NCBI GenBank assembly: GCA_028712475.1 | Contig: JAQTQB010000005.1 | Span: 107,408-171,407 of the forward strand | Source of the DNA: Verrucomicrobiales bacterium | GTDB lineage: Bacteria; Verrucomicrobiota; Verrucomicrobiia; Limisphaerales; UBA11358 | Direction of reading: 5' to 3' | Length of the DNA: 64,000 bases | Shown here: one piece after another, positions 1-64,000 of the stretch | Layout of the letters: the number at the start of each line of letters is the position of its first letter | Numbering within the stretch: position 1 is the stretch's first letter | Position numbers and translations under genes: made by a program | The notes under the pieces: model-generated | What the model was told of the DNA's origin: nothing | Databases searched by the model: none | Seen by the model: the letters and a program-made list of their open reading frames with translations, nothing else

Positions 1-914
1 GGCAGCCGTTTCCACTCGCCTAGCTTTTGGATGAGTTCCGGCGAAAGCTGGGAGCTATTTTGAAATAAGGTCAGCGCCCATTGGTTCACCTCCGCCCAAC
101 TTTTGAATTCTGTGAGCTGCACCCAGGGTTCCGGATCACACCACACCGGCAGAGAATCTTCCTGATGAATGCCCGGCACCCGCCGCATATCCCAGACGCA
201 CTCCACGAAATTACTTTTCGTGACGACCACCGGCTGGAGGGAACACCCTATCGGCTTGTGATAAAACCGTCGTTGAGCCGGCCACACGACCCGCGTCAAC
301 AAACGATCAACCGGCTCGTCCCATTGCACCCGGATGCCGGTGGAAAAACGCCCGTTGAAGACCGGATTCGCCCCTTGGATGGAATAGGCATAATCTACGA
401 TGTCACCGATGCGCACATCCTCCATGACCAGCATCGCAGTCTGCTCTCCGTTCAAGATATGTTGCTCCAGATCGCGCTCCTGTCGCACCACCCGAACCTT
501 GCCCGCCTCAAGCCGGTTCAGGTGATTCGTGCCACGCCAGATCCGTGCCCAATGCAGGGTCAAGGTCTGATAGCTCGGGTTAAAATCCACTTTCAGGGTG
601 GAACCATTTTGCACCCCGGCCACCGTCAGGATTTGCCGGGCATAATGAAAAAACGATTCATTGGTCTCGGCATTTATCTGGTGTTCGATCAAAAACCAGC
701 GCTGATCGGTGCTGGCCTCCGGCCGGAATGCTGCGGATTGACGATTGAAAAACTGGGGCATGACCCAGTTCGAAGGCGGGGCGATGACCGGCTTGGTTTC
801 GGCGTCAACCTCCGCCGGCTTGTTCGTTGTGTCCGCCGCGTTCGCGCTGAACACCAGAAGGCTTAGAAACCCCAAGCTCAAAAAGATTTTGAAACCATCC
901 ATTTTGCGCCACAT
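1..914 (-). CDS. DUF3857 domain protein, secreted (partial, runs off window start)
   Basis: The minus strand reads open from an ATG at 914 to the window edge, about 304 codons with no stop. The protein starts with a hydrophobic signal peptide (MDGFKIFLSLGFLSLLVFSA) and then has features of DUF3857, the N-terminal domain of many secreted transglutaminase-like proteins. Visible segments include 'DFNPSYQTLTLHWARIWR', 'VRIGDIVDYAYSIQGANPVF' and 'SWAEVNQWALTLFQ', which resemble the domain's conserved blocks. A transglutaminase-like domain would be expected beyond the edge but cannot be seen. A second in-frame ATG lies four codons downstream (902). The molecular function of DUF3857 proteins is not well established; export to the periplasm is inferred from the signal peptide. 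Confidence 0.75.
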   Translation of the reverse strand, partial: MWRKMDGFKIFLSLGFLSLLVFSANAADTTNKPAEVDAETKPVIAPPSNWVMPQFFNRQSAAFRPEASTDQRWFLIEHQINAETNESFFHYARQILTVAGVQNGSTLKVDFNPSYQTLTLHWARIWRGTNHLNRLEAGKVRVVRQERDLEQHILNGEQTAMLVMEDVRIGDIVDYAYSIQGANPVFNGRFSTGIRVQWDEPVDRLLTRVVWPAQRRFYHKPIGCSLQPVVVTKSNFVECVWDMRRVPGIHQEDSLPVWCDPEPWVQLTEFKSWAEVNQWALTLFQNSSQLSPELIQKLGEWKRL

Positions 915-1067
915 TTTGAAAACATAGGCCAAACCATCCCCAACCCGAAGCTCAAAATGGAAATCAGCAGGAAGGGCCGTCCCCTGCCCATCAGGTTCGT
1001 TGGTTCCGCCCACAATACTCTCACGTGGTCGCCCGACTCATTTCGTGTCCTTCGTGTGTTTCCTGAA

Positions 1068-1102
1068 TAAATAAAAGCCGCTCCGGTTTCCCAGAGCGGC
1101 TT
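1068..1102 (-). terminator. Rho-independent terminator after ppdK
   Basis: On the minus strand AAGCCGCTC pairs with GAGCGGCTT (9 bp, extended by partial pairing) around a short GAAA-containing loop, and is followed by TTTATTTATT. It lies about 40 bases beyond the ppdK stop codon, in the correct orientation. Confidence 0.75.
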
Positions 1103-1117
1103 GTTGAAATTAGTCAG

Positions 1118-1142
1118 GGCTCGACGGAGTCTCGCCCCACCA
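1118..1142. repeat. Half-copy of a dispersed palindromic repeat (family 2)
   Basis: The sequence GGCTCGACGGAGTCTCGCCC continuing to CACCA matches one arm of the complete palindrome at 52303-52376 (TGGTGGGGCGAGACTCC read on the other strand). It abuts the 3' end of ppdK. A second half-copy lies at 15502-15527. Confidence 0.6.
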
Positions 1143-1144
1143 GA

Positions 1145-3886
1145 TTATTTCTTCTTCGCCTTGCGCTTCTCTTCGATCGCCGCTTGCGCGGCGGCCAGAC
1201 GTGCCACGGGCACGCGGAACGGTGAGCAGCTCACGTAGGTCAAGCCGAGCTTGTGGCAGAATTTCACGGAGTCGGGGTCGCCGCCGTGTTCGCCACAGAT
1301 GCCGAGCTTGATGCCGGGGCGGGTCTTGCGGCCCTTGACAATCGCGATTTCCATGAGCTGGCCGACGCCAGTCTGGTCAATTGAGGCGAACGGATTCTTC
1401 TTCATGATCTCGGATTCCTGATACGCACCGAGGAAGCTGCCAGAGTCGTCGCGGCTCATGCCGAGGCAGGTCTGTGTGAGGTCGTTCGTGCCGAAGCTGA
1501 AGAACTCCGCCGTCTGCGCGATTTCGTCCGCCGTCAATGCGCCGCGCGGGACTTCGATCATCGTTCCGACGCTGTAGGTGAGTTTCACTTTCTTCTCGGC
1601 CTGAACCTTGGCAGCGGTTTCGTGGACGATGGCGACCTGCAAATCCAGTTCTTTCTTGAAGCCGACAAGCGGGATCATGATTTCCGGTTTGCACTTGATG
1701 CCTTTCTTGGTCGCATCAGCGGCGGCCTCGAACACGGCGCGCGCCTGCATCCGGGTGATTTCGGGATACTTGATGCCGAGGCGGCAACCACGGAAGCCGA
1801 GCATCGGATTGAACTCGTGCAGCTCGTGGACGCGATGGGTGATCTTGTCCGGGTTAATGCCGAGATTCTGCGCCAGCTCGCGACGGGTGGAGTCGTCGTT
1901 GGGCAGGAACTCATGCAACGGCGGATCGAGGAAACGGATCGTGGCCGGAAATCCTTTCAGCGCCTTGAAGATGCCGAAGAAGTCCTCGCGCTGATACGGC
2001 AACAGCTTGGCGAGCGCGGCTTCGCGGGCTTCGACGTTGTCCGCCAGAATCATTTCGCGCATCGCGTCAATGCGGTCGCCCTCAAAAAACATGTGTTCCG
2101 TGCGGGTCAGACCGATGCCGGTCGCGCCGAACGCAACTGCATTCTGCGTCTGTTCCGGTGTGTCGGCGTTGGTGCGGACCTGGAGGCGCGTAAACTTTGA
2201 GCACCACTTCATGAGCTGGGTAAAGCTCTTGAATTTCTCCGTGGCCTGCGCGGCTCTGTCGCCACCGATGAGGCCGGCGATGATTTCGGACGGCGCAGTC
2301 TTAATCTGACCGGCATAGACGGTTCCGGCGGTTCCATCAATCGAGAGGAAGTCGCCTTCGTTGAAGGTCTGGCCGTCCACGATGACGGTTTTCTTGTCGT
2401 AATCCACCTGGAGCGCAGCCGCGCCGCAGACGCAAACCTTGCCCATCTGACGGGCAACGAGCGCCGCGTGCGAACTGACCCCGCCGCGAGCAGTGAGAAT
2501 GCCTTCGGCGGCGATCATGCCACGCAAATCTTCCGGCGACGTTTCGACGCGGACCAGCAGAACTTTTTCGCCCTTGGCGGCGGCGGTCACCGCGCGGTCG
2601 GCGTGGAAATAAATTTTCCCAGTGGCCGCGCCCGGACCGGCGGGCAGACCCGTGGCGATGACTTTGGCCTTCTTCGCTTCGGCGAGATCGAAGATCGGCG
2701 CGAGGAGCTGATCCAACTGATCCGCCGGATTCCGCAACACGGCGGTTTCGGGCGTGATGAGTTTTTCCTTTACCATGTCAGCGGCGAACTTCAGCGCAGC
2801 GGCGGCGGTGCGCTTGCCGTTGCGGGTCTGGAGCATGAACAGCTTGCCGCTCTGCACGGTGAACTCGATGTCCTGCACGTCCTTGAAATGCTTTTCCAAA
2901 GTCTTGCGGACCGCCATCAGTTCCGCATAGGACTTGGGCATCTGGTCTTTCAACTTCAACACGGGTTCGGGTGTGCGCACGCCGGCGACCACGTCTTCGC
3001 CCTGGGCGTTAATAAGAAATTCGCCATAGAATTCATTCGCGCCGTTCGCGGGATTGCGCGTGAACGCCACGCCGGAGCCGGAATCTTCGCCAGTGTTGCC
3101 GAACACCATCGCCTGCACGTTTACAGCGGTGCCCCAATCGGTCGGGATGTTGTATTTGCGGCGATAAACACTCGCGCGATCGTTCATCCATGAACCGAAC
3201 ACCGCGCCGGCTGCGCCGCGCAATTGATCCCACGGGTTGCTGGGAAATGATTTGCCGGTGCGTTCGAGCACGAGCGCCTTGAAACGCTTCACGAGTTCCT
3301 GATAGTCGGCAGCGACGAGCTTCGAGTCGTCAATGTCGTGCTGGCCATATTTCTCATCCTTGTAGTACTCGATGGTGGCTTCGAAAGGATCGTGATGCTC
3401 GCCCACACGCTTCTGCACCCCCATGACCACGTCGCCATACATCTGGATGAACCGGCGGTAGCAATCCCACGCGAAGCGCGGATTCTTCGTGGCGTTTTCG
3501 AGCGAGACAACGGTTTCGTCGTTGAGGCCAAGATTTAAAATCGTGTCCATCATGCCGGGCATGGAATCCCGCGCACCGGAGCGCACCGCAACCAGCAGTG
3601 GAAACCCTTTCGCGTCGCCGAACTTGTAGCCCATTATCTTTTCCATGTTGGCAATGCCGGCTTCCATCTGCGCCTGAAGTTCCTTCGGGCAGATCTTCTT
3701 GTGCGCGTAGTAGTAGGTGCAAACTTCCGTGGTTACGGTAAAACCAGGAGGCACAGGCAGGCCGATGCGCGTCATCTCCGCGAGATTTGCGCCCTTGCCG
3801 CCGAGCAGCGGCTTCATCGAGCCGTCGCCATCCGCTTTTTTGTTGCCCCAAGTGTAAACGTATTTGTGTGATTTAGCTTTTGCCAT
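1145..3886 (-). CDS. ppdK: Pyruvate, phosphate dikinase
   Basis: This cytosolic enzyme interconverts pyruvate, ATP and Pi with PEP, AMP and PPi. The product of 913 residues is full length for the family. An N-terminal ATP-grasp domain carries '[12 protein letters not shown]'. The central phosphohistidine loop '[17 protein letters not shown]' has the swivelling His at about residue 473. The C-terminal PEP/pyruvate TIM barrel has '[17 protein letters not shown]', 'FGTNDLTQ' and the catalytic Cys in '[10 protein letters not shown]' (about residue 864). An upstream ATG at 4000 would add 38 residues unlike the family, so the start at 3886 ([14 protein letters not shown]) is preferred. It appears monocistronic, followed by a terminator at 1068-1102. 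In heterotrophs PPDK can work in glycolysis with PPi or in gluconeogenesis; the direction here cannot be told. Confidence 0.97.
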
Positions 3887-4080
3887 AAATTTAGTCGCTG
3901 CGGTCGGTTCTGTTTTGTGAAAACGAAATGCGAATCTATCAAAGAGACTTTCAGAGTCAATCCGCGAACCGGGAAAAAGTGATTGGCTCCGACGGCTCAA
4001 CGACCGTTGGAATCCCTGCCCTGCCCAACTTTACGTCTTTCACGCTGTCGCCCATTTGAGGATGACATCTTACATATCTT

Positions 4081-4134
4081 CAAATCAGGATACGTTGATT
4101 TTTAATTTGAATTGGTGGCGGTTTTGCCTATCTT
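4081..4134 (+). promoter_or_regulatory. metH upstream region: inverted repeats and possible promoter
   Basis: TTCAAAT (from 4079) is matched by ATTTGAA (near 4105), and AAATCA/TGATTT gives an alternative inner pairing. TTGAAT (4107-4112) and TATCTT (4129-4134) form a possible -35/-10 pair with a 16-base spacer, putting the expected transcription start almost at the metH ATG. No cobalamin or SAM riboswitch core is visible between 3887 and 4140. Confidence 0.3.
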
Positions 4135-4140
4135 GGCTCC

Positions 4141-7100
4141 ATGTCGAACAACGCCGAACTCCTGCAAAAAGCGCTCCGCGAACGCATCGTCATTCTCGAC
4201 GGCGCGATGGGCACGACCATCCGCACTTACGGGCTGGGCGAGGCGGAGATTCGCGGCGAGCGGTTCAAGGATTCCAAGAAAGACTTGAAGAACAACGGCG
4301 ACCTTTACTCGCTTACCCAAGCGGCGACGATCTGCGACATCCATCGGCGCTTTCTTGAGGCGGGCGCGGACATCATCGAGACAAACACCTTTTCCGCTAC
4401 GAGCATCGGCCAGAGCGAATTCTTCGTTGAGGATCCTCGCGAACATGGCGGACGCAAAGACCCGGCGTTTTATCAGGGAATCATTGAAAATAAATTTCTC
4501 AATGACCTTGCCTGGGAAATCAACGAACAATCCGCCAAACAATGCCGCGAATGGGCCGACCGCATTGCGAACAAGACTGGTCGTCCGCGCTTCGTAGCCG
4601 GCGCGGTCGGGCCATTGACGGTTTCGCTTTCCAACTCACCGGATGCTGATGACGCAGGGTTTCGCGTCTGCACATTTGACCAGGTGAAGACGGCTTACAT
4701 ACATCAGATTCGCGGACTCATCGCAGGCGGCTCGGACATTCTGCTCGTCGAGACGATCTTCGATTCGCTCAACGCCAAGGCCGCGCTAGTGGCGATTCAG
4801 GAGGTGTTCGAGCAGGATGGAAAAGTTCTGCCGATCATGATTTCAGCCGCCGTTGGTCGCGGTGGCGAGACGATGATTTCCGCCCAGACCATCGAGGCGT
4901 ATTGGAACGCGATGAAGCATGTGAAGCCGCTCGCCATCGGGCTGAACTGCTCGCTCGGCCCGGATTTGATGAGGCCATTTCTCGCGGAACTCGCGGAGAA
5001 GTCGAACACGGCGATTTCCTGTTACCCGAACGCGGGCTTGCCAAATCCGCTGTCGCCGACGGGCTTTGATTTGAAGCCCGATGACATGGGCAATTTCCTC
5101 TGCGAATTTGCGTCTAGCGGCTTGCTGAACATCGCCGGCGGGTGTTGCGGCAACACGCCCGAGCACATCGCCGCGATCGCGAAGGCGCTGGAGAACAAAC
5201 CGCCGCGTGAAACGAAAACCGAAACCAGGTTTTCGACCGGTGCGGCCATTCCGTTGCGCTTGAGCGGTTCACAGCCGTTCACGCAGCAGATTGGATCGTT
5301 CATCATGATCGGCGAGCGCACGAACGTGGCGGGTTCGCCCAAGTTCGCGAAGCTCATCAAGGAAAACAAATACGAGGAAGCCGTCGCCATCGCGCGGCAG
5401 CAGGTCGAGAACGGCGCAAACATCATAGACATCTGCATGGATGAAGGGATGATTGACGGCGTCGCCGCCATGACCCGCTACCTGCAATTGCTCGGCAGTG
5501 AACCCGAGGTCGCCAAGGTTCCTTTTATGGTGGACTCCTCAAAATGGGAAGTCATCGAAGCCGGCCTGAAATGCGTCCAAGGCAAAGGCATCGTGAATTC
5601 CATCTCGATGAAGGAAGGCGAGGCGAAGTTTCGCGAACACGCGCACAAAGTTCTGAAATATGGCGCGGCGGTTGTCGTGATGGCGTTTGATGAGAAAGGC
5701 CAGGCCGCGAAGCTCGCTGACAAGATTCGCATCTGCGAACGCGCCTACCGCATTCTCGTTGATGAAACAGGCTTCCCGCCCGAGGACATCATTTTTGATC
5801 CGAACATTCTCACTGTCGGCACAGGCATCGAGGAGCACAACAACTACGCCGTGGACTTCATCGAAGCCACACGCTGGATAAAACAAAATTTGCCACACGC
5901 GAAAGTCAGCGGCGGCGTTTCCAATGTTTCATTTGGATTTCGCGGCAACAATCCCGTGCGCGAGGCGATGCACAGCGCGTTTCTTTATCACGCCATCAAG
6001 GCCGGAATGGACATGGGCATCGTCAACGCCGGCATGTTGGAAGTCTATGAGGAGATCGAGCCTGAACTGAAGGAACTCGTCGAAGATGTTTTGCTGAATC
6101 GCCGCCCTGACGCGACCGAACGTCTCGTCGTTCATGGCGAAAAACTCAAAGCCGCCAGTGCGGGCACAACCGCGACCGACAAAAAGGTCGAGGAAGAATG
6201 GCGCAAAGGCACGGTGGAAGAACGCCTCTCGCACTCGCTGGTGAAGGGAATTGACGCCCACATTGACGCCGACACGGCGGAAGCGCTCACGAAATACGGC
6301 AAGCCGCTCACCGTCATCGAAGGGCCGTTGATGGCGGGCATGAGCGTCGTCGGCGATTTGTTCGGCGCTGGAAAAATGTTTTTGCCGCAGGTCGTGAAGT
6401 CGGCGCGCGTGATGAAAAAATCCGTGGCGTATCTCACGCCTTTCATGGAAGCCGAGAAGGCGGCGATGCTCGCACGCGGCGAAGTCGTGAAGGCGCAAGG
6501 GAAAATCGTCCTCGCGACTGTCAAGGGCGATGTCCACGACATTGGCAAGAACATCGTCGGCGTCGTGCTCGCCTGCAACAACTACGAAGTCATTGATCTT
6601 GGCGTGATGGTGCCGTGCGAAAAAATTCTAGAGCGCGCGAAGCTGGAAAACGCCGACATCATCGGCTTGAGCGGACTAATCACGCCGTCGCTCGACGAGA
6701 TGGTTCACGTCGCGCGAGAGATGGAGCGGACGGGTTTTAAAGTCCCGCTGCTCATCGGCGGCGCGACCACGAGCCGCGCTCACACCGCTGTCAAAGTGGC
6801 ACAGCATTACAGCGAGCCGGTCGTCCACGTCCTCGACGCCTCGCGCGCTGTGCCGGTGGTAAGCAGTTTGTTGAGCAAAGATGGCAAAGCGCCATTCGTG
6901 AAACAACTGCGCGAGGACTACGAGAAATTGCGCACCCAACACGCCGGGTCACAGGTGAAGCTGCTTTCCCTCGAGGCCGCCCGCGCCAACGCGCCGAAAC
7001 TCAAATTTGACGATCTGCCAAAGCCGGAGTTCACCCGCATTGCGCAGACCAATCCGTCGCTTGAAGAACTCGTGCCCCTGATCGACTGGTCGCCCTTCTT

Positions 7101-7932
7101 TCACACCTGGGAATTGCGCGGCGTGTATCCCAAGATTCTCCAGCATGAGAAGCACGGCGATGAAGCCCGCAAACTGTTTGCCGACGCCCAGCAGTTGCTC
7201 AAGCGCATCATCAACGAGAAACTGATTCAGCCCCGCTGCATCTACGGCATCTTCCCCGCCAACCGCGTAGGCGACGACGTGGAAGTTTATACCGACGAAT
7301 CGCGAACCACGGTGGAGACCACTTTCCATTTCCTCCGCCAGCAGATGGACAAGGGCGATGGCAGCCCCAACTGGTGCCTCGCCGACTTCATTGCGCCCAA
7401 GCCATTCCCTGATTACCTCGGCGCTTTTGCCGTCACCTCAGGCTTCGGTCTCGACGCGCTCGTGAAGCAGTTCAAGAATGCGCACGACGACTACAACGCC
7501 ATCATGGCCGAGGCGCTGGCAGACCGGTTCGCCGAAGCGTTTGCTGAATGGCTCCACAAGGAAGTCCGCGCCGAGTTTGGATATGGCCGTGCAGAAAACC
7601 TTACGAACGAAGACCTCATCGCCGAAAAATATCGCGGCATCCGCCCGGCCGCCGGTTATCCGGCCTGCCCGGATCATACCGAGAAGGGAATTCTCTGGGA
7701 CTTGCTCGACGTGGAGCAGCACACCGGCATCACGCTCACCGAAAGTTTCGCCATGTGGCCGGGCAGCAGTGTGAGCGGACTTTATTTCGCCCATCCGGAC
7801 TCAAAGTATTTCGCCGTCGGCAAACTCGGCAAAGATCAGGTCGAAGATTTGGCCGGGCGCAAAGGCAATTCCGTTTCGGAAATGGAACGCTGGCTCGGAC
7901 CGTGGCTGAATTACGACCCAACCAATGGCTGA
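4141..7932 (+). CDS. metH: Cobalamin-dependent methionine synthase
   Basis: MetH transfers a methyl group from 5-methyltetrahydrofolate to homocysteine through cob(I)alamin. The 1263 residues contain the full four-module layout. The homocysteine domain has '[11 protein letters not shown]' and zinc ligands in '[11 protein letters not shown]' (Cys335/336). The pterin domain has '[18 protein letters not shown]'. The B12 domain has '[20 protein letters not shown]', with His799 as lower axial ligand. The C-terminal AdoMet reactivation domain has '[13 protein letters not shown]' and '[20 protein letters not shown]'. The start has no obvious Shine-Dalgarno sequence; the next gene follows after 42 bases. 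No B12 riboswitch is present, and no cobalamin genes are nearby. Family assignment is secure from the motifs. Confidence 0.98.
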
Positions 7933-7974
7933 ACGGGGGCTTGTTTTTCAGCCGATTCCCCCTAAATTGAACTT

Positions 7975-8430
7975 ATGAAGAACGACGTCGTGCCAGTTCA
8001 GATTCGCGGTATCCTCCCCGCCAACAGCGGTTGCGCGTTATTTGTCGGCAATGACGAGAAGGTTTTTGTCATCAACGTCGAACCGCAGATGGGCGCGGTC
8101 ATCGGAATGTTTTTGCGCGACGAACCGAAGGAGCGCCCGCTCACACACGACTTGATGCAGCGCATTTTCAAGGGTTTCAGCATCACCGTCGAGCGCGTCA
8201 TCATTACGGATTTGAAGAACTCCACCTATTTCGCGCGGCTGATTTTGCAGCAGCAGAATGAAGTCGCCCGCAAGATTGTGGAAATTGACGCGCGCCCCAG
8301 CGACTGCCTCGCCATCGCCGCCGCGCAGAAGAAACCAATTTTTGTCACCACTCCGCTGTTTGAACAGGTCGAGGACATGAGCGAAGTGCTGAACCGGATC
8401 AACGAATCCGGCAACGAGGCTTCTGAATAA
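7975..8430 (+). CDS. Bifunctional nuclease family protein (DUF151/BFN)
   Basis: The 151-residue protein matches the BFN/DUF151 family: 'LFVGNDEKVFVINVEPQMGA', 'RPLTHDLMQRIFKGF', 'VERVIITDLKNSTYFARLIL' and the hallmark 'IDARPSDCLAIAAAQKKPIF'. Family members have been reported to show DNase and RNase activity in plants; the role in bacteria is less clear. It sits between metH (42-base gap) and holA, whose ATG follows its stop codon by one base, so co-transcription with holA is likely. TAAATT lies 6 bases before the ATG and could be a -10 element. Length is typical for the family. Confidence 0.85.
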   Translation: MKNDVVPVQIRGILPANSGCALFVGNDEKVFVINVEPQMGAVIGMFLRDEPKERPLTHDLMQRIFKGFSITVERVIITDLKNSTYFARLILQQQNEVARKIVEIDARPSDCLAIAAAQKKPIFVTTPLFEQVEDMSEVLNRINESGNEASE

Positions 8431-8431
8431 A

Positions 8432-9562
8432 ATGCCCGCCGCCAAAGCTTCATCCCTTGCGCTCGTCTGTGGCGACGATGAATTTGCCGTCAAGCAGCGT
8501 GCCCGGCAGCTTTACCAGCAATGGGCTGAAGAACTCGGCGGCATGGATCACGAAATCATTGAGGCGTCCGTTTCCAACAGCGGCGATGCGCTCAAGGCGG
8601 TCGGCCGTTTGCGGGAAGCACTAAACACCCTGCCCTTTTTTGGTTCGGGCAAAGTCGTCTGGTTGCGCGACTGTAATTTTCTTGGCGATGAACGCACCGC
8701 CTCTTCTGCGGCCGTAACGGAAACGCTGGGCGAACTGGCGGAAGAACTGAAAAAATTCGCGTGGCAAAACGTGCGGCTGCTCATCAGCGCGGGCAAGGTG
8801 GACAAGCGGAAAACTTTTTTCAAGACGCTCGACAAAATCGGCACAGTCGAAAACTTCTCCGCCTGGTCGGCGGATGACAAGGATTGGGCGGAGCGCGCGG
8901 AAGTGGCCGCGCGAACTGCGATCCGCGCCCGGCAGAAGGACATTTCGGAGGAAGCGCTGGCCGAACTGGTCAACCGCACCGGCCCAAATGCGCGTCAACT
9001 GGACAGCGAAACCGAAAAGCTGTGCCTGTTCGTCGGCGACCGGAAGAAAATTGAATTCACCGACGTTGCCGCCATTTGCACGCGGAACAAAACCGCGCGG
9101 GCTTTCGCGCTGGGCGATGCGCTGGGCGACCGCGACCTGCCGCGCCTGCTGAAACGGCTGGACGAGGAGCTTTGGGAAATGAAGTCGGACAAGGACAAAT
9201 CTGAAATCGGCCTGCTATACGGTCTCATTGGAAAAATCCGCGCCATGCTGTTGCTCAAGGAAATGTTGCGCGAAGGCTGGATCAAGCCGGAGATGGACTA
9301 CAACCGGTTCAAGGCGCAGATGGAGCGAGTGCCGGCGGACAAAGTGCCGGCGGACAAGCGTTTCAATCCGCTGGCCTTGAATCCGTATGTGCTTTACAAA
9401 GCGCTGCCGCAGGCCAAAAAATATACCCCGAGCGAACTGGTCCGCGCGATGGATTTGCTGCTCCGTTGCAACCAGCGGCTGGTGTCCAGCAACCTCGACG
9501 AAGCGCTGGTGTTGCAGCAGGCATTGGTGCAGATTGTCGCGCCGCAGGCCGTCGCGGCTTAA
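8432..9562 (+). CDS. holA: DNA polymerase III, delta subunit
   Basis: The 376-residue protein fits HolA, the clamp-loader subunit that opens the beta sliding clamp. The N-terminal region 'LALVCGDDEFAVKQRARQL' begins the delta-fold, 'LPFFGSGKVVWLRDCNF' and 'FAWQNVRLLISAGKVDKRKT' match the degenerate AAA+ domain, and the C-terminal helical collar includes 'FALGDALGDRDLPRLLKRLD', 'YGLIGKIRAMLLLKEML' and 'NPYVLYKALPQAKKYTPSEL'. The start codon lies one base past the BFN stop, which suggests translational coupling. The adjacent GTGCCGGCGGACAA duplication near 9330-9358 creates a short repeated 'VPADK' in the protein. Confidence 0.9.
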   Translation: MPAAKASSLALVCGDDEFAVKQRARQLYQQWAEELGGMDHEIIEASVSNSGDALKAVGRLREALNTLPFFGSGKVVWLRDCNFLGDERTASSAAVTETLGELAEELKKFAWQNVRLLISAGKVDKRKTFFKTLDKIGTVENFSAWSADDKDWAERAEVAARTAIRARQKDISEEALAELVNRTGPNARQLDSETEKLCLFVGDRKKIEFTDVAAICTRNKTARAFALGDALGDRDLPRLLKRLDEELWEMKSDKDKSEIGLLYGLIGKIRAMLLLKEMLREGWIKPEMDYNRFKAQMERVPADKVPADKRFNPLALNPYVLYKALPQAKKYTPSELVRAMDLLLRCNQRLVSSNLDEALVLQQALVQIVAPQAVAA

Positions 9563-9576
9563 ATTTAAAAGAAACC

Positions 9577-10101
9577 ATGGCAACATCGACCGCAAATCTA
9601 TCAGTGTTGGTGGGCAGCAACTTCGCCTGCGTGAAAATCGCCGGGCGCGCAAACTTTTCATCCAGCCCGGACTTCAAGAAGTTGATCGAGCAGCTCACGC
9701 AAAAGGGCTATGCACATTTCATCGTTGATCTGTCGGAGTGCGTGCTGATGGACAGCACGTTCCTGGGAGTTCTGGCGCAGGCTGGTTTGAAGCTGAATTC
9801 GTCCAACGGAGACAGTCACCCCGGCATTGAACTGTCCAATCCCAACACGCGCGTCACCGAGCTGCTGGAAAACCTGGGCGCGTTGCACCTGTTCAAAACC
9901 ATGTCCGGCGAGCTGGCGCTGCCCGACGACGTGAAGATCTGCACGCCCGAATCCATTCATCCGACTCACGAGCAAATCACCCGCACCAGCCTCGAAGCAC
10001 ATCAGGCCCTCATGGCGGTCAACCCCGAAAACGTCGCCCGGTTCAAGGATGTGACGCAGTTTCTCGCCGAGGATTTGCAACATCTGCAGAAGTGCAAATA
10101 A
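9577..10101 (+). CDS. STAS-domain protein (anti-sigma-factor antagonist-like)
   Basis: From the ATG at 9577 the product is 174 residues. Residues 1-100 look like a STAS fold: 'LVGSNFACVKIAGRANFSSS', 'HFIVDLSECVLMDSTFLGVL' (the conserved D-S before the phosphorylatable loop) and 'ELSNPNTRVTELLENLGALH'. The Ser in 'MDSTFLG' is the position phosphorylated by partner kinases in SpoIIAA/RsbV relatives. The C-terminal roughly 60 residues (HEQITRTSLEAHQALMAVNP onward) are an added helical tail of unknown role. No partner kinase or phosphatase gene is adjacent. It follows holA by 14 bases and ends at a hairpin shared with ftsH. Confidence 0.8.
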   Translation: MATSTANLSVLVGSNFACVKIAGRANFSSSPDFKKLIEQLTQKGYAHFIVDLSECVLMDSTFLGVLAQAGLKLNSSNGDSHPGIELSNPNTRVTELLENLGALHLFKTMSGELALPDDVKICTPESIHPTHEQITRTSLEAHQALMAVNPENVARFKDVTQFLAEDLQHLQKCK

Positions 10102-10138
10102 AAACTGCGCGCGTGATTGATTCACGGCGCAGCAGTTT
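10102..10138 (-). terminator. Hairpin terminator between converging STAS and ftsH genes
   Basis: AAACTGC...GCGTGA pairs with TCACG...GCAGTTT around TTGA, with small bulges. Read on the minus strand the stem is followed by TTTTTATTT, so it best serves ftsH; the plus-strand side has only a short T run. Confidence 0.55.
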
Positions 10139-10155
10139 CCATTCGGACAATTTCT

Positions 10156-12213
10156 TCAAGCCGTCGCAGGCGCGGGCGTGCCAAGGCCGGGCAATTTCGG
10201 CGGCGCGGGCTTGGGCGGAACTTCGGGCAACGGGGTCGCCGCCTGTGCGCCAGATGGAGGTTCGATTTTGGACGCGGGCGGCGGCGGCGTGAAGGTGCCC
10301 ATTTTCACAATGTCCCGCACCTGCGCGCCGTCGAGCGTCTCGTATTCGAGCAGCGCGTTCGCGATGATTTCCAGCTTGTCACGGTTCGCATCAATTATCT
10401 CCTTCGCCCGCTGATAGCAGCGGTTGATGATGCCGCGCACCTCGGCGTCAATTTCCTGCGCGGTCGTTTCGCTGTAAGTTTTCCGGCGCATCATGTCGCG
10501 ACCGAGGAAAAATTCATCGTCCTCGACATATTGCACCATGCCAAGTTTTTCGCTCATGCCGTATTGGCAGACCATGGCGTGCGCCATGTTCGTCGCCTGC
10601 TGGATGTCGCCGCCGGCACCGGTCGAGATGTCGCCTGAAGTGATTTCCTCCGCGATGCGCCCGGCCATCGTCATCGTGATGGTGTCGAGCAATTCCTTTT
10701 TGCGGTAGTTCAAAATGTCTTCCTTCGGCAGCGACATGGTCGAGCCGAGCGACGGCCCGCGCGGAATGATCGTGACCTTATGCAACGGATGTGTGTGTTC
10801 AAGCAGAACATTCACGAGCGCATGACCTGCCTCGTGCCACGCGGTGAGTTTTTTGTTCTCGTCAGTCATCGCCAGACTGCGGCGTTCGCGTCCCCAGCGC
10901 ACTTTGTCGCGGGCTTCTTCAAGTTCCATCTGGCCGACGGATTTTTTCCCTGTCCGCGCCGCGAGCAACGCCGCTTCGTTCAACAGATTCGCCAGCTCCG
11001 CGCCGGAATAGCCCGGCGTGCCGCGCGCCGTGACGGACAAATCAACGGCGGGATCCAGCTTCACATTGCGCGAATGAACCTTCAAAATCGCCTCGCGCCC
11101 GCGAACGTCCGGCAGGTTCACCGTGATGCGCCGGTCAAAACGTCCCGGCCGCAGCAGCGCCGGATCCAGCACGTCAGCGCGATTGGTCGCCGCGATGATG
11201 ATGATGCCTTCCTGCGTGTCAAAGCCGTCCATCTCGACGAGCAGTGCGTTGAGGGTTTGTTCGCGCTCATCGTTGCCGCCGCCGAGGCCGACGCCACGGC
11301 TGCGTCCGACCGCGTCAATTTCATCAATGAAGATGAGGCACGGCACGTTTTTTCGCGCCTGGTCAAACATGTCGCGCACGCGGCTCGCGCCGACGCCGAC
11401 GAACATTTCCACGAAATCCGAACCGCTGATGCTGAAGAACGAAGCGTCCGCCTCGCCCGCGATGGCCTTGGCCAGAAGAGTTTTGCCAGTTCCCGGCGCC
11501 CCGACCATCAGCACGCCTTTGGGAATCCTTCCGCCAAGCCGCTGAAACTTTTTCGGGTCTTTCAAAAACTCGACAAGCTCCGAAACCTCCTCGATGGCTT
11601 CGTCAATTCCCGCCACGTCCTTGAAAGTTGTCTTGTTGCGGTCTTTGGCCAGCATCCGCGCCTTGCTTTTGCCAAAGCTCAACGCGCCCTTGCCTGCCAT
11701 CTTGATCTGGCGGATGAAGAAGAACCAAAACAAAATGCCGATCAACAAAAACGGCGCAACGTTGAGCAGCAGGGTGAACAAAACCGTGTTCTGCTGGACG
11801 GCGACAAATTTGTGCGACGCCAGCAGCCTGTCGAGTATGGTTGGCGTCAGCAACACTTGGGAAACGGTGAACGGCACTTCGACCGGCTTGCCGTTTTCCT
11901 TGATGATGGCTCCATCCTTGTCGGCTTTGTAATAGAAGCCGCTGATATCGTTGAAGGTCGCGTTCGGATAGGCTGATTGCGGCGCGTAGTCAATCTTCCC
12001 CTGCGCAATCAGGTTCGCTTCAAATTTCTGGAAGAATTCATTCTCCGTGATCTGGTTGGTGGGGACGTTCATGCGATTATGCAGCAACGCCAGCCCCACA
12101 ATGCTTCCAATGATCAGAATCCACACGAGCCAGGTGCTCGCAGGAAATTGGAAGTTGCCCGGCGGCTTTTTCTGGCCGTCGCCGCCCTTTTTATTTTGTT
12201 CTTCGTCAGCCAT
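10156..12213 (-). CDS. ftsH: ATP-dependent zinc metalloprotease FtsH
   Basis: FtsH is the membrane-anchored AAA+ protease that degrades membrane and short-lived regulatory proteins. The 685 residues show TM1 near 26-46 ([17 protein letters not shown]), a periplasmic domain, TM2 near 155-175 ([20 protein letters not shown]), Walker A 'GAPGTGKT' with Lys244, Walker B '[16 protein letters not shown]', the second region of homology ending in '[12 protein letters not shown]', and the zinc site 'HEAGH' (His460, Glu461, His464). The C-terminus is a Pro/Ala-rich tail rather than a folded domain. It is divergent from dusB across about 80 bases. Assignment is secure. Confidence 0.98.
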
Positions 12214-12290
12214 GATTTTTTACTTTGGCAGGAAAAGCTAACATGGCATTGCCGCTTTCGCAATCAGCGAATTCTGCTATTCTTGCCCCG

Positions 12291-13484
12291 ATGCGCCTCG
12301 GTTCGCTGATCTTAAAATCAAATCTGTTTCTCTCGCCGCTGGCGGGTTACACCAACCTGCCCTTCCGTCTAGTCGTGCGCGAAGTCGGCGGCGTCGGGCT
12401 TTGCACCACCGATCTCGTCAATGCCCGCTCGCTCCTCGAAAAAAATCCCAAGGCGTTCAAGCTGATTGAAACGTCGCCAGCCGATTCGCCGCTCGCCGTC
12501 CAGCTTTTCGGCTCCGTGCCGGAGGAAATGCGTGACGCGGCAATTTTTCTCGAATCCATCGGCGTCCATTCCATTGACATCAACATGGGCTGTCCCGTGA
12601 AAAAAGTCTGCAAGGTTGGCGGCGGCTCCGCGATGATGACCGAACTCAACAAGACCGCCGCGCTCGTCCGGGGCATGGTCAACGCCGTGAAAATTCCCGT
12701 GACCGTGAAAATGCGCCTCGGCTGGGACGACGACAATCTCACCGCCCCCGATCTTGCGCGCACGCTGGAGGATGTCGGCATCGCCGCGATTTTTGTGCAT
12801 GGCCGCACGCGCGAACAAGGTTTTGGCGGCACGGTGAATCTCGCCGGCATCCGCAAAGTCGTCGAGGCCGTGAAAACCATTCCCGTCATCGGCAACGGCG
12901 ACATCATCACGCCGCAGGCGGCGAAGAAGATGTTTGACGAAACCGGCTGCGCCGGTGTGAGCATCGGGCGCGGCGCGTTTTATGACCCGTGGATTTTCAA
13001 GCGGACGCTGGAATATCTGGCAACCTGTAGCAGCCGACGTGAGGAGGCTCTAATCAATTCTGCGGCAGAAAAGAATGAGCCTCCTCACGTCGGCTGCTAC
13101 GAGAACAGCGACGCACTCCCGCCCGAACCGCCCTTTGCCGAGCGCGTCCGCATCATGTGCCGGCATCTCGATTTGATGGTGGAAGTTTTTGGCGAAGACC
13201 TTGGCTGCCGGATGTTCCGCAAGGTTGCGCCGTGGTATGCCAAGCGGTTCGGCCCCTGCCACGAATTCAACAAGCAGGTCGTGCAGATTTCCACCCAGGC
13301 CGGATTCCACGACGTGCTGGAGAACTACATCCGCTGGCGGCAACAATTCATGGATGAACACGGCGAACTGCTGCCGCGTTTTCGTCAGCCGCCGATGGTC
13401 GCGTCCTTCATGCGCGAATCCGAGCCCGCCTCAACCCGGCGGGAACATATTCCCGTGCCGAAAGGACCGGTCGAAGTTTGGTAA
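12291..13484 (+). CDS. dusB: tRNA-dihydrouridine synthase, interrupted in frame by a palindromic element
   Basis: This FMN enzyme reduces uridine in tRNA D-loops. The family signature is clear: 'LSPLAGYTNLPFRLVVREVG', 'DINMGCPVKKVCKVGGGSAM', 'VKMRLGWDD', 'VHGRTREQGFGG', 'VIGNGDIITP' and 'GVSIGRGAFYDPWIF'. The catalytic Cys is in 'NMGCPVKKV'. The ATG at 12291 gives 397 residues, longer than usual. The excess includes about 25 residues after 'LEYLAT' encoded by a 74-base palindrome (13027-13100), at the junction of the barrel and the C-terminal helical domain, where an insertion is most likely to be tolerated. The reading frame continues normally to 'HEFNKQVVQISTQ'. TATTCT lies 7 bases upstream of the ATG. 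The DusB subgroup, rather than DusA/C, is inferred from the overall sequence. Confidence 0.9.
   Translation: MRLGSLILKSNLFLSPLAGYTNLPFRLVVREVGGVGLCTTDLVNARSLLEKNPKAFKLIETSPADSPLAVQLFGSVPEEMRDAAIFLESIGVHSIDINMGCPVKKVCKVGGGSAMMTELNKTAALVRGMVNAVKIPVTVKMRLGWDDDNLTAPDLARTLEDVGIAAIFVHGRTREQGFGGTVNLAGIRKVVEAVKTIPVIGNGDIITPQAAKKMFDETGCAGVSIGRGAFYDPWIFKRTLEYLATCSSRREEALINSAAEKNEPPHVGCYENSDALPPEPPFAERVRIMCRHLDLMVEVFGEDLGCRMFRKVAPWYAKRFGPCHEFNKQVVQISTQAGFHDVLENYIRWRQQFMDEHGELLPRFRQPPMVASFMRESEPASTRREHIPVPKGPVEVW
13027..13100. repeat. Family 1 palindromic element inside dusB
   Basis: The 24-base arms 13027-13050 and 13077-13100 are perfect reverse complements (GTAGCAGCCGACGTGAGG... and its mate), separated by a 26-base loop. 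Both arms are translated without a stop. Similar arms occur at 37287-37356, 35984-36051, 18075-18142 and, more degenerate, 16599-16662. Confidence 0.92.
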
Positions 13485-13581
13485 AGTTGTCTCCCAAAAC
13501 TTTTCTGGATAAACTGCCTTGCCAAGCGTAAAGTCGAAAAAATAAAACGAGATAGGCGATCAAACGCGCGGCCTATTCACT

Positions 13582-13959
13582 ATGACCAGCCAAGACAGAA
13601 ATCAGATTCGCGAGGTGGCCCACAAGCCGCTCGGTAGCATTTGGGGATACTGGCCGTTCGTTTTCCCAGTCTTGCTTGTGGTAATTGGCATTGCAGTTCA
13701 GATAGCGCTTCTCAGCTACTTTAAAAGGCACTCGTCAGGATTCGAAATATGTATCAGGCAAGGTGCCAAGATTGAGGTTTTGTGGGACAGCCAATTGGTG
13801 CAGGAGGCGGTCTTGGTCATGTCATTTTCGATCACCATTACTTTTGCCCTGCTTGCGTTTCTCGCCCGGCAGTCATACAAGCAAGCAGCCCTGCTGAAGG
13901 CCGCAGCGAGCGAATTAGGCATAGAGAACGGCCAACGACCAGATAGGCTGCAAACTTAA
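13582..13959 (+). CDS. Hypothetical membrane protein
   Basis: This 125-residue protein has two predicted membrane segments, around 27-47 (FVFPVLLVVIGIAVQIALLS) and 75-95 (EAVLVMSFSITITFALLAFL). Between them is a roughly 25-residue loop containing one Cys (FEICIRQGAKIEVLWDSQLV), and there are short charged ends. I do not recognise a family. Base composition is somewhat more AT-rich than the flanking dusB and mnmE. It stands alone on the plus strand, ending about 30 bases before the convergent mnmE stop. It is judged real from its coherent hydrophobic pattern, but no function is proposed. Confidence 0.6.
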   Translation: MTSQDRNQIREVAHKPLGSIWGYWPFVFPVLLVVIGIAVQIALLSYFKRHSSGFEICIRQGAKIEVLWDSQLVQEAVLVMSFSITITFALLAFLARQSYKQAALLKAAASELGIENGQRPDRLQT

Positions 13960-13986
13960 TTTGATTTCTTCGCGTTCTTCGCGCGA

Positions 13987-15471
13987 CTATTTCCCGAGGC
14001 AAAACTGGCTGAAGATGGAGTCGAGCAAATCTTCCGTCGCCGTTTTGCCGACGATTTCGCCGACGGCGTTGACGGCGATGCGCAAATCCAGCGCCACCAG
14101 TTCGAGCGTCACGTCCGCACGCAGCGCCTCAATCGTCCGCAGTGTCGCCTCGCGTGTGCGACCCAGCGCCTCCTGATGGCGTGAGTTGATCATCACCTGC
14201 AACATCCCGGCCTCGATCTTGCCCGCCCAGACCAAGCCTTTGATCGCGTCTTTCAAAGCTTCCATCCCCTGCCCGGTCAAGCAACAAACGTCAACGATTG
14301 GCGGGGCAATCTCCCTCTCCTCGCCCAAACGGGGAGAGGGTTGGGGTGAGGGGTTTGTGAACTGCAAAAAACCATCGGCCTCCTCACCCCGACCCTCTCC
14401 TCCTTTTGGGGAGGAGAGGGAGCCGAGATTTAATTTCACCGGCAAATCTGTTTTGTTACGGACGAGAATTCGTTTCTTCCCGGCGAACTCCGTGAGATAC
14501 ATTTCGTCTGCGGGCGTGAGCGGTTCGCTGGCGTCGAGAACATGCAATATCAATTCCGCCTTGGCGAGCGTTTCGCGGCTCCGGCGAATGCCTTCGACTT
14601 CAATTTCGTCGCGCGCCTCGCGCAAGCCGGCGGTGTCAATGAACACGACCGGCAGGCCGCGGATGTTCGCCGTCTCCTCGATCGTGTCGCGCGTCGTGCC
14701 GGGAATCGGCGAGACGATGGCGCGGTCGTGGCCGAGCAGTTGATTCAGCAGGCTGGATTTGCCCGCGTTCGGACGACCAACAATCGCCGTGCGGATGCCG
14801 CGACGGAGAATCTGCCCTTCATTCGCCGTGCGCAACAGTTCATCCATGAACGCCACGCCGTTTTCCAATCGCCTGATGAGCTGTGCGCGGGTCTCCGGCG
14901 CGATGTCTTCGTCGGGAAAATCAATGTGCGCCTCGACATGCGCAAGCGTCTTCATCATCTCATCGCGCAATTGATTGATGCGCTGCGAGAGTTTGCCGGC
15001 GAGCTGTTCGTTGGCGGCGGCGAGGGCAAGTTCCGTGCGCGAATGTATCAAATCGGCGACAGCTTCTGCCTGTGCGAGATCAAGCCGTCCGTTGAGAAAG
15101 GCGCGGCGTGTGAATTCGCCCGGCTCCGCGAGGCGCGCGCCGTTTTCCAGAACCGCGTCGAGCACAAGTTTCGCGGGTAAAATTCCGCCGTGACAGGAAA
15201 TCTCAACGGTGTCTTCGCGCGTGAACGTGCGAGGCGCGCACAGAACAGAGAGCAGCACTTCGTCCACGGTTTCGCCATGCCGGGCAATCTGTCCGTAATG
15301 AATCGTGTGCGTCGGCGCGGCGGAAGGTTTCAGCGAACTTTTCCCGCCCGGCAGAAAAATCTTGTCCGCGACGGCAAACGCTTCCGGGCCGGAAATACGA
15401 ATGACGGCCAGTCCGCCTTCACCGAGCGGCGTGGCGATTGCGGCAATGGTGTCATCGTGCATGATCGGCAA
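13987..15471 (-). CDS. mnmE: tRNA uridine-5-carboxymethylaminomethyl GTPase, carrying an in-frame palindromic repeat
   Basis: MnmE, with MnmG, modifies wobble uridine 34 of certain tRNAs. The 494-residue protein begins with the formyl-THF-binding domain (DTIAAIATPLGEGGLAVIRI). It has a G domain with G1 'GRPNAGKSSL', G2 'TTRDTIEE', G3 'DTAGLR' and G4 'NKTDLP', and ends with the family's C-terminal 'CLGK'. Between G4 and the G5 region ('DVCCLTGQGMEALK') lie about 40 extra residues (LGSLSSPKGGEGRGEE and 'NPSPQPSPRLGEEREI'), which are the translation of the 123-base repeat at 14308-14430. Loss of frame is avoided because the element is 41 codons long. Whether the GTPase tolerates it must be tested, but the rest of the gene is intact. 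Confidence 0.95.
   Translation of the reverse strand: MPIMHDDTIAAIATPLGEGGLAVIRISGPEAFAVADKIFLPGGKSSLKPSAAPTHTIHYGQIARHGETVDEVLLSVLCAPRTFTREDTVEISCHGGILPAKLVLDAVLENGARLAEPGEFTRRAFLNGRLDLAQAEAVADLIHSRTELALAAANEQLAGKLSQRINQLRDEMMKTLAHVEAHIDFPDEDIAPETRAQLIRRLENGVAFMDELLRTANEGQILRRGIRTAIVGRPNAGKSSLLNQLLGHDRAIVSPIPGTTRDTIEETANIRGLPVVFIDTAGLREARDEIEVEGIRRSRETLAKAELILHVLDASEPLTPADEMYLTEFAGKKRILVRNKTDLPVKLNLGSLSSPKGGEGRGEEADGFLQFTNPSPQPSPRLGEEREIAPPIVDVCCLTGQGMEALKDAIKGLVWAGKIEAGMLQVMINSRHQEALGRTREATLRTIEALRADVTLELVALDLRIAVNAVGEIVGKTATEDLLDSIFSQFCLGK
14308..14430. repeat. Family 4 palindromic element (CCCTCTCC...GGAGAGGG type) inside mnmE
   Basis: The outer arms AATCTC (14308) and GAGATT (14425) flank two internal hairpins. 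CCCTCTCC pairs with GGAGAGGG at 14313-14340. CCCTCTCCTCC pairs with GGAGGAGAGGG at 14393-14420. The central GGGGTGAGG (14343-14351) pairs with CCTCACCCC (14382-14390). The element is 123 bases, exactly 41 codons. Repeats of this general sequence are widespread in bacterial intergenic regions. Confidence 0.9.
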
Positions 15472-15501
15472 TTAGGAATTGTAAATGTTCAAAGAAAATT
15501 C

Positions 15502-15527
15502 GGCTCGCGGGGAACGCTCGCCCACCA
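15502..15527. repeat. Half-copy of family 2 palindromic repeat
   Basis: GGCTCGCGGGGAACGCTCGC followed by CCACCA matches the right arm of the complete element at 52303-52376. It lies between the mnmE start and the 3' end of the minus-strand gene at 15530. Confidence 0.6.
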
Positions 15528-15529
15528 TT

Positions 15530-15874
15530 TCAGACGTGACGGCAATTCCCCACCTGATTCTCCGCATCGCGATCCTGCAAGAAGAGCCGCGCCTTCTCGT
15601 AGCTTTTCTTGTGCAGATAATGCAGCAGCGTCGGATCGGCGTCGCGTGGTAGTTGCCCCGTCAGTTCGTCAATGCGTGCGAACAGCGGCAGCAGGTTCGG
15701 CTTCGGATTTGCCGTCGGCATGGTCTTGACGGCATTGTCCAGCTCCACGAGCGCCGCTAAAATATTTTTCAAAATGTCCACGCCATGAGTTTTGCCGTTT
15801 GGTGGCGCGGTGACAATCAAATCCTCACGTCCGTCTCGTTGCGTTTCCCAAAGGCCAAGGTAATTTGACTTCAT
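15530..15874 (-). CDS. Small conserved-looking hypothetical protein
   Basis: From the ATG at 15874 the product is 114 residues (MKSNYLGLWETQRDG...). It is soluble, mostly helical in appearance and rich in charged residues. The segment 'LPRDADPTLLHYLHKKSYEKARLFLQDRDAEN' region (read in two parts: DPTLLHYLHKKSYEK and ARLFLQDRDAEN) looks like a conserved helical core, but I cannot name the family. A longer frame to 15964 exists but would overlap the divergent lipoprotein gene. The preferred start shares the CATG palindrome with the start codon of that gene. No function is proposed. Confidence 0.65.
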   Translation of the reverse strand: MKSNYLGLWETQRDGREDLIVTAPPNGKTHGVDILKNILAALVELDNAVKTMPTANPKPNLLPLFARIDELTGQLPRDADPTLLHYLHKKSYEKARLFLQDRDAENQVGNCRHV

Positions 15875-16220
15875 GAAAACAATCTTGCTTGCTCTGCTGG
15901 CTGCGCTGGTGCTGGCCGGTTGCGCCACAACGCCGAAAATTGACTGGGCGGCGCGCGTGGGCAATTACACCTACGACCAGGCGGTGCTGGAACTGGGCCC
16001 GCCCGACAAGGTTGCCAAGCTGGACAATGGCATCATTGTCGCCGACTGGATTACACAAAGCGCGCAGACCATCGGCCCGACGGGCTCGTATTATGTCCGC
16101 CCCGGATATTATTGCGTTGGGATGGCGGGTTACGCCCCGACTTATTTTCCAGCGTGGTATCTGCGGCTCACTTTTGGCGCGGACGGCAAGCTGACCGCCT
16201 GGAAAAAATACGCCCAATGA
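15873..16220 (+). CDS. Small outer-envelope lipoprotein
   Basis: The 115-residue product has a lipoprotein signal peptide (MKTILLALLAALVLAGCATT) with lipobox L-A-G-C, lipidated at Cys17. The mature part 'YTYDQAVLELGPPDKVAKL' followed by 'GIIVADWIT' resembles the SmpA/BamE-like beta-lactamase-inhibitor-type fold, in which 'G.P...' precedes a strand turn; this is only a structural impression. The C-terminal 'LTFGADGKLTAWKKY' ends as such small domains do. It is followed by a septum-initiator-like gene 43 bases downstream. Its start codon overlaps face to face with that of the minus-strand gene. Confidence 0.8.
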   Translation: MKTILLALLAALVLAGCATTPKIDWAARVGNYTYDQAVLELGPPDKVAKLDNGIIVADWITQSAQTIGPTGSYYVRPGYYCVGMAGYAPTYFPAWYLRLTFGADGKLTAWKKYAQ

Positions 16221-16263
16221 AAATCCGCTTTCACCGGCGCGGCGCGCATGTTTTACTCGCGGC

Positions 16264-16584
16264 GTGAATGTTGACCTGGGCATCTGGAGCAAGCTGACGA
16301 AATTTGTCGTCGGTCTCGTCGTGCTTGCCGTGCTGCTGCTCATCGGCATGTGTTATCTGCCGGTCATCAGGGAAAACGAGCGGATGCGCCGCCAGATTTT
16401 GATCTTCCAGAACCAGATTGAAAAAGAGGAGGCCCGCTCCAAAGAACTTCAGGCGCAGGTGGACGCCCTGATGCATGATTCTAAAACGGTCGAACGTCTG
16501 ACGCGCGAAAGGCTCGGTTACGCCAGGCCGGATGAAACCGTCGTGCGTTTTGAAAGTCCCGCGACGAATGCGACGGAGCGCTGA
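16264..16584 (+). CDS. Septum formation initiator (FtsB/DivIC-like)
   Basis: The gene starts with GTG at 16264 and gives 106 residues. A short cytoplasmic N-terminus is followed by one membrane helix (about 10-31, LTKFVVGLVVLAVLLLIGM), then a coiled coil (ENERMRRQILIFQNQIEKEE, then ARSKELQAQVDAL) and a small C-terminal region ending 'LTRERLGYARPDETVVRF'. The last motif is typical of FtsB/DivIC proteins, which join FtsL and FtsQ in the divisome. An ATG at 16268 is out of frame. It follows the lipoprotein gene closely and may share its transcript. Confidence 0.85.
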   Translation: MNVDLGIWSKLTKFVVGLVVLAVLLLIGMCYLPVIRENERMRRQILIFQNQIEKEEARSKELQAQVDALMHDSKTVERLTRERLGYARPDETVVRFESPATNATER

Positions 16585-16598
16585 CAACACTTAAACAC

Positions 16599-16662
16599 GC
16601 AGGGGGCGATGTGAGGAGGCGCTGGCGACTTTGAATTTGAGTCTCGTCACCTCGCTCCCGCC
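16599..16662. repeat. Degenerate family 1 palindromic element (intergenic)
   Basis: The arms GGGCGATGTGAGGAGGC and GAGTCTCGTCACCTCGCTCC are imperfect complements and match the family 1 arm pattern (GTAGGAGCCGAGGTGACGAG type). The element occupies the gap between the FtsB-like gene and the convergent nitroreductase. Confidence 0.6.
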
Positions 16663-16727
16663 AAATTAGATGGTTCACACGGTCAGCATTTTTTCCTTGT
16701 GCGCAAGGTGTGCATGATCAGTTTCGT

Positions 16728-17375
16728 TCAAACATACTGCACCAGATCTTTGGTCTCGTAACGCACCTTCGCCAGGCTCGCATTTTTATCTTCGGCAGCG
16801 CGATAACCCAGCGCGCACGCCATAACTGTCGCGTAACCGCTGCCAGCGAGATTGAGAATCTTGTCGTATTCGGGCGGATTCAAACCTTCCATCGGGCAGG
16901 CATCCACACCCAGCACGGCGGCGCACGTCATCAAGTTTCCAAGCGCGATATACGCCTGCCGAGTCGCCCATTCATGCGCGATTTTGCCGCGCGGGCCGTT
17001 GACCACGTTGCTCAACATCATTCCGCGATAAGCGTTCAGCGCACCGGCGGGCAGCCTGCGAAGGTCGGTGGTGCGCTTGATCAACTTGTCCACGTCCGCC
17101 TCCTTCATTTCCGTGCGAGCGGTGAAGACGACAAAATGCGACGCATCCACGACCTGATGCTGGTTCCACGAATGTGGCAGCAGTTCTGCGCGCTTCGCCG
17201 GATCGTTGATGACGAGAAATTTATACGGCTGCAAACCATAGGAAGTTGGCGTCAGGACAAGCGATTGCTCCAGCGTCTGCCAGACATCGGCGGGAATTTT
17301 CTTGTTGGCGTCGAACACTTTGGTCGCGTAGCGCCAGTTGAGTGCGGTGAGTAGCTGGGTGTTTTGGTTGCTCAT
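16728..17375 (-). CDS. NAD(P)H-dependent nitroreductase family oxidoreductase
   Basis: The 215-residue flavoprotein resembles the NfsB/YdgI group. FMN-binding 'NWRYATKVFD' near the N-terminus matches the family's R-R/S-x-R...F pattern. It is followed by 'LVLTPTSYGLQPYKFLVI' (the S-x-x-N/L-x-Q-P-W-x-F equivalent), 'RQAYIALGNLMTCAAVLGVD' and the C-terminal 'YATVMACALGYRAAED'. Such enzymes reduce quinones or nitroaromatics; the physiological substrate is unknown. It is a standalone gene, about 70 bases from the divergent acetyltransferase-like gene. Confidence 0.88.
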   Translation of the reverse strand: MSNQNTQLLTALNWRYATKVFDANKKIPADVWQTLEQSLVLTPTSYGLQPYKFLVINDPAKRAELLPHSWNQHQVVDASHFVVFTARTEMKEADVDKLIKRTTDLRRLPAGALNAYRGMMLSNVVNGPRGKIAHEWATRQAYIALGNLMTCAAVLGVDACPMEGLNPPEYDKILNLAGSGYATVMACALGYRAAEDKNASLAKVRYETKDLVQYV

Positions 17376-17447
17376 GGTTCAAAATTTAATTTCGTTTGCG
17401 GGGAAAATGCCACATAGTTTTACAAAAGCCAACGCGCTAAAATCGTC

Positions 17448-18071
17448 ATGAGTTCGCAAACACTCCGCATCCGCCGCGCCACGGTGGACGACCGCGCCCC
17501 GCTCAAAATGCTTTGGGCGTCCATGCGCCTGTCGCCGGAGGAACTGGAAAAACGGCTGACCGAATTCCAGGTCGTCGAAAATTCCGAAGGCGTGGTGGTC
17601 GGCGCGATCGGGGTTCAAATTTCCGGGCAGCACGCCCTGCTCCACAACGAAGGCTATTCTGATTTCGGCGTGGCCGATGCCGCGCGGCATCTGTTCTGGG
17701 ACCGCATCCAGACGCTGGCCGCCAATCACGGCGTCTTCCGCATCTGGACGCAAGAACGGTCGCCGTTCTGGAAAAGCTATGGCTTTCAACCGCCGACCGT
17801 CGAGGTTCTCGAACGCCTGCCTGCCGGATGGAAAAACGAATTTGAAGGCGGCTGGCTTACGCTGCAATTGAAGAACGAGGAAGTCATCACCGCCGCGCTC
17901 GAAAAACAGTTCGCCGGCTTCTTGGCCGCCGAAAAAACGAGCATCGAACGTGTCACCGAAAAGGTTCAGACTTTCAAAACCGTTGTCACCATCCTCGGCT
18001 TTGCGATTGGGATCATCTGTTTTGCTGTCGCCGCCTACCTCTTCATCCATCGAAATCCGTTTTCACATTGA
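17448..18071 (+). CDS. GNAT-like N-acetyltransferase with C-terminal membrane anchor
   Basis: The 207-residue protein begins with a GNAT-type N-terminus ('LRIRRATVDDRAPLKMLWAS') and has 'VVENSEGVVVGAIGVQISGQ', 'DFGVADAARHLFWDRIQTLA' and 'WKSYGFQPP', the last corresponding to the usual 'YEKxGF' block. The acetyl-CoA pyrophosphate loop (R/Q-x-x-G-x-G/A) is not clear. The C-terminus has a linker and one predicted membrane helix (TVVTILGFAIGIICFAVAAY) with a short tail, so it may sit on the inner membrane. The substrate is unknown. TAAAAT occurs 4 bases before the ATG. Confidence 0.72.
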   Translation: MSSQTLRIRRATVDDRAPLKMLWASMRLSPEELEKRLTEFQVVENSEGVVVGAIGVQISGQHALLHNEGYSDFGVADAARHLFWDRIQTLAANHGVFRIWTQERSPFWKSYGFQPPTVEVLERLPAGWKNEFEGGWLTLQLKNEEVITAALEKQFAGFLAAEKTSIERVTEKVQTFKTVVTILGFAIGIICFAVAAYLFIHRNPFSH

Positions 18072-18074
18072 TTT

Positions 18075-18142
18075 GTCGCAGCAGACGTGAGTCCGCTCAT
18101 CCTTTTCAGGGGGAATTAGAGCCGTCTCACGTTGACTGCTAC
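18075..18142. repeat. Family 1 palindromic element (intergenic)
   Basis: The arms GTCGCAGCAGACGTGAGTCC (18075-18098) and GAGCCGTCTCACGTTGACTG (18119-18142) pair at 18 of 24 positions. The element fills the gap between the convergent GNAT-like gene and lipA and could act as a bidirectional terminator. Confidence 0.75.
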
Positions 18143-18145
18143 TTT

Positions 18146-19030
18146 TCAAAATGCCACCGGCAAACTAAATTCATCCGCGTGATACGAGCTGCGAACCATC
18201 GGCCCGCTCGCCACGTGGACAAAGCCCATCTCCTCGGCACGAACTTTGTATTCTGCGAATTTCTCCGGCGTTACAAATTCAATCACCGGCAGATGTTTCA
18301 ACGACGGCTGCAAATACTGGCCAAGCGTGAGGATGTCGCAATTCGACGCGCGTAAATCACGCATCGCCTGCAAAACTTCTTCCTCGCGCTCGCCAAGGCC
18401 AAGCATGACGCCGGACTTGGTATAAATCGTCTCGCCGCGTTTTTCTTTCACTTTTTTCAGCACGGTCAGCGAACGGTCATAAGTCGCGCGATGCCGAACG
18501 CTTGGCGTCAAACGGCGCACGGTTTCCAGATTGTGGTTGAAGACGTGCGGATTGGCGTTCAGCACGTTTTCGATTGAAGCATCGCTCTCGTTGAAATCCG
18601 GCACCAGCACTTCGATGACAATTTTCGGATTCAGTTCGCGCACTTTTTCAATCGTCTGCCGGAAATGTTCCGCGCCGCCGTCTTTCAAGTCGTCGCGCGC
18701 CACCGCAGTGATGACGACGTGCTTCAATTTCATCCGCCGCGTCGCCTCGGCCACGCGGGCCGGCTCGTCGGCTTCGAGCGCGAGGGGTTTGGCCGTGCTG
18801 ACGGCGCAAAAGCCGCACGCCCGCGTGCAGCGGTCGCCGGCGATCATGAACGTGGCCGTGCCTTTGCTCCAGCATTCCCAATGGTTCGGGCACTTGGCGC
18901 TTTCGCAGACTGTGTGCAGCTTCAGTTCGTCCAGCAGCCCGCGCGTGCGCGCGAAGCCGTCCGACGTGGGCAGCGTGATGCGCAGCCATTCCGGCAGGCG
19001 CGGACGCGGTTTCAATTCAGTTGTCGTCAC
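18146..19030 (-). CDS. lipA: Lipoyl synthase
   Basis: LipA is a radical-SAM enzyme that inserts two sulfurs into octanoyl groups on lipoyl domains. The auxiliary cluster motif C-x4-C-x5-C ('CESAKCPNHWEC') and the radical-SAM motif C-x3-C-x2-C ('CTRACGFC') are both present, as is the C-terminal 'VRSSYHADE' with its conserved Ser. The start is taken as GTG at 19030 (MTTTELKPRPRLPEWLR), 294 residues. An upstream GTG at 19045 lies inside a dispersed repeat. It clusters with gcvH, itself a lipoylation substrate, and the pyruvate dehydrogenase E2 is encoded at 58.0-59.2 kb. Confidence 0.96.
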   Translation of the reverse strand: MTTTELKPRPRLPEWLRITLPTSDGFARTRGLLDELKLHTVCESAKCPNHWECWSKGTATFMIAGDRCTRACGFCAVSTAKPLALEADEPARVAEATRRMKLKHVVITAVARDDLKDGGAEHFRQTIEKVRELNPKIVIEVLVPDFNESDASIENVLNANPHVFNHNLETVRRLTPSVRHRATYDRSLTVLKKVKEKRGETIYTKSGVMLGLGEREEEVLQAMRDLRASNCDILTLGQYLQPSLKHLPVIEFVTPEKFAEYKVRAEEMGFVHVASGPMVRSSYHADEFSLPVAF

Positions 19031-19039
19031 AAAATTACG

Positions 19040-19117
19040 AACCACAGATTAACACAGATGCACACGGATGAAAAAAAGAATTTCCAAATCTGTGTTTATC
19101 TGTGTCCATCTGTGGTT
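19040..19117. repeat. Family 5 palindromic repeat (AACCACAGAT... type)
   Basis: The arms AACCACAGATTAACACAGAT (19040-19069) and ATCTGTGTTTATCTGTGTCC...GGTT (19088-19117) pair at about 25 of 30 positions. Each arm is itself built from degenerate ACACAGAT units. The right arm supplies the stop codon of the glutaredoxin gene. Confidence 0.8.
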
Positions 19118-19349
19118 AAAGGTTCTTAAAAAATCCGGGCAATTCTTCCGGGCCGAAATCCGCCAGCACCTGGCCATCCACGTCCAGCACCGGCGCGAGT
19201 TCCTGGCCGGAAATTTTGATCATCTCGGCAAACGCCGCGTCGTCCGCGATCACGTCAATCTTCTCGTAAGCGATGTTGTGGTCGTCGAGCCAGCGCATCG
19301 CCTGGTGACACCAACCGCAATATGGCTTGATGAATAAACGGGTTTTCAT
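19116..19349 (-). CDS. Glutaredoxin-like thiol protein
   Basis: The 77-residue protein has the compact glutaredoxin fold: 'RLFIKPYCGWCHQAMRWLDD' with a C-G-W-C active site, the cis-Pro segment 'ELAPVLDVDGQVLADFG', and a final helix. The usual glutaredoxin site is CPYC; CGWC is closer to thioredoxin-like NrdH variants, so the reductant could be glutathione or thioredoxin reductase. It follows the DUF4393-like gene by 4 bases. Its last codons and stop border the dispersed repeat at 19040-19117. Confidence 0.85.
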   Translation of the reverse strand: MKTRLFIKPYCGWCHQAMRWLDDHNIAYEKIDVIADDAAFAEMIKISGQELAPVLDVDGQVLADFGPEELPGFFKNL

Positions 19350-19353
19350 CTAA

Positions 19354-19956
19354 TCATAACGCTGGTGGTGAGCAGGCTTTCAAAAATAATAATCCAAAAG
19401 GACCAATTTCCACCATACCCTTATCGCCCTTATTCTTTTTGACAATTCGGCATACTCCAAGTCTGGATAAGTTTCCATAGTCTCGATCCACTTGTTCACG
19501 AGAAATTTTAAGATGCTCCTGAATAATTTTTCTAAAATCATCCCAAACGCTTAAACCTCCCAACTGCGATAGACGGTCTAGAAAAAAAGCCTCTTCTGGA
19601 GTTATTTCACTGAGAATACGAGGAAATGCTGGATGTGCTGATATAATAATAGATTGGGATCCGGCATTTGCTAGAAGACACGCCCATTTGTCTATTAAAA
19701 TTGGGTCGTCTTCCAAAGCTGCGCCTTCTAAAAGAGGAAGCAGTGTGCGTAGTGGGACGGCTGACGGTTGCAATCCGGCTTCATTTAAGATTTGTTGCGC
19801 CTTTCCTAGTATCCGAACCTGATTCTTAAGACGCCACAGTCTGACTTCATCCTGCAACAACAAACCTACTTCTGTTGCTGCGGGGCCTGCAAGTTTCGAT
19901 AAAAATGCAACAATCTCTTTAGACGCCTGTTTAGGTATTTTGACAATTGGTATCAC
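19354..19956 (-). CDS. DUF4393/Abi-alpha-like protein
   Basis: The preferred start is GTG at 19956 (200 residues), 7 bases after the gcvH stop; an ATG at 20010 would overlap gcvH. The protein has an N-terminal helical part, 'ALEDDPILIDKWACLLANAG', 'AHPAFPRILSEITPEEAFFL' and a C-terminal region 'VDRDYGNLSRLGVCRIV' resembling a winged helix. This arrangement matches my recollection of the DUF4393/Abi-alpha family, linked by annotation to abortive infection against phages. The gene is visibly more AT-rich than its neighbours and separates gcvH from the glutaredoxin gene, suggesting it was acquired. A defence role is inference only. Confidence 0.6.
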   Translation of the reverse strand: MIPIVKIPKQASKEIVAFLSKLAGPAATEVGLLLQDEVRLWRLKNQVRILGKAQQILNEAGLQPSAVPLRTLLPLLEGAALEDDPILIDKWACLLANAGSQSIIISAHPAFPRILSEITPEEAFFLDRLSQLGGLSVWDDFRKIIQEHLKISREQVDRDYGNLSRLGVCRIVKKNKGDKGMVEIGPFGLLFLKACSPPAL

Positions 19957-19963
19957 GGCAAAA

Positions 19964-20359
19964 TTACCCGCCAATCTGCTTCTTGTAATCCTCCGGCGAC
20001 AGTAGCGCATTCAGTTCAGCGGGATCGCTCAATTTGATTTTGAAAAACCAGCCGGCCGCGTAAGGCGCGTTGTTCACCAGCACAGGATTGTCGGTGACAG
20101 GTTTGTTCAGCCCCACAATCTCGCCGCTGACGGGCGAATAGATGTCGCTCGCGGTCTTCACGGATTCCACCACGGCGCAGGCTTCGCCGGCCTTCACCTT
20201 GCGGCCCACTTCGGGCAGCTCGACAAAAACCACATCGGTCAGCTCGGCCTGCGCGTGGTCAGTGATGCCGACGGTCGCGGTGTCGCCGCTGACGCGGACC
20301 CATTCGTGTGATTTGGCGTATTTCAGATCAGAAGGAATGTTGCTCATAAATTTCGGCAT
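19964..20359 (-). CDS. gcvH: Glycine cleavage system H protein
   Basis: GcvH shuttles the aminomethyl group on a lipoyl-lysine between the P, T and L proteins. The 131-residue product has '[11 protein letters not shown]', the lipoylation loop '[20 protein letters not shown]' (Lys in ESVKTAS) and the C-terminal '[20 protein letters not shown]'. Both the ATG at 20359 and one at 20347 are plausible; the first is preceded by GGTGGTG, which may serve as a ribosome-binding site. No gcvP or gcvT is in the window. It is near lipA, which would modify it. Confidence 0.95.
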
Positions 20360-20400
20360 ATTTCACCACCAAGACACCAAGACACCAAGAAAAAAAACTG

Positions 20401-20464
20401 ACGCGAATTGCACGAATTGACGCGAATTAATTTTTTAATTGGCGATAATTGGCGAAATTCGCGT
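20401..20464. repeat. Family 6 palindromic repeat (ACGCGAATT... type) with CACCAAGA tandem repeat beside it
   Basis: ACGCGAATTGCACGAATTGA and AATTGGCGAAATTCGCGT form imperfect inverted arms around an AT-rich centre (TTAATTTTTTAA). Just upstream, 20365-20389 holds three copies of the 8-mer CACCAAGA. Both lie between gcvH and dapF. Confidence 0.7.
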
Positions 20465-20482
20465 AAAACCTTCAGTGAAGTT

Positions 20483-21325
20483 TCACCCGAACATTTCCTT
20501 GTTCATCACGCCTTCGGCGACTTTCGTCACGCCGCCGGTCATCACGATCATAAAGTCATCGCCAATCTCGATCTGAATCTGGCCGCCGGGCATGTGGACG
20601 GTGATGGAGCGGTCGCACAGGCCAAGCTTGTGCGCCACGGCCGCCGCCGCGCTGCTGCTGCTGCCGCTGGCCAGCGTGTAGCCGGCGCCGCGCTCCCAGA
20701 TTTCAATCTGGATGTTCGCGCGGTCGAGGACTTTCATGAGCTGCACGTTGATGCGTTTGGGGAATCGCAGATGCGTCTCCAGCAACGGGCCGAGCTGCCG
20801 CGCGAGGTCGGGGCTGATCTTCGGCAGCGGCAGCACGCAATGCGGATTGCCGACGGTGGCGGCGCAAAAACTGAATTTCTGTCCGCGCAGATGAATCGCC
20901 TCGTTGATGACTTCGCGGCGCGGACCGTCCACGGGAATTTCGTCGCTCCAGAAACTCACTTTGCCCATCTCGACGCGCACGACTTTGCCGCGTTGCGAAA
21001 CCGTGGCCTTCACCACGCCGCCGGGTGTTTCGATGGCGAACTCGTCCTTGCCAACGAGTTTTTTATCCCAGAGATAACGCGAAAAAATCCGCAGGCCATT
21101 GCCGCTTTTTTCCGCCTCGCTGCCGTCGGGATTGAAAATGCGCAGGCCGAACGGCGCGTTTTTTGATGGCAGCGGGCCGAGGAGAATGCCGTCCGATCCC
21201 ACGCCGAAGTTGCGGTGACAGATTCTTATGACCTGTTCGGTTGTGAGCGGCGCGGCCAGATCTTTCGGATTGATGACGATGTAGTCATTGCCGAGCGCGT
21301 GATATTTCGTGAAAGCATTCTTCAT
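20483..21325 (-). CDS. dapF: Diaminopimelate epimerase homologue lacking both catalytic cysteines
   Basis: The 280-residue product aligns well with DapF, which converts LL- to meso-diaminopimelate for lysine and peptidoglycan: 'FTKYHALGNDYIVINP', 'RIFNPDGSEAEKSGNGLRIF', 'TVGNPHCVLPLP' and 'WERGAGYTLASGSSSSAAAA'. The family's two catalytic cysteines lie in C-G-N-G-x-R and in the A-C-G-x-G block; here both are serine (Ser74 and Ser220, AGC codons). The start at 21325 (MKNAFTKYHALGN) is preferred over 21352. A possible promoter, TTGAGG (21354-21359) and TATCAT (21332-21337), lies just upstream. Whether it epimerises diaminopimelate or does something else is open; the gene symbol reflects homology only. 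Confidence 0.82.
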   Translation of the reverse strand: MKNAFTKYHALGNDYIVINPKDLAAPLTTEQVIRICHRNFGVGSDGILLGPLPSKNAPFGLRIFNPDGSEAEKSGNGLRIFSRYLWDKKLVGKDEFAIETPGGVVKATVSQRGKVVRVEMGKVSFWSDEIPVDGPRREVINEAIHLRGQKFSFCAATVGNPHCVLPLPKISPDLARQLGPLLETHLRFPKRINVQLMKVLDRANIQIEIWERGAGYTLASGSSSSAAAAVAHKLGLCDRSITVHMPGGQIQIEIGDDFMIVMTGGVTKVAEGVMNKEMFG

Positions 21326-21355
21326 CCGAAGATGATAGCGAAAGAATACCAAACC

Positions 21356-22465
21356 TCAAGCCGTGCCTGCCAGGTCCTTCAGTTTACGAACGCCCTCTTT
21401 TTCCATCCGTTGAAGCAATCCGGTCACGATGCTTTTGGCGATGCCCGGCCCTTCGTAAACCATGCCGGAGTAAATCTGCACGAGTGACGCGCCCGCCGTG
21501 ATTTTTTCCCATGCGTCATCTGCGTCAAAAATGCCGCCGACGCCGATGATGGGCAGCCTGCCCTTCGTCTGCTTGTGCAAATGCCGGATTACTTCCGTGC
21601 TGCGGGCGCGCAGCGGTCTGCCGCTCAAGCCGCCGGTCTCGGAATAAATCCTTTGCAGCACGGCGTCGTTTGTTTGCGGACGGGAAAGCGTCGTGTTCGT
21701 CGCGACAATGCCAGCGATGTGACGCGGGCCGACGAGTTCCAAAATTTCATCGAGCGCCTCGAATGAAAGATCTGGTGCAACCTTGACGAGGATCGGCGGA
21801 CGGTGCCGGGGGTCGGCAGGCTGTGGCCCATTTTGTTCCTGGATGGCCGCCAGGATTTCGTCCAGCGCGGCCTTGTCCTGAAGCTGGCGCAGGCCGGGCG
21901 TGTTTGGCGAACTGACATTGATGACGAAAAAATCCGCCAGATCGCGCAGCGCGTTAAACGAGCTGGCATAATCTCCGGCGGCTTCTTCCAGCGGCGTGAC
22001 TTTGGATTTGCCGAGGTTGATGCCGATGGGATGACCTGGCCAGCGCCGGCGCTTTTTCCATTCGCCAAGTTTTTGCGCAACGGCTTCCGCACCGGAATTA
22101 TTGAAGCCCATGCGGTTCACAATCGCCGCGTCGGCCACGGCGCGGAACATCCGGGGCGACGGATTGCCCGGCTGCGCGTGCCATGTCACGCCGCCAAGTT
22201 CGCTGAAACCGAAGCCCAGCCTTTCCCAGGCGGGAACGGCGGCAGCGTGCTTGTCCATGCCCGCAGCAAGCCCGACCGGATTGGGAAATTTCAGGCCGAA
22301 AACTTCAACGGGCAGTTCAGGTGCGCCGTAAATGCTTCCAATGACACCGCAGGCGAGCCGACTGCGACTGGCGCAGCCAAGCATTGCAAGCGCGGAATTG
22401 TGGGCGCGTTCCGCGTCCTGCGCGAAAAGAAGCGGGCGAACCAATTTTCGATACGGCCAGCCCAT
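21356..22465 (-). CDS. pyrD: Dihydroorotate dehydrogenase (quinone), class 2
   Basis: PyrD oxidises dihydroorotate to orotate, feeding electrons to the quinone pool at the inner membrane. The 369-residue product begins 'MGWPYRKLVRPLLFAQDAER', the N-terminal amphipathic membrane-association region of class 2 enzymes. FMN and substrate residues appear in 'FPNPVGLAAGMDK', 'NRMGFNNSGA', 'VINVSSPNTPGLRQLQ' (catalytic Ser in the N-x-S-x-P-N-T block) and 'IIGVGGIFDADDAWEKITAG'. The start at 22465 is 8 bases after the squalene-hopene cyclase stop; upstream ATGs would overlap that gene. It probably shares a transcript with it. Confidence 0.96.
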   Translation of the reverse strand: MGWPYRKLVRPLLFAQDAERAHNSALAMLGCASRSRLACGVIGSIYGAPELPVEVFGLKFPNPVGLAAGMDKHAAAVPAWERLGFGFSELGGVTWHAQPGNPSPRMFRAVADAAIVNRMGFNNSGAEAVAQKLGEWKKRRRWPGHPIGINLGKSKVTPLEEAAGDYASSFNALRDLADFFVINVSSPNTPGLRQLQDKAALDEILAAIQEQNGPQPADPRHRPPILVKVAPDLSFEALDEILELVGPRHIAGIVATNTTLSRPQTNDAVLQRIYSETGGLSGRPLRARSTEVIRHLHKQTKGRLPIIGVGGIFDADDAWEKITAGASLVQIYSGMVYEGPGIAKSIVTGLLQRMEKEGVRKLKDLAGTA

Positions 22466-22472
22466 TTGATTT

Positions 22473-24494
22473 TCAGTGAAAAGCCTGTTGTCCGCTGGCC
22501 TCGCCATTTTTCCGCACCGCATTGGCGCGGTTGAGAATTTTCCGATAAGTCGCCAGCGCGAGCAGCGGCCAGGCGTTGCGATACATGTCGTATTTCAGAT
22601 AGAACACTTTCGGGAAGCCGGTGCCGGTCGTCTCGTTTTCCGTCCATGAACCGTCAGGGTTTTGCGTGCGCGCCAGATACTCGATGCCGCGTTTGAGCGC
22701 GGGATTCTCCGGATCGTCGAACGCGCACAAACCCATGACGGCCCACGCGGTCTGCGAGGCGGTGCTGGGACCGCAGCCTTTGAAAACGGGGTCGTCGTAG
22801 GTGTTGCAGCGCTCGCCCCAGCCGCCGTCCTCGTGCTGGACGCTTTCGAGCCACGAGCGCGCACGGAGCAGCCACGGCTGGTTCATGTTCAAATTCATCG
22901 CGCGCATTCCGCGCAGCACCTGCCATGTTCCGTAAATGTAATTCACACCCCAGCGGCCATACCACGAGCCGTCCTCTTCCTGATGCTTGCGGATATATTG
23001 CAGCGCGGCTTTGACCTGCGGATGTTCGAGGCTGACATTTTCGTAGCCGAGCAGTTCCAGAATGCGCGCGGTGATGTCGGCACATTCGGGATCCAGCATG
23101 GCGTTGTGGTCGGCGAAGGGAACTTTCTCCAGAATATTTTTCGTGCAATCCTTGTCGAAGGACGCCCAGCCGCCGTCTTTGCACTGGAAGGTCATCATCC
23201 ACTTCAGGCCGCGCTGGAAACATTCGTCGCGTTTTTTCGGATCGGCCGTCGGGATTTTCCGCAAAGCCAGCAGCACCATCGCCGTGTCGTCCACGTCGGG
23301 GTTCCATTTGTTGTTGAACTCAAAAACCCAGCCGCTCGGCTCGACCTTCGCGGGATTTTTGTGGATCCAGTCGCCGGCAAAGCGGATTTCCATCCCCATG
23401 AGCCATTCGGCGGCCTTCACGAGCATGGGATGATCGTCGGGCAGTTCCGACTCGGCCAGACACATCAGAACGATGGCCGTGTCCCAGACCGGCGAGAAAC
23501 ACGGTTCGATGCGCACGTCGTCAGCGGTCTCGTGTTCGAGCTTTTTCAGCTCGTGCGCGGCGCGGACGACTTGCGGATGGTCGTCGGGGTAACCGAGGCA
23601 TTGGAGCGCGATGAGCGAATTGAGCATCGCCGGGAATATCGCGGCCAAACCGTCGGCCCCTTCAAAGCGTTCAAGCATCCATTGCTCGGCTTTTCGCAAG
23701 GCGGGTTTGCGGAACGGATGCAAACCGCGACGCGCGAACCGCTCGGCCAGCTTGTGCAGCCGGTCCAGCCAGAGGAAAAAATTCCGCAGCGTGAACCGTT
23801 GCGGATCGGGCGTGAGCGCCATATCCCGTTCGTGAATGCCTTCGGGATATAGCTCGTCCAGGTTCACCTTCACCGGGCGCGTGGGCTTGAAATGGTTGAT
23901 GATGGACAGCGGCACGATCATGCCGCGCGACCAGTTGCTCATGTCCCAGAAATTCACATGGAACCATTTGCCGATGAACAAAACCTCGCAGGGAATCGTG
24001 GGAACGTATTGCCACGGGAAAAGTCCGATGAGCGCGAGATACAGTTTCGAAAACGTGTTCATGCGCGGCACGCCGCCGAAGTGCAACGCGACTTCGCGCG
24101 CCTTCAACATGCGATAGTCCGTCACCGGCACGCCCGCGAGCTTGAGCGCGAGGTATGCCTTGATGGTGGCGTTCACTTCCGACGGTCCGCCGTGGTAGAT
24201 GTTCCAGCCGCCGTCGGCCAGTTGCATCGAGAAGATGTGATTGACCGCCTTGCGCTGCCATTCGGGGTCAATCTTCCCGTTCCAATGATGATATGCCACC
24301 GTGTCGGAAACGAGCGTGGAATCCACCATCAACTCGCCGATCCAATAGCCTTCCGGCTTTTGTATGCCGAGAAGATATTCCTGCGACCGCGAAATGGCGG
24401 CCTCCAAATCCCGGGCGAATTCCTTTGGAAGCCGGACGCCGGCGTTCGCAGGGGCGGGCGGAACCTTGGTTGCACTGTCAATTAACACGCACAA
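22473..24494 (-). CDS. shc: Squalene-hopene cyclase
   Basis: This monotopic membrane enzyme cyclises squalene to hopene, the first step to hopanoids. The 673 residues contain several QW-type repeats (for example 'QKPEGYWIGELMVDSTLVSD', 'QEEDGSWYGRWGVNYIYGTW' and 'QNPDGSWTENETTGTGFP') and the proton-donating D-x-D-D motif in 'PDVDDTAM' (Asp400-Asp403). The N-terminus is slightly long for the family. It is followed closely by pyrD; no hpn operon genes are present. Hopanoid synthesis by this organism is a strong inference, but the squalene supply genes are not seen here. Confidence 0.95.
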   Translation of the reverse strand: MCVLIDSATKVPPAPANAGVRLPKEFARDLEAAISRSQEYLLGIQKPEGYWIGELMVDSTLVSDTVAYHHWNGKIDPEWQRKAVNHIFSMQLADGGWNIYHGGPSEVNATIKAYLALKLAGVPVTDYRMLKAREVALHFGGVPRMNTFSKLYLALIGLFPWQYVPTIPCEVLFIGKWFHVNFWDMSNWSRGMIVPLSIINHFKPTRPVKVNLDELYPEGIHERDMALTPDPQRFTLRNFFLWLDRLHKLAERFARRGLHPFRKPALRKAEQWMLERFEGADGLAAIFPAMLNSLIALQCLGYPDDHPQVVRAAHELKKLEHETADDVRIEPCFSPVWDTAIVLMCLAESELPDDHPMLVKAAEWLMGMEIRFAGDWIHKNPAKVEPSGWVFEFNNKWNPDVDDTAMVLLALRKIPTADPKKRDECFQRGLKWMMTFQCKDGGWASFDKDCTKNILEKVPFADHNAMLDPECADITARILELLGYENVSLEHPQVKAALQYIRKHQEEDGSWYGRWGVNYIYGTWQVLRGMRAMNLNMNQPWLLRARSWLESVQHEDGGWGERCNTYDDPVFKGCGPSTASQTAWAVMGLCAFDDPENPALKRGIEYLARTQNPDGSWTENETTGTGFPKVFYLKYDMYRNAWPLLALATYRKILNRANAVRKNGEASGQQAFH

Positions 24495-24619
24495 ACTCTG
24501 CGGATTTCAGTCAAAACTGTAAAGAATTTCCTGTCATTCTCTGATCGCCGCACGCCATGCGCCGCCTGCCGTTTTGTTCTCCAATTACAGCAATGCGGCG
24601 TTCCGCTCGTGCGGACGGC

Positions 24620-26797
24620 TTACTTCATCTGATAATACTTCTGCGTGTATTCCTTGACCATGCGGTCGGTGGTGAACTGCGGCACCAGCGTGACCATGGT
24701 GCGGCGGATGCGCTGAACCCACGCGCGCGGGATGCCCTGCGCATCGCGGTCGAAGAACATCGGCACGACCTGTTCGGTAAGCGTCTGGTAAAGGTTCGCA
24801 CTGTCCACGCGATCCTGTTCGGCGATGTTGTCCGGGTGCGAATCATGGCCGATGGCGAAGCCGTTCGTGCCATCGTAACCTTCGCGCCACCAGCCATCGA
24901 GGATGCTCAAGTTCATGCAGCCGTGGCAGCCGGATTTCATGCCGCTGGTGCCGGAGGCCTCGAGCGGACGGCGCGGGTTGTTCAACCAGATGTCGCAGCC
25001 GGAAACCATCTGGCGCGCGACATGGATGTCGTAATTCTCGAGGAACACCAGATGACCGGCGAGTTCGCTGTGCTTGCTCAAATGAATGACCTGCTGGATG
25101 AATTTCTTGCCTTCGTCGTCACGCGGATGCGCCTTGCCGGCGTAAATAAACTGGACGGGCCGGTGCTTGTCGTGCGCAAGCTTCACGATGTTTTTGAGCT
25201 GGTGGAAAACCAGCGGCGCGCGTTTGTAGGTGGCGAACCGGCGCGCAAAGCCGATGGTCAGCGCGTCAGGGTTCAACAGACGATCGAAGCGGATGAAATC
25301 TCCGGCGGTGACGCGGTGCTGCTGGAGGAGCAGCCGGCGGCGGGCGAATTCAATCAGCTCGCGGCGCAGCTTGTAACGCAACGCCCACAATTCCTCGTCG
25401 GAAACAAACTCCGGGTCGGCCATTTTACCCCAGAAATCGGTGTGGTTGATCGCCGCCGCCCATTCGTGCCCATATTTTTCATCCCACAGCTTGACGGCGC
25501 CGTCGCCGTTGGAGGCCAGTTTCTTCTGCCAGAACTTCCGCACCGTGCCTTTCATCCAGCCGAGCAGATGAATGCCGTTGGTGATATGGCCGATGGGAAC
25601 TTTCTCCACGGGCGTGTTCGGGTAAAGGGATTTCCACATCTCGCGGCTGACTTCGCCGTGCAGTTCGCTCACGCCGTTGGCCGCGCGGGAAACTTTCAGC
25701 GCCAGCACGGTCATGCAAAACGGTTCGTGCGCGTCCGTCGGATTCACGCGGCCAAGCCCCATGATGTCCGCGAACGGCACGGACAGCGACGCATGATAAC
25801 CTTGCAGGGCATAATCCATCAGCGCCGGGGTGAATCGGTCGTGCCCGGCCTCGACCGGCGTGTGCGTGGTGAAATGACATTGCGCCTTTGTGGCGGCCAG
25901 CGCATCGAAAAAACTTTTCCCGGAGGCCATTTTTTCCCGGATCAATTCCAGCGTGAGAAACGCCGCGTGGCCTTCGTTCATGTGGAAGGTGGATGGTTCC
26001 ACGCCCAGCTTGCGGAGCAGGCGCGTGCCGCCGATGCCCAGCAGGATTTCCTGCATGATGCGCGTCGTGCTGTCGCCGCCGTAAACCCGCAGCGTCAGAT
26101 CGCGGAAATGCTGTTCGTTTTCCGGACGGTTGGTGTCGAGCAGATAAACCGGCACGCGCCCGACGTTGACACGCCACGCATGAAAGTGAACGCGGCTCAT
26201 GCCGATCTCCACCTCGCACACCACACGCCCGCCCTTGGCGTCCAGCACCGGTTCCACCGGCACATTCTGCGGATCAACCGGATTGTAAAATTCCGTCTGC
26301 CAGTTGTTCGAATCAATCGCCTGCTGAAAATAGCCTTCGCGGTAAAACAGGCTGATGCCGACGAAGCCGAGTCCGAGATCGCTCGCTGACTTGGTGTGGT
26401 CGCCCGCCAGAATGCCCAGGCCGCCCGCCGCGATTGGCAGTGATTCGTGGAAACCGAACTCGGCGGAAAAATAGGCGACCGGATTCTTGTGCAGTTCCGG
26501 CGCGTGCTGGTGGCACCAGGTTTTTTTCTCGGCGAGATACGCCTCGAAGTTATGCAGCACCGAGCGGACGCGCCCGGCAAAGCCCGCGTCCTGCAGGCGC
26601 ACGCGCAATTCATAGTCCGACACTTCGTGCAATACGGCGGCGGCGTTGTGGTAAAGATCCTGCCACGCTCGCGGCGAAAGTTCCTGGAACAAATCCTGCG
26701 CCTCCTGGTCCCAGCACCACCAGAGGTTGCGGGACAACTTCCCGAAACCTGCGACCAGTTCGTTCAATTCATCAGCTGTCAACGGTTTTCTCGTCAT
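24620..26797 (-). CDS. glgP: Alpha-glucan (glycogen/maltodextrin) phosphorylase
   Basis: A GT35-family enzyme that releases glucose-1-phosphate from alpha-1,4-glucans using pyridoxal phosphate. The 725-residue product has the DUF3417-type N-terminus of shorter bacterial phosphorylases ('LSRNLWWCWDQEAQDLFQEL'), 'VAYFSAEFGFHESLPIAAGG', 'FHMNEGHAAFLTLELIRE', 'FATYKRAPLVF', and the PLP-lysine block 'EASGTSGMKSG' followed by 'LSILDGWWREGYDGTNGFAI'. This subgroup lacks the long regulatory loops of animal enzymes. The stop is 125 bases from the squalene-hopene cyclase start. No glycogen synthase or branching enzyme is in the window. Confidence 0.93.
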   Translation of the reverse strand: MTRKPLTADELNELVAGFGKLSRNLWWCWDQEAQDLFQELSPRAWQDLYHNAAAVLHEVSDYELRVRLQDAGFAGRVRSVLHNFEAYLAEKKTWCHQHAPELHKNPVAYFSAEFGFHESLPIAAGGLGILAGDHTKSASDLGLGFVGISLFYREGYFQQAIDSNNWQTEFYNPVDPQNVPVEPVLDAKGGRVVCEVEIGMSRVHFHAWRVNVGRVPVYLLDTNRPENEQHFRDLTLRVYGGDSTTRIMQEILLGIGGTRLLRKLGVEPSTFHMNEGHAAFLTLELIREKMASGKSFFDALAATKAQCHFTTHTPVEAGHDRFTPALMDYALQGYHASLSVPFADIMGLGRVNPTDAHEPFCMTVLALKVSRAANGVSELHGEVSREMWKSLYPNTPVEKVPIGHITNGIHLLGWMKGTVRKFWQKKLASNGDGAVKLWDEKYGHEWAAAINHTDFWGKMADPEFVSDEELWALRYKLRRELIEFARRRLLLQQHRVTAGDFIRFDRLLNPDALTIGFARRFATYKRAPLVFHQLKNIVKLAHDKHRPVQFIYAGKAHPRDDEGKKFIQQVIHLSKHSELAGHLVFLENYDIHVARQMVSGCDIWLNNPRRPLEASGTSGMKSGCHGCMNLSILDGWWREGYDGTNGFAIGHDSHPDNIAEQDRVDSANLYQTLTEQVVPMFFDRDAQGIPRAWVQRIRRTMVTLVPQFTTDRMVKEYTQKYYQMK

Positions 26798-26930
26798 AAA
26801 TATTTGTGTGATTTTGCTTCCTTAATCCCCCGGCCCGCAACCGACGTTGGCGGAAACTAGCGCAGCGGAAAATTTTGGCAAACAAATTTTACTTGGCGTT
26901 CCCGGCGGATTGCCGGTTAAAATTCCCGCG

Positions 26931-27737
26931 TTGAAAAAATACTGGCACGTCATCGGCATCGGGATCCAGAACAACCTGACGTATCGCTTCAATTATCTGA
27001 CGCGGACGCTGTTCAGTTTCATCCCGCTTTTCGCCATGCTGTCGCTCTGGCGCACGATCTACACGGCGAACGGCGATGGCCGCCCGCTCTCCGGCTACAC
27101 CGAGGCGCAGATGATTTTTTATTACATGATGGTCGCCATCGTGGACGTGATGACGGCGGTCAATGAAGACGACTGGCAGATCGCCGCCGACATCCGCGAA
27201 GGCAACATCAGCCAGTTCCTGCTCAAGCCGGTGGATTATCTCTGGTATCGGCTCTGCCTGTTTTTTTCCGGGCGCGTCACCTTTGTGATGATGGCGGGCC
27301 TGCCGCTGGCGGTGTTTATCTTCTGCTTCCGAAGCTATTTCGTGCCGCCCGCAAGCGGTCTGGCCTTGGCCGCCTTTTTTGTTTCGCTCGTGCTGACGGC
27401 GCTGCTGCAATTTTTCCTGTCCTACTCGATGGCAATGCTGGCGTTCTGGGTGCTGGAAATCTCCACGTTCATCTTCATCCTGTTCGCGTTTGAATACCTC
27501 GCCAGCGGCCATTTGTTCCCGTTGGACATGCTGCCCCCTGCCCTTCAGCACGCGCTGGCCTTCACGCCCTTTCCGTCCATGCTTTACGCCCCCATAGGCA
27601 TTTACATGGGCAAAATCGCGGGCGACGGCGTCGGACTCGCGCTGCTCACGCAACTGTTCTGGGTGGTGGTGATGTATGCGCTCGCCCGCTTCATGTGGCG
27701 GCGCGGAATAAAAAAATATGCCGCGTTCGGGGGATAG
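26931..27737 (+). CDS. ABC-2 type transporter permease
   Basis: From TTG at 26931 (MKKYWHVIGIGIQNNLTYRF) the product is 268 residues, the usual size for the ABC-2 (DUF990-like) permease group; another TTG at 26847 would add 28 residues unlike the family. Six hydrophobic spans can be counted, beginning 'LFSFIPLFAMLSLWRTIY' and ending 'LLTQLFWVVVMYALARFMW'. The cytoplasmic segment 'DIREGNISQFLLKPVDYLWY' is typical of the group. These permeases normally occur as two subunits with an ATPase; neither partner is adjacent, so it must assemble with products of other loci. The substrate is unknown. Confidence 0.82.
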   Translation: MKKYWHVIGIGIQNNLTYRFNYLTRTLFSFIPLFAMLSLWRTIYTANGDGRPLSGYTEAQMIFYYMMVAIVDVMTAVNEDDWQIAADIREGNISQFLLKPVDYLWYRLCLFFSGRVTFVMMAGLPLAVFIFCFRSYFVPPASGLALAAFFVSLVLTALLQFFLSYSMAMLAFWVLEISTFIFILFAFEYLASGHLFPLDMLPPALQHALAFTPFPSMLYAPIGIYMGKIAGDGVGLALLTQLFWVVVMYALARFMWRRGIKKYAAFGG

Positions 27738-27819
27738 CCTCGAACCGGAAGCGATTGTGAAGCATAAAAAGCGTAAACAGCCGTTGCGAAGCGCTTGAAA
27801 GCACCGGCATCAATCCGTT

Positions 27820-27848
27820 TTGACGAGGCGGCGGAGCCGTTGTATTAC
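27820..27848 (+). promoter_or_regulatory. Sigma-70-type promoter for the pseudopilin-like gene
   Basis: TTGACG (27820-27825) and TATTAC (27843-27848) are separated by 17 bases and lie about 22 bases upstream of the ATG at 27871. No competing promoter is obvious in the 130-base gap. Confidence 0.5.
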
Positions 27849-27870
27849 TTGAGAAGCCAATGGTAAGGTT

Positions 27871-28743
27871 TTGAAAATGCCCATATTCGTAAACAGAAGG
27901 CAATGGACGGGATTTACGCTGATCGAGTTGCTGGTGGTGATTGCAATCATCGCAATTCTGGCGGCGCTTTTACTGCCGGCATTGTCCAAGGCGCGCGAAC
28001 GGGCGCAGGCCATCTCCTGCCTGAACAACACGCGCCAGCTTGGGCTGGCGTGCCAGCTTTACTCGGACGATCACGAGGATTACTTCCCCTACAATCTGGT
28101 CATGAACCCGTTATCTTTCCGAACCAATCTCAATTGGGTAAACAATGTCATGACTTGGGATTTAAGTTCTGATAACACCAATGCTCAAACGATCATCAAC
28201 GCAAGCCTGGGCACCTATGTCAGCGGGAATACGACCATTTATCGTTGCCCCGCCGACCGCGCATTAAGTTCGATCCAAGCGGCAGCCGGCTGGAGTCATC
28301 GCCTGCGCAGTTATTCGTTGAATGCCATGATTGGCAACGCGGGGGATTTTTCCGCGAGCGGTGTGAACATCAACAACCCCAATTACAAACAGTTTTTCAA
28401 AACCACGCAGATTCCGCAGCCGGTGGAAATCTTCACGTTTCTCGATGAACACCCGGACAGCATTGGCGACGGCTATTTTCTGAACAAGGAGGCCGCTGTC
28501 AACTATGGCCCCTACGGTGGTTCCGGTTACAGCCATAATGAATGGACCGATTTGCCGGCTTCCTATCACAATAGTTCTGCCACGCTTGCTTTTGCCGACG
28601 GCCACGCCACTTTGCATCACTGGGCCGATGCCAGCACCCTCCGCCCGGTGCAATACAATATGGCGGGCCTGCCCAAGCAATTGGATCCAGAATCCCATCT
28701 TGATTTCGACTGGGTGATGGAACACATGAGCATTGAAAACTGA
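27871..28743 (+). CDS. Type II secretion/pilin-like (pseudopilin) protein with H-X9-DG motif
   Basis: The 290-residue protein has a prepilin leader and N-methylation site ([17 protein letters not shown]) cut before Phe by a prepilin peptidase. After it come '[19 protein letters not shown]' and '[12 protein letters not shown]'. The C-terminal '[20 protein letters not shown]' is the H-X9-DG pattern. Large families of such proteins are typical of Verrucomicrobiota, Lentisphaerota and Planctomycetota and are exported to the surface or periplasm; their roles are mostly unknown. It is single-copy in this window and convergent with the anti-sigma-like gene. Confidence 0.92.
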
Positions 28744-28773
28744 CGCGCACAAAAATGGAAATTGGGATTTGCA

Positions 28774-29529
28774 TCAGAGATATTGTTGAATTGTTTGCTC
28801 ATCACCCGTGGTTCCGAGGAAATACAGTTTGTCACCCTGGATCCAGGTCGCCGTCATCAGCCGGTTGACTTTGGAAAACTGTGGAGCCGGCCCGGCGGAT
28901 GATTTTTTCAAGGAAGTCCGGTCAACAACAAACAGCCAGATGTCGCTCGAAACATCAGGCGCGGCCTGACTGGAGCGAAAACAAATCATGGAGACTTTCA
29001 CGCCCTGCCAGCCTTCGACCGCGCAGCCGGCCAGGCTCACCTGCTTGAGCTTTTCCGGCAAAATAAAATCTGCCGGCGCATCATGTTGCGCGAGATAGGC
29101 GCGGATCACCGCCGGATCATTCGTCACTACGTCCATCGCATAGCCGCGCAACGCCACGCCCGCCATCTGGTTTTGGTAAATGTCCAATGTGTCGTCATCA
29201 GCACGATGTGGAAACCAGAATACCACCAGCGCTCCAAACAGCAGGATGATGGCCGCCGCCGCCGCGAACTGGATTTTCTGCCGCATTAAAATTCTTCTTT
29301 CACTCGCCAACTGTTCGGAAATGATTTGTTCCTTCAGTCCGGCGGGCGCGGTGATCTGGCGGAATTTTTCGCGCAGCACAAACTGCCGCGCGCAGTGCAT
29401 CACCAGCCAGTCCTTCAATTCCGTGTCGCGTTCGGCCAGCGCGAGCGCTGCGGCGATTTGCGGGTCGTCCGCGTCCGCCGTGCCGTGCCGGTAGAGGAGC
29501 AAAATGTTTTTGGCTTCGTCGCGATTCAC
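28774..29529 (-). CDS. Membrane-bound anti-sigma-like protein
   Basis: The 251-residue protein has a cytoplasmic N-terminus of about 80 residues (MNRDEAKNILLLYRHGTADA; 'RDTELKDWLVMHCARQFVL'), one membrane helix at about 86-106 (FAAAAAIILLFGALVVFWF) and a periplasmic domain of about 145 residues containing two Cys. Its ATG overlaps the stop of the ECF sigma gene by 4 bases. This layout is that of transmembrane anti-sigma factors, which bind the sigma factor until a periplasmic signal arrives. No classical zinc anti-sigma motif (H-x3-C-x2-C) is visible, so the binding mode is inferred from context. Confidence 0.72.
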   Translation of the reverse strand: MNRDEAKNILLLYRHGTADADDPQIAAALALAERDTELKDWLVMHCARQFVLREKFRQITAPAGLKEQIISEQLASERRILMRQKIQFAAAAAIILLFGALVVFWFPHRADDDTLDIYQNQMAGVALRGYAMDVVTNDPAVIRAYLAQHDAPADFILPEKLKQVSLAGCAVEGWQGVKVSMICFRSSQAAPDVSSDIWLFVVDRTSLKKSSAGPAPQFSKVNRLMTATWIQGDKLYFLGTTGDEQTIQQYL

Positions 29530-30047
29530 AAATTTGTTGGTTTCGGTGGTTCCATTGTTTCGCCGGTCAAAAGCTGGTGCAAACGCCCAAGCCCGCGGGC
29601 CAGCCGCGATTTGACCGTCCCGAGCGGCACCTCAAGGACTGCGGCGATTTCGTTGTAGGAACAATCCTGCAAATAAAACAAGGCGACGGGCGCCTGATAC
29701 ACTTCGTCCAGTTGTGCCAGCGCAACCAGCGCCTGCGCCGCGTCGAGGCGATTGACTGTGGGGGGCGATACCACGGGCAACTCCGCCGCCGCGTGTTCCA
29801 GCTCGACGTGCGGAAAGCGCTTTCGTTTCCGGCACCAGCCGAGAAATTCGCGGTGCAATGTGGTGAACAGCCAGGTTTTCACTTTCGTTATGTCGCGCAA
29901 TTGATGGCCTTTGTTGGCCCAGATGCAAAAAACCTGTTGCACAAGGTCGCAGGCATCCGCCTCGTCGCGCGTGAGGCTGAAGGCGAATTGATACAGCGGC
30001 TCGTAATAACGAGCCACCAGACTTTCAAAATCCATTCCTTCAGCCAT
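29526..30047 (-). CDS. ECF-family RNA polymerase sigma factor
   Basis: The 173-residue protein has region 2 ('YEPLYQFAFSLTRDEADACD' then 'LVQQVFCIWANKGHQLRDI' and 'KTWLFTTLHREFLGWCRKR') and region 4 ('LDEVYQAPVALFYLQDCSYN' and 'EIAAVLEVPLGTVKSRLARG', the helix-turn-helix that reads the -35 element). It lacks region 3, as ECF sigmas do. It is translationally coupled to the anti-sigma-like gene and divergent from the cupredoxin/cytochrome cluster. A GGAACAAA-N15-TCTCAC promoter-like sequence precedes it and a matched one precedes the cupredoxin gene, suggesting autoregulation and control of that cluster. Confidence 0.93.
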   Translation of the reverse strand: MAEGMDFESLVARYYEPLYQFAFSLTRDEADACDLVQQVFCIWANKGHQLRDITKVKTWLFTTLHREFLGWCRKRKRFPHVELEHAAAELPVVSPPTVNRLDAAQALVALAQLDEVYQAPVALFYLQDCSYNEIAAVLEVPLGTVKSRLARGLGRLHQLLTGETMEPPKPTNL

Positions 30048-30062
30048 ATCGAGTCATCAACA

Positions 30063-30091
30063 GTGAGAGGCAATAAAACAACATTTGTTCC
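30063..30091 (-). promoter_or_regulatory. Putative ECF promoter of the sigma/anti-sigma operon
   Basis: On the minus strand GGAACAAA (30091-30084) and TCTCAC (30068-30063) are separated by 15 bases and end 16 bases before the sigma ATG. GGAAC is the commonest ECF -35 element. The plus-strand counterpart at 30118-30146 has the same 8-mer and spacing. Confidence 0.6.
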
Positions 30092-30117
30092 AACGAAATA
30101 CGAGCTTGAATTTGCCG

Positions 30118-30146
30118 GGAACAAAATTCACACCCGCGACTCTAAC
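30118..30146 (+). promoter_or_regulatory. Putative ECF promoter of the cupredoxin-cytochrome cluster
   Basis: GGAACAAA (30118-30125) and TCTAAC (30141-30146) are separated by 15 bases, 34 bases upstream of the cupredoxin ATG. It is arranged divergently to an almost identical promoter-like site for the sigma gene. Confidence 0.6.
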
Positions 30147-30180
30147 AAGAGGAAAACATAAAACATATACGACCTTCTCT

Positions 30181-31014
30181 ATGAAAAACTGCATATCGGC
30201 CACCATTGTGGCAATTTTCCTTGGCCTTGCACCCTCTGATTTTGCAGCCACAGCCACGGTTCAAGCTGGCTCTGGTGGCAATATATTCACGCCCGCAACA
30301 ACCAACATCAACGTCGGCGACCGGGTTATCTGGGTCTGGAGCGGCCTGAACCACTCCTCTACCAGTGATACTGCAGGATTGTGGGATTCCGGCGTTTTCA
30401 ATGCGCCCCATTCGTTCACCAACCAGTTCAATGCATCCGGCACCTTTCCCTATCATTGCACGATTCACGTCAGCTTTGGGATGACAGGCTCGATCATTGT
30501 CGCCGCACCCAATTCACCGCCCAGCGTCACAATCACCAATCCGGCGTCCGGCACTGTCTTGGCCGCGCCCGCCAACGTGACCATTCAAGCCTCGGCCACT
30601 GACGACGGCACCGTGACCAATGTTCAATTTCTGGTCGGCTCGACGGTTTTAACCAATAAGGCAGCGGCTCCATTTTTCGCCGTGACCAATAATTTGGCGG
30701 CGGGGAATTACACGCTATCAGCCATTGCTTCGGACAACCTTGGGGCAAAAGCCACCAACGCGGTGAACATCAGCGTCGTCACGCCGCTGGCGCTGGTCAT
30801 CAGCGCTCCGCAATTATTGGCCGCAAGTTTTCAGTTCAATTACTCTGCCAATACCGGGTTGACTTACATCGTCCAACGATCCACCAATCTCGCCGTGCCT
30901 GATTGGATTTCCATGGTCACGAACACGGCGGCGAGCAACCCCGTGGTCTTCGTGGACAGCCAGGCAACGAACAGCCCCGGATTTTACCGCGTCGGACGGC
31001 TGCCAAACCCATGA
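30181..31014 (+). CDS. Secreted cupredoxin with Ig-like domain
   Basis: The 277-residue product has a signal peptide (residues 1-23) and a plastocyanin-like domain with type-1 copper ligands His58 ('GLNHSS'), Cys93 and His96 ('YHCTIH') and Met101 ('SFGM'). A bacterial Ig-like domain follows at about 110-205 ('PPSVTITNPASGTVLAAP', 'VTNVQFLVGSTVLTN'). The C-terminus (TYIVQRSTNLAVPDWISM ... FYRVGRL) is a tail often seen on verrucomicrobial exported proteins. Copper ligands are complete, so it is likely an electron carrier or copper store outside the inner membrane. It heads a tight four-gene cluster with copper and heme proteins. Confidence 0.88.
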   Translation: MKNCISATIVAIFLGLAPSDFAATATVQAGSGGNIFTPATTNINVGDRVIWVWSGLNHSSTSDTAGLWDSGVFNAPHSFTNQFNASGTFPYHCTIHVSFGMTGSIIVAAPNSPPSVTITNPASGTVLAAPANVTIQASATDDGTVTNVQFLVGSTVLTNKAAAPFFAVTNNLAAGNYTLSAIASDNLGAKATNAVNISVVTPLALVISAPQLLAASFQFNYSANTGLTYIVQRSTNLAVPDWISMVTNTAASNPVVFVDSQATNSPGFYRVGRLPNP

Positions 31015-31036
31015 CCGGTCGCTGGAGATTTTGAAT

Positions 31037-31942
31037 ATGCGGGCGTGGCAATTGGGCTTAAGCACAGGGTTGTGCTGTATGCTGATTTCGTTCAACACGA
31101 GAGCGGCGGTGGAATTGTCCCTCGCCAAAACCAATGTCACGGCGCGCGCCTTCATGGTCAGGGGCATTGTCACAGAACTTAAACCCGATGGGCGGACAAT
31201 TGTCATCCGGCACGAAGCCATCTCCAATTACATGGCCGCCATGACCATGCCGTTCAAGGTCAAAGAGCCGGACGAACTTGTGGGACTAAAAGCCGGCGAC
31301 AAAATTTCCTTCCGGCTGCAAGTGACGGAAACGGAAAGCTGGGTGGATCAAATCGCGAATATCGGAACCGCTCCCGTGCCGCAAAATCCGCCGGCCGTTC
31401 CGCCTGCAAAAAAAGCTGCCGCCCATCCGTTGCTCGATTACAAGTTCACCAATGAACTGGGGCGGGCCGTGAGCATCAACGATTTTCACGGCCAGGCGCT
31501 CGCCATCACCTTTTTTTTCACCCGTTGTCCGCTGCCGGAATTTTGCCCGCGCCTGTCAAAGAACTTTTCGGAGGCGTCGCTCAAATTAAAATCCCAAACC
31601 AACGCCCCCGCCAACTGGCATTTCCTTTCCATCACCTTCGACCCGGAATTTGATTCGCCCGCGATGCTCAAAGCCTACGGCGAAAGTTATCAATATGACC
31701 CTGAACATTGGAGTTTCCTGACCGGGCCGACGAATGAAATCAGTGAACTTGCCAGTCAGTCTGGCGTGGTTGTAGAATCCGATGACGGCTCTCTGAACCA
31801 CAATTTTCGCACACTGATCATTGATGCGACCGGCCATTTGCAGATCGTTTTCCCGACCGGCGGAGATTTATCGGACGCCATCGTCAGTGAAATAATCAAG
31901 GCCGCCGCCACAACAAACCAGCCAGCCATGCAAAGCCGGTGA
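31037..31942 (+). CDS. CusF-like and SCO1/SenC fusion protein (copper chaperone)
   Basis: The 301-residue product has a signal peptide, a CusF-like domain at about 38-110 with metal residues His59, Met66, Met69 and Met71 ('RHEAISNYMAAMTMPF'), and a SCO1/SenC thioredoxin-fold domain at about 130-300. SCO copper ligands are Cys164 and Cys170 in 'TRCPLPEFCPRLS' (C-x5-C instead of the usual C-x3-C) and His255 in 'SLNHNFRTLIID'. SCO proteins assemble copper centres, classically CuA of cytochrome oxidase, or act as thiol-redox proteins. No oxidase genes are nearby. The stop overlaps the GTG of the cytochrome gene by 4 bases. The start at 31037 is the second in-frame codon option (a TTG lies at 31031). 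Confidence 0.9.
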   Translation: MRAWQLGLSTGLCCMLISFNTRAAVELSLAKTNVTARAFMVRGIVTELKPDGRTIVIRHEAISNYMAAMTMPFKVKEPDELVGLKAGDKISFRLQVTETESWVDQIANIGTAPVPQNPPAVPPAKKAAAHPLLDYKFTNELGRAVSINDFHGQALAITFFFTRCPLPEFCPRLSKNFSEASLKLKSQTNAPANWHFLSITFDPEFDSPAMLKAYGESYQYDPEHWSFLTGPTNEISELASQSGVVVESDDGSLNHNFRTLIIDATGHLQIVFPTGGDLSDAIVSEIIKAAATTNQPAMQSR

Positions 31943-32730
31943 ATCTAAAACGAACATGGGGCGTGGTGCTGGCGACCGGCCTGTCCGCCTGCGCCGCGCT
32001 CGTTTTGATTTCGTGCTCCACCACGCCGGGTTCGGTGATGGTGCCGCTGGAAATTCCCGGCGCGCACTACGTCGGCAATAAAACCTGCGCGGATTGCCAT
32101 AAAGATATTGTCCGAAAATTCCCCGCCAGCCCGCACGCGCGGGTTCATTTTGCCGATGCGGCGATGGTTGGCCAGACCGGCTGCGAATCCTGTCACGGCC
32201 CCGGCAGCAAACACATCGAGTCCGGCGGCGGCGCGAAATTCATCATCAATCCGCGCAATGACCCGGCGTCCTGTTTTCAGTGCCACCTCGACGTTCAGGC
32301 GGAATTTAATTTGCCGCAGCATCATCCGGTCATTGAGGGCCACATGAGCTGCGTGCAATGCCACGACCCGCATGGTGGCGATATTTTCAAGCCGGCGGGC
32401 GGACTGGCCATGGCGCGGCAAAATGAAAGCTGCGCGCAATGCCATCGCGACCAGACGCGCCCGTTTGTGTTTGAACACAAGGCGATGCGTGAAGGCTGCA
32501 CCATCTGTCACAGCCCGCACGGTTCGATCAACCAGAAAATGCTCGTCGAGAGCGACCCGAATCTTTGCCTGCGCTGCCACTCGCAGGTTCAGGGCCCAAA
32601 CGTTCCTCGCGGGCATCTTTTCATAGGCAACACCGATCACACGACGTTTCTGCAAATCGGCACCTGCTGGGCGTCCGGCTGCCATACGGCGATTCACGGC
32701 TCAAACGTGGATCCGCGTTGGAGGTATTGA
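31939..32730 (+). CDS. Multiheme c-type cytochrome (MtrA/DmsE-like), lipoprotein
   Basis: The 263-residue product has a lipoprotein-type signal (LVLIS then Cys26) and seven C-x2-C-H heme sites: CADCH, CESCH, CFQCH, CVQCH, CAQCH, CTICH and CLRCH. An eighth, atypical site is C-x4-C-H (CWASGCH, residues 243-249). Extra His residues could serve as distal ligands. The final 'IHGSN' is the ending I associate with MtrA/DmsE-type periplasmic cytochromes that sit in the mouth of an outer-membrane porin. It starts with GTG in the stop of the SCO gene and is followed 19 bases later by a beta-barrel gene, the classic pairing of porin-cytochrome conduits. Confidence 0.9.
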   Translation: MNLKRTWGVVLATGLSACAALVLISCSTTPGSVMVPLEIPGAHYVGNKTCADCHKDIVRKFPASPHARVHFADAAMVGQTGCESCHGPGSKHIESGGGAKFIINPRNDPASCFQCHLDVQAEFNLPQHHPVIEGHMSCVQCHDPHGGDIFKPAGGLAMARQNESCAQCHRDQTRPFVFEHKAMREGCTICHSPHGSINQKMLVESDPNLCLRCHSQVQGPNVPRGHLFIGNTDHTTFLQIGTCWASGCHTAIHGSNVDPRWRY

Positions 32731-32749
32731 CTGCAACCCGCACGTTTGA

Positions 32750-35119
32750 ATGAAATTTCTTTCTTCAAATCAAGTCGGAGCAAATACATTATTCCTTTTG
32801 ACGCTTTGCCCGGCATTGGCAGCCGCCGAAATCCAGGAAAGCCCGCTTCCGCCGCCCGCAGATGTAAAAATTGAATTCGACCGCGACATCCGGCCCATTT
32901 TTGAAACAACCTGCATCCGTTGTCACGGGCCGGAGAAACCGAAGAGCCATTTCCGCCTCATCAACCGTGAATCCGCGCTCAAAGGCGGTGATGAAAACAC
33001 CAACGACATTGTTCCCGGTGACAGTTCCAAAAGTTTGCTCATCCATTATGTCGCGCGGCAGGTGCCGGACTTCGAGATGCCGCCGCCCGGCAAGGGAGAA
33101 CCGCTGACGCAGCAGCAGATCGGCCTGTTGCGCGCCTGGATTGATCAGGGCGCGGACTGGAGCACGACGAATCAATTGCCGCAACCGGTCCTGACTTTCG
33201 CGCCGACGCTTCGCTGGATTGATGTGCGGGGCAACACATCAAAATTCCGTGAACTCGAAGGCGTGAACAATGGATTTTCGGGCGGCGTGGAACAATTTTC
33301 GTTCATGCAACAAACGAGCCCCGATGAAAAAATGTCCCTGACCGGGCATTTTATTGTTCCCATCCAGGATTTGGAATTGAAGCTTGCCGTGGATGAAACC
33401 GGCCTCGGCTTTGTCCACGCCGGCTTCTCTGAATGGCGGAAATATTATAATGACACCGGCGGCTATAATCCAACGGTGGCTCCGTCGGAATTCAATCTGA
33501 ATCGTGATCTGTATGTGGACAATGGCCGCGTCTGGATTGATTTCGGCCTGGCTTTGCCGCGCCGCCCGCAAATTGTGCTCGGTTATGAATACCAGTTCAA
33601 AAACGGCAACAAATCAATGCTGGACTGGGGTTACGCGAACGGGAAAGACATCTATCCGGCGACGCTCGCGGTGGACGAGCAGGCGAACATAATCAAGCTT
33701 GATGTGACGCACGATTTAAACGGCTGGCATCTGGAGGACAACGCGCGCGTCGAGTTTTACAGCGAGAAAAATACCAGCGCGGAATCGCAAATTCTGTTTG
33801 GCGGCACTTCGCCGGACACCTTCATCAACACGCGGGACAATTATCATTCCACGCAGGGCATGAACACGCTGGCGCTGGAAAAGCAAATGCGCGACTGGTG
33901 GTTTGTGTCCGGCGGCTTTTACTATTCGAAGCTGGAAGGCAGCGATTTTTTCAACCAGACCACCGCCATCCCGGTGTTTAATATCAACAATTCATTGAGC
34001 AGCTCGCAGATAACGCTTCGCCGGGAGTCGGAACTTTTCAGCGTGGCCAGCTTGTTCACGCCGCTGGAATATCTGGCCTTTTCGCTCGGCTCACAAAACG
34101 AATGGACGACTGAAGATGGATTCGGGAACAGCATTCCCGACCTTGATCTGGGTGTGAACACGCCAGCCGATTCAAACTTGAACCTTTTTAAGGCGAGCCA
34201 GAATGCGAATCTGCGTTTCACAAAAATCCCGTTCACCGTTCTTTTCGCCGACGCAAGGTTCGAGCAGGAAAGCGCCAACGAATTTCAACAGAAAAACGGC
34301 GATGAATTCATGAACCAGAACGACGCCATGAACCATCGCTACAATGTTCAGACCGGTTTCAACACGTCGCCCTGGCGTTGGGCGGCCTTGAGCGCGCAGT
34401 ATCAATATCAGACCAGCGACACCGACTACAACAATCCCACCGACGTGGTTTTCGGCAATTCCAGTGCGACGAATGGTTATCCGGGATTCATTCTCAACCG
34501 CAAAATCCAGACCGACAAGTTTGAAACAAAGCTCGATCTGCGTCCGGCGAACTGGCTGAAAACTACGCTGACCTATCAGATCACCGGCACGGATTATTCG
34601 TCCAAGACCGATCCGGCCTACGGTTTTGACACGGCGTTGAATCAATTTGTCGCTTTGCCCGGCGGGCCGATCACGGACGGACATTACAACGCCCAGACCT
34701 ATGGCATAAGCACCACGCTCACCCCGATCCAGCGATTATATTTGTATGCCGCGTTCACTTACAGCCAGTCGCGCGCGACCACGGCCAGCAACGGCGATCC
34801 GTCCATCGTGCCTTACGACGGAAACATCTACACGCTCATCACCACGGCGACCTATGCGTTGAACGCGAAAACCAGCCTGCAAACCAGCTATACTTTTTCG
34901 CAGGCTGATTACGCGGAAAACAACGCGGCGGCGGGAATACCGCTGGGACTGAATTTCACCCGCAATGAATTGCTCGTCGGCCTGACGCGCCAGATCAACA
35001 AGCGCCTCACCGGCGTGTTGCGCTACCAATTCTCCCAATACTCCGAACCGAGCAGCAACAACGCGAACAACTTCACCGCGCACGGCATCTTTGCGACCTT
35101 CGTTTACAAATGGCCGTAG
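32750..35119 (+). CDS. Outer-membrane beta-barrel fused to an N-terminal cytochrome c domain (MtrB/PioB-like)
   Basis: The 789-residue protein has a signal peptide (about 1-26), then a single-heme domain with 'ETTCIRCHGPEKPKSHFRL' (Cys55, Cys58, His59) and a likely distal Met110 in 'DFEMPPPGKG', matching the planctomycete cytochrome C (PSCyt1) family. From about residue 160 to the end it consists of alternating strand-like segments with aromatic girdles ('WWFVSGGFYYSKLEG', 'LYLYAAFTYSQSR', 'LTGVLRYQFSQYSEP') and ends 'GIFATFVYKWP', typical of an outer-membrane barrel. Together with the preceding multiheme cytochrome it resembles MtrAB/PioAB systems. Fusion of a heme domain to the barrel is unusual. 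Barrel identity as MtrB/PioB is inferred from context and strand pattern. Confidence 0.8.
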   Translation: MKFLSSNQVGANTLFLLTLCPALAAAEIQESPLPPPADVKIEFDRDIRPIFETTCIRCHGPEKPKSHFRLINRESALKGGDENTNDIVPGDSSKSLLIHYVARQVPDFEMPPPGKGEPLTQQQIGLLRAWIDQGADWSTTNQLPQPVLTFAPTLRWIDVRGNTSKFRELEGVNNGFSGGVEQFSFMQQTSPDEKMSLTGHFIVPIQDLELKLAVDETGLGFVHAGFSEWRKYYNDTGGYNPTVAPSEFNLNRDLYVDNGRVWIDFGLALPRRPQIVLGYEYQFKNGNKSMLDWGYANGKDIYPATLAVDEQANIIKLDVTHDLNGWHLEDNARVEFYSEKNTSAESQILFGGTSPDTFINTRDNYHSTQGMNTLALEKQMRDWWFVSGGFYYSKLEGSDFFNQTTAIPVFNINNSLSSSQITLRRESELFSVASLFTPLEYLAFSLGSQNEWTTEDGFGNSIPDLDLGVNTPADSNLNLFKASQNANLRFTKIPFTVLFADARFEQESANEFQQKNGDEFMNQNDAMNHRYNVQTGFNTSPWRWAALSAQYQYQTSDTDYNNPTDVVFGNSSATNGYPGFILNRKIQTDKFETKLDLRPANWLKTTLTYQITGTDYSSKTDPAYGFDTALNQFVALPGGPITDGHYNAQTYGISTTLTPIQRLYLYAAFTYSQSRATTASNGDPSIVPYDGNIYTLITTATYALNAKTSLQTSYTFSQADYAENNAAAGIPLGLNFTRNELLVGLTRQINKRLTGVLRYQFSQYSEPSSNNANNFTAHGIFATFVYKWP

Positions 35120-35191
35120 GCGCATGAAATTTCTCCGGGCGTCCGGCCAATCCATGGAAAAAATCCTCGATGAGGAAAAACAAACCAAAGA

Positions 35192-37873
35192 TTATCGCCA
35201 TAAATGTTTCGGATATTTCCGCTGCAACTCGGATTTGATGCGCGGATAATGATCCTTCCAGAAACTCGCCAAGTCCTGCGTCACTTGAATCGGCTTCATG
35301 CCCGGCGTCAAGATATGCACCACCACCGGCACGCGGCCCAGCGCGATCTTCGGCGTCTGGTTCACGTCGTAAAGCTCCTGGATCCGCAGCGCGATGTGCG
35401 GCGGATTGCCAACGTCATAAACGACTTTCGGCGTCCGGCCGTTCGGCAGCGACAGGCGTTCCGGCGCGTGTTTATTAAGCGATTCGTGCTGCGCCGCCGA
35501 GAGCCACGATTTCACGACTGGCTTCACGTCGCGCTCCTTGATGTCTTTGTAACCGAATGCGCCGTGGCAAAGCTGCTCGATGAGATGCTTGCGGTCGTCG
35601 TCGGTAATCGGTGGCAGGGCAAATTCCGGGCACCACTTGGCCAGCAGGTTCAGCCGCAAAATCCATTGGTCAACGGAATCGTCCCAGTCCTTCAGCGTCA
35701 GGTTTCCCGCGATGACCTGTTCCGCCAGCAAGCGCGCCGCCGCATCCGCCGGTGGCGGTTCAACGCGCCGGGCCGACAACGCGAGTCCGCGAAATTTCAA
35801 CAGCTCCGCCGCCTGCACGCGCTTGCTCGTCGGATCAAACTGGACGTGCAGATCGGATTGGATGTCTTCGGGAAACAATTCGCGCAGCCAGTCTGGTTCA
35901 ATCGCCGTCGCCAGCGACAGGATGGTGTTGATCTCCTTGTCGCGCGATTCGATCTCGCGGATTTCAGCGGCAACAAATAATTCGTAGGAGCCGAGGTGAC
36001 GAGGCTCATTCTTTGTTTTTGAAGTTAGAGTCTCGTTACCTCGACTCCTACCAACAACACTGTCGCGCGCCAGCACGCCGCGACGATTGTGAACGAGGTC
36101 GCAACGCAACGTCCCCTGATCAAGCCGGCGCGCCACGCGGTCGGAGAAGCCGATCAGCACGCATTTCTGCAACGCCTCGTCCTTGACCTCGCGCGGCTGC
36201 ACGTCGAGACCTTCCTTCTCCGCGATGCGCAGGAATTGTTCGAGCAGCGGCCCGACCTGCCGCGCGGTGACCGCGTGAATGCCGAGCTTGCGGCAGGCGT
36301 CGAGGCGAAAATCATTTTTCACCGCATACGTCCACGCGCGCATGAGAATCCAAAAATCGGACGACGACTTCTCGCCCAGCAAATCTTCGCGCGCCGAATC
36401 TACGTCTTTGCCCTGATTGCGCAACAGCAAGTCGCGGCCCTGCGTGAGCGCGGCAACGAGGCACGCCTGATAGACGCAGCCGTATTCCTGCGCCGCGAGC
36501 AGCATCCGCGCATAACGCGGGTGGAGCGGAAACGCTAGCATCTTGCGGCCGATGGGTGTCATCGCACCGAGTTTGTCCAGCGCGCCCAAGTCGGTGAGCA
36601 ATTCTTCCGCGTGCGCGAGGCTTTGTTCATCCGGCGCTTCGAGCCAGCGGAACTTCCGCAGGTCCTGAACGCCCGACGCCTTGAGCGTGAGCACGACTTC
36701 GGACAGGTCGAGCCGTTTGATTTCCGGTAATTCTTGAACGGCGCGGTGCCCGTGTTCTTCACGCGACCACAGCCTCATGCAAACGCCCGGCGCGGTGCGG
36801 CCCGCCCGTCCGGCGCGCTGGTCAGACGACGACTGGCTGATGCGCTCGATGAGCAGCGTGTTGATGCCGCGATTGGAATCGTAGCGCGGGATGCGCGCCA
36901 GTCCGCTGTCAATCACCAGCCGCACACCGTCAATCGTCAGCGACGTTTCAGCGACGTTCGTGGCGACGACCACTTTGCGCTTCTCGTAACGCGCCACAGC
37001 GGCGTCCTGATCTTTCGGCGGCAACTCGCCGTGAAGCGGCAACAAAATAAATCCCTTTGCCTCGGACGTGTGGCGGATGGCTTCAATCGTCTGCGAAATC
37101 TCAAAACCGCCGGGCATGAACACCAGCACGTCCCCTTCCCCGCCGCCGTGAACGTAACTGCTGAACGCCTCCGCCGCCTGTTCCCAGACCGGACGTTTGT
37201 CCGTGTATCCCGGCGTCGCGGAGTATTCGTGCTCGACCGGAAACATCCGCCCGGCAGACGACAGGACGGAGCAGCGAAAATGATTCGTAGCAGCCGACGT
37301 GAGCCGGCTCTGGCTATCTTGCGCAGAAGAATGAGCGGACTCACATCCGCTGCTACGATGATTAAGATATTTTTCCAGCTCACCCGCGTTCAGCGTGGCG
37401 GACATGACGACGAGGTTCAGGTCGGGGCGAAATTGCTCCTGCAAATCCAGTGCGCGCGCCAGCGTGATGTCGCCGTAAAGATGCCGTTCGTGAAACTCAT
37501 CAAAGATCAACGCCGAAACGCCGCGCAGCTTCGGGTCGTCAATCATCTGCCGCAACAAAACGCCTTCCGTGACGAAACGGATTTTGGTCTTGGCCGACGT
37601 GACGTTCTCGAACCGGATCTGATAGCCGACCTCCTGCCCAAGCTGGACGCCAAGCTCCTGCGCGACGCGCGACGCGAGTAATCTTGTCGCGAGCCGGCGC
37701 GGTTGCAAAATGACAACCTGCCCCTCGCGCAAAAAATCATGTTTCAGGAGCATCTGCGGGACTTGCGTGGATTTGCCGGAGCCGGTTGGCGCGGACAGGA
37801 TCAAGCGCCGGTCGGTTTTCAGCCGGGCGATGAGGTCGCGCTCGATGTCGTAAATGGGCAGACGGTCAGTCAT
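35192..37873 (-). CDS. hrpB: ATP-dependent RNA helicase HrpB, carrying two in-frame palindromic elements
   Basis: HrpB is a DEAH/RHA helicase of uncertain cellular target. The 893 residues contain Walker A 'APTGSGKST', the DExH box 'DEFHERHLYGD', 'VVMSATLNAGELEKYL', the C-terminal helicase motif 'SSDQRAGRAGRTAPGVCMRL', the HA2 region and the HrpB-specific C-terminus ('HIALRIQELYDVNQTPKIAL', 'GRVPVVVHILTPGMKPIQ'). Two extra segments interrupt it. One, 'SSGCESAHSSAQDSQSRLTS' and following, lies between helicase motif III and 'VLSSAGRMFPVEHEY'. The other, 'VVGRSRGNETLTSKTKNEPR', lies in the C-terminal half. Both are translations of family 1 palindromes. The frame stays open, so the gene is presumably functional. 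Confidence 0.95.
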   Translation of the reverse strand: MTDRLPIYDIERDLIARLKTDRRLILSAPTGSGKSTQVPQMLLKHDFLREGQVVILQPRRLATRLLASRVAQELGVQLGQEVGYQIRFENVTSAKTKIRFVTEGVLLRQMIDDPKLRGVSALIFDEFHERHLYGDITLARALDLQEQFRPDLNLVVMSATLNAGELEKYLNHRSSGCESAHSSAQDSQSRLTSAATNHFRCSVLSSAGRMFPVEHEYSATPGYTDKRPVWEQAAEAFSSYVHGGGEGDVLVFMPGGFEISQTIEAIRHTSEAKGFILLPLHGELPPKDQDAAVARYEKRKVVVATNVAETSLTIDGVRLVIDSGLARIPRYDSNRGINTLLIERISQSSSDQRAGRAGRTAPGVCMRLWSREEHGHRAVQELPEIKRLDLSEVVLTLKASGVQDLRKFRWLEAPDEQSLAHAEELLTDLGALDKLGAMTPIGRKMLAFPLHPRYARMLLAAQEYGCVYQACLVAALTQGRDLLLRNQGKDVDSAREDLLGEKSSSDFWILMRAWTYAVKNDFRLDACRKLGIHAVTARQVGPLLEQFLRIAEKEGLDVQPREVKDEALQKCVLIGFSDRVARRLDQGTLRCDLVHNRRGVLARDSVVGRSRGNETLTSKTKNEPRHLGSYELFVAAEIREIESRDKEINTILSLATAIEPDWLRELFPEDIQSDLHVQFDPTSKRVQAAELLKFRGLALSARRVEPPPADAAARLLAEQVIAGNLTLKDWDDSVDQWILRLNLLAKWCPEFALPPITDDDRKHLIEQLCHGAFGYKDIKERDVKPVVKSWLSAAQHESLNKHAPERLSLPNGRTPKVVYDVGNPPHIALRIQELYDVNQTPKIALGRVPVVVHILTPGMKPIQVTQDLASFWKDHYPRIKSELQRKYPKHLWR
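35984..36051. repeat. Family 1 palindromic element inside hrpB (copy 1)
   Basis: The arms GTAGGAGCCGAGGTGACGAG (35984-36007) and GAGTCTCGTTACCTCGACTC (36028-36051) pair at 21 of 24 positions, all three differences being transitions. The 20-base loop is AT-rich. The element is translated as part of HrpB on the minus strand. Confidence 0.88.
37287..37356. repeat. Family 1 palindromic element inside hrpB (copy 2)
   Basis: The arm GTAGCAGCCGACGTGAGCCG (from 37287) is nearly identical to the dusB copy, with which it shares the first 17 bases. The opposite arm, ending at 37356, pairs at about 20 of 24 positions. It is translated within HrpB without a stop. Confidence 0.88.
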
Positions 37874-37991
37874 CAGAGCGCACATGATAACGGTTTGCCG
37901 TCCGCAGGAAAAACAAAACGAAGCAGGAGAAGCAAAATCATTTGCTCGCGATACGATACGAGCTTAATCTCGACTCCGTAAAAAATCGCTG

Positions 37992-39146
37992 ATGAGTTAC
38001 CGAACCACCAAACGTCCCGCAAAAAGCGAAAGGCTCCGCGAAGAACCCGTTGCCTACCACACAAACGGCAATGGCAGGCATGGCAAACCAAAGTTCATTG
38101 ACCTCTTCTGCGGCATCGGCGGATTTCGCTTCGCATTTGAAAAAGCAGGCTGCGAATGCGTGTTCTCATCCGACTGGAACAAATACGCGAAGATCACCTA
38201 TGAGGCGAATTTCGGCGAGAAGCCATTCGGCGACATTCATTCGGTGGCGGTGGCGAATATTCCGGCGCACGACATTCTTTGCGCCGGATTTCCCTGCCAG
38301 CCGTTCAGCATCGCAGGCGTCTCCAAGAAATTGAGCCTCGGCAAAGCGCACGGCTTTGACGACAAAGAGCAAGGCAACCTGTTCTTTTCACTGGCGGAAA
38401 TCATCGAATTCCATCAGCCCGCCGCGTTTGTGCTGGAGAACGTGAAGAACCTCAAGAGCCACGACCAGGGCCGGACGTTTCAAATCATCCGCAACACGCT
38501 CACCGATGCGCTCGGCTATCACCTCCACACGGCGGTCATTGACGCGCAAAGCGTGGTGCCGCAGCACCGCGAACGCATCTTTCTCGTCGGCTTCAAGGAG
38601 CGGCGCGCGTTTGAATTCCCGGAATTCCCGGCGGCAGGGCCGAAACTCGAATCCATCCTTGAAACCGATGTCTCGGACAAATACACGCTGTCCAACCATC
38701 TTTGGAAATATCTTCAAGATTACGCGGCCAAACACAGAGCGGCAGGAAATGGTTTTGGTTTTGGATTGGTCACAGGCAAGGACACGTCCCGGACTTTGAG
38801 CGCGCGTTATTACAAAGACGGTTCGGAAATTTTGATTTCACAAGGCCCGCGAAAGAACCCACGCCGCCTGACGCCGCGTGAATGCGCAAGGCTCATGGGC
38901 TATCCGAAAGATTTCAAAATTCCAGTCTCCGATACGCAAGCCTACAAACAGTTCGGCAATTCAGTCGTCGTTCCCGTTGTTGAACGTGTTGCAAAAGCTG
39001 TCGTGTCAACATTGCAACACCCGGTTGATTACAAGCCTGAACTTGCTCTTGCGGCAAACGACAAAGAAAATAAAAAAACTGCAACCCGGATTGCGGAATC
39101 GGTGAGCTATTTCAAGACCAAGAAGCGGCGAAAGGAATCAGCATGA
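37992..39146 (+). CDS. dcm: DNA (cytosine-5)-methyltransferase of a CCWGG-type restriction-modification system
   Basis: The 384-residue enzyme shows the ordered motifs of C5-methyltransferases: I '[15 protein letters not shown]', IV 'GFPCQPFS' with catalytic Cys102, VI 'FVLENVKNL', VIII '[11 protein letters not shown]', IX '[15 protein letters not shown]' and X '[10 protein letters not shown]'. It uses S-adenosylmethionine to methylate cytosine. Target specificity is inferred as CCWGG from the EcoRII-type endonuclease encoded next and the Vsr gene beyond. The stop overlaps the endonuclease ATG (ATGA). It begins 119 bases from the divergent hrpB. The symbol is given for the Dcm family. Confidence 0.93.
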
Positions 39147-40336
39147 ATCTATCAGCAATCTTCAGCCAGGTGGCTCATAAGCGACTTGTTAAAGTCGACC
39201 TTCCTAAAAGGGGTTCAAACCAGCACGAATTCAATGGTGTAAGCGCACTGAAAACATTTTTTGGAACGAATAAAAAAATTCAGGGTTCACTGCACTGGCA
39301 TTATTTCGGGGACGATCAAGAGCCAGCCCAAGAGGACAATAAATTTACTTTTTATGATGCCCGCGCCAAGAGCAACGAACAAACAGGCAGATCGGAGTGG
39401 CGGTTTTATTATTACGGAAGTTTCCTAGCCCGTGTGGGGGTCGGTGATTGGTTTGTTCTCGCAAAAGCCAAATCGGGACAATTATTCGCCTTAGTCTTTC
39501 AGTGCAATTCAGGATGGGAGCGCGCGGCACACAGCCTTTTCGGTGTCAGTCCTTCCAAAACTTCTTTTGATTCGATTCGGCAGGAGACTTTAGATTCACA
39601 AAGGATTGATCTGCTTCAACGTCAGATTCTTGCTGAATTGGATTTGGAAGTGACTGTGCCAGTCGTTGCGAATGACGAAGAGTTGATACTGCGCAAATTT
39701 GGCCGGACTTTTCCGACGACAAAAATCATGTCCGACTTTGCGCGAGAACAGACGCCGGTGGATTATAAGAAGCCTGATGAAGCGTTGGTGCGTTGGCTTG
39801 ACCGCGAGGAGGCGCTTTTCCGCGCAATGGAAAATGTCATCATCCGCGAGCGGTTGCAGAAAGGTTTTACCGGCGTGGACGACTTCATTGGTTATTCGCT
39901 TTCCGTGCAAAACCGCCGAAAGTCACGCATGGGTTTTGCGTTGCAGAATCATCTGGTGGAATTGTTCACCCGCCAAGGGCTGCGGTTCACGCCACAGGCG
40001 CGGACGGAGGCGAACAACAAGCCTGATTTCATATTTCCCGGCCAGCGGGAGTATCATGATGAGTCGTTTGACGCGGCGTTGCTGGTCATGCTTGGCGTGA
40101 AGTCCACGAGCAAAGACCGCTGGCGCCAGGTGCTGACTGAAGCTGACCGCATTCCAAAAAAACATCTTTGCACGCTCGAAGCCGGCATCTCCGTCAAGCA
40201 GACAGACGAAATGCAGCGGCAACAACTCACTCTTGTTGTGCCAACGGGTTTACATGCAACTTACACTCCGGCGCAACTTTCCGGGATGTTGAGCGTGACG
40301 GAATTCGTTGAATTTGTGAGACGGAAGCAATCGTAA
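39143..40336 (+). CDS. Type II restriction endonuclease, EcoRII-like
   Basis: The 397-residue product matches EcoRII in two parts. The N-terminal region (to about 170) has '[20 protein letters not shown]' and '[20 protein letters not shown]', as expected for the B3-like effector DNA-binding domain. The C-terminal catalytic domain has '[19 protein letters not shown]', '[17 protein letters not shown]' and '[20 protein letters not shown]', which hold the acidic and Lys/Arg residues of the PD-(D/E)XK-like active site. EcoRII is a Type IIE enzyme that cuts CCWGG after binding two sites. The gene is more AT-rich than its neighbours, as is common for mobile restriction systems. Confidence 0.9.
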
Positions 40337-40354
40337 TTTATTTTTACTTTTTTT

Positions 40355-40394
40355 CCTGGCAAGCGCCCGCAAACCTGGTAAACCAAATACCAGT
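40355..40394 (+). promoter_or_regulatory. Upstream region with two CCTGG sites and an inverted repeat
   Basis: CCTGG occurs at 40355-40359 and 40374-40378, 19 bases apart; both are CCWGG, the presumed target of the adjacent methyltransferase and endonuclease. The second overlaps an inverted repeat, CTGGTA-N7-TACCAG, that ends 2 bases before the ATG at 40395. Confidence 0.35.
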
Positions 40395-40766
40395 ATGAAT
40401 GAATTAATTTGTATTCCAAACAATCTGCGCTCTGCCGGACGTGAAATACGTCTCGCATTAAATCAACCGTTAAACCAACTCTCACATGGAACTTTTATCC
40501 GTGCATGGTGCAGCGTCTTTTATCTGTTTCCCGGCTTGCATCCTGACGGATTTGAAGCGGCCGACTGCGGCTGGCCGCGCGTCTTGAAACGCTTCGCCGC
40601 CGAAGCATGGCGGCGTGCCGAGGCTGGCGAACTGGCAGACGAGGAATTGTATTGCAGCGACGTCTCATGGTGCGGGCTTTACGACCGGATGCACACGCAT
40701 GAGCCAGATGAGATGGACCGGCGTCTCACACTGGCCGCTGATTATGGCGAGCCTTCAAATGTCTGA
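40395..40766 (+). CDS. Unknown 123-residue protein in the EcoRII locus
   Basis: The product is small, acidic overall and probably soluble, with a Trp/Cys-rich core ('IRAWCSVFYLFPGLHPDGFE', 'ADCGWPRVLKRFAAEAWRRA') and a C-terminal 'YCSDVSWCGLYDRMHTHEPD'. No helix-turn-helix, metal-binding or nuclease motif is recognised. It lies between the endonuclease (58-base gap) and vsr, and its stop overlaps the vsr ATG by 8 bases, so the two are probably translationally coupled. It may be an accessory or regulatory part of the restriction system or a passenger gene; sequence alone does not decide. Confidence 0.6.
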   Translation: MNELICIPNNLRSAGREIRLALNQPLNQLSHGTFIRAWCSVFYLFPGLHPDGFEAADCGWPRVLKRFAAEAWRRAEAGELADEELYCSDVSWCGLYDRMHTHEPDEMDRRLTLAADYGEPSNV

Positions 40767-41169
40767 CGTTTTCACCAAAGCCAAGCGGTCGGAAGTGATG
40801 TCGCGAATTCGCGGACGCGGCAACAAACACACGGAGCTGGCGCTGGCCAAATTGTTTCGTCGGAATAAAATCACCGGCTGGCGGCGGAATCAAAAGGTCT
40901 TCGGCAAGCCGGATTTCATTTTCCCCAAACTCAAGCTCGCCCTCTTCGTGGACGGTTGCTTCTGGCATGGCTGTCCCAAGCATGGAACCCAACCCAAAGG
41001 CAATCGCGCGTTCTGGAAAAAGAAGTTTGCCCGCAACATCGCCCGCGACCGGCTGGTGAACCGAGCCCTGCGGTCGGCCAACTGGCGGGTGTTGCGGATT
41101 TGGGAACACGAACTTACCCGCAAAAACGAAATTCATTTACTCAAGCGGATTCAACGGGTGATGAATTGA
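40759..41169 (+). CDS. vsr: Very short patch repair endonuclease
   Basis: The 136-residue product from the ATG at 40759 matches Vsr: 'EVMSRIRGRGNKHTELALAK', 'GKPDFIFPKLKLALFVDGCF' with 'WHGCPKH', 'NIARDRLVNRALRSANWRVL' and 'RIWEHEL'. Vsr nicks beside T:G mismatches that arise when 5-methylcytosine deaminates in CCWGG sites, so its presence fits a Dcm-type methyltransferase. Earlier in-frame ATGs would overlap the preceding gene more deeply and lack family similarity. It ends the restriction-modification cluster, 91 bases before mlaE. Confidence 0.93.
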   Translation: MSDVFTKAKRSEVMSRIRGRGNKHTELALAKLFRRNKITGWRRNQKVFGKPDFIFPKLKLALFVDGCFWHGCPKHGTQPKGNRAFWKKKFARNIARDRLVNRALRSANWRVLRIWEHELTRKNEIHLLKRIQRVMN

Positions 41170-41260
41170 TTCGTGCCATTGTTTTGTCTGACAGACGGTT
41201 TTGGCAGGTTCAACCGCGCGCTGGCTAAACACAGACGTGTTTGCTAGCTTGGGCGCACTG

Positions 41261-42040
41261 ATGAATGTTTTCGTCAACAAACGCGTCAATTATGTGCTGT
41301 CCGAGCTGGGACAGATCGCCTTCCTGGCCAGGGATATTATCTTGTCGCTGCTCACGTTCAAGGTCACCTGGCGCGACCTGGTTTATCAGATTTATTCCAT
41401 CGGCGTGAAATCGCAGTCGGTTGTGGTCATCACGGGCGCGTTCACGGGCATGGTGCTGGGGGCGCAGACGTATTTCCAATTCCACAAGGTCAAGATGGAC
41501 ACGGCCACGCTGGCGGTGGTGAGCGTGTCGCTGTGCGACGAACTCGGCCCGGTGCTGACGGCGTTGATGGTGGCGGGGCGCGTGGGCGCGTCCATCGCCG
41601 CCGAGATCGGCACGATGCGCGTGACGGAACAGATTGACGCGCTGCGGACGCTGGCGACGCATCCGGTGGATTACCTGGTGGTGCCGCGCATCGTGGCGGC
41701 GCACATCGCGCTGCCATTGCTGGCGATGGAAGCGATCGTGGTGGGCATCGGCGGAAGTTATCTGGTCTGTGTTTTCGTGCTCGGCATCGAACCGGTTTAT
41801 CTGTGGCAGAACATGTTGAAATACACGGAGGTTGTGGATTTGATCATCGGCCTGGTGAAGGCGTTCATCTTCGGCGGCATCATCGCGCTGATCGGCTGTT
41901 ACAAGGGCTTGACGTGCGGCCTGGGCGCGGAAGGCGTCGGCCACGCGACGACGGAGGCGGTGGTGTATTCGTCCATCACGATCCTGGTGACAAACTTCTT
42001 CCTGACGCTGGTCATGGGTAAAATCGTGGGGCTGTTATGA
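41261..42040 (+). CDS. mlaE: MlaE-family lipid ABC transporter permease
   Basis: The 259-residue inner-membrane protein matches the MlaE/TrbE permease family: 'VVVITGAFTGMVLGAQTYFQ', 'LCDELGPVLTALMVAGRVGA', 'SIAAEIGTMRVTEQIDALRT' and 'YLVVPRIVAAHIALPLL', with about six hydrophobic segments. With MlaF and MlaD it forms the complex that moves phospholipids between the inner and outer membranes. The ATG at 41261 is preferred over an earlier codon at 41201. It overlaps mlaF by 4 bases (ATGA), so the genes form an operon with mlaD. Confidence 0.93.
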   Translation: MNVFVNKRVNYVLSELGQIAFLARDIILSLLTFKVTWRDLVYQIYSIGVKSQSVVVITGAFTGMVLGAQTYFQFHKVKMDTATLAVVSVSLCDELGPVLTALMVAGRVGASIAAEIGTMRVTEQIDALRTLATHPVDYLVVPRIVAAHIALPLLAMEAIVVGIGGSYLVCVFVLGIEPVYLWQNMLKYTEVVDLIIGLVKAFIFGGIIALIGCYKGLTCGLGAEGVGHATTEAVVYSSITILVTNFFLTLVMGKIVGLL

Positions 42041-42783
42041 TCGAAGTCCGCAACCTGCAAAAAAGTTTCGGCGGGAGCAAGGTTCTGGACGGCGTCAGCT
42101 TTCGGATTGAAAATGGCGAGTCGGTCGCCATCATCGGAAGGAGCGGCGGCGGCAAGAGCGTTTTGCTCAAGCATCTGGTCGGCCTGTTGCAGCCGGACTC
42201 CGGCGAGGTGCTGATTGACGGCGAGAACATCGGTCCGATGAACGAACGCCAGTTGCTGCGGGTGCGGCGGAAATTCGGCATGGTGTTCCAGGGCGCGGCG
42301 CTGTTCGATTCGATGACGGTGGCGGAGAACGTGGCGTTCGCTTTTCGGAACCACGAAAATTTGACCGCCGGCGAAGTCGCCAGACGCGTGGCGGCGGCTT
42401 TGGAGATGGTGGACCTGCCCGGCACGGAAAATCGCAAGCCCGCCGAGCTGTCCGGCGGCATGAGAAAGCGCGTCGGCCTGGCGCGGGCAATCATTTACGA
42501 GCCGCAGATCGTGCTCTACGATGAGCCGACGACGGGCCTGGATCCGATCGTGTCCGACAGCATTGACAAGCTGATGATCCGGGTGCGCGACCATTTGAAG
42601 GTGACGAGCATCGTGGTCACGCACGACATGCGGAGCGCGCGGCGCGTGGGCAACCGGGTGCTGATGCTGCACGAGAAGAAGCTTTACGCGAACGCCACGC
42701 CGGAGGAATTTTTTGCCTCGGCGGATCCGGTGGTGCGGCAGTTTGTGGACGGCGTCGCGGACGCGAAGGAATGTTTAATTTAA
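42037..42783 (+). CDS. mlaF: MlaF-family ABC transporter ATPase
   Basis: The 248-residue ATPase has Walker A 'GRSGGGKSVLLKHL', the Q-loop in 'FGMVFQGAALFDSMTV', the signature 'LSGGMRKRVGLARAI', Walker B 'IVLYDEPTTGLDP' and the H-loop 'IVVTHDM'. It energises the MlaE permease. Start and stop overlap or touch the flanking transporter genes. Confidence 0.95.
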   Translation: MIEVRNLQKSFGGSKVLDGVSFRIENGESVAIIGRSGGGKSVLLKHLVGLLQPDSGEVLIDGENIGPMNERQLLRVRRKFGMVFQGAALFDSMTVAENVAFAFRNHENLTAGEVARRVAAALEMVDLPGTENRKPAELSGGMRKRVGLARAIIYEPQIVLYDEPTTGLDPIVSDSIDKLMIRVRDHLKVTSIVVTHDMRSARRVGNRVLMLHEKKLYANATPEEFFASADPVVRQFVDGVADAKECLI

Positions 42784-42786
42784 GCC

Positions 42787-43767
42787 ATGGATAAATCACG
42801 GACGGAAATCAAAGTCGGGTTGTTTGTGCTGTTCGGGCTGGTGCTGCTGGCGGTCGCGCTGGTCTGGTTCAGCAAGGGCACGAGCGTGTTTCGCGGCACT
42901 TATGAATTGAAGCTGCGCGCCGTCAACGTAGGCGGCATCAAGGAGCGCGCCGGTGTGCTGCTCGCGGGCGTGCAGGTCGGGAGCGTTTCACAGGTCAAGC
43001 TGGCCGAGGACGGCAAGAGCGTGTTGATCCGCCTGAAGATCTACAACGATTTCAAAATTTATCACGACGCGCGCTTTGTCATCGAGCAGGCCGGGTTCCT
43101 GGGCGACCAGTTTGTTTCCGTGATCCCGACCACGAACAGCCTGCCGCTGCTGGAAAATGGCGCGGAGGTGCCGTGCCAGGAGCCGTTCAACCTGCAGGAG
43201 GTCGCGCGCTCGACGGCGGGCTTCATCCAGCGCATTGACGAGACGGCCAAGAAACTGGACGCCTCGGTGACGGATTTGCGGCGGGTGGTTTTGAACGATG
43301 AGGTGCTCACTAATTTCGCCATCGCCATCAACAACTCCCGCACTTTCTCCGAGCAGGCATTGGACACGGTGAATGACATCAATACGCTGGTCGCCACGAA
43401 TGCGGAGCAGGTCAACCTTGCCGTGAGCAACGCCGTTTTCTTTTCGCAGGAACTGATGAAGCTGGCCGGATCCGCCGAAACTTTGCTGGCGACGAACGGC
43501 GCGGGGGTCACCGTTGCCGTGAACAACATCAAAACCTCCACCGAAACCTTGAAACAATTGATGGAAGACCTCAAATCCGGCAAGGGTCTGGCGGGAACCA
43601 TCCTGCAAAACGGACAGCTTTCGACCAACTTCCAGGTCATCGCTGAAAATCTGTCCGTGACCACGAGCAACTTGAACCGGCTCGGCTTGTGGGGCATCAT
43701 GTGGTCGCACAAGGCACCAGCCACGAATAAAGCCAAAGCGAACATTCCGCGCAACATAACCCGCTGA
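42787..43767 (+). CDS. mlaD: MlaD/MCE-family lipid-binding protein
   Basis: The 326-residue protein has a single N-terminal membrane helix (about 8-28, KVGLFVLFGLVLLAVALVWF) followed by an MCE domain (about 38-115: 'YELKLRAVNVGGIKERAGVL', 'LAGVQVGSVSQVKL', 'DARFVIEQAGFLGDQFVSV'). The long C-terminal half (about 120-310) is mainly helical and coiled ('STAGFIQRIDETAKKLDAS' and 'TVDDINTLVATN'-like repeats), longer than in E. coli MlaD, and could reach further into the periplasm. It begins 3 bases after mlaF. Lipid transport is inferred from the family. Confidence 0.92.
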   Translation: MDKSRTEIKVGLFVLFGLVLLAVALVWFSKGTSVFRGTYELKLRAVNVGGIKERAGVLLAGVQVGSVSQVKLAEDGKSVLIRLKIYNDFKIYHDARFVIEQAGFLGDQFVSVIPTTNSLPLLENGAEVPCQEPFNLQEVARSTAGFIQRIDETAKKLDASVTDLRRVVLNDEVLTNFAIAINNSRTFSEQALDTVNDINTLVATNAEQVNLAVSNAVFFSQELMKLAGSAETLLATNGAGVTVAVNNIKTSTETLKQLMEDLKSGKGLAGTILQNGQLSTNFQVIAENLSVTTSNLNRLGLWGIMWSHKAPATNKAKANIPRNITR

Positions 43768-43770
43768 ACC

Positions 43771-44790
43771 ATGACACCACTCTGGGCCATCCGCATTTTA
43801 TTCCTCGGCCTCTGCATGATGGCGGGATTCGCCATCAGCCAGGTGCGCCCGGAATTTGTCGGCCAGAGTCACAGCGGACTGGTCGGCATGGTCATCGGCT
43901 TCGGCTTCGGCGGATTGCTCATCGCCGTGGACGAGATGCTCAAGGGATTTTCCCTGCGCGCCTTTTCCGCCACCACTTTCGGCCTGCTGCTTGGCACGGT
44001 GGTCGCCATGCTCGTTGACAACTCCGGCCTGTTTGAAAACACCGATGCCAAAGTCCGCTGGCTTATCCGGCTGGGACTGTTTTTAAGCTTCGGCTACATC
44101 GGCATCATTCTCGCCATTCGCAGCAACAAGGAAGATTTCTCCCTCATCATCCCCTACGTCCGGTTCTCGCCTCAAAACAAGCCCGACAACCTGCTCCTGC
44201 TCGACACCAGCGTCATCATTGACGGACGCATCGCCGATTTGATCGAGGCGCATTTTCTCGAAGGACTGATCGTGGTGCCGCGCTTTGTCCTGAAAGAACT
44301 CCAGCAGGTCGCCGATTCGGCTGATGCCATCAAGCGCGCGCGCGGCCGGCGCGGCCTGGAAATGCTCAACCGCATCCAGCGCAACACCACCATGGAAGTC
44401 CGCATCCACGACGGCGATTTCCCCGAAGAAAAAGACGTGGACGCCAAGCTTGTCCGCCTCGCGCGCAACCTCAACGCGCGGCTTTACACCAACGATTACA
44501 ATCTGGCCAAGGTCGCCGAATTGCAGCAAGTGAGCTGCCTCAACCTCCATGAAGTCGCCAAATGCCTCAAAGTGATCTTGCTGCCCGGTGAAATGTTGCA
44601 GCTGAAAATCGTCCGCGAAGGCAAGGACAAGGGCCAGGGCATCGGCTATCTGCCCGACGGCACGATGGTCGTTGTCACCAACGGCCAGTCCCACATCGGC
44701 CAGCAGGTCGAAGTTCAGGTTCAAAGTTTGCTGCAAACCGGGGCGGGCATCATCGTCTTTGCCGAAATTAAGCCACCGATGGGCGCTTAA
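43771..44790 (+). CDS. Membrane PIN-TRAM domain protein (YacL-like)
   Basis: The 339-residue protein has four N-terminal membrane segments (about 1-110). A PIN nuclease domain follows ('LLLLDTSVIIDGRIADLIEA', 'VVPRFVLKELQQVADSADAI', 'DVDAKLVRLARNLNARLYTN') with acidic residues in 'DTS', 'ELQ' and 'DVDAK'. A C-terminal TRAM-type domain follows ('QLKIVREGKDKGQGIGYLPD', 'GTMVVVTNG'). Members resemble B. subtilis YacL; RNase activity is presumed for PIN domains but is not proven for this group. It starts 3 bases after mlaD. Confidence 0.88.
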   Translation: MTPLWAIRILFLGLCMMAGFAISQVRPEFVGQSHSGLVGMVIGFGFGGLLIAVDEMLKGFSLRAFSATTFGLLLGTVVAMLVDNSGLFENTDAKVRWLIRLGLFLSFGYIGIILAIRSNKEDFSLIIPYVRFSPQNKPDNLLLLDTSVIIDGRIADLIEAHFLEGLIVVPRFVLKELQQVADSADAIKRARGRRGLEMLNRIQRNTTMEVRIHDGDFPEEKDVDAKLVRLARNLNARLYTNDYNLAKVAELQQVSCLNLHEVAKCLKVILLPGEMLQLKIVREGKDKGQGIGYLPDGTMVVVTNGQSHIGQQVEVQVQSLLQTGAGIIVFAEIKPPMGA

Positions 44791-44815
44791 AAACCGCGCC
44801 GTTAAACCGCGTATC

Positions 44816-45022
44816 ATGGAAATCGTCACAATATTCAAGGCGTTCAATCCGGCGGAGGCGCAGCTTGTCCGCTCGCGGCTCGAAGCCGCCGGGTTTCATC
44901 CGTTCGTGGCCGATGAACTTTCCGCGTTCAGTATTGATGGCTATTCAATGGCGGTCGGCGGCATCCGCGTCCAGGTTCCTGAAGTCGAGGCCGCTGACGC
45001 GAAAGAATTTCTCGAATCGTGA
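44816..45022 (+). CDS. Small DUF2007-like protein (putative signal transducing protein)
   Basis: From the ATG at 44816 the product is 68 residues: 'MEIVTIFKAFNPAEAQLVRS', 'RLEAAGFHPFVADELSAF' and 'AVGGIRVQVPEVEAADAKEF'. This matches the DUF2007 pattern of a short alpha/beta domain where 'L...LEaaGI.a.v.ge' precedes 'v.V...da..A...l'. Function is unknown. It follows the PIN-TRAM gene by 25 bases and may be co-transcribed. Confidence 0.85.
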   Translation: MEIVTIFKAFNPAEAQLVRSRLEAAGFHPFVADELSAFSIDGYSMAVGGIRVQVPEVEAADAKEFLES

Positions 45023-45169
45023 CTTTTTCCGAATTTAACTTTCGGGTTTCAATCCTCCCCGCTGCTTCCATGAATCCATCAGTCCCGCGCAATTTGTGTT
45101 AATTATTGGTTCCCTCCTGTTTTGAACCAGCCTTGCCCTGCGACGGCGGGTCGCTTAATTTTGCGCACC

Positions 45170-45802
45170 GTGAAAAAATCCGAACGCCCCGTCATTCCGC
45201 GCAAAACGATTTACCGGCTCTCTATTTATCTCCGCTGCCTGGCGCGGCTGCACGAGAACGGCATCGGCACGGTTTCCAGCGAGGCGCTCGCAAAGGCCGC
45301 CGGGGTCAAGTCCACGCAACTCCGCAAAGACCTTGCCTATTTCGGCACGTTCGGCACGCGCGGGCTGGGCTACGACGTCTCCGAGCTTTTCAAAAAAATC
45401 GCGGACGAACTCGGCACGTCGCGGTTGCAGCCGGTCATCCTGGTCGGCGTCGGCAACCTCGGCCTCGCGCTGCTCTCGTATCGCGGTTTTGAAAAGGAAG
45501 GATTTGAAATCATCGCCGCGTTTGACGCCGAACCAAAACGCAGGCGCGACAAGGAAATCAAGCAGCCGATTTACGCGATGGAAGCCCTGCCGGAATTTGT
45601 GAAGAAGCACGGCGTCAAGATGGCGATTCTCACCGTGCCGGTCGCCGTCGTGCAGGAGGTGACCAACTCGCTTGTGAAATGTGGCATCGTCGGCATCCTG
45701 AATTTTGCGCCCATCGTGCTTGACGTGCCGGAAGACGTGATGGTCAACAACGTCAATCTTGCCATCGAGTTGGAAAACTTGAGCTACTTCATTCAGGAGT
45801 GA
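45170..45802 (+). CDS. rex: Redox-sensing transcriptional repressor Rex
   Basis: Rex represses genes of fermentative or respiratory metabolism and releases DNA when NADH rises. GTG at 45170 gives 210 residues, the family size; an upstream TTG at 45122 would add 16. The N-terminal winged helix has 'PRKTIYRLSIYLRCLARLHE', 'VSSEALAKAAGVKSTQLRKD' and 'LAYFGTFGTRGLGYDV'. The Rossmann domain has 'ILVGVGNLGLALLSYRGF' and 'KMAILTVPVAVVQEV', and the domain-swapped helix is 'NVNLAIELENLSYFI'. No clear TTGTGA-type Rex site was seen upstream. Confidence 0.95.
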   Translation: MKKSERPVIPRKTIYRLSIYLRCLARLHENGIGTVSSEALAKAAGVKSTQLRKDLAYFGTFGTRGLGYDVSELFKKIADELGTSRLQPVILVGVGNLGLALLSYRGFEKEGFEIIAAFDAEPKRRRDKEIKQPIYAMEALPEFVKKHGVKMAILTVPVAVVQEVTNSLVKCGIVGILNFAPIVLDVPEDVMVNNVNLAIELENLSYFIQE

Positions 45803-45808
45803 ATTGCA

Positions 45809-47635
45809 CTACGCAACAGGCGGAGTCGCCGCCGAGTTCTCCTTCTTCGCCACTTTCACTTCGAGATAAAGGTCGCGCAACTGTTTCGGCTCGACCGTGC
45901 TGGGTGAGTCGGTCATCAGGCAGGTGCCTTTCGCCGTTTTTGGAAACGCGATCACGTCGCGGATGCTCGGCGTGTTGCAGAGAATCGCGCAAAGCCGGTC
46001 AAAGCCGAGCGCAATGCCGCCGTGCGGAGGTGCGCCGTATTTGAATGCTTCCAGCATGTAACCGAAACGCGCCTGCACCATGTCCGGCGGAATCTGCAGC
46101 ACTTCCTCGAACACCGTTTTCTGCACATCCGGCTGATGGATGCGGATGGAGCCGCCGCCAAGTTCCACGCCGTTCACCACGATGTCGTAGTGCTGGCCGC
46201 GAACCTTCTTCGGGTCGGTCTTGAGCAATGGAATATCTTCCGTGACCGGCGCGGTGAATGGATGATGGCTCGAATACCAGCGGTTCTGCTCACGATCAAA
46301 ACCGAGCAGCGGAAATTCGATGACCCAGAGAAAATTGAACTGGTCGGCGGGAATCACCAGCTTCCCCTGCCCCTTCAAAACGTCGGCGCAATACAGCCTG
46401 ATCTTGCCGAGAATTTCACACGCCGTCAGCCATTGGTCAGCGGCGAAGAGAATCAAATCACCTTCCTCGATCTTGAGCTTCGTGATGAGCGCGGCTTTCT
46501 CCGCGTCGTTGAAAAATTTCACGATCGGCGATTTCCATTCACCGCCTTCAACCTTGATGAACGCCAGACCCTTCGCGCCAAAACTCTTGGCGTATTCGGT
46601 CATCGTCTCGATCTGGCCTTGCGTCGCGCCGGCCATGCCTTTTGCGTTGAGCGCCTTCACCACGCCGCCGTTGGCGATCGCGCCGCTGAACACCTTGAAC
46701 GTGCTCGCCGCAAATTCTGCCGTGAAGTCCACGAGTTCCATGCCGAAGCGCGTGTCCGGCTTGTCAATGCCGTAACGGTTCAACGCCTCCTCGAACGTGA
46801 TGCGCTTGAACGGCGTCGGGATATCCGCGTTGAGCGCTGTCTTCCAGACGCGCTTAAGCAAGCCTTCGATGAGCGCGTAAATGTCTTCTCGCTCGATGAA
46901 GCTCATCTCAATGTCCACCTGTGTAAATTCCGGCTGACGGTCGGCGCGCAAATCTTCGTCGCGATAACAGCGCGCGAGCTGGAAATATTTTTCCACGCCG
47001 GCGACCATCAATATCTGCTTGAACTGCTGCGGCGATTGCGGCAGCGCGTAGAACTGGCCGACGCTCGTGCGGCTCGGCACGAGAAACTCGCGTGCGCCTT
47101 CGGGCGTGGACTTGAACAGCGTGGGCGTCTCGACTTCGAGAAAACCTTGCTCGTCGAAAAACACGCGCGCCGCCGTGGCGACTTTGCTGCGCAGGCGCAG
47201 GTTGCGCATCATCTCGTGACGGCGCAGATCGAGGTAGCGATACTTGAGGCGGAGTTCCTCGTTCACCTTGCTTGCGGCTTCGGGATCGTCCACGGGGAAC
47301 GGCAGCACTTCCGCCATGTTCAGGACTTCGAGCGACGCGACGCCGATCTCGATTTCGCCGGTCGGGATTTTGGGATTGTTCGTGCCCTCGGGGCGATGGC
47401 GCACCTTGCCGGTGACGGTCACGACACATTCGCTGCGCAGCGCAGCCGCCTGGTCAAAGAGTTCCTTCGTCAAGTCCGACGGATCAAACACCGTCTGCGT
47501 GCGGCCTTCGCGGTCGCGGATGTCAATGAAGATGAGGCCACCGAGGTCGCGCCGGGAATGAACCCAGCCGGAGAGCGTGACGGTTTGCCCGATGTGTGCC
47601 GGGCGCAGTTCGTTGCAATGATGCGTGCGTTTCAT
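45809..47635 (-). CDS. aspS: Aspartyl-tRNA synthetase
   Basis: A 608-residue bacterial-type class II synthetase. It has the OB-fold anticodon domain ('VTLSGWVHSRRDLGGLIFID', 'DLTKELFDQAAALRSECVVT'), motif 2 'CYRDEDLRADRQPEFTQVDI' with the flipping loop, the GAD domain ('FKVFSGAIANGGVVKALNAK'), and motif 3 'GGIALGFDRLCAILC'. Whether it is discriminating or also charges tRNA-Asn cannot be decided by eye. It is convergent with rex; the GT39-like gene lies about 100 bases upstream on the same strand. Confidence 0.96.
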   Translation of the reverse strand: MKRTHHCNELRPAHIGQTVTLSGWVHSRRDLGGLIFIDIRDREGRTQTVFDPSDLTKELFDQAAALRSECVVTVTGKVRHRPEGTNNPKIPTGEIEIGVASLEVLNMAEVLPFPVDDPEAASKVNEELRLKYRYLDLRRHEMMRNLRLRSKVATAARVFFDEQGFLEVETPTLFKSTPEGAREFLVPSRTSVGQFYALPQSPQQFKQILMVAGVEKYFQLARCYRDEDLRADRQPEFTQVDIEMSFIEREDIYALIEGLLKRVWKTALNADIPTPFKRITFEEALNRYGIDKPDTRFGMELVDFTAEFAASTFKVFSGAIANGGVVKALNAKGMAGATQGQIETMTEYAKSFGAKGLAFIKVEGGEWKSPIVKFFNDAEKAALITKLKIEEGDLILFAADQWLTACEILGKIRLYCADVLKGQGKLVIPADQFNFLWVIEFPLLGFDREQNRWYSSHHPFTAPVTEDIPLLKTDPKKVRGQHYDIVVNGVELGGGSIRIHQPDVQKTVFEEVLQIPPDMVQARFGYMLEAFKYGAPPHGGIALGFDRLCAILCNTPSIRDVIAFPKTAKGTCLMTDSPSTVEPKQLRDLYLEVKVAKKENSAATPPVA

Positions 47636-47732
47636 GTAAATGCGAATATGAAATTAAAATTATTTCATAATTCCGAATCCAAAGCGAACCTAGATTTTGA
47701 CGGAGAAAGCGGCAGACTTCAAAGTGATTTTT

Positions 47733-49154
47733 TCAAGGCGCGGAAGAAAGAACGTCAAATTTGGCGTTGCCAGGCAGGATCGCCAGTTTACCCGCTTTAA
47801 GCAGCGTTGCTTGGTCGAGGTCTTCGCTGATTTGCGCTGATCTCGCAATGACAAAGAGATTGGAGACCGAGGCGTTTTTTTTTGCATCCGGCAGTTCCTG
47901 AATGTCCCGTGGCCAGTTGCCAGTTTGCAGGTAATAGTAGCAGACGTCATTTGCGCTCAATTTGTAATAGACAACCTGATCCGGCGGGACATGCCGGTCG
48001 CTGAACCAATGCAAAATTGATTTCCAGTTGGGATCGGCAGGCGGTTGCAACTGAACCGGGGCGACGGACAGAGCAATTCCCAATGCGGCAAATGAGATTT
48101 TAAACCAGGGAAAATCCCGGCGATACCACTTGCGCAGCTTGACCCATTTTATCCGGCATAAACCCCAGGCGACCAGCCATGACATCATCGGATAAAGCGG
48201 AAGCGCATAATTGGGTTTCTTATCGGGAAAGCAACTGATCCCGAGCAGTATCACAGCAACCCAGATGGCGGCAAACAGAAACGTGTCGCGCCGCATTTCC
48301 CTGCCAGGAACATATTTCCATCCGCGACGATAAAACGCGCAGGCCAGCACGATCAGCCACGGCCAGTAGGTCTGCGCAATCAACTTGAAGTAATAAATAA
48401 AAGGCTGGTTCAATTGCAAACCAAGCGCGCGGTCCAAAATCTGATTGCCGAAGTATTGCGCCAGAAACGCATGGCCGAACTTGCAATACATGTAAATGTG
48501 CCAGGGTGCCGCGACCAGCACGGCGACCGGCAGGGTGCCCAAAAAAAGCCAGGGCAGAAGCGTCGCACGCCGGCTGGTGACCAGCCACGCAGCAAAGACC
48601 GGAATGGTTCCCAGCGCGACCAGCGGCTTGCACAACAAACCCAGCCCGATGAACACTCCGGCCAGCAGCAATCGCCATGGGCTGTCTTCTTTTGCCGAAC
48701 GAAGCACGAAATAAACCGCGAACATGACAAAAAAAAGCTGCCAGAAATCCAGTGAGATTTCACGCGTTCGCCGGGAAAATTCATAACTCAAGGCCAGCAC
48801 CACGCCGCTGACGACGGCTTCGGAACGGGAGCCGATTTGCCGGAGGGACAACATGCTCAACAGAACGACCGACAACGCCGCCAGAACGCTCGGAATTCGC
48901 GCGACAGCCACATGCGCTCCGAAAATTTTCAAAAAAATGCCGTGAATCACCAGGGCCAGCGGCGGCTTGTTGAAGTAAGGTGTTTCCGGGTTCAGGTGCG
49001 GTGCCAGCGGATCCCCCCCGTCGAACATGTAAAGTCCCACTGCGGCGTAACGCCCGGTGTCGCGGCTGTAATCACCCTGCTCCAAGTGCGGCACGGTCAC
49101 CACGAGCAGGATTATCAATGCGAGCGAATAAGATTTAAAATCGTGCCACGACAT
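47733..49154 (-). CDS. GT39/ArnT-like membrane glycosyltransferase
   Basis: The 473-residue protein has about eleven hydrophobic segments. Near the N-terminus is the ED/DR-type catalytic loop 'EQGDYSRDTGRYAAVGLYMF' and then 'NPETPYFNKPPLALVIHGIF'; the pattern 'D..RYA..a.eM...gdw..P.ln....f.KPPL' is that of ArnT/GT39 proteins that use polyprenyl-linked sugars. The periplasmic C-terminal domain (about 365-473) is soluble ('WFSDRHVPPDQVVYYKLSAN'). The ATG at 49154 is preferred to a TTG at 49178. The acceptor (lipid A, protein or other) is unknown. Confidence 0.85.
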   Translation of the reverse strand: MSWHDFKSYSLALIILLVVTVPHLEQGDYSRDTGRYAAVGLYMFDGGDPLAPHLNPETPYFNKPPLALVIHGIFLKIFGAHVAVARIPSVLAALSVVLLSMLSLRQIGSRSEAVVSGVVLALSYEFSRRTREISLDFWQLFFVMFAVYFVLRSAKEDSPWRLLLAGVFIGLGLLCKPLVALGTIPVFAAWLVTSRRATLLPWLFLGTLPVAVLVAAPWHIYMYCKFGHAFLAQYFGNQILDRALGLQLNQPFIYYFKLIAQTYWPWLIVLACAFYRRGWKYVPGREMRRDTFLFAAIWVAVILLGISCFPDKKPNYALPLYPMMSWLVAWGLCRIKWVKLRKWYRRDFPWFKISFAALGIALSVAPVQLQPPADPNWKSILHWFSDRHVPPDQVVYYKLSANDVCYYYLQTGNWPRDIQELPDAKKNASVSNLFVIARSAQISEDLDQATLLKAGKLAILPGNAKFDVLSSAP

Positions 49155-49280
49155 TTGGTTATAAACCACCACGAACAATCAACCGGCGAGAACTCTGGTT
49201 AATAAAAAATACATTGTCAATTTTTGACCCTGACGAATTCGCTGCTCGCCACGCGCATCATTTTGAAATAAACTCACACG

Positions 49281-50222
49281 ATGATGGAACTGCCCAAGCC
49301 GGATATTATTTTCACCCACGAGAGCGACCTCGATGGTTTGGTGGCGGGCCTGATGCTGCAAAAGCTCGCGAAGAAACTCTACGGCCGCGAGGTGCCGATC
49401 GAGGCGTATCACTACAATTACTGGAAGACCCGCGAGCTGCGCGAAAAGGCCGCGTGGGTCACTGATTTCACCTACGAACCGCGCCTCGACAAGGAGCAAT
49501 GGGTCATCATTGATCATCACGTCACCGACGCCGTGCCGAAGAATGCGCATCTCATCCACGACGTGACCAAGTCCGCCGGGCTGCTCTGCTACGAACTCTG
49601 CAAACGCAACGACCTCGACTCGCCCGCGCTGGAACGTCTCGCACACTTGAACAACGTCGCCGACCTGTTTCTCGAGGACGACCCTGATTTCGAGCTGGCG
49701 GTGGATTACGCGAACCTCGTCAAGATTTACCAGTTCTGGAATCTGCACGCGCTCATAGACGGCGACGTTGAGAAACTGCTGAACCATCCGTTGCTCGAAG
49801 TCATCGCCGTCAAACGTCGCATCGAAGACCCGCTGGGGTTTGAGTGGAGCAAAAATCACGTCACCGAGATCAGCGCGGCCGTTGGCTACGTCGAGACCGT
49901 CGTCGGCAACAACAACCTCATCGTGCATCAACTGCTCGAACGGCAGGCCACGAAATTTCCGGTGCTGGTCACGCTGTTCAAGCGCGCGAACAACGTCGTC
50001 ATCGCCAGCTTCCGCAGCCGCAACGGCGAGGCGCTCAAGGTGGCGGAGAAATTTCAGGGCGGCGGCCACGCCAACGCCTCCGGCGCGATGTTCCCCAAAT
50101 CCATCCGCAACATCCCCGAAGCCGTGGATTACTTGCGCACGGTCTTGAATCCGAAACGCGGCGCGCCCTTGAACAATCTGGAAAGTTTGTTCGCGGGAAT
50201 TGAGGCGGAACAGCGGAAGTAA
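49281..50222 (+). CDS. DHH-family phosphoesterase
   Basis: The 313-residue protein has DHH-family motifs: 'FTHESDLDGLVAGLML' (motif I, D-x-D-G), 'VIIDHHVTD' (D-H-H), 'LAHLNNVADLFLEDD' and the C-terminal DHHA1 motif 'KFQGGGHANASGAMFP'. Such proteins include oligoribonucleases/NrnA, cyclic-dinucleotide phosphodiesterases and RecJ relatives. No PAS or GGDEF domains and no membrane helices are present, so an NrnA-like short-substrate role is possible but not proven. It starts about 125 bases from the divergent GT39-like gene. Confidence 0.85.
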   Translation: MMELPKPDIIFTHESDLDGLVAGLMLQKLAKKLYGREVPIEAYHYNYWKTRELREKAAWVTDFTYEPRLDKEQWVIIDHHVTDAVPKNAHLIHDVTKSAGLLCYELCKRNDLDSPALERLAHLNNVADLFLEDDPDFELAVDYANLVKIYQFWNLHALIDGDVEKLLNHPLLEVIAVKRRIEDPLGFEWSKNHVTEISAAVGYVETVVGNNNLIVHQLLERQATKFPVLVTLFKRANNVVIASFRSRNGEALKVAEKFQGGGHANASGAMFPKSIRNIPEAVDYLRTVLNPKRGAPLNNLESLFAGIEAEQRK

Positions 50223-50237
50223 CTATGCATCCACACT

Positions 50238-50846
50238 ATGAAACAGTGTTCATACTGCGGAAGAGACAATATCGATGATGCCTTAAACTGCCGCGAATGC
50301 GGCACGGAGTTTGAGCAACCTAAAGTAGTGCCTCAACCTGAAGAGCAAAAACAGCAGGAACCTTCATCTTCAGCTCGTGATTCCGGAGCGCCATTCTCAG
50401 AAGCCAAGCCAGTCTTGAAATACGATAATATTCTTGTTTCATCGCGCGGCATTGCAGAGGTTCATGCAAAAAGGGTCATGATTTTTGTTCCAACACCTGA
50501 AATAAACCGAGTCACTTTGAAATTTGGCAGGTCGGATCACTACCCGATTCTCACCCTGTCGATTGGCATCGCTTTGGCATTGGTTGGTATTTTTGGACTC
50601 ACAGAATTATTCGAAGCCCCACGAGGATTTCGGTATGAATTGGGGATGATCGCTTTTGGATTAATAGGTGGCTCCATGATCTTTGACACTTTGAAGAAAA
50701 GATATTTTTTTGAAGTTCACAAAAGGAAAGGTGTTTGTCGGCTGGTTCTTTCAAAAAATGCTCAAGAGAAAGACATTCAAGATTTCTGCGATAAAGTCAG
50801 GTTGACCTATAAGCATGAAATTACGGACTCTAGCAAGTTGCTCTAG
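50238..50846 (+). CDS. Zinc-ribbon membrane protein of unknown function
   Basis: The 202-residue protein starts with a double-Cys zinc ribbon ('KQCSYCGRDNIDDALNCREC', four Cys as C-x2-C...C-x2-C). A Pro/Gln/Ser-rich linker and two close membrane helices at about 100-150 follow ('ILTLSIGIALALVGIFGLTE' and 'YELGMIAFGLIGGSMIFDTL'), with a charged C-terminal tail of about 45 residues. The gene is clearly AT-richer than its neighbours. I do not recognise the family beyond the zinc-ribbon head. It begins 15 bases after the DHH gene. Confidence 0.7.
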   Translation: MKQCSYCGRDNIDDALNCRECGTEFEQPKVVPQPEEQKQQEPSSSARDSGAPFSEAKPVLKYDNILVSSRGIAEVHAKRVMIFVPTPEINRVTLKFGRSDHYPILTLSIGIALALVGIFGLTELFEAPRGFRYELGMIAFGLIGGSMIFDTLKKRYFFEVHKRKGVCRLVLSKNAQEKDIQDFCDKVRLTYKHEITDSSKLL

Positions 50847-50896
50847 GCGGTTTTCCTTTTCCTCACAGCGATTCGCGTTTAACATCGCCGCCGCTT

Positions 50897-51637
50897 ATGT
50901 CTGATTCATCCACCCGCGCCGACGGTCGTTCGGCCAGCCAACTTCGCCCGCTGCGTTTTCAAAACGGCATCGCGCCCTACGCCACCGGTTCCACGCTCAT
51001 CGAATGGGGCAACACCCGCGTCATCTGCGGCGTGACCATCGAGGAAACCGTGCCGCGCTGGATGAAGGAACAAAAAGTCGAAGGCGGCTGGATCACGGCG
51101 GAATACTCGATGCTCCCCTACTCCACCCTGACGCGCAAACCGCGCGACATCTCCAAGGGCAAGCTGGACGGGCGTTCCTCGGAAATCCAGCGGCTCATCG
51201 GCCGTTCCATGCGCGCCGCGCTGGACCTCCAAAAACTCGGCGCCCGCACGATCTGCGTGGATTGCGATGTGTTGCAGGCCGACGGCGGCACGCGCACGGC
51301 GGCCATCACCGGCTCGTTTGTCGCGCTGTCGCTCGCGATCAAACAATTGATCGCCGAAAAGAAACTCTCAACCAGCCCGATTCTCCACGCCGTCGCCGCC
51401 GCGAGCGTCGGCATCGTGAACGGCGTCCCGCTGCTGGACTTGTGCTACACGGAGGACGTCGCCGCGTCGGTGGACATGAATCTGGTGATGAACGACAGCG
51501 GCCAGTTCATCGAACTGCAAGGCAGCGGCGAGGAAGCCACGTTCAGCGAAACCGAGCTTGCGAGCCTGCTGGCGCTCGGCAAGGCGGGCATTGGCGAATT
51601 GCTCGTCGCCCAACAAAAAGCCCTCGCCCAGGTTTAA
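50897..51637 (+). CDS. rph: Ribonuclease PH
   Basis: Rph trims the 3' ends of tRNA precursors phosphorolytically. The 246-residue product has 'SDSSTRADGRSASQLRPLRF', 'WITAEYSMLPYSTLTRKPRD', 'SSEIQRLIGRSMRAALDLQK', 'VDCDVLQADGGTRTAAITGS' and 'IELQGSGEEATFSETELASL', the standard order. It is complete in length, unlike the truncated E. coli K-12 gene. The next gene starts 3 bases after its stop. Confidence 0.96.
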   Translation: MSDSSTRADGRSASQLRPLRFQNGIAPYATGSTLIEWGNTRVICGVTIEETVPRWMKEQKVEGGWITAEYSMLPYSTLTRKPRDISKGKLDGRSSEIQRLIGRSMRAALDLQKLGARTICVDCDVLQADGGTRTAAITGSFVALSLAIKQLIAEKKLSTSPILHAVAAASVGIVNGVPLLDLCYTEDVAASVDMNLVMNDSGQFIELQGSGEEATFSETELASLLALGKAGIGELLVAQQKALAQV

Positions 51638-51640
51638 GCC

Positions 51641-52297
51641 ATGTCATCCACGAAACGTTTGCGCAAAACCAAGGTTACGCCCGTCACGCGGCTGCTGTTG
51701 ATACGTCATGGCGAAGTTGAAACGCGCTATCAAGGTGTGTTCGGCGGTTCGATTGACATGAACCTTTCCAAGCGCGGCCACGAACAGGCCAGGATGCTCG
51801 CAAAATTTCTGCGCGGCAGAAACTTTGACGCCATTTACGCCAGCCCGATGAAGCGCGTGCAACAGACGTTCGCGCCGTCGCGCAACCATCATCCGGTCAA
51901 GCAGGTCATCCTGCCCGGCTTGCGGGAGATTGATTTTGGCGATTGGACGGGCTTCGGCTGGGACGCAGTGCGTGAAAAGTTTGGCATCCAGCCATACGAA
52001 TGGCTGGATAAAATTGAACTGGGCGTGGTGCCGAACGGCGAAAGCACGGTGCATTTCCGCAAACGCGTCGAGCCGTGCCTGCGCCGCGCCATCCGCGAAA
52101 ATCGTGGCAAGACGGTTGCGATTTTTTGTCACGGCGGCGTCATCCGCATGATGCTGGCGCTCCTCCTGGATCTGCCGCTGCCGAAGACCGGCGCGTTTGA
52201 TGTCGAATACACCAGCGTCACGCAGGTCGCGCTGCATCCGCACATGAACGAGATTGAACTGCTCAACTTCACGCCGTGGCGCGATCTGCCTAAATAA
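51641..52297 (+). CDS. Histidine phosphatase family protein
   Basis: The 218-residue protein has the phosphohistidine motif 'LLLIRHGEVETRYQGVFGG', then 'LSKRGHEQARMLAKFLRGR', 'IYASPMKRVQQTFAP' and 'VAIFCHGGVIRMMLALLLDL', the second active-site His. It belongs to the broad cobC/phosphoglycerate-mutase-like branch; the substrate is unknown. It starts 3 bases after rph and is probably in its operon. A palindromic repeat follows its stop. Confidence 0.88.
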   Translation: MSSTKRLRKTKVTPVTRLLLIRHGEVETRYQGVFGGSIDMNLSKRGHEQARMLAKFLRGRNFDAIYASPMKRVQQTFAPSRNHHPVKQVILPGLREIDFGDWTGFGWDAVREKFGIQPYEWLDKIELGVVPNGESTVHFRKRVEPCLRRAIRENRGKTVAIFCHGGVIRMMLALLLDLPLPKTGAFDVEYTSVTQVALHPHMNEIELLNFTPWRDLPK

Positions 52298-52302
52298 ATG
52301 TC

Positions 52303-52376
52303 TGGTGGGGCGAGACTCCCGGCGACCCGGTTTTTGGCAACGCTCAAGGCGGCTCGCGGGGACGCTCGTCCCACCA
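52303..52376. repeat. Complete family 2 palindromic repeat (intergenic)
   Basis: TGGTGGGGCGAGACTCCCGG (from 52303) faces GGCTCGCGGGGACGCTCGTC followed by CCACCA (to 52376); the arms are near complementary. It lies between the histidine phosphatase gene and prmA and would form a strong hairpin. Half-copies occur at 1118-1142 and 15502-15527. Confidence 0.78.
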
Positions 52377-52386
52377 AGATAAAAAT

Positions 52387-53331
52387 ATGAAATCAGCCAA
52401 ACCACTCTGTCGGATTTCCGTCATGACCACGCTTGAGGCGGAGGATGCAGTCGCCGAACTGATGGGCACAATTCTTGGTCAGTCTGCCTCGTCGCACTTC
52501 AACGTCGAGACGCGAGTTAGCGTCGTCAGCGTCTATGGCCCGCAAAAAATGATTTTGTCCCGCAGAGTCCGGGAACAAGTTTCCGCCGGGTTGAAGAAAA
52601 TCACAAGCTGCGGCCTGAATATCGGTTCCGGCAAGATTAAGACCTCAAAAGTGCGCCGCGAGGACTGGGCGGAATCGTGGAAGCGGCATTTCAAGCCGAT
52701 TGAGATTGGCGGCGCACTGCTGATCAAACCCAGCTGGATTAAGCGTCCGCCGCGCAAAAATCAGGCGGTCGTAATACTCGATCCCGGATTGAGTTTTGGC
52801 ACTGGGCAACACGCGACCACTTCTTTTTGTCTGCATCAAATTGTAGCGGCGGTTTGTGGCGTTGGCGCTGCGCGCCAAAAATCGAGCCACAGGCTCGCCG
52901 CTACAAAATCGTTTTTGGACATCGGCACGGGTTCGGGAATCCTGGCGATTGCGGCGGCGAAGCTCGGTTATAAGCCGGTGCGTGCGTTTGATTTCGATCC
53001 TGAAGCCGTCCGGATTGCGCGCGCCAATGCCCGCGTGAATCGAGTCGCAGGAAAATTAAAAATCACGCGTAATGACGCGGCAAAGCTGCCGTTGCGAGCA
53101 GCGCGGCAATATGATTTGGTCTGCGCGAATCTGATCTCCAACCTGCTCATCACGGAGCGCCGGCGGATTGTGGCGCAATTGAATCGCAGCGGAACCTTGG
53201 TCTTAGCGGGCATCTTGAAGTCAGAATTCGCGCAGGTGCAAACGGCATTTGAGGATTTGGGGCTGAAACTGGCTGCCGCAAAAAACGAAAAGGAGTGGCG
53301 TTCGGGTTCGTTTTGTTTTCCGGCAAAGTGA
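52387..53331 (+). CDS. prmA: Ribosomal protein L11 methyltransferase, with an in-frame palindromic element
   Basis: PrmA trimethylates ribosomal protein L11. The 314-residue product has the substrate-recognition N-terminus (to about 95), the linker 'REDWAESWKRHFKPIEIGG' with 'VVILDPGLSFGTGQHATTSF', and the SAM site 'FLDIGTGSGILAIAAAKLG'. Between 'ATTSFCLHQI' and 'FLDIGTGSG' lies a stretch 'VAAVCGVGAARQKSSHRLAA' encoded by the palindrome at 52841-52906. This is 22 codons, located in the region where PrmA normally has a short helix. The catalytic and SAM residues appear intact. Confidence 0.93.
   Translation: MKSAKPLCRISVMTTLEAEDAVAELMGTILGQSASSHFNVETRVSVVSVYGPQKMILSRRVREQVSAGLKKITSCGLNIGSGKIKTSKVRREDWAESWKRHFKPIEIGGALLIKPSWIKRPPRKNQAVVILDPGLSFGTGQHATTSFCLHQIVAAVCGVGAARQKSSHRLAATKSFLDIGTGSGILAIAAAKLGYKPVRAFDFDPEAVRIARANARVNRVAGKLKITRNDAAKLPLRAARQYDLVCANLISNLLITERRRIVAQLNRSGTLVLAGILKSEFAQVQTAFEDLGLKLAAAKNEKEWRSGSFCFPAK
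52841..52906. repeat. Family 3 palindromic element inside prmA
   Basis: TTGTAGCGGCG and TGTGGC in the left arm (52841-52860) are repeated on the opposite strand in the right arm ending CGCCGCTACAA (52906), with a one-base bulge. The total is 66 bases, exactly 22 codons. A small inner palindrome GGCGCTGCGCGCC lies in the loop. Confidence 0.82.
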
Positions 53332-53437
53332 GTTTCACCCGTGTTTTTACCCGGTTAAATTCATGCCCATTAGTTTTTTATTTTTTCCATTGTTACATTT
53401 AAGAAAGATTTTTGAAAATTTTGAATGACAAACGCAA

Positions 53438-53530
53438 AGTTTGGTCTCATAAACGGAGCGTGTAGGGCAGTTGGCTGTCAGGCCAGCAACAAGGAAGGCT
53501 TGAGCCGCTGCGAAGCTCCGTAACCAAACT
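53438..53530 (+). ncRNA. Structured leader RNA of unknown class
   Basis: An 8-bp outer stem pairs AGTTTGGT (53438-53445) with ACCAAACT (53523-53530). A 7-bp stem pairs ACGGAGC (53453-53459) with GCTCCGT (53515-53521). Inside are GCAG (53467-53470) pairing with CTGC (53108-based offset: 53508-53511), a hairpin TTGgCTG/CAGCAA (53471-53489) and a small GGC-TTGA-GCC hairpin (53497-53506). The outer stem ends 10 bases before the ATG of a 54-residue ORF. I could not match it to a known riboswitch core; ligand, protein or thermal sensing is all possible. The upstream stretch 53332-53437 is AT-rich with no other recognisable feature. Confidence 0.55.
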
Positions 53531-53540
53531 AAAATGCGTT

Positions 53541-53705
53541 ATGAAAAAAATGATGGAAGCCATCAGTGAGGTTGTCCGTGATACCAGCCACCCGTTCCGC
53601 AAAATGGAACATCAACCCAAGAAGCCTCTAAAAAACCGCTACGAGCGCAGGAAGATAAAGGAATACCTGCAATTGACGGACTGGCAAACGGAAGAAGCTG
53701 TTTGA
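53541..53705 (+). CDS. Small basic protein (54 residues) downstream of leader RNA
   Basis: The open frame from ATG 53541 encodes 54 residues: 'MKKMMEAISEVVRDTSHPFR', 'KMEHQPKKPLKNRYERRKIK' and 'EYLQLTDWQTEEAV'. It is basic, without membrane helices or Cys, with a C-terminal amphipathic stretch. Neither prmA upstream nor the minus-strand fur-family gene covers this region. It sits between a strongly folded leader and a good intrinsic terminator on the same strand, which supports a separate transcription unit. Later in-frame ATGs at 53550 and 53553 are possible starts. No family is recognised. It could instead be a spurious ORF on a noncoding RNA. Confidence 0.55.
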   Translation: MKKMMEAISEVVRDTSHPFRKMEHQPKKPLKNRYERRKIKEYLQLTDWQTEEAV

Positions 53706-53731
53706 AAAATTCAACACAATTTAGCTGAACG

Positions 53732-53755
53732 AGCCGCGCCCAAGCGCGGCTTTTT
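53732..53755 (+). terminator. Rho-independent terminator after the small ORF
   Basis: AGCCGCGC (53732-53739) pairs with GCGCGGCT (53744-53751) around a CCAA loop, followed by TTTTC. The T tract suits plus-strand transcription; on the minus strand the stem is not followed by Ts. It lies 27 bases after the small ORF. Confidence 0.8.
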
Positions 53756-54231
53756 CACTTTAGACGGAGTGTCTGCTGGCACTCCGGGCAGATGCCGAAA
53801 AATTCGAGCCTGTGCGTCACGGCCTTGAAGCCGTTTGCCGCCGCGATGCGTTGCTCGACTTCGGTGGGAAAACAATCGTCAATCTCCACGACTTCCGCGC
53901 ACTTGGTGCAAACGAGATGATGGTGATGGCCGTCGTCCCCTTCGCCCACAAGCTCAAACCGAGACGCTCCATCGCCGAAATGAAACCGCTTCACCATGCC
54001 CGTCTTTTCAAGCAGGTGCATGGAACGATAAATGGTCGCAAGGTCGCATTGTCCTTTGGGCAGCGCGGCCAAGATTTCCTTGTTCGTAAGCGGATGCGGA
54101 TGTTGCCGGAGAATTTCCAGAATCGCCGCGCGCGGGCCGGTGATCTTGCGCGAATGCCCGCGCAAACGATCTGTCAACGCGGACATTTCCTGGCGCTGAT
54201 GCGGATGTTTGTGCGCACAGGCTTTCATCAC
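53755..54231 (-). CDS. zur: Fur-family metal regulator, probably Zur
   Basis: The 158-residue protein has a His-rich N-terminus (MMKACAHKHPHQRQ), the winged-helix DNA reader ('ITGPRAAILEILRQHPHPLT', 'CDLATIYRSMHLLEKTGMVK'), the 'FELVGEGDDGHHHHLVC' metal segment and two C-x2-C pairs ('VCTKCAE', 'GICPECQ') that bind structural zinc. Fur-family subtype cannot be fixed by sequence alone. Zur is proposed because its start overlaps the stop of a ZIP transporter gene and because zinc-independent folE2 and ribosomal protein forms lie just upstream. It would act as a zinc-dependent repressor, possibly at 54981-55003. Confidence 0.8.
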   Translation of the reverse strand: MMKACAHKHPHQRQEMSALTDRLRGHSRKITGPRAAILEILRQHPHPLTNKEILAALPKGQCDLATIYRSMHLLEKTGMVKRFHFGDGASRFELVGEGDDGHHHHLVCTKCAEVVEIDDCFPTEVEQRIAAANGFKAVTHRLEFFGICPECQQTLRLK

Positions 54232-54956
54232 GATTCAAAAATCACGCTGGCGATCCCCAAAAGCAGGCCGACGATGACCGCAATCATTTTTACGATCGGA
54301 AAACGGTGGCGGTCTTCGCTCTCAAACAAAATCATCGTCGAGATGTGCATGAAAATGCCGATGACAATCGCCATCAGGTAGCGAGAATAAACCGCCAGCC
54401 CGGTGTGCGTGCTGGTGAACATCCCGATGGGCGCCATGATCGCAAACAGGCCGAGGCACGCGAGCGCGGAACTTTTTTTCATGCCGCTTTGCAGCAGCAT
54501 CCCCAGCAGCGCGATGGAAATGGGATAATTATGCACGACGACGCTGACGAGCAGAAAATGGTGCGCGGCCAGGTCGTGCGCGGTCTGGTGTTCCGGCGAT
54601 TGCCCCAACGCCATCGCCTCGATGAACGCGTGGATGCACAGGCCGGCCAGGATGCCGAAGGCCATGCGTCCGTGTATTTCATGCGCGTGGCCGTGCTCAA
54701 TGCCCATCGAAAAGGAGTCCATCGCGATTTGCAGGAAAAAACCAAACAGGATGAACCCGCCGATGACGAGCGGTTTCAGAACCAGCCCCGGCTCCGGTTC
54801 ATACAGATCCGGCAGGAGATGCATCATCACCAACGTCAGCAGATACGCGCCGGTGAAGGCGTTCAGCACCTTGACGTGGCGCGGATCGTTGAGGCGCAGC
54901 CAGAAAACAGTGACCGCGCCCAGCGCGATGCTAGAAAGGAGAACCAGATAATCCAT
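54228..54956 (-). CDS. ZIP-family metal transporter
   Basis: The 242-residue protein has about eight membrane segments. It has the ZIP metal-binding helix 'GLCIHAFIEAMALG' (H-x3-E) and another His/Asn/Pro-containing helix 'FLLVSVVVHNYPISIALLGM', as well as a His-rich loop 'GIEHGHAHEIHG'. ZIP proteins bring zinc or other divalent metals into the cytoplasm. The stop overlaps the start of the Fur-family gene by 4 bases, so they form an operon. A perfect TTGCAAA-TCG-TTTGCAA dyad lies 31 bases upstream of the ATG. Confidence 0.88.
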   Translation of the reverse strand: MDYLVLLSSIALGAVTVFWLRLNDPRHVKVLNAFTGAYLLTLVMMHLLPDLYEPEPGLVLKPLVIGGFILFGFFLQIAMDSFSMGIEHGHAHEIHGRMAFGILAGLCIHAFIEAMALGQSPEHQTAHDLAAHHFLLVSVVVHNYPISIALLGMLLQSGMKKSSALACLGLFAIMAPIGMFTSTHTGLAVYSRYLMAIVIGIFMHISTMILFESEDRHRFPIVKMIAVIVGLLLGIASVIFES

Positions 54957-54980
54957 ATTTTACGTCAACCAAAAATGTTT

Positions 54981-55003
54981 CAGTTGCAAATCGTTTGCAA
55001 TTG
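54981..55003 (-). promoter_or_regulatory. Operator-like dyad upstream of the ZIP-zur operon
   Basis: TTGCAAA-TCG-TTTGCAA is a perfect 7-3-7 palindrome, extended to CAGTTGCAAA / TTTGCAATTG with one mismatch. It lies in the only gap (54957-55011) available for the ZIP promoter. Its length and symmetry fit a Fur-family operator; binding by the adjacent Zur-like protein is inference. Confidence 0.6.
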
Positions 55004-55011
55004 ACTCCGAT

Positions 55012-55045
55012 AAAAAACCGTCTGACTGCAAACGCAATCAGACGG
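55012..55045 (-). terminator. Rho-independent terminator after rpsR
   Basis: On the minus strand CCGTCTGA pairs with TCAGACGG (8 bp) around a 12-base loop, followed by TTTTTTATC. It begins 8 bases after the rpsR stop and ends the dksA-like/rpmG/rpsR operon. Confidence 0.85.
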
Positions 55046-55052
55046 CGGCAAA

Positions 55053-55307
55053 TCACTTCATCAACAACATCTGGCGCGCACGCTTGATCGCCGTAGTGAG
55101 GCGGCGCTGATAATGCGCGGGCATGCCGGTGTATTTGCGCGGCAGGATGCGGCCCTGGTCGGTGACGTATTGCTTGAGCAGGGTGATGTTCTTGAAATCA
55201 AGCGCGTCCTCGGTGAAGTCAATTTTCGGCTTCGGACGGGGCGTGCGGTTTTCCGTTGAGCGGCGGTTGCCGCGCTTGTCTTTGTCGGTGTTCGTCTTGC
55301 GGGGCAT
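55053..55307 (-). CDS. rpsR: 30S ribosomal protein bS18, cysteine-free form
   Basis: The 84-residue protein has the S18 core: 'IDFTEDALDFKNITLLKQYV', 'TDQGRILPRKYTGMPAHYQR' and 'RLTTAIKRARQMLLMK'. It contains no Cys. Some S18 proteins carry zinc-binding Cys, and Cys-free forms are among the paralogues induced under zinc limitation. It starts 2 bases after the rpmG stop, within an operon of zinc-free components, but whether it is the only S18 in the genome is not known. Confidence 0.95.
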   Translation of the reverse strand: MPRKTNTDKDKRGNRRSTENRTPRPKPKIDFTEDALDFKNITLLKQYVTDQGRILPRKYTGMPAHYQRRLTTAIKRARQMLLMK

Positions 55308-55309
55308 AA

Positions 55310-55477
55310 TTACTTGATCTCCTTGTGCAAGGTGTGACGGCGAAGAAACGGATTGAACTTTTTAAGCTCCAGTTTCTCCGGCTTCAATTTCTTGTTGCGG
55401 GTGGTCGTGTAGCGGGAAGGTGTTTTGCCTTCCTTGCGCGCTTCCGAGCATTCGATGGTGATGATTTCTCGCGCCAT
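55310..55477 (-). CDS. rpmG: 50S ribosomal protein bL33, without zinc Cys pairs
   Basis: The 55-residue product ([20 protein letters not shown] ... [20 protein letters not shown] ... [14 protein letters not shown]) matches bL33: 'RYTTTRNK' and '[12 protein letters not shown]' are hallmark blocks. It has a single Cys rather than the two C-x2-C pairs of the zinc form, so it is a C-minus L33. The dksA-like stop lies 3 bases upstream and rpsR starts 2 bases downstream, which makes this a compact operon. Confidence 0.95.
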
Positions 55478-55480
55478 AAA

Positions 55481-56047
55481 TTATTCTTTTTCTTTGGCCG
55501 GCTTTTCTTCCGGCTCGTCCTCGTCTGTTTCAACTTCCGTGATCCCCGCGTTGTCCACCGTGCCGAGCTGGCCGATCCGGCGCTGACGCAACGCCCCGTC
55601 GCGCTCCAATTGCGCCTGCGCATCCACCGTGAACCGCGTCCACGGAATCGCTTCCAGCCGCGCCTTCGGGATCGTCTTGTTCGTCAATTCACAGACGCCG
55701 TAAGTTTTTTTCTCGATGCGCTTCAGCGCTTCTTCAATTTCGTAAACCGAGTCCTGATCCGCCGAAAGCAGGCTCAACGCAAAATCCCGGTCAAAATTAT
55801 CCGTGCCCGAATCCGCCATGTGGAGGCTGTAGCCGGCCATTTCCTGCGCGGATTCCTTGGCCAGACCGTTCATTTGTTGCAGCAACTGATCGCGCAGCTC
55901 AAGCAAACAATTGTAGTAACCCTGCCATTCTGGCTTGATTTTCTTGGCTTCAGCCGCCGTGGTGCCGGATTTTGACACTGGCCGGCCAAGAATGGCGGCG
56001 GAGGTGGCGGAGACCTGGGACTTGCCACGCGGGGCCGGTTTTTTCAT
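55481..56047 (-). CDS. DksA/TraR-like protein lacking the zinc-finger cysteines
   Basis: From ATG 56047 the product is 188 residues; a GTG at 56068 is another possible start. It has a Lys/Pro-rich N-terminus and coiled-coil helices ('YYNCLLELRDQLLQQMNGLA' and 'SADQDSVYEIEEALKRIEKK') with an Asp-rich tip 'DSGTDNFDRDFAL', as in DksA. The C-terminal globular region 'YGVCELTNKTIPKARLEAIP' followed by 'WTRFTVDAQAQLER' matches the DksA zinc finger, but three of the four expected Cys are replaced (Leu/Thr, Thr and Ala). It probably binds the RNA polymerase secondary channel. Such zinc-free DksA forms can be members of the zinc-limitation response. Confidence 0.85.
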   Translation of the reverse strand: MKKPAPRGKSQVSATSAAILGRPVSKSGTTAAEAKKIKPEWQGYYNCLLELRDQLLQQMNGLAKESAQEMAGYSLHMADSGTDNFDRDFALSLLSADQDSVYEIEEALKRIEKKTYGVCELTNKTIPKARLEAIPWTRFTVDAQAQLERDGALRQRRIGQLGTVDNAGITEVETDEDEPEEKPAKEKE

Positions 56048-56204
56048 TTCTTTTTTCTTCGCTGTCACGGTTAAAATCAAATTTTATGGCGGAAAAACAT
56101 TCCGCCGGTTCGTCAAGAGCGCGGGAATGTATCAAATGAAACTAAATACGCCACAAAAATTTTCAGAAATTTCGGTTGTTGAATTTTTATGCGGAAAAAC
56201 CTTT

Positions 56205-57035
56205 TCACCCTTTCTCAATGCACGCATATGCATTGTGATTGTGGATGCTCTCGAAATTTTCCGCCTCGACTTTATACCAGTTCACCCGCGCGTCCGCGTT
56301 CAACCGCAGCGCCACGTTGCGCACCAAGTCCTCCACGAACACCGGATTTTCATACGCGCGCTCGGTGACCGCCTTTTCATCCTGCCGCTTGAGCAGCGCG
56401 TAAAGCTCCGAACTCGCCGCGCCCTCGATCATCGCGATCAAATCCTCGATCCAGACGATTTTGCGCGAACGTATGGCCACCGTCACCTCGCCGCGCTGGT
56501 TGTGCGCGCCGTATTTGGCAATTGCTTTTGAACACGGGCACAGCGTCGTCACGTTCGCCTTCACCGTCAGGACAAAATCAACTTCGCCGTTCATTGCCGT
56601 CGCGTCGAAGCGCGCGGTGTAATCCATCACGCCTTTGCCGCCGGACACCGGCGCTCTTTTGACCATGAAATATGGAAACTCGATTTCCAGATGCGACGTG
56701 GCCGCGTTTAGTTTTTTCCGCAGCGCGTGCAGAATTTCGTTGATGTTCTCGACGTGAATGACGCTGCCGTGCGCGTTCAGCACCTCGATGAAGCGGCTCA
56801 TGTGCGTGCCTTTGAATTCCTTCGGCAGATCCACAAACATCCCGATGGTCGCCACCGTGTTTTGCACGCTGCGCGCCTTGTCACGCACCTGGATCGGGAA
56901 CCGCAGCCCGCGCACGCCGACCTTGTCAATCCGCAGTTCGCGCGTGTCGCGTTCGCTCTGCTTGTCGTGCAGATGCGCGGCGGAATTTTTTCTGGTCGCG
57001 CGAATTTTTACGGCTTTCTTGCCATTTTGAGACAT
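56205..57035 (-). CDS. folE2: GTP cyclohydrolase FolE2 (type IB)
   Basis: FolE2 catalyses the first step of folate (or queuosine) synthesis, replacing zinc-dependent FolE. The 276-residue product has 'DKVGVRGLRFPIQVRDKARS', 'FKGTHMSRFIEVL', 'LTVKANVTTLCPCSKAIAKY' (the catalytic Cys in 'CPCS') and the C-terminal 'ESIHNHNAYACIEK'. FolE2 uses other divalent metals and in several bacteria is repressed by Zur. Here it precedes a run of zinc-free paralogues, a ZIP transporter and a Fur-family gene. The ATG at 57035 is preferred to one at 57200. A tight inverted repeat (GGCGGAA-N5-TTCCGCC, about 56086-56104) lies between it and the dksA-like gene. Confidence 0.95.
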   Translation of the reverse strand: MSQNGKKAVKIRATRKNSAAHLHDKQSERDTRELRIDKVGVRGLRFPIQVRDKARSVQNTVATIGMFVDLPKEFKGTHMSRFIEVLNAHGSVIHVENINEILHALRKKLNAATSHLEIEFPYFMVKRAPVSGGKGVMDYTARFDATAMNGEVDFVLTVKANVTTLCPCSKAIAKYGAHNQRGEVTVAIRSRKIVWIEDLIAMIEGAASSELYALLKRQDEKAVTERAYENPVFVEDLVRNVALRLNADARVNWYKVEAENFESIHNHNAYACIEKG

Positions 57036-57117
57036 GGCGAAACAGTAGCAGCTTTGGAGAAATTGGCAAAATGTTCTCTTGATAACCAAATGCCGTCTGA
57101 CAACTTGCACCCCCGAC

Positions 57118-58038
57118 ATGAAGCGATTTTGTTTCACTTTTTTGGGGTTCGCGCTGGTTTGCCTCACATCCTTCGCCGCCGGGACTTTCCGCGTCGCCAC
57201 TTACAACATGGAAAATTATCTCGACCAGCCGACGGAAACGCGGCCACACGTCAAATCCGCCGAAGCGAAAGCAATAATCCGCGACAGCATCCGCGCGCTG
57301 AATCCCGACGTGATTGCGCTGGAAGAAATGGGGACGACCAATGCGCTGCTGGAACTGCGCGCGTCGCTCAAGGCCGACGGATTGGACTTCCCGTTTTGGG
57401 AGCACGTCAGCGGCGCGGACACGAACATCCATGTCGCCGTGTTGAGCAAATTTCCATTCGTCACGCGGCATCCGCACACGAACGATAATTTCCTGCTGGA
57501 TGGCCGGCGTTTTCGCGTCAGCCGTGGATTTGCCGAAGTGGAGATTCAGGTGCGCACGAACTTCAGCTTCACGCTCATCGCCGCACATTTGAAATCGCGC
57601 CGGCCCGTGCCGCAGGCGGACGAGGCGGAGCTGCGGCTGCAGGAGGCCAAGGTTTTGCGCGGCATCATTGACGAACATTTCAAGGCGAACCCGGACGTGA
57701 AGCTGATCGTGCTGGGCGATTTCAACGACGTGAAAAGTTCCGACTCGACCAAGGCGATCATCGGACGCGGAAAATTCAAGCTCACCGACACGCGGCCCGC
57801 CGAGCGCAACGGCTACAACGCGCCGAATCCAAACCCGCGCCATGATTCGCGCACAGTGACTTGGACGTATCATTACGGACTCGACGACACTTATGCGCGC
57901 ATTGATTACATCCTGTTGAGTCCGGCGATGGCGCGCGACTGGGTGACGAACGAAACTTACGCGCTGACGATTCCGAACTGGGGCATCGGCTCCGACCACC
58001 GGCCAATCGTCGCGACGTTTGAAACGGAGAAAAATTAA
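57118..58038 (+). CDS. Secreted endonuclease/exonuclease/phosphatase family protein
   Basis: The 306-residue protein has a signal peptide (MKRFCFTFLGFALVCLTSFA). The EEP fold follows: 'FRVATYNMENYLDQ' (N-x-x-N motif), 'NPDVIALEEMG' (the catalytic Glu), 'FTLIAAHLKSRRP' (His), 'KLIVLGDFNDVKSSDS' (D-x-N) and 'WGIGSDHRPIVATFE' (S-D-H). All catalytic residues are present. It could be an extracellular nuclease or phosphodiesterase; the substrate is unknown. It is divergent from folE2 by about 80 bases. Confidence 0.9.
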   Translation: MKRFCFTFLGFALVCLTSFAAGTFRVATYNMENYLDQPTETRPHVKSAEAKAIIRDSIRALNPDVIALEEMGTTNALLELRASLKADGLDFPFWEHVSGADTNIHVAVLSKFPFVTRHPHTNDNFLLDGRRFRVSRGFAEVEIQVRTNFSFTLIAAHLKSRRPVPQADEAELRLQEAKVLRGIIDEHFKANPDVKLIVLGDFNDVKSSDSTKAIIGRGKFKLTDTRPAERNGYNAPNPNPRHDSRTVTWTYHYGLDDTYARIDYILLSPAMARDWVTNETYALTIPNWGIGSDHRPIVATFETEKN

Positions 58039-58045
58039 CCGAACA

Positions 58046-59239
58046 TCAAAGCTTCTCCGGCTTCAACATCAATTCCGCGATGCGTTGCAGCAGGCGCCCT
58101 GCCCCGCCGCCGTCGAGCACGCGATGATCAAAACTCAAGGTGAGATTCGCCTCAGTCACGGGCACGAACTGGCCTTTCGCTTCGTCCCAATACGGCGCGC
58201 GCCGGCCCGCGCCCATGCCCAAAACCAGCGTCTGTTCCGGCAGCGGAATCGGCGTGGCCCAGATCAGCCCGAAGGTGCCGTAGTTCGTTACCGTCGCGAT
58301 CGAGCCGCCGGTCGCGTCCGCCGGAAGTTTACGTTGACGCGCCAGCTCGACGAGTTCGTTGTAACGCTCCGTCAAATCTTTCAGCGATTTTTGATCGGCA
58401 TCGCGGATCACGGGAACCAGCACGCCGTCCTCGGCTTCCACGGCAAAGCCCACGTCAATGGAACTCGGATGCACAATCTTGCTGCCGACGAGCCGTCCGG
58501 CGGGCGCGGAATTTTCCGCCAGCGCGATCGCCAGCGCGCGCAAGGCGTAAAGCGCCGGGCCGGGTTTTGGATTCGACGATTTGCGATGGGCAAGCAAGCC
58601 GTCGAGCACCACGGGCAGGCCGACTGTCGCCAGCGGGCGCGTCCAACTGCGGCGCATGGCGTCGGCCACGGCCACGCGCATGGACGAGGCCTTGCTCATC
58701 CGTTGCTTTTCAAGATGCGCGATGAATTTCTCAAAATCCTCGACGGTCACGCGTCCCGCCGCGCCGCTGCCCGCGATGCCCGCAAGGTCGGCGGCGTGCA
58801 GGCCGAGTTCGTCCATGCGCGCCTTGAGCCGGGGCGAAAGATAACTTGCGCCCTTCGCATTCGCCGGCACGGGCAGGCCGCGCACGGTCGGTTGCACGCG
58901 ACCGCTGCGGATAATGGTTTCCGACTTGGAAACGCGATCCGTGTCTGAAGTTTTTACCGGCGCAGGAACATCCAGGCCCAGGCGCGCGGCTTCTTCCTTG
59001 GTCGCCTCAATCTGGCCGAGCACCGCGCCGACGGCATAGCTTTCATTCAATTGCACGGTGAATTTTTCAACCCGCCCGCTGCACGGCGACGTCACGCTCA
59101 TCGTGGCCTTGTTGGTCTCGACCTCGATGAGATCCTGGTCGGCCAGGACGTTGTCGCCGGGCTGGACAAGAAAATTGATGATGGCGGCCTCGGCGATGGA
59201 CTCGCCGAGCTGCGGCATGATGATGGGAATGGAAGGCAT
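58046..59239 (-). CDS. pdhC: 2-oxoacid dehydrogenase E2 (dihydrolipoamide acetyltransferase)
   Basis: The 397-residue E2 has one N-terminal lipoyl domain with lipoyl-lysine Lys44 in 'EVETNKATM', a short linker, a peripheral subunit-binding domain ('YLSPRLKARMDELGLHAADL', 'GSGAAGRVTVEDFEKFI') and the trimeric catalytic domain ending with 'LTLSFDHRVLDGGGAGRLLQ' (catalytic His372 and Asp). The start at 59239 is preferred over 59305. With E1alpha and E1beta it forms a pyruvate- or branched-chain-type complex; by sequence pyruvate dehydrogenase is most likely but not certain. LipA at 18 kb could supply the lipoyl group. Confidence 0.92.
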   Translation of the reverse strand: MPSIPIIMPQLGESIAEAAIINFLVQPGDNVLADQDLIEVETNKATMSVTSPCSGRVEKFTVQLNESYAVGAVLGQIEATKEEAARLGLDVPAPVKTSDTDRVSKSETIIRSGRVQPTVRGLPVPANAKGASYLSPRLKARMDELGLHAADLAGIAGSGAAGRVTVEDFEKFIAHLEKQRMSKASSMRVAVADAMRRSWTRPLATVGLPVVLDGLLAHRKSSNPKPGPALYALRALAIALAENSAPAGRLVGSKIVHPSSIDVGFAVEAEDGVLVPVIRDADQKSLKDLTERYNELVELARQRKLPADATGGSIATVTNYGTFGLIWATPIPLPEQTLVLGMGAGRRAPYWDEAKGQFVPVTEANLTLSFDHRVLDGGGAGRLLQRIAELMLKPEKL

Positions 59240-59323
59240 GGCGTTATAGAGTTTAAGGGTTGAAGAGTTGAAGCGTTGCACCGGCGTAACGATTCGACGA
59301 TCCAACTATTTTGACGAACTCAT

Positions 59324-60289
59324 TCATCTGCGTAAAATTTTCCGGGCGGCGGCGGCGACGGCGCGGGCCGTCGGACGATGCGCCATCCAGAGGTTCGGAT
59401 GATATGGCACGGGGGTGTCCTTGGCGTTGAGCCGTTGCGGCGGCACGTCGAGCAGGCCAAATCCTTCGCTCGCCACGCGCGCGATGACTTCGGCCGTCAC
59501 GCCGCCCCACGGCCACGCCTCGCCAACGCAGAGCAAACGCCCGGTGCGCGCCACGCTGGCGATTACGGTGTCGGTGTCCAACGGTTTCACCGAGCGCAAA
59601 TCCACCACTTCAATCTCCCAGCCTTCGGCGGAAAGCTCCTCCGCCGCCACGAGCGCTTCGTGAACCATGGCGCTGTAGGCAACCACCGTCAGGTCGCGGC
59701 CTTCGCGGGCGATTCGCGCCTTGCCGATGGGCAGGGCTTCACTCGGCAGTTTCTCGGCCTTGAGATGGTAATACAGAAATTTGTGTTCGCAAAAAATAAC
59801 CGGGTCGTCAATCGCCACCGCTTCAAGCAACATGCTGTAAGCGTCCTCGACCGTCGCGGGCGTCAGCACGACGAGGCCGGGATAATGCGCGTAAATCGCC
59901 TCGATGGACTGGCTGTGAAACGGCCCGCCGCCCTCCGTGCCGCCGAACGGCAAACGCACGGTGATGGGGCATGGGACATTGGTGCGCCAGAAAAGGGTCG
60001 CGGCCTGGTTGACGATCTGGTTGAAACCGACGATGGAAAAATCCGCGAACTGCATTTCGATGATCGGCCTCATGCCTTCAATCGCCGCGCCAACGGCCAT
60101 GCCGACCATCGCGTCTTCGGAAATCGGCGAATCCAGAACGCGTCCGGGAAATTCCTTCTGCAAATTTTTCGTGGCCTTGAACGCGCCGCCGAACGCGCCG
60201 ACATCCTGGCCGTAAATGAACACGCGCGGGTCGTCGCGCAATGCGTGGGCCTGCGCTTCGCGGATGGCTTCGAGATAGGTGATGCTCAC
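59324..60289 (-). CDS. pdhB: 2-oxoacid dehydrogenase E1 beta subunit
   Basis: The 321-residue subunit has 'ITYLEAIREAQAHALRDDPR', 'VFIYGQDVGAFGGAFKATKN', 'LDSPISEDAMVGMAVGAAIE', 'VRLPFGGTEGGGPFHSQSIE' and 'VVDLRSVKPLDTDTVIASVA', which order matches E1beta of pyruvate/2-oxoacid dehydrogenase complexes. It joins E1alpha to bind thiamine diphosphate at the interface. It is downstream of E1alpha by about 106 bases and is followed by E2 after about 84 bases. Its 5' leader holds a heptamer tandem repeat. Confidence 0.94.
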   Translation of the reverse strand: MSITYLEAIREAQAHALRDDPRVFIYGQDVGAFGGAFKATKNLQKEFPGRVLDSPISEDAMVGMAVGAAIEGMRPIIEMQFADFSIVGFNQIVNQAATLFWRTNVPCPITVRLPFGGTEGGGPFHSQSIEAIYAHYPGLVVLTPATVEDAYSMLLEAVAIDDPVIFCEHKFLYYHLKAEKLPSEALPIGKARIAREGRDLTVVAYSAMVHEALVAAEELSAEGWEIEVVDLRSVKPLDTDTVIASVARTGRLLCVGEAWPWGGVTAEVIARVASEGFGLLDVPPQRLNAKDTPVPYHPNLWMAHRPTARAVAAAARKILRR

Positions 60290-60296
60290 AATAATA

Positions 60297-60324
60297 AGGA
60301 TGAAGGATGAAGGATGAAGGATGA
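60297..60324. repeat. Tandem heptamer repeat (AGGATGA x4) before pdhB
   Basis: Four exact copies of AGGATGA run from 60297 to 60324, in the short gap between pdhA and pdhB (TCATCCT on the transcribed strand). Confidence 0.9.
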
Positions 60325-60395
60325 AGCCAATCCAGTGTGCAAACTTGCGACGTATTTTAATTCATCATTCATAATTCTTACTTCATCATTCCAAG

Positions 60396-61427
60396 TTATT
60401 CCTCGTGCATCTCGCTCAAATGTTTGGATGAAATCGCCAGCCATTTTTCATCGTAGGGGTCGGGCGCCGGTTCGCGCCGGACCTGGGCGACGGCTTCTTC
60501 TATTTCAGTGACGATTTCACCGCGCCACGTTGCAAGCGTCCCGGTGTCCGTCCATTGTTGCCGGAGTAAAAATTCCTCGGCGACCTTCAGGCAGTCGCGG
60601 CCCAGCGGGGAGTTTTTTAGTTTTGGATCAATATAATTTGAATCGTCGTGTTCGCCGTGGCCGCAGAGCCGGAGCAATTTGGCGACGACGAGCTGCGGGC
60701 CGTGGCCGGAACGCGCGCGAGCCACGGCATTGCCAGCAATTTTCAGGCAGGCCGCCAGATCCGTTCCATCAACCGAGGACGCCTCGACACCGTAACCCAC
60801 TGCCTTGTCCGCCAGATCGTCACAAACAAACTGGCGCGACGTTGGCGTGGAGTAGGCGTATTGATTGTCGGCAAGGATCAGAACGAGCGGAAGTTTTTCC
60901 ACGGCGGCCTGGTTCAGCGCCTCGTGAAAGGCGCCGGTGGAAGTCGCGCCGTCGCCAAGGCAGGTCGCGCCAACCGTGCCGGAAATTCCCTTCATGCGCC
61001 GCGCAAACAATGCGCCGTTGACGACGGAAATCATCGCGCCAAGATGGCTGATCATCGGCAGATAACCTTCCTGCGGCCTGCCACGATGGACGTTGCCATC
61101 GCGTCCGCGCATCGGGCCGAGTGACGAGCCGAAATAAGTCCTGATGGCGTCCAAGACGGTTTCGCCAAACGCGAGCCGCCCGGCGGCGTCGCGGATGAGC
61201 GGTGCGAAGACGTCTGTTTTCTTGAGCGAAACGCCGACCGCCGCGCTCAAGGCTTCCTGGCCGCGTCCGAGGAAAACGCCGCCGTGGATTTTTCCGGCAC
61301 GGTAGAGCGCGGCGAATTTGTCATCCAACACGCGCGCCCTTAACATGAAGCGATATGCGGCGAGCGTTGTGTCGCGCGCATTTATGGTTTCACCCGCCGG
61401 ATTGGCGTCCAGCACCGTTTGCAGCAT
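60396..61427 (-). CDS. pdhA: 2-oxoacid dehydrogenase E1 alpha subunit
   Basis: The 343-residue subunit carries the thiamine diphosphate motif 'LGDGATSTGAFHEALN' with 'LVLILADNQYAYSTPTSRQF', and further typical segments 'HGGVFLGRGQEALSAAVGVS', 'LGPMRGRDGNVHRGRPQEGY' and 'LLRLCGHGEHDDSNYIDP'. It is upstream of E1beta and E2 in one operon-like array. TAAAAT lies 6 bases before the ATG (61439-61434), which would place transcription near the start codon. Substrate (pyruvate vs branched-chain) is inferred, not proven. Confidence 0.92.
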   Translation of the reverse strand: MLQTVLDANPAGETINARDTTLAAYRFMLRARVLDDKFAALYRAGKIHGGVFLGRGQEALSAAVGVSLKKTDVFAPLIRDAAGRLAFGETVLDAIRTYFGSSLGPMRGRDGNVHRGRPQEGYLPMISHLGAMISVVNGALFARRMKGISGTVGATCLGDGATSTGAFHEALNQAAVEKLPLVLILADNQYAYSTPTSRQFVCDDLADKAVGYGVEASSVDGTDLAACLKIAGNAVARARSGHGPQLVVAKLLRLCGHGEHDDSNYIDPKLKNSPLGRDCLKVAEEFLLRQQWTDTGTLATWRGEIVTEIEEAVAQVRREPAPDPYDEKWLAISSKHLSEMHEE

Positions 61428-61562
61428 GGCGGGATTTTATCGCCGAGACTGCGCGCCAGCAATGTTTCATTTTCAAATTGGAAAAAATCGGATTGGCCTG
61501 TCGGGGAAATTCGTGTTCAATGAAAGTTCATCCGGACAACTGCGGAACAAAACAAAAGCAAC

Positions 61563-64000
61563 ATGAGCCAGCCATCCTCCCAGATTTTACTGGTCGGCAA
61601 CGACCCGCAGACTTTGGACGTGTTGTCGGCGGCGATGCGGAATGATCATGTCGCGCTGCGGTTCGCGCGCACGGCGGAGCAGGCGCTGCATTTTTTCCAT
61701 GACCGCCCGGCCGATCTTGTGCTGGTGGATCTGGAGCAGGCGGAAGCCGAGGGCTTGAAATTGCTGCGCCAGTTCAAGGAACATCCGCCGAGGCCGGTGA
61801 CGCGCGTCATCGCGCTGGTGGCCGCCAGCGACATGGCGGGCAAGCTCCGCGCGTTTGATCTGAATGCGATTGATTGCGTCAACAAGCCGCTGCAGCCCGA
61901 TGTTTTCCGCGCCCGGCTGAACGCCGCCTTGCGGGCCAAGGCCGATTACGATGAATTGTCCCGGCGCAATCTGGGGCTGATGAAGGCGCGCACCGCCGCG
62001 GAGGCCGCCGCGCGCGCGAAGTCGGATTTCCTGGCGGCGATGAGCCACGAAATCCGCACGCCGATGAACGGCGTGATCGCCATGGTCAGTCTGCTGCTGG
62101 AAACGCCGTTGAACCCCGAGCAGCGCAGCTACCTTGAAACCATCAACACGAGCAGCGAATCGCTGCTGGCGATCATCAACGACATCCTGGACTTTTCAAA
62201 GATCGAATCGGGCAGGATGGAGCTGGATTTGCGGGAGTTCGATCTGCGCGCGTGCGTTGAGGAAACGCTGGACCTGCTGTCGGCCAAGGCCGCCGAGAAA
62301 AATCTCGATCTCGTCTATGAGATGGATGACGGGATTCCGGCGATGATCCGGGGCGACTCGCTCCGGCTGCGCCAGGTGCTGGTGAATCTTTTCAGCAACG
62401 CGATCAAGTTCACCGAGTCCGGCCATGTTTGTCTCCGGGTCAAAATGCTTTCGGCCCCGCCGGTGGAGGAAGGCAAACCGCAGCCGATGCCCCTGCATTT
62501 TTCCATCTTGGACACGGGCATCGGCATCACGCCTGATAAAATTTCGCGGCTGTTCAAGGCGTTCGTGCAGGCCGACGTTTCCACCGCGCGCCATTACGGC
62601 GGCACGGGGCTGGGGCTGGCCATCAGCAAGAAACTGGTGGAGCTGATGGGCGGAAAGATGTGGGCGGAAAGCGTGCCGGGCAACGGTTCCACGTTTCATT
62701 TCACCGCTATTTTCCAGGCCGAACCGCAGGCCGCACGCGAACTCCGGCTGCCGCGGCTCGCCGACCTGCACATTTTGATCGTGGAGGACAACGCGGCCAG
62801 CCGCCGCATCCTCACTGAACAGGCTGTCAAATGGGGCATGGTTCCTCAAAGCGCAGAAACGCCGGAGCAGGCGCTGGAATTGATCCTGCACGGCGCACAA
62901 TTCGATCTGGCCATCATTGATCTGCAACTGCCCGGCGGCACGGACGGCCTGTCGCTCGCCACCGAACTCCGCAAGCTGCGCGGCGCGGCCATGCTGCCGC
63001 TGGTGCTGCTCTCGCCGCTTGGCACGCGCGCCGAAGCGGCGGGCGATGCGCGCCTCGCCTTCACCAGTTACGCCGCCAAACCCGTCAAGCCGGCGCAGCT
63101 CTGCGCCGCGATCGAACTTGCGTTGTTCAGCCCGAAAAAAGTGGTTGCCGACGTTCCCGCCGCCGCGCCCAGCCAGCCGCTTTCCGAACGGCTGCCCCTG
63201 CGGATTCTTTTGGTGGATGACAACGCGATCAATCAAAAGGTCGCCTCGCGCATTTTGGCACAGATCGGTTATCAACCAGACCTCGCGGAGAACGGGCTCA
63301 AAGCCCTGGCCGCGCTGGACGCGAAAGTCTATGACCTTGTGTTCATGGATTTGATGATGCCGGAAATGGACGGGCTCGAAGCGGCGGGCGTCATCCGCGA
63401 ACGCCAGAAAAATCCCGCCGGCCACCCGAATTACAGCGGACGCATCATCATCGTGGCCATGACCGCGCACGCCTTGCAGAGCGACCGCGACAAATGCCTG
63501 GACGTCGGCATGGATGATTATCTGGCCAAGCCGATCCGTCCGGGCGACCTGCGCAACATCATTGAAAAATGGGGTTTGCCGGGAAATCCAACGGTCGAAA
63601 TCCCAGTCGCACCCGTGCCGAAAGTTGAAAATCACACCGCCGAACCGGCGGTCGAGATGGACCGGCTCAACGACCTGACCGACGGCAACCCGGACAGCCT
63701 GCGGGAACTTGCAGAAATGTATTTCAACCAGACCGCGAAACAATTCGCGCAAATCCAGGCCGCCATCGCCGCCGGAAAAAGCGACGAAGTCCGCCGCGTC
63801 GCGCACAGTTGCGCGGGCGCGAGCGCCACGCTTGGCATGATGCGGCTCGGACAACGGATGCGCGACCTGGAAAAAGAAGGCGCGGCTGGCGCGTTGACGA
63901 ACGCCCACGGAATTTGCGAAGATGCCCTCCGCGAGTATGCGGCGGTCAAACGGTTTCTCGCGACGCAGCCGGGTCTGGCGGAGACGGTTGCCGCCTTTTC
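61563..64000 (+). CDS. Hybrid sensor histidine kinase with three receiver domains and an HPt domain (partial, runs off window end)
   Basis: From ATG 61563 the frame stays open to the window end (over 812 codons). Domain order: a receiver domain with Asp56 ('LVLVDLEQ'), HisKA with His162 ('[13 protein letters not shown]'), HATPase_c ('[13 protein letters not shown]', 'DTGIGIT', '[10 protein letters not shown]'), a receiver with Asp453 ('[10 protein letters not shown]'), a receiver with Asp596 ('[12 protein letters not shown]') and 'YLAKPIRPG', and an HPt domain with His748 ('[13 protein letters not shown]'). The HPt lacks the usual Lys two residues after His (Ala here). There is no membrane segment or PAS domain, so the input is unclear and may come through the N-terminal receiver. 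No regulator gene is visible beyond the edge. Confidence 0.93.

Follow-up and report, generated by a model that had tools for sequence, protein, structure and literature searches.

A conserved DapF variant with serine at both catalytic-cysteine positions in Limisphaerales and other bacteria

A diaminopimelate (DAP) epimerase variant, in which both catalytic cysteines of DapF are replaced by serines, is real and conserved in a clade of bacteria; judged from its sequence and genomic surroundings, it very probably functions as a DAP epimerase. Proton transfer by two thiols, at a carbon of very low acidity, is classically illustrated by DapF, which is also an antibacterial target whose cysteines are attacked by covalent inhibitors. 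A natural Ser/Ser clade in the operon slot of Cys/Cys enzymes would show that the thiols are not required, and would offer a system for testing how hydroxyls perform thiol chemistry. The Ser/Ser type further predicts which bacteria should be resistant to thiol-directed DapF inhibitors and oxidants, and in a large part of Limisphaerales and Opitutaceae the automatic annotation as an ordinary DapF with two cysteines is not correct in detail. As engineered Cys-to-Ser relatives are nearly inactive, the mechanism is a real and directly testable question. No description of a natural Ser/Ser DapF was found in the open-access literature, a scope outside which most subscription journals lie.

The gene, its product and the catalytic positions

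The gene was found in a stretch of 64,000 nucleotides (the window) from a Verrucomicrobiales bacterium (Table 1). Its open reading frame spans 20483..21352 on the reverse strand. The ATG at 21325 gives a protein of 280 amino acids, and an upstream TTG presents a possible extension to 21352, from which a numbering of 289 residues is counted. The serines that are Ser74 and Ser220 from the ATG are Ser83 and Ser229 in the longer numbering, which is used for all other residues. A squalene-hopene-cyclase-like gene (named by eye; window 22473-24494, reverse strand) is located upstream of pyrD-dapF, and a similar gene accompanies Ser/Ser dapF at other loci, for example L139, L161, L166, L181 and L197.

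Table 1. Coordinates of dapF, its diagnostic codons and its neighbours in the window
Feature	Position	Strand	Basis or remark
dapF, Ser/Ser-type diaminopimelate epimerase (predicted)	20483..21325	-	TIGR00652, PF01678, AlphaFold, PDB DapF matches
Ser74 (Ser83) codon AGC, replaces first catalytic Cys	21104..21106	-	codon read and alignment
Ser220 (Ser229) codon AGC, replaces second catalytic Cys	20666..20668	-	codon read and alignment
Lys82 codon	21107..21109	-	invariant in Ser/Ser proteins; Met in 97% of Cys/Cys
Tyr225 codon	20678..20680	-	99% in Ser/Ser proteins; Glu/Ile/Val in Cys/Cys
pyrD, quinone-dependent dihydroorotate dehydrogenase	21356..22522	-	directly upstream of dapF, same strand; context
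gcvH, glycine cleavage system protein H	19964..20359	-	downstream of dapF, same strand; context

The protein exceeds the cut-off of the curated DapF equivalog TIGR00652 (246.3 bits, cut-off 114.65). PF01678 (204 bits) is its sole Pfam match; PF05544, the proline racemase superfamily, does not match it and is touched by one of 47 relatives, at E 5e-4. The profile of bifunctional DapF/glutamate racemases, NF038284, stays below its cut-off (60.9 bits, cut-off 350). The AlphaFold model (mean pLDDT 92.4) has the DapF fold, in which two helices face the active site, with each serine directly before a helix, and Foldseek ranks DapF structures first, most of them with TM 0.79-0.90. The catalytic cysteine pair, including the cysteine of the PROSITE signature quoted in PMC8225329, is absent from the window protein and from its whole clade. 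Alignment with solved DapFs (5ha4, 9mro, 3ejx) places both serines, found in the motifs PDGSEAEKSGNGLR and WERGAGYTLASGSSSSA, on the catalytic cysteines. Together with the two AGC codons this bears out the original prediction of a double replacement: we class the protein as a Ser/Ser variant rather than as a canonical DapF with two cysteines.

The other signature residues had been said to be kept, and this proved true. We take the DAP-binding residues of Haemophilus influenzae DapF to be Asn11, Asn64, Asn157, His159, Asn190, Glu208 and Arg209; their equivalents, Asn22, Asn74, Asn169, His171, Asn202, Glu220 and Arg221, are present in 100% of 120 Ser/Ser sequences, and Asn85, also equivalent to a DAP contact, is invariant in the clade. 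The clade has its own fixed changes near the active site. Lys82 replaces Met, Gln204 replaces Glu/Asn, Glu217 replaces Arg, Tyr225 replaces Glu/Ile/Val and Ser232 replaces Gly, all beside the invariant DAP-binding residues; Ile89 replaces Cys. Three further cysteines deserve mention: Cys45 is invariant in the Ser/Ser clade, Cys172 is found in 100% of Ser/Ser versus 24% of Cys/Cys proteins, and Cys163 in 92% versus 2%.

Conservation and spread of the Ser/Ser clade

Order and phylum samples were combined with 80 named relatives, and removal of duplicates left 120 Ser/Ser and 66 Cys/Cys sequences. The conservation of the pair, which the original prediction had proposed to check, is complete: all 120 distinct clade sequences carry both serines, the comparison set is Cys/Cys in 66 of 66 cases, and a mixed pair occurs in no full-length sequence. 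Both serines are also present in 29/29 intact members of the window's genus that were examined. Two other genomes of this genus (G025 and G026, 94% and 90% complete) give only weak PF01678 matches below the cut-off, so their DapF was either missed in assembly or lost. A branch of length 1.37, with support 100, sets all Ser/Ser proteins apart in a maximum-likelihood tree. Their hosts are Limisphaerales, Opitutaceae (those sampled are Ser/Ser), a few Planctomycetota and cyanobacteria, mostly Nostocales.

The codons are informative as to the nature of this conservation. A single mutation does not lead from AGY to TCN serine codons or back, and TGY (Cys) is one mutation away from AGY, TCC and TCT. 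Among the 120 sequences, Ser83 is encoded by AGY in 97 and by TCN in 23, Ser229 by AGY in 51 and by TCN in 69. Despite the use of both codon families, cysteine was absent from positions 83 and 229 in every one of the 120. With the codon family switched and cysteine never seen, both sites appear to be strongly selected for serine as such. The best explanation is that both catalytic cysteines were changed to serine on one stem lineage and that the pair was fixed thereafter. Sequencing error or decay is excluded by the 120 distinct sequences, the codon-family switches, the invariant active site and the 29 members of the genus, and the earlier view of the gene as not decayed stands.

Cyanobacteria with Ser/Ser dapF, mostly Nostocales, are represented by loci L152, L156, L165, L173-L178, L182 and L195. 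Their sequences nest among verrucomicrobial ones in the maximum-likelihood tree, which suggests horizontal transfer from Verrucomicrobiota. In 10/10 cyanobacterial genomes checked, a Cys/Cys DapF is kept beside the Ser/Ser copy. Common neighbours of the cyanobacterial Ser/Ser dapF were not evident, and neither were plasmid-borne members of the Ser/Ser clade, the plasmid matches listed having no more than approximately 39% identity.

Place in the DAP pathway

The genome from which the window comes (G000; 3.40 Mb, 98% complete) contains a single PF01678 gene. It had been suggested that a second dapF or a meso-DAP dehydrogenase be sought; the search for a further PF01678 gene found none, and PF16654, the dehydrogenase family, has no match in this genome. 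DapL (579 bits, cut-off 364.7) and LysA (468 bits, cut-off 297.9) are both encoded. DapL makes LL-DAP and LysA decarboxylates meso-DAP, so that the Ser/Ser DapF is the one recognisable candidate for the step between them. We agree with the original prediction that the chemistry needs an explanation; both catalytic cysteines are serines in the sole DapF. The same sole-copy pattern recurs in several neighbours within the class whose genomes are complete or nearly so and whose DapF is Ser/Ser (for example G319 and G188), and most Ser/Ser-bearing bacteria have no other DapF copy. PF16654 is missing from most Ser/Ser genomes tested, with weak matches in G066, G128 and G147; the last combines one DapF, of Ser/Ser type, with such a dehydrogenase-like match. 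As to the product, Opitutus terrae and three Lacunisphaera strains were found to contain DAP of unspecified stereochemistry, roughly 1/10 as much as E. coli, and thin-layer chromatography of the Lacunisphaera strains gave a negative result for DL-DAP (PMC5303756).

In other Limisphaerales, Ser/Ser dapF heads a dapF-dapA-dapB operon; one example is Pedosphaera sp. locus L161, whose dapA and dapB both exceed their curated cut-offs. Within the order, dapF is directly upstream of dapA in 12/24 Ser/Ser genomes versus 20/39 Cys/Cys genomes (L295 taken as Cys/Cys, two half-read Cys loci counted). Outside the window's genus, 26 typed genomes of the order are Ser/Ser, 41 are Cys/Cys and none has both. 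With one type per genome and a shared slot, the Ser/Ser and Cys/Cys types of dapF act as substitutes for one another, in part at one and the same chromosomal position; no other indirect evidence argues as strongly for a common function. The gene occupies its place in the pathway either as sole copy between DapL and LysA or in the operon; the window's genus, where dapF is not adjacent to dapA, shows the sole-copy arrangement only.

The Mur ligases of these bacteria were surveyed as well. In G000 (L262 = G000:C24:48000-67900; L263:8568-9995), murF and a clear mpl (TIGR01081, 451 bits, cut-off 388.7) are present, murC, murD and murE are absent from the division cluster, and three Mur-ligase-type proteins are found genome-wide. 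In this organism UDP-MurNAc-tripeptide may be made by Mpl from ready-made tripeptide. Some other Limisphaerales have three (G030, G364, G360, G341) and some have six (G386, G431, G406, G346) Mur-ligase-M proteins, independently of DapF type, and MurC/D/E have apparently been lost repeatedly with Mpl retained. A link between Ser/Ser and loss of MurE was rejected: class neighbours pair Ser/Ser with MurE, and genomes of the order may have few or six Mur-ligase proteins whichever DapF type they carry.

Proposed mechanism and comparison with known systems

There is a high probability, in our estimate, that the window protein is a working LL-DAP/meso-DAP epimerase, the only one of its organism, which uses a Ser/Ser pair and probably helper residues. 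The Ser/Ser pair runs through a whole bacterial branch, mostly without another copy, and the protein is therefore probably an enzyme with altered chemistry, not a broken one. To the observed family, fold, sole copy, conservation and operon slot we add DAP epimerase activity as our inference. Such an enzyme would interconvert LL-DAP and meso-DAP for lysine and cell-wall synthesis, and would hold the substrate alpha-carbon where ordinary DapF does, between two helix N-termini. The helix dipole and clade-specific neighbours would activate the hydroxyl of one serine to take a proton, and the second serine would return one on the opposite face, with assistance from Lys82 beside Ser83 and Tyr225 near Ser229. 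This assignment of Ser83/Ser229 as acid/base pair and of Lys82 and Tyr225 as helpers is hypothetical; for a natural cofactor-independent epimerase that works on two serine hydroxyls, enabled by its fixed Lys82/Tyr225 neighbours, we see roughly even chances.

Several facts count against this explanation. Cys-to-Ser mutants retain below 0.1% of activity in PddB (PMC8225329) and are strongly impaired in HisR (PMC11602996). DAP is low in Opitutaceae cells (PMC5303756), dapA is not adjacent in the window's genus, and in cyanobacteria, which keep a Cys/Cys copy, there is no obvious need of the Ser/Ser protein for DAP. The near-inactivity of engineered mutants implies that the residues around the serines have adapted or that the chemistry is carried out by a different residue. 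In the latter case the protein would still be an active DAP epimerase, with the proton carried by Cys45, Cys172, Cys163, Lys82, Tyr225 or His46. These candidates show little or no variation within the Ser/Ser clade; Cys163 and Cys172 are less frequent in Cys/Cys proteins, and Lys82 and Tyr225 are clade-specific. Against this, neither serine ever varies, and each occupies precisely the helix N-terminus used by the corresponding cysteine; many Cys/Cys DapFs, moreover, have Cys45 and Cys172 without employing them as the catalytic pair. We regard proton transfer by another residue as a tentative possibility.

The absence of MurI from several Ser/Ser genomes makes a side activity possible in which DapF also racemises glutamate and supplies D-Glu in MurI's stead, as in Chlamydia trachomatis. 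PF01177, the Asp/Glu racemase family to which MurI belongs, has no match in G000, G364, G360, G386 and G319; it matches most control genomes. Absence of MurI together with presence of DapF is common in the PVC group, where the dual role has been proposed (PMC5885031), but the chlamydial activity requires its cysteines (C72A and C207A fail) and the NF038284 score of the window protein is far too low, so that we consider this role unlikely. Another substrate or reaction, with meso-DAP made by an unrecognised enzyme, appears rather improbable. It would suit the change of both catalytic groups, the second copy in cyanobacteria, the existence of DapF relatives with other substrates (HisR, PddB, O-ureidoserine racemase) and the dehydratase function of Ser/Thr-type members of the proline racemase superfamily (PMC4113996). 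Against it stand the invariant DAP contacts, the dapF-dapA-dapB slot in relatives and the lack of any other DapF in genomes that have DapL and LysA. For these reasons neither of the roles considered in the original prediction, a different substrate or a dehydratase-like function, is our first guess. That the protein is a pseudoenzyme retained for some non-catalytic function, RppH binding for instance, might be argued from the loss of both thiols and the known E. coli RppH-DapF complexes (6d13), but this is very hard to reconcile with an active site invariant over 120 distinct sequences and with sole DapF copies in genomes encoding DapL and LysA.

An oxidative disulfide between the two cysteines switches off DapF of Corynebacterium glutamicum (PMC5296763). 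If Ser83 and Ser229 are indeed the acid/base pair, the Ser/Ser enzyme would be free of this inactivating bond, with a possible benefit under oxidation that might also explain the transfer into cyanobacteria.

Ser/Ser and Cys/Cys DapFs (TIGR00652; A. baumannii 5ha4, cyanobacterial 9mro, H. influenzae 1bwz) are alike in fold, length, DAP contacts, score against the curated model and operon position; they differ in the catalytic pair and in the fixed Lys82, Ile89, Gln204, Glu217, Tyr225 and Ser232 of the window's clade. The H. influenzae mutants C73S and C217S (PDB 2q9h, 2q9j) have the same fold with one catalytic serine, but they are engineered and single, whereas the pair described here is natural, double and accompanied by other changes; Cys-to-Ser replacement in DapF-class enzymes is described as hindering catalysis (PMC12039745). 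Chlamydia trachomatis DapF (NF038284, PMC5885031) likewise belongs to a relative without MurI, yet it is Cys/Cys with a remodelled pocket. HisR, CntK and the Dab racemase PddB (PMC11602996, PMC8225329) are DapF-like cofactor-independent racemases that keep two catalytic cysteines, act on other substrates and are nearly inactive as serine mutants. A natural catalytic serine facing the second base is found in a true epimerase of related fold, the 4-hydroxyproline 2-epimerase B9JQV3 (PMC4113996). This enzyme has one serine (Ser/Cys), another substrate and another family (PF05544), and it sets a precedent for catalytic serine in a DapF-like fold.

Follow-up and report, generated by a model that had tools for sequence, protein, structure and literature searches.

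A single intergenic region of 133 bp in the window, by which we mean the whole stretch of 64,000 nucleotides analysed here, contains two divergent promoters of the sigmaE type. On the strength of sequence comparison and structural models, both very probably depend on the ECF sigma factor whose gene lies next to them, an arrangement that would combine autoregulation of the sigma factor with control of a cluster for an MtrAB-like electron conduit. The first-pass annotation had proposed that the local sigma factor drives its own operon as well as the divergent cupredoxin-SCO-cytochrome-porin cluster. This proposal is supported by the conservation of both sites and by a matrix from which the window was held out, and also by the co-occurrence of the motif with the sigma gene, by the co-occurrence and linkage of the sigma and porin genes, and by a match between the -35 element and the residue of the sigma factor that would read it.

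The intergenic region extends from 30048 to 30180 and is flanked by the ATG of the sigma gene (30047, minus strand) and that of a cupredoxin gene (30181, plus strand). On the minus strand, positions 30091-30063 read GGAACAAA-TGTTGTTTTATTGCC-TCTCAC with a spacer of 15 nt. The predicted promoter of the sigma operon thereby consists of a -35 element, GGAACAAA, at 30084..30091, in which GGAAC is kept in orthologues, and a -10 element, TCTCAC, at 30063..30068, where the orthologue consensus is ACTCTTA(A/C) and the information content rises again. On the plus strand, positions 30118-30146 read GGAACAAA-ATTCACACCCGCGAC-TCTAAC, again with 15 nt between the elements, which places the -35 element of the predicted conduit-cluster promoter at 30118..30125 and its -10 element, assigned from its sequence and from the held-out matrix, at 30141..30146. 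The first-pass annotation was exact in its account of the two sites as to place, letters and spacing. A scan of the intergenic region for sigma70-type promoters found none. Two copies of the pattern GGAACAAA-N15-TCTNAC are present in the window and none in 100 shuffles, and a search of the genome for further copies, which had been suggested as a check, returned only these two in 3.4 Mb (29 contigs), the reversed-pattern control giving 0. The relaxed form GGAACAWW-N15-TCTHA again found only these two sites in the whole genome. If transcription starts are placed 6-8 nt past the -10 elements, the sigma gene would have a leader of about 8-10 nt and the cupredoxin gene one of about 25-30 nt. The short leader predicted for the sigma mRNA (29526-30068) contains no clear Shine-Dalgarno sequence.

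The sigma gene (29526..30047, minus strand) encodes a protein of 173 aa in which Pfam recognizes Sigma70_r2 at residues 10-77 and r4_2 at 107-156. With sigma2 and sigma4 only, joined by a short linker, the product has the domain composition of the ECF family (group IV); ECF proteins are also its relatives in the PDB, and orthologues occur in related genomes. Overlapping its stop is a gene (28774..29529, minus strand) for a membrane protein of 251 aa, which neighbours the sigma gene in most orthologous loci. Based on this overlap and conserved adjacency, the co-encoded protein is probably the anti-sigma factor. Its AF2 model (pLDDT 93.6) shows helices at the N terminus, then a long helix containing the membrane span and finally a C-terminal domain, and the predicted topology, a single membrane pass with a cytosolic helical domain, is that of the RseA/RseB type. 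The six best structural matches of the C-terminal domain are all RseB/MucB, with Z values of 7.5-8.1, a Z of about 8 being borderline evidence for a shared arrangement, and in Foldseek RseB/MucB occupies ranks 1-7 (E from 2.7e-3). The periplasmic domain is thus likely to resemble the C-terminal domain of RseB/MucB, and the modelled fold suggests that the protein may sense an envelope signal through it. In Pfam the anti-sigma family gave no match to RseA or RseB and only weak matches to DUF3379 in 42 of 56 members; a search of the family against PDB sequences returned nothing, and hhalign detected no relation between the sigma and anti-sigma families, as expected.

The four genes on the plus side are tightly spaced, and we infer that they form one transcript. 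The first (30181..31014) encodes an exported cupredoxin of the plastocyanin/halocyanin kind with a Big_7 Ig domain (PF00127, PF17957) and the second (31031..31942) a CusF-SCO1 fusion, a probable copper chaperone (PF11604, PF02630). They are followed by a multihaem cytochrome of the MtrA/DmsE type, probably a lipoprotein (31939..32730; assigned by NCBIfam, alignment and its MtrA match), and by a 789-aa MtrB-like outer-membrane barrel with an N-terminal single-haem PSCyt1 domain (32750..35119; PF07635 and an AF2 model). An alignment of the cytochrome shows eight invariant haem motifs, seven CXXCH and one CX4CH, and the protein matches 6r2q_A with an E value of 1.2e-31. We take this chain to be MtrA. 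The model of the porin (pLDDT 77) is a barrel of about 26 strands, and its best match in the PDB is MtrB (6r2q_B, E 6.9e-15, TMq 0.54), the next match being at 1e-10. The sequence comparisons therefore point to an MtrA-homologous multihaem cytochrome, and the model to an MtrB-like large outer-membrane barrel encoded by the adjacent gene, which bears out the term "electron conduit" used in the first-pass annotation. Since there are eight haem motifs rather than the ten of the Shewanella complex, a number that is not common to every porin-cytochrome complex, we name the system MtrAB-like and do not consider it a strict member of the MtrAB group. The cluster most likely encodes a candidate conduit across the outer membrane, through which electrons could pass inward or outward. 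The same genome encodes a second MtrB-like porin (G000:C9:574225-576156), which is shorter and does not carry PSCyt1; porins of this short kind are found widely across the order. Further along the window, at 37992-41169, the translations suggest genes for a DNA cytosine methyltransferase and a Vsr-like endonuclease, with further genes between them.

The distributions of the sigma factor, the porin and the motif were compared among relatives, which bear the label Limisphaerales or Verrucomicrobia subdivision 3 and several of which come from palsa and bog samples. Among 49 genomes of the genus, 17 possess both sigma and porin, eight the sigma only, one the porin only and 23 neither (Fisher 3e-6), and among 146 genomes of the order the sigma is present in 21 of the 24 with porins closest to that of the window, compared with 26 of the 122 others; these co-occurrence counts ignore shared ancestry, and some of the porin and sigma counts rest on incomplete genomes, many of the genomes being incomplete bins. 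Across the order, 13 of the 21 sigma-porin pairs lie within 12 kb of each other, and many genomes of the order hold a related porin without this sigma. The motif follows the sigma as well. GGAACAWW-N15-TCTHA occurs at 55 sites in the 25 sigma-positive genomes of the genus and at 6 in the 24 sigma-negative ones, about 30 of the 55 being at the sigma locus, which sigma-negative genomes cannot have. Away from this locus the numbers are 25 and 6 (p 6e-4). The reversed-pattern control found 16 and 17 sites in the same two sets of genomes, and many of the 25 off-locus sites may for this reason be due to chance.

Because eight sigma-positive genomes of the genus have no porin, the conduit is not the sole role of this sigma factor. 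In sigma-positive genomes where the porin is absent or is located elsewhere, the gene divergent from the sigma gene often encodes a dehydrogenase of the GSDH type with Ig domains (L104, L115, L121, L140 and L149). The L104 protein was the one used for the family search, and the other four were assigned from the likeness of their N-terminal sequences. These dehydrogenases have 850-880 aa and Big_7 domains. In L035 the divergent gene encodes a haem-binding protein. Such alternative targets, together with the likeness of the periplasmic domain to RseB, speak for a reading in which this is the motif of a general envelope-stress sigma, with the conduit cluster as one of several targets and a lineage-specific one. 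We consider this unlikely, although it deserves serious attention: the conduit cluster is the best conserved partner, and in the genome of the window a less strict pattern matched 13 times and its control 12 times, with no excess beyond the pair, a result by which a large genome-wide regulon was rejected.

Two other sites in this genome merit description. A weak motif at C17:265786 (L211) lies 72-73 nt before the ATG of a type III polyketide synthase gene. It was found in five of 16 sigma-positive genomes and in one of 14 sigma-negative ones, a difference that is not significant (Fisher 0.18), and the synthase was rejected as a second target and left as a lead. A site at G000:C10:62085 (L207), outside the strict motif set, has a matrix score of 16.2 and is located 55 nt before a probable carboxy-terminal processing protease gene.

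A second alternative accepts both promoters and assigns the one on the cluster side to another ECF sigma, so that the neighbouring sigma would read only its own. The genome has about 27 proteins with sigma region 4, and two other ECF factors, at C10:10266 (GTVRSR) and C17:107411 (GTVKSR), carry R or K at the base-reading residue and would be compatible with GGAAC; crosstalk among the ECF factors of this genome is therefore possible, judging from these residues. In addition, the -10 elements on the cluster side differ somewhat from the sigma-side consensus and are weaker in several relatives (CATCGCAA, CATCACAG). Against this reading, no motif was found upstream of the other ECF genes, among those with a readable recognition helix, and across families the sigma and porin genes occur together and are linked. 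A further argument comes from the -35 element itself. K146 of the window's sigma, within the sequence GTVKSR, corresponds in the alignment to the residue by which the fifth base of the -35 element is read; in solved or modelled complexes this residue (R171 in E. coli SigE, K170 or a neighbouring number in SigW, M170 in C. glutamicum SigH) faces the -31 base pair (PMC6713349, PMC11588781). Among the relatives, K or Q in GTV[K/Q/M]SR accompanies GGAAC in 57 of 57 cases and M accompanies GGAAT in 22 of 22. Moreover, the two sides of a locus share the base, with C on both sides in 38 loci, T on both sides in six and no mixture of C and T, while three more divergent-side matches have another base. 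That the GGAAT clade has T in the -35 elements of both sides also speaks against another ECF factor on the cluster side, and we regard this alternative as quite improbable. The tree requires only one or two switches of residue and base, so the match agrees with the known rule and does not prove it anew. Near the sigma genes of the GGAAT clade in L055 and L058 are genes whose exported products are small (79-80 aa), rich in cysteine and possibly metal-binding; Pfam gave no match for them.

The conservation of the two sites bears on a third alternative, namely that the inverted repeat TTTGTTCC-N26-GGAACAAA is the operator of a dimeric transcription factor and not a pair of promoters. The 8-mers in the window do form a perfect inverted repeat, and the 26-nt distance between the arms recurs in several relatives. 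In 21 of 22 orthologues (L033-L054, >57% identity), GGAAC lies 42-47 nt upstream of the sigma ATG, mostly at exactly 44 nt, and is followed at a fixed spacing by a -10 element of the TC..A type. The information content is highest at the -35 and -10 elements and low in the spacer, and the expected start region of the sigma gene is partly conserved. This conserved GGAAC upstream of the gene is what would be predicted for an autoregulated promoter of the AAC type, a trait that is common but not universal in ECF factors. The sigma-side site is absent in L046 and in some distant loci.

To the cluster side we applied a matrix trained only on the sigma-side sites of other genomes, with the window excluded. 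With this matrix the window's cluster-side site scores 20.2, and most relatives have divergent sites as well. Scores above 12 number 75 over 656 kb, the training sites included, against 13 on the reversed sequence, which is a fair but simple control. In L039, L042 and L046, where the cluster is located elsewhere on the contig (moved or flipped), the motif accompanies it and is found at the start of the relocated cluster. Scores above 11 within 700 nt of the first recognized gene occur in 16 of 28 non-identical clusters, a tally whose background is real sequence that itself contains promoters, so that the reversed-sequence control is to be preferred.

The geometry of these sites speaks against an operator. 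Across loci anything from 1 to 213 nt separates the two -35 elements, and yet each arm keeps its -10 element at 13 or 14 nt (130 of 131 sites, in a search that allowed 12 to 14). In addition, the arm on the sigma side holds its fixed distance from the ATG even where the second arm is missing. Since the arm distance varies widely while the spacing of -35 and -10 is fixed, a fixed inverted-repeat operator is rejected in favour of two promoters, and the operator reading as a whole is very improbable. Finally, that the similarity arose by chance and that there are no promoters here has a practically negligible probability and is refuted at the level of sequence by the shuffles, the reversed-pattern controls and the conservation in many genomes, with nothing found in its favour.

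As a whole, these results support the reading in which the neighbouring sigma serves both promoters. Comparison of genomes establishes the promoters as conserved elements, the association of sigma, motif and conduit and the match of residue to -35 base, and from these we infer that RNA polymerase carrying this sigma initiates at both sites. The cytosolic part of the membrane protein would keep the sigma inactive, and its RseB-like domain would sense a periplasmic or envelope signal. Inactivation of the anti-sigma would then free the sigma, which would raise its own level by positive autoregulation from the first promoter, that of the sigma/anti-sigma operon, and switch on the conduit genes from the second, that of the four-gene operon for the cupredoxin, the CusF-SCO copper chaperone, the MtrA-like cytochrome and the MtrB-like haem-porin. 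A more ambitious version, which we hold tentatively and with slightly more doubt than belief, is that this is a dedicated, self-amplifying ECF switch with the MtrAB-like conduit as its main conserved target across many Limisphaerales-type families, that a single-chain anti-sigma carries its own RseB-like envelope sensor, and that the conduit is made only upon an envelope or redox signal.

The conduits of uncultured Verrucomicrobiota have so far been proposed from gene content alone, and the promoter pair provides a first means of testing when they are produced. The motif may be used to find co-regulated genes, and the set of sigma, anti-sigma and promoters could be rebuilt in a laboratory strain. 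Further, the sister clades, with K or Q and GGAAC or with M and GGAAT, offer a natural test of the known rule of -35 recognition.

Each part of this system is of a known kind. What appear to be new, as judged from the open-access literature, are the pairing of a sigma factor with a conduit and the single-chain RseB-like anti-sigma; we found no ECF factor tied to porin-cytochrome clusters of this phylum in that literature. Verrucomicrobia clusters that combine a porin with multihaem cytochromes of eight haems were described by He et al. (2017), who proposed a role in extracellular electron transfer (PMC5615132). Going by their description, the present cluster resembles theirs in having a novel porin beside a periplasmic cytochrome with eight haem sites; it differs in its association with a sigma factor, a word that their text does not contain (PMC5615132). 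The likeness to Shewanella MtrAB (PDB 6R2Q) consists in the MtrA-homologous cytochrome and in the barrel of about 26 strands best matched by MtrB. In contrast to that complex, the present system has eight haem motifs instead of ten, a lipoprotein-type signal and a haem domain fused to the barrel, and its operon adds cupredoxin and CusF-SCO genes, while the cluster includes no gene for MtrC. With regard to the SigH/SigR-type ECF factors, which use a GGAAT -35 element, it is the sister clade that is similar, having M and GGAAT as does C. glutamicum SigH with M170 (PMC11588781), whereas K and GGAAC are found in the case of the window. CorE, the copper-dependent ECF factor of Myxococcus, is likewise tied to copper proteins and differs in being controlled by copper itself (PMC3107203). 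Close parallels are also the sigmaE-RseA-RseB system of E. coli and AlgU-MucA-MucB of Pseudomonas, which share with the present system the GGAAC -35 element, an autoregulated sigma/anti-sigma operon (here predicted) and a membrane partner with an RseB-like periplasmic fold (here modelled) (PMC8103513). Neither Pfam nor the PDB sequences revealed a likeness in sequence to RseA or RseB. The RseB-like domain is predicted to lie within the membrane protein and not in a separate protein, and the present system has a multihaem conduit as its main linked target.

Follow-up and report, generated by a model that had tools for sequence, protein, structure and literature searches.

Downstream of prmA in a metagenome-assembled genome of the Limisphaerales (Verrucomicrobia subdivision 3; 98% complete), a strongly folded leader precedes a small basic open reading frame (ORF) that ends at a terminator. 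The question raised by this locus is what the leader does, and which part of its fold does it. The analysis was carried out on a stretch of 64,000 nucleotides, referred to here as the window, and on relatives of the genome that contains it. An earlier note on this DNA described two nested stems of 8 and 7 bp in front of the ORF and named a new riboswitch class, an RNA thermometer, a protein-binding leader and a small RNA with a coincidental ORF as candidates.

A small gene between prmA and fur

The gap between prmA, which encodes ribosomal protein L11 methyltransferase (52387–53331, forward strand; Pfam PF06325, E 2.5e-58), and a convergent gene for a Fur-family regulator downstream (53755–54231, reverse strand; PF01475, E 7.2e-27) is filled by a 210-nt intergenic stretch, a 54-codon ORF (53541–53705, forward strand) and an intrinsic terminator (53731–53755, forward strand). 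The terminator consists of a 9-bp GC-rich stem and a T run (-17.2 kcal/mol, z -3.7). Among the four close relatives compared, its hairpin is present in three (G031, G030 and G060) and decayed in the fourth (G068), which agrees with the earlier description of a good terminator after the ORF. Two palindromes were also observed in the vicinity, namely a GC-rich insert (TTGTAGCGGCG...CGCCGCTACAA) inside the prmA reading frame (52838–52909) and a second, short one just 5' of prmA (52359–52372).

The ORF encodes a basic protein of 54 amino acids (aa) whose core, HPFRK..KK..KNRYERRKIKEYL..DW, is strongly conserved among homologues. Such homologues were found in 58 of the 59 relatives, representing 23 of 24 genera, and in 221 of the 320 Limisphaerales genomes sampled; elsewhere in the phylum they are nearly absent (5 of 388 phylum genomes sampled, including two from the window's own genus). 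Many of the loci preserve the arrangement prmA - orf54 - (fur - zip) - rpsR - dksA, with the ORF usually located between prmA and fur or rpsR, and prmA is also the 5' neighbour in most homologous loci. Among the neighbouring genes, prmA and rpsR are translation-related and dksA is related to the stringent response. An in-frame N-terminal extension of the ORF was rejected because it is not conserved: in G031 a stop closes the frame a few codons before the ORF. Searches of the protein against Pfam, NCBIfam and PDB sequences yielded no family matches, and Foldseek yielded none with the predicted model, a mostly helical AlphaFold structure whose confidence is too low for use (pTM 0.34). On the comparative sequence evidence the ORF is a real gene of a previously uncharacterised family. 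The short basic ORF of the earlier note is thus borne out as a conserved gene, and on the same grounds it is not the coincidental ORF of the small-RNA candidate. The family spans most of an order that is known mainly from metagenome assemblies, and with it the anonymous leader becomes a testable element of an undescribed small-protein family.

Nested stems and the hairpin inside them

The nested stems constitute the minimum-energy fold of 53438–53531 (-42.7 kcal/mol, z -4.45 relative to 200 dinucleotide shuffles), and about 0.3% of GC-matched 94-nt segments of the 64 kb fold as well or better. A helix of at least 8 bp (G-U allowed) arises in 185 of the 200 shuffles of the region, so some 8-bp helix is expected by chance. 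The outer 8-bp stem retains just 4–5 of its 8 pairs in each of the four close relatives and the middle 8-bp helix retains 1–2 of 8, while in the nearest relative, G068, the 7-bp stem has lost the greater part of its 5' arm to a deletion.

A promoter-like element, TTGAAT (53421–53426) - N17 - GTCTCA (53444–53449) on the forward strand, is nearly invariant across the five closest genomes. Box pairs of the form TTGAA[CT]-N15-18-GTCnnA occur in 70 of 98 upstream regions, compared with 0.3% of shuffles, and resemble ECF-sigma promoters. These boxes would place the start of the transcript at about 53456–53461. The 5' arm of the outer stem (53438–53445, forward strand), whose pairing is unconserved, lies between the two boxes, in the promoter spacer, and overlaps them, and is probably untranscribed; the 5' arm of the 7-bp stem (53453–53459) is situated at or 5' of the predicted start. 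Because the two arms lie in the promoter element and at or before the predicted start, respectively, they are unlikely to be fully transcribed. When the outer arm is left out (53455–53540), the fold falls to z -2.5, and over the full leader the nested fold is 2.8 kcal/mol better than the fold with the conserved hairpin described below. Judged by the close relatives, the large nested fold is mostly an accident of one genome: the stems described earlier are present and do form the minimum-energy fold, but they are not conserved and are not borne out as a functional unit.

The strong single-sequence fold (z -4.45) is the property that would suggest a new riboswitch or RNA thermometer formed by the nested stems. 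We consider this explanation very improbable, given that the stems are unconserved and lie partly outside the predicted transcript and that neither a Shine-Dalgarno sequence (SD) nor the start codon is occluded. The region before the start is unpaired in the fold of 53455–53540, there is no SD at the start, and the conserved fold pairs neither the start codon nor any SD, which speaks against a thermometer. As for a riboswitch, the window has no Rfam match at the gathering threshold and the region has only chance-level matches up to E 10; what is conserved amounts to one hairpin, its loop short and purine-rich, and an aptamer-like conserved core is lacking. A search of the window genome with model R1 found no second copy, which is a weak negative.

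Covariation, proposed in the earlier note as a check on the nested stems, fails for these stems and is found instead for a different hairpin inside them (53467–53511, forward strand). This extended hairpin pairs GCAGU (53467–53471) with GCUGC (53507–53511), GGC (53473–53475) with GCC (53504–53506) and UCAGGCC (53478–53484) with GGCUUGA (53497–53503), and its apical loop AGCAACAAGGAA (53485–53496, forward strand) contains an element common to other hairpin-type leaders. The matching stretches in G068, G031, G030 and G060 each fold alone into the same extended hairpin. In a hand-made structural alignment of the five genomes, with gaps padded with N, 98.6% of the pairs are retained and three pairs are changed on both sides (one position, for instance, has A-U, U-G and C-G). 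The covariation score, which rests on these three pairs, is 0.293, compared with 0.144 shuffled (1 of 500) and 0–0.067 when the partners are slid; sliding also lowers the pairing to 24–60%. By these comparisons the hairpin inside the nested stems is evolutionarily supported.

An explanation that needs no regulatory role is that the hairpin merely protects the mRNA 5' end, or arises as a by-product of a GC-rich leader, its conservation reflecting shared ancestry. Exactly this hairpin occurs in the five close genomes only, where 10 of its 15 pairs are invariant. However, the three double-changed pairs, the far lower values of the slid controls and the recurrence of the loop at the same position in distant families (see below) argue against it, and we regard it as improbable although deserving some weight.

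Two leader types and the recurring loop

A sigma54-type element, TGGCAY-N7-GC, is found 42–74 nt 5' of the start in 63 of the 98 upstream regions, compared with 2% of shuffles, and also upstream of distant homologues outside the order; neither the window nor any of its four closest relatives has this -24/-12 element upstream of the gene. The presence of rpoN was rejected as the divider of the two groups of leaders because rpoN occurs in the window genome and in 57 of 58 relatives. In an enlarged set, CAAGG is located in a hairpin loop in 18 of the 55 leaders that lack the sigma54-type element, where 1.3 are expected, and in none of the 80 leaders that have it (Fisher p 1.4e-8), counts which overstate independence since the leader sequences are mutually related. 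All 18 hairpins fall between about -56 and -68 relative to the start codon, and their stems differ completely (GGCCUG/CAGGCC, GAGACGC/GCGUCUC, GGCGCUA/UAGCGCU and others). In the leaders of this gene that were compared, the CAAGG-loop hairpin and the sigma54-type element are mutually exclusive. The loop has some resemblance to the 16S rRNA stretch GUAACAAGGUAACC, but GG is followed by A in the majority of leaders and by U in 16S rRNA.

An SD is found at the start of the 54-aa gene in 91% of the sigma54-type members as opposed to 19% of the hairpin-type members (Fisher p 2e-10), and the latter show AAGGA in the leader loop. Since SD sequences are otherwise rare in the lineage, the SD at this gene, which is of moderate strength in the relatives (about -5 kcal/mol), is not background: SD cores in the same loci occur at 11% for PrmA, 6% for Fur, 5% for ZIP and 5% for DksA, and at 12% in random 15-mers. 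Some Verrucomicrobia (Akkermansia and another Verrucomicrobium) are among the lineages listed as SD-scarce (PMC10783764). There is no SD before 53541, and 11 of the 12 window genes checked, including the 54-aa gene, lack one; the missing SD of the window is unremarkable by itself, its absence being usual in the lineage. A gene that keeps its SD among SD-scarce bacteria is a good entry to what SD sequences still do there.

Plain MAFFT alignments of the leaders were too poor for RNAalifold, and a covariance model of the wider group was therefore built from twelve manually segmented and structured members with linkers masked by N, which makes the model lean toward structure. The alignment, fitted by hand, contains 52 cells changed on both sides compared with 18 when shuffled. 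The model recovers the untrained leader L012 in its correct position (E 0.0057 in a search of 164 kb), picks up L203 and L198 weakly, and has no match to the window or the window clade. Because the window clade is missed, the window hairpin would be a simpler relative or a convergent form, and the case for its homology with the leaders of families f9 and f116 is made by the loop, by where the loop lies and by the SD pattern. The conservation of the f9/f116 leaders may partly reflect coding, because an upstream ORF is open to the start codon there.

This coding potential leads to the explanation that the hairpin serves an upstream ORF, with translation of the leader followed by reinitiation on the 54-aa gene through coupling at an AUGA overlap. 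In the f9 and f116 families a frame beginning with an AUG at about -86 to -93 stays open as far as the main start, either fused to it or ending in AUGA, and most of the main starts have no SD; translational coupling may matter in these families. In the window, on the other hand, no upstream ORF that begins with ATG inside the predicted transcript extends to the start. Within the window clade the frames are broken by indels of 1 and 11 nt, and the reading frame across the loop differs among groups, and we consider a hairpin serving an upstream ORF unlikely. Short upstream ORFs, roughly 30 codons long, with a stop codon that forms AUGA together with the start codon of the 54-aa gene, were observed in L087, L093, L107, L114, L193 and L203, some of them with a good SD (CTGAGGTAATTATG).

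Proposed control by the leader hairpin

The best reading of the whole, to which we would give an even chance, is translational or autogenous control by the leader hairpin with the AAGGA loop. The unit would be a monocistronic mRNA of about 300 nt, consisting of a stress-type (ECF-like) promoter, a leader of 80–85 nt, the gene and the terminator. The functional part of the leader would be the single hairpin at 53467–53511, which would display ACAAGGA(A) about 50 nt 5' of a start codon that lacks an SD. The control would most likely be translational, with the loop bound either by the ribosome, AAGGA being SD-like, or by an RNA-binding protein; a candidate binder is the basic 54-aa product itself, and binding to the loop would set the output of the protein. 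In most relatives the same gene would instead rely on a promoter of the sigma54 type, together with a short leader and a conventional SD. We infer the loop to be a binding site, and likewise the translational level and direction of the control and the identity of the binder. Among the options listed in the earlier note, a leader bound by a protein or the ribosome is the best one remaining, with a binder that is putative.

The CsrA consensus is RUACARGGAUGU, with GGA in the loop. As in CsrA/RsmA leader hairpins, ACAAGGA is present here in the loop of a 5'-leader hairpin, and the motif and its hairpin context fit the consensus (an ACARGGA-type site in AGCAACAAGGAA). However, the 98% complete window genome has no PF02599 match and hence no CsrA gene, and PF02599 is likewise absent from six other genomes whose leaders are hairpin-type or related (G030, G031, G043, G044, G045 and G053); 22 of 58 relatives do encode CsrA (PF02599). 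A CsrA/RsmA site is largely refuted for the window genome, and we give it hardly any credence.

The closest precedent, by analogy only, is rpsU of Flavobacterium johnsoniae, the gene for bS21, which is autoregulated through an SD ignored by ordinary ribosomes in that organism (PMC9976891). In both cases a small basic-protein gene carries an SD-type element in a lineage that rarely uses SD. In contrast to rpsU, the 54-aa protein is not bS21 (it has no S21 match, and a separate S21 gene is found elsewhere in the genome), the SD in the relatives amounts to about -5 kcal/mol rather than below -13, and the AAGGA of the window lies well away from the start, inside a hairpin loop, with no SD at the start codon. 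Autogenous ribosomal-protein leaders are similar in that a structured leader is combined with a small basic-protein gene, here beside rpsR and prmA; they differ in that the present leader matches no Rfam leader and RNA binding by the 54-aa protein is putative. Structured ribosome standby sites (PMC3936740) offer a further likeness, namely a structured leader with a candidate ribosome-binding single-stranded element 5' of the start; the window loop, whose role is putative, differs in having a conserved sequence beyond being unstructured. A more far-reaching proposal, and a long shot in our estimation, is that the 54-aa protein associates with the ribosome as a factor specific to this lineage and controls access to the anti-Shine-Dalgarno sequence in an SD-scarce order, with its own gene feedback-controlled via an SD-type element (at the start codon in the sigma54-type members and in the hairpin loop in the window type).

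The family appears to have switched between two modes of control, a sigma54-type promoter with an SD and a structured leader with an AAGGA loop. In the hybrid leaders L012, L189, L206 and L197, a -24/-12-like element coincides with the 3' half of the stems in the RNA (GGCAT..TTCACGC or a similar sequence), which suggests how one mode could become the other. The idea that the leaders share an RNA structure around the sigma54-type element was considered and rejected: the arms pair better with their own partners than with swapped ones (permutation p 0.0008), yet this holds for only 42 of 80 sequences and is driven by one subclade. In one subclade (L011, L014, L015, L018, L021, L031, L037, L038, L060 and L125) the element is enclosed by a stem of 8–13 bp whose arms covary, as in CGGGCUGAUAGC / GCUAUCAGUCCG with TTGGCATTGTTTAC left in the loop, a feature that is not general. 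The leader of the homologue L055 contains a perfect 17-bp hairpin, and in most sigma54-type loci the three positions right before the start codon lean strongly towards GCT (G in 55, C in 48 and T in 65 of 80).
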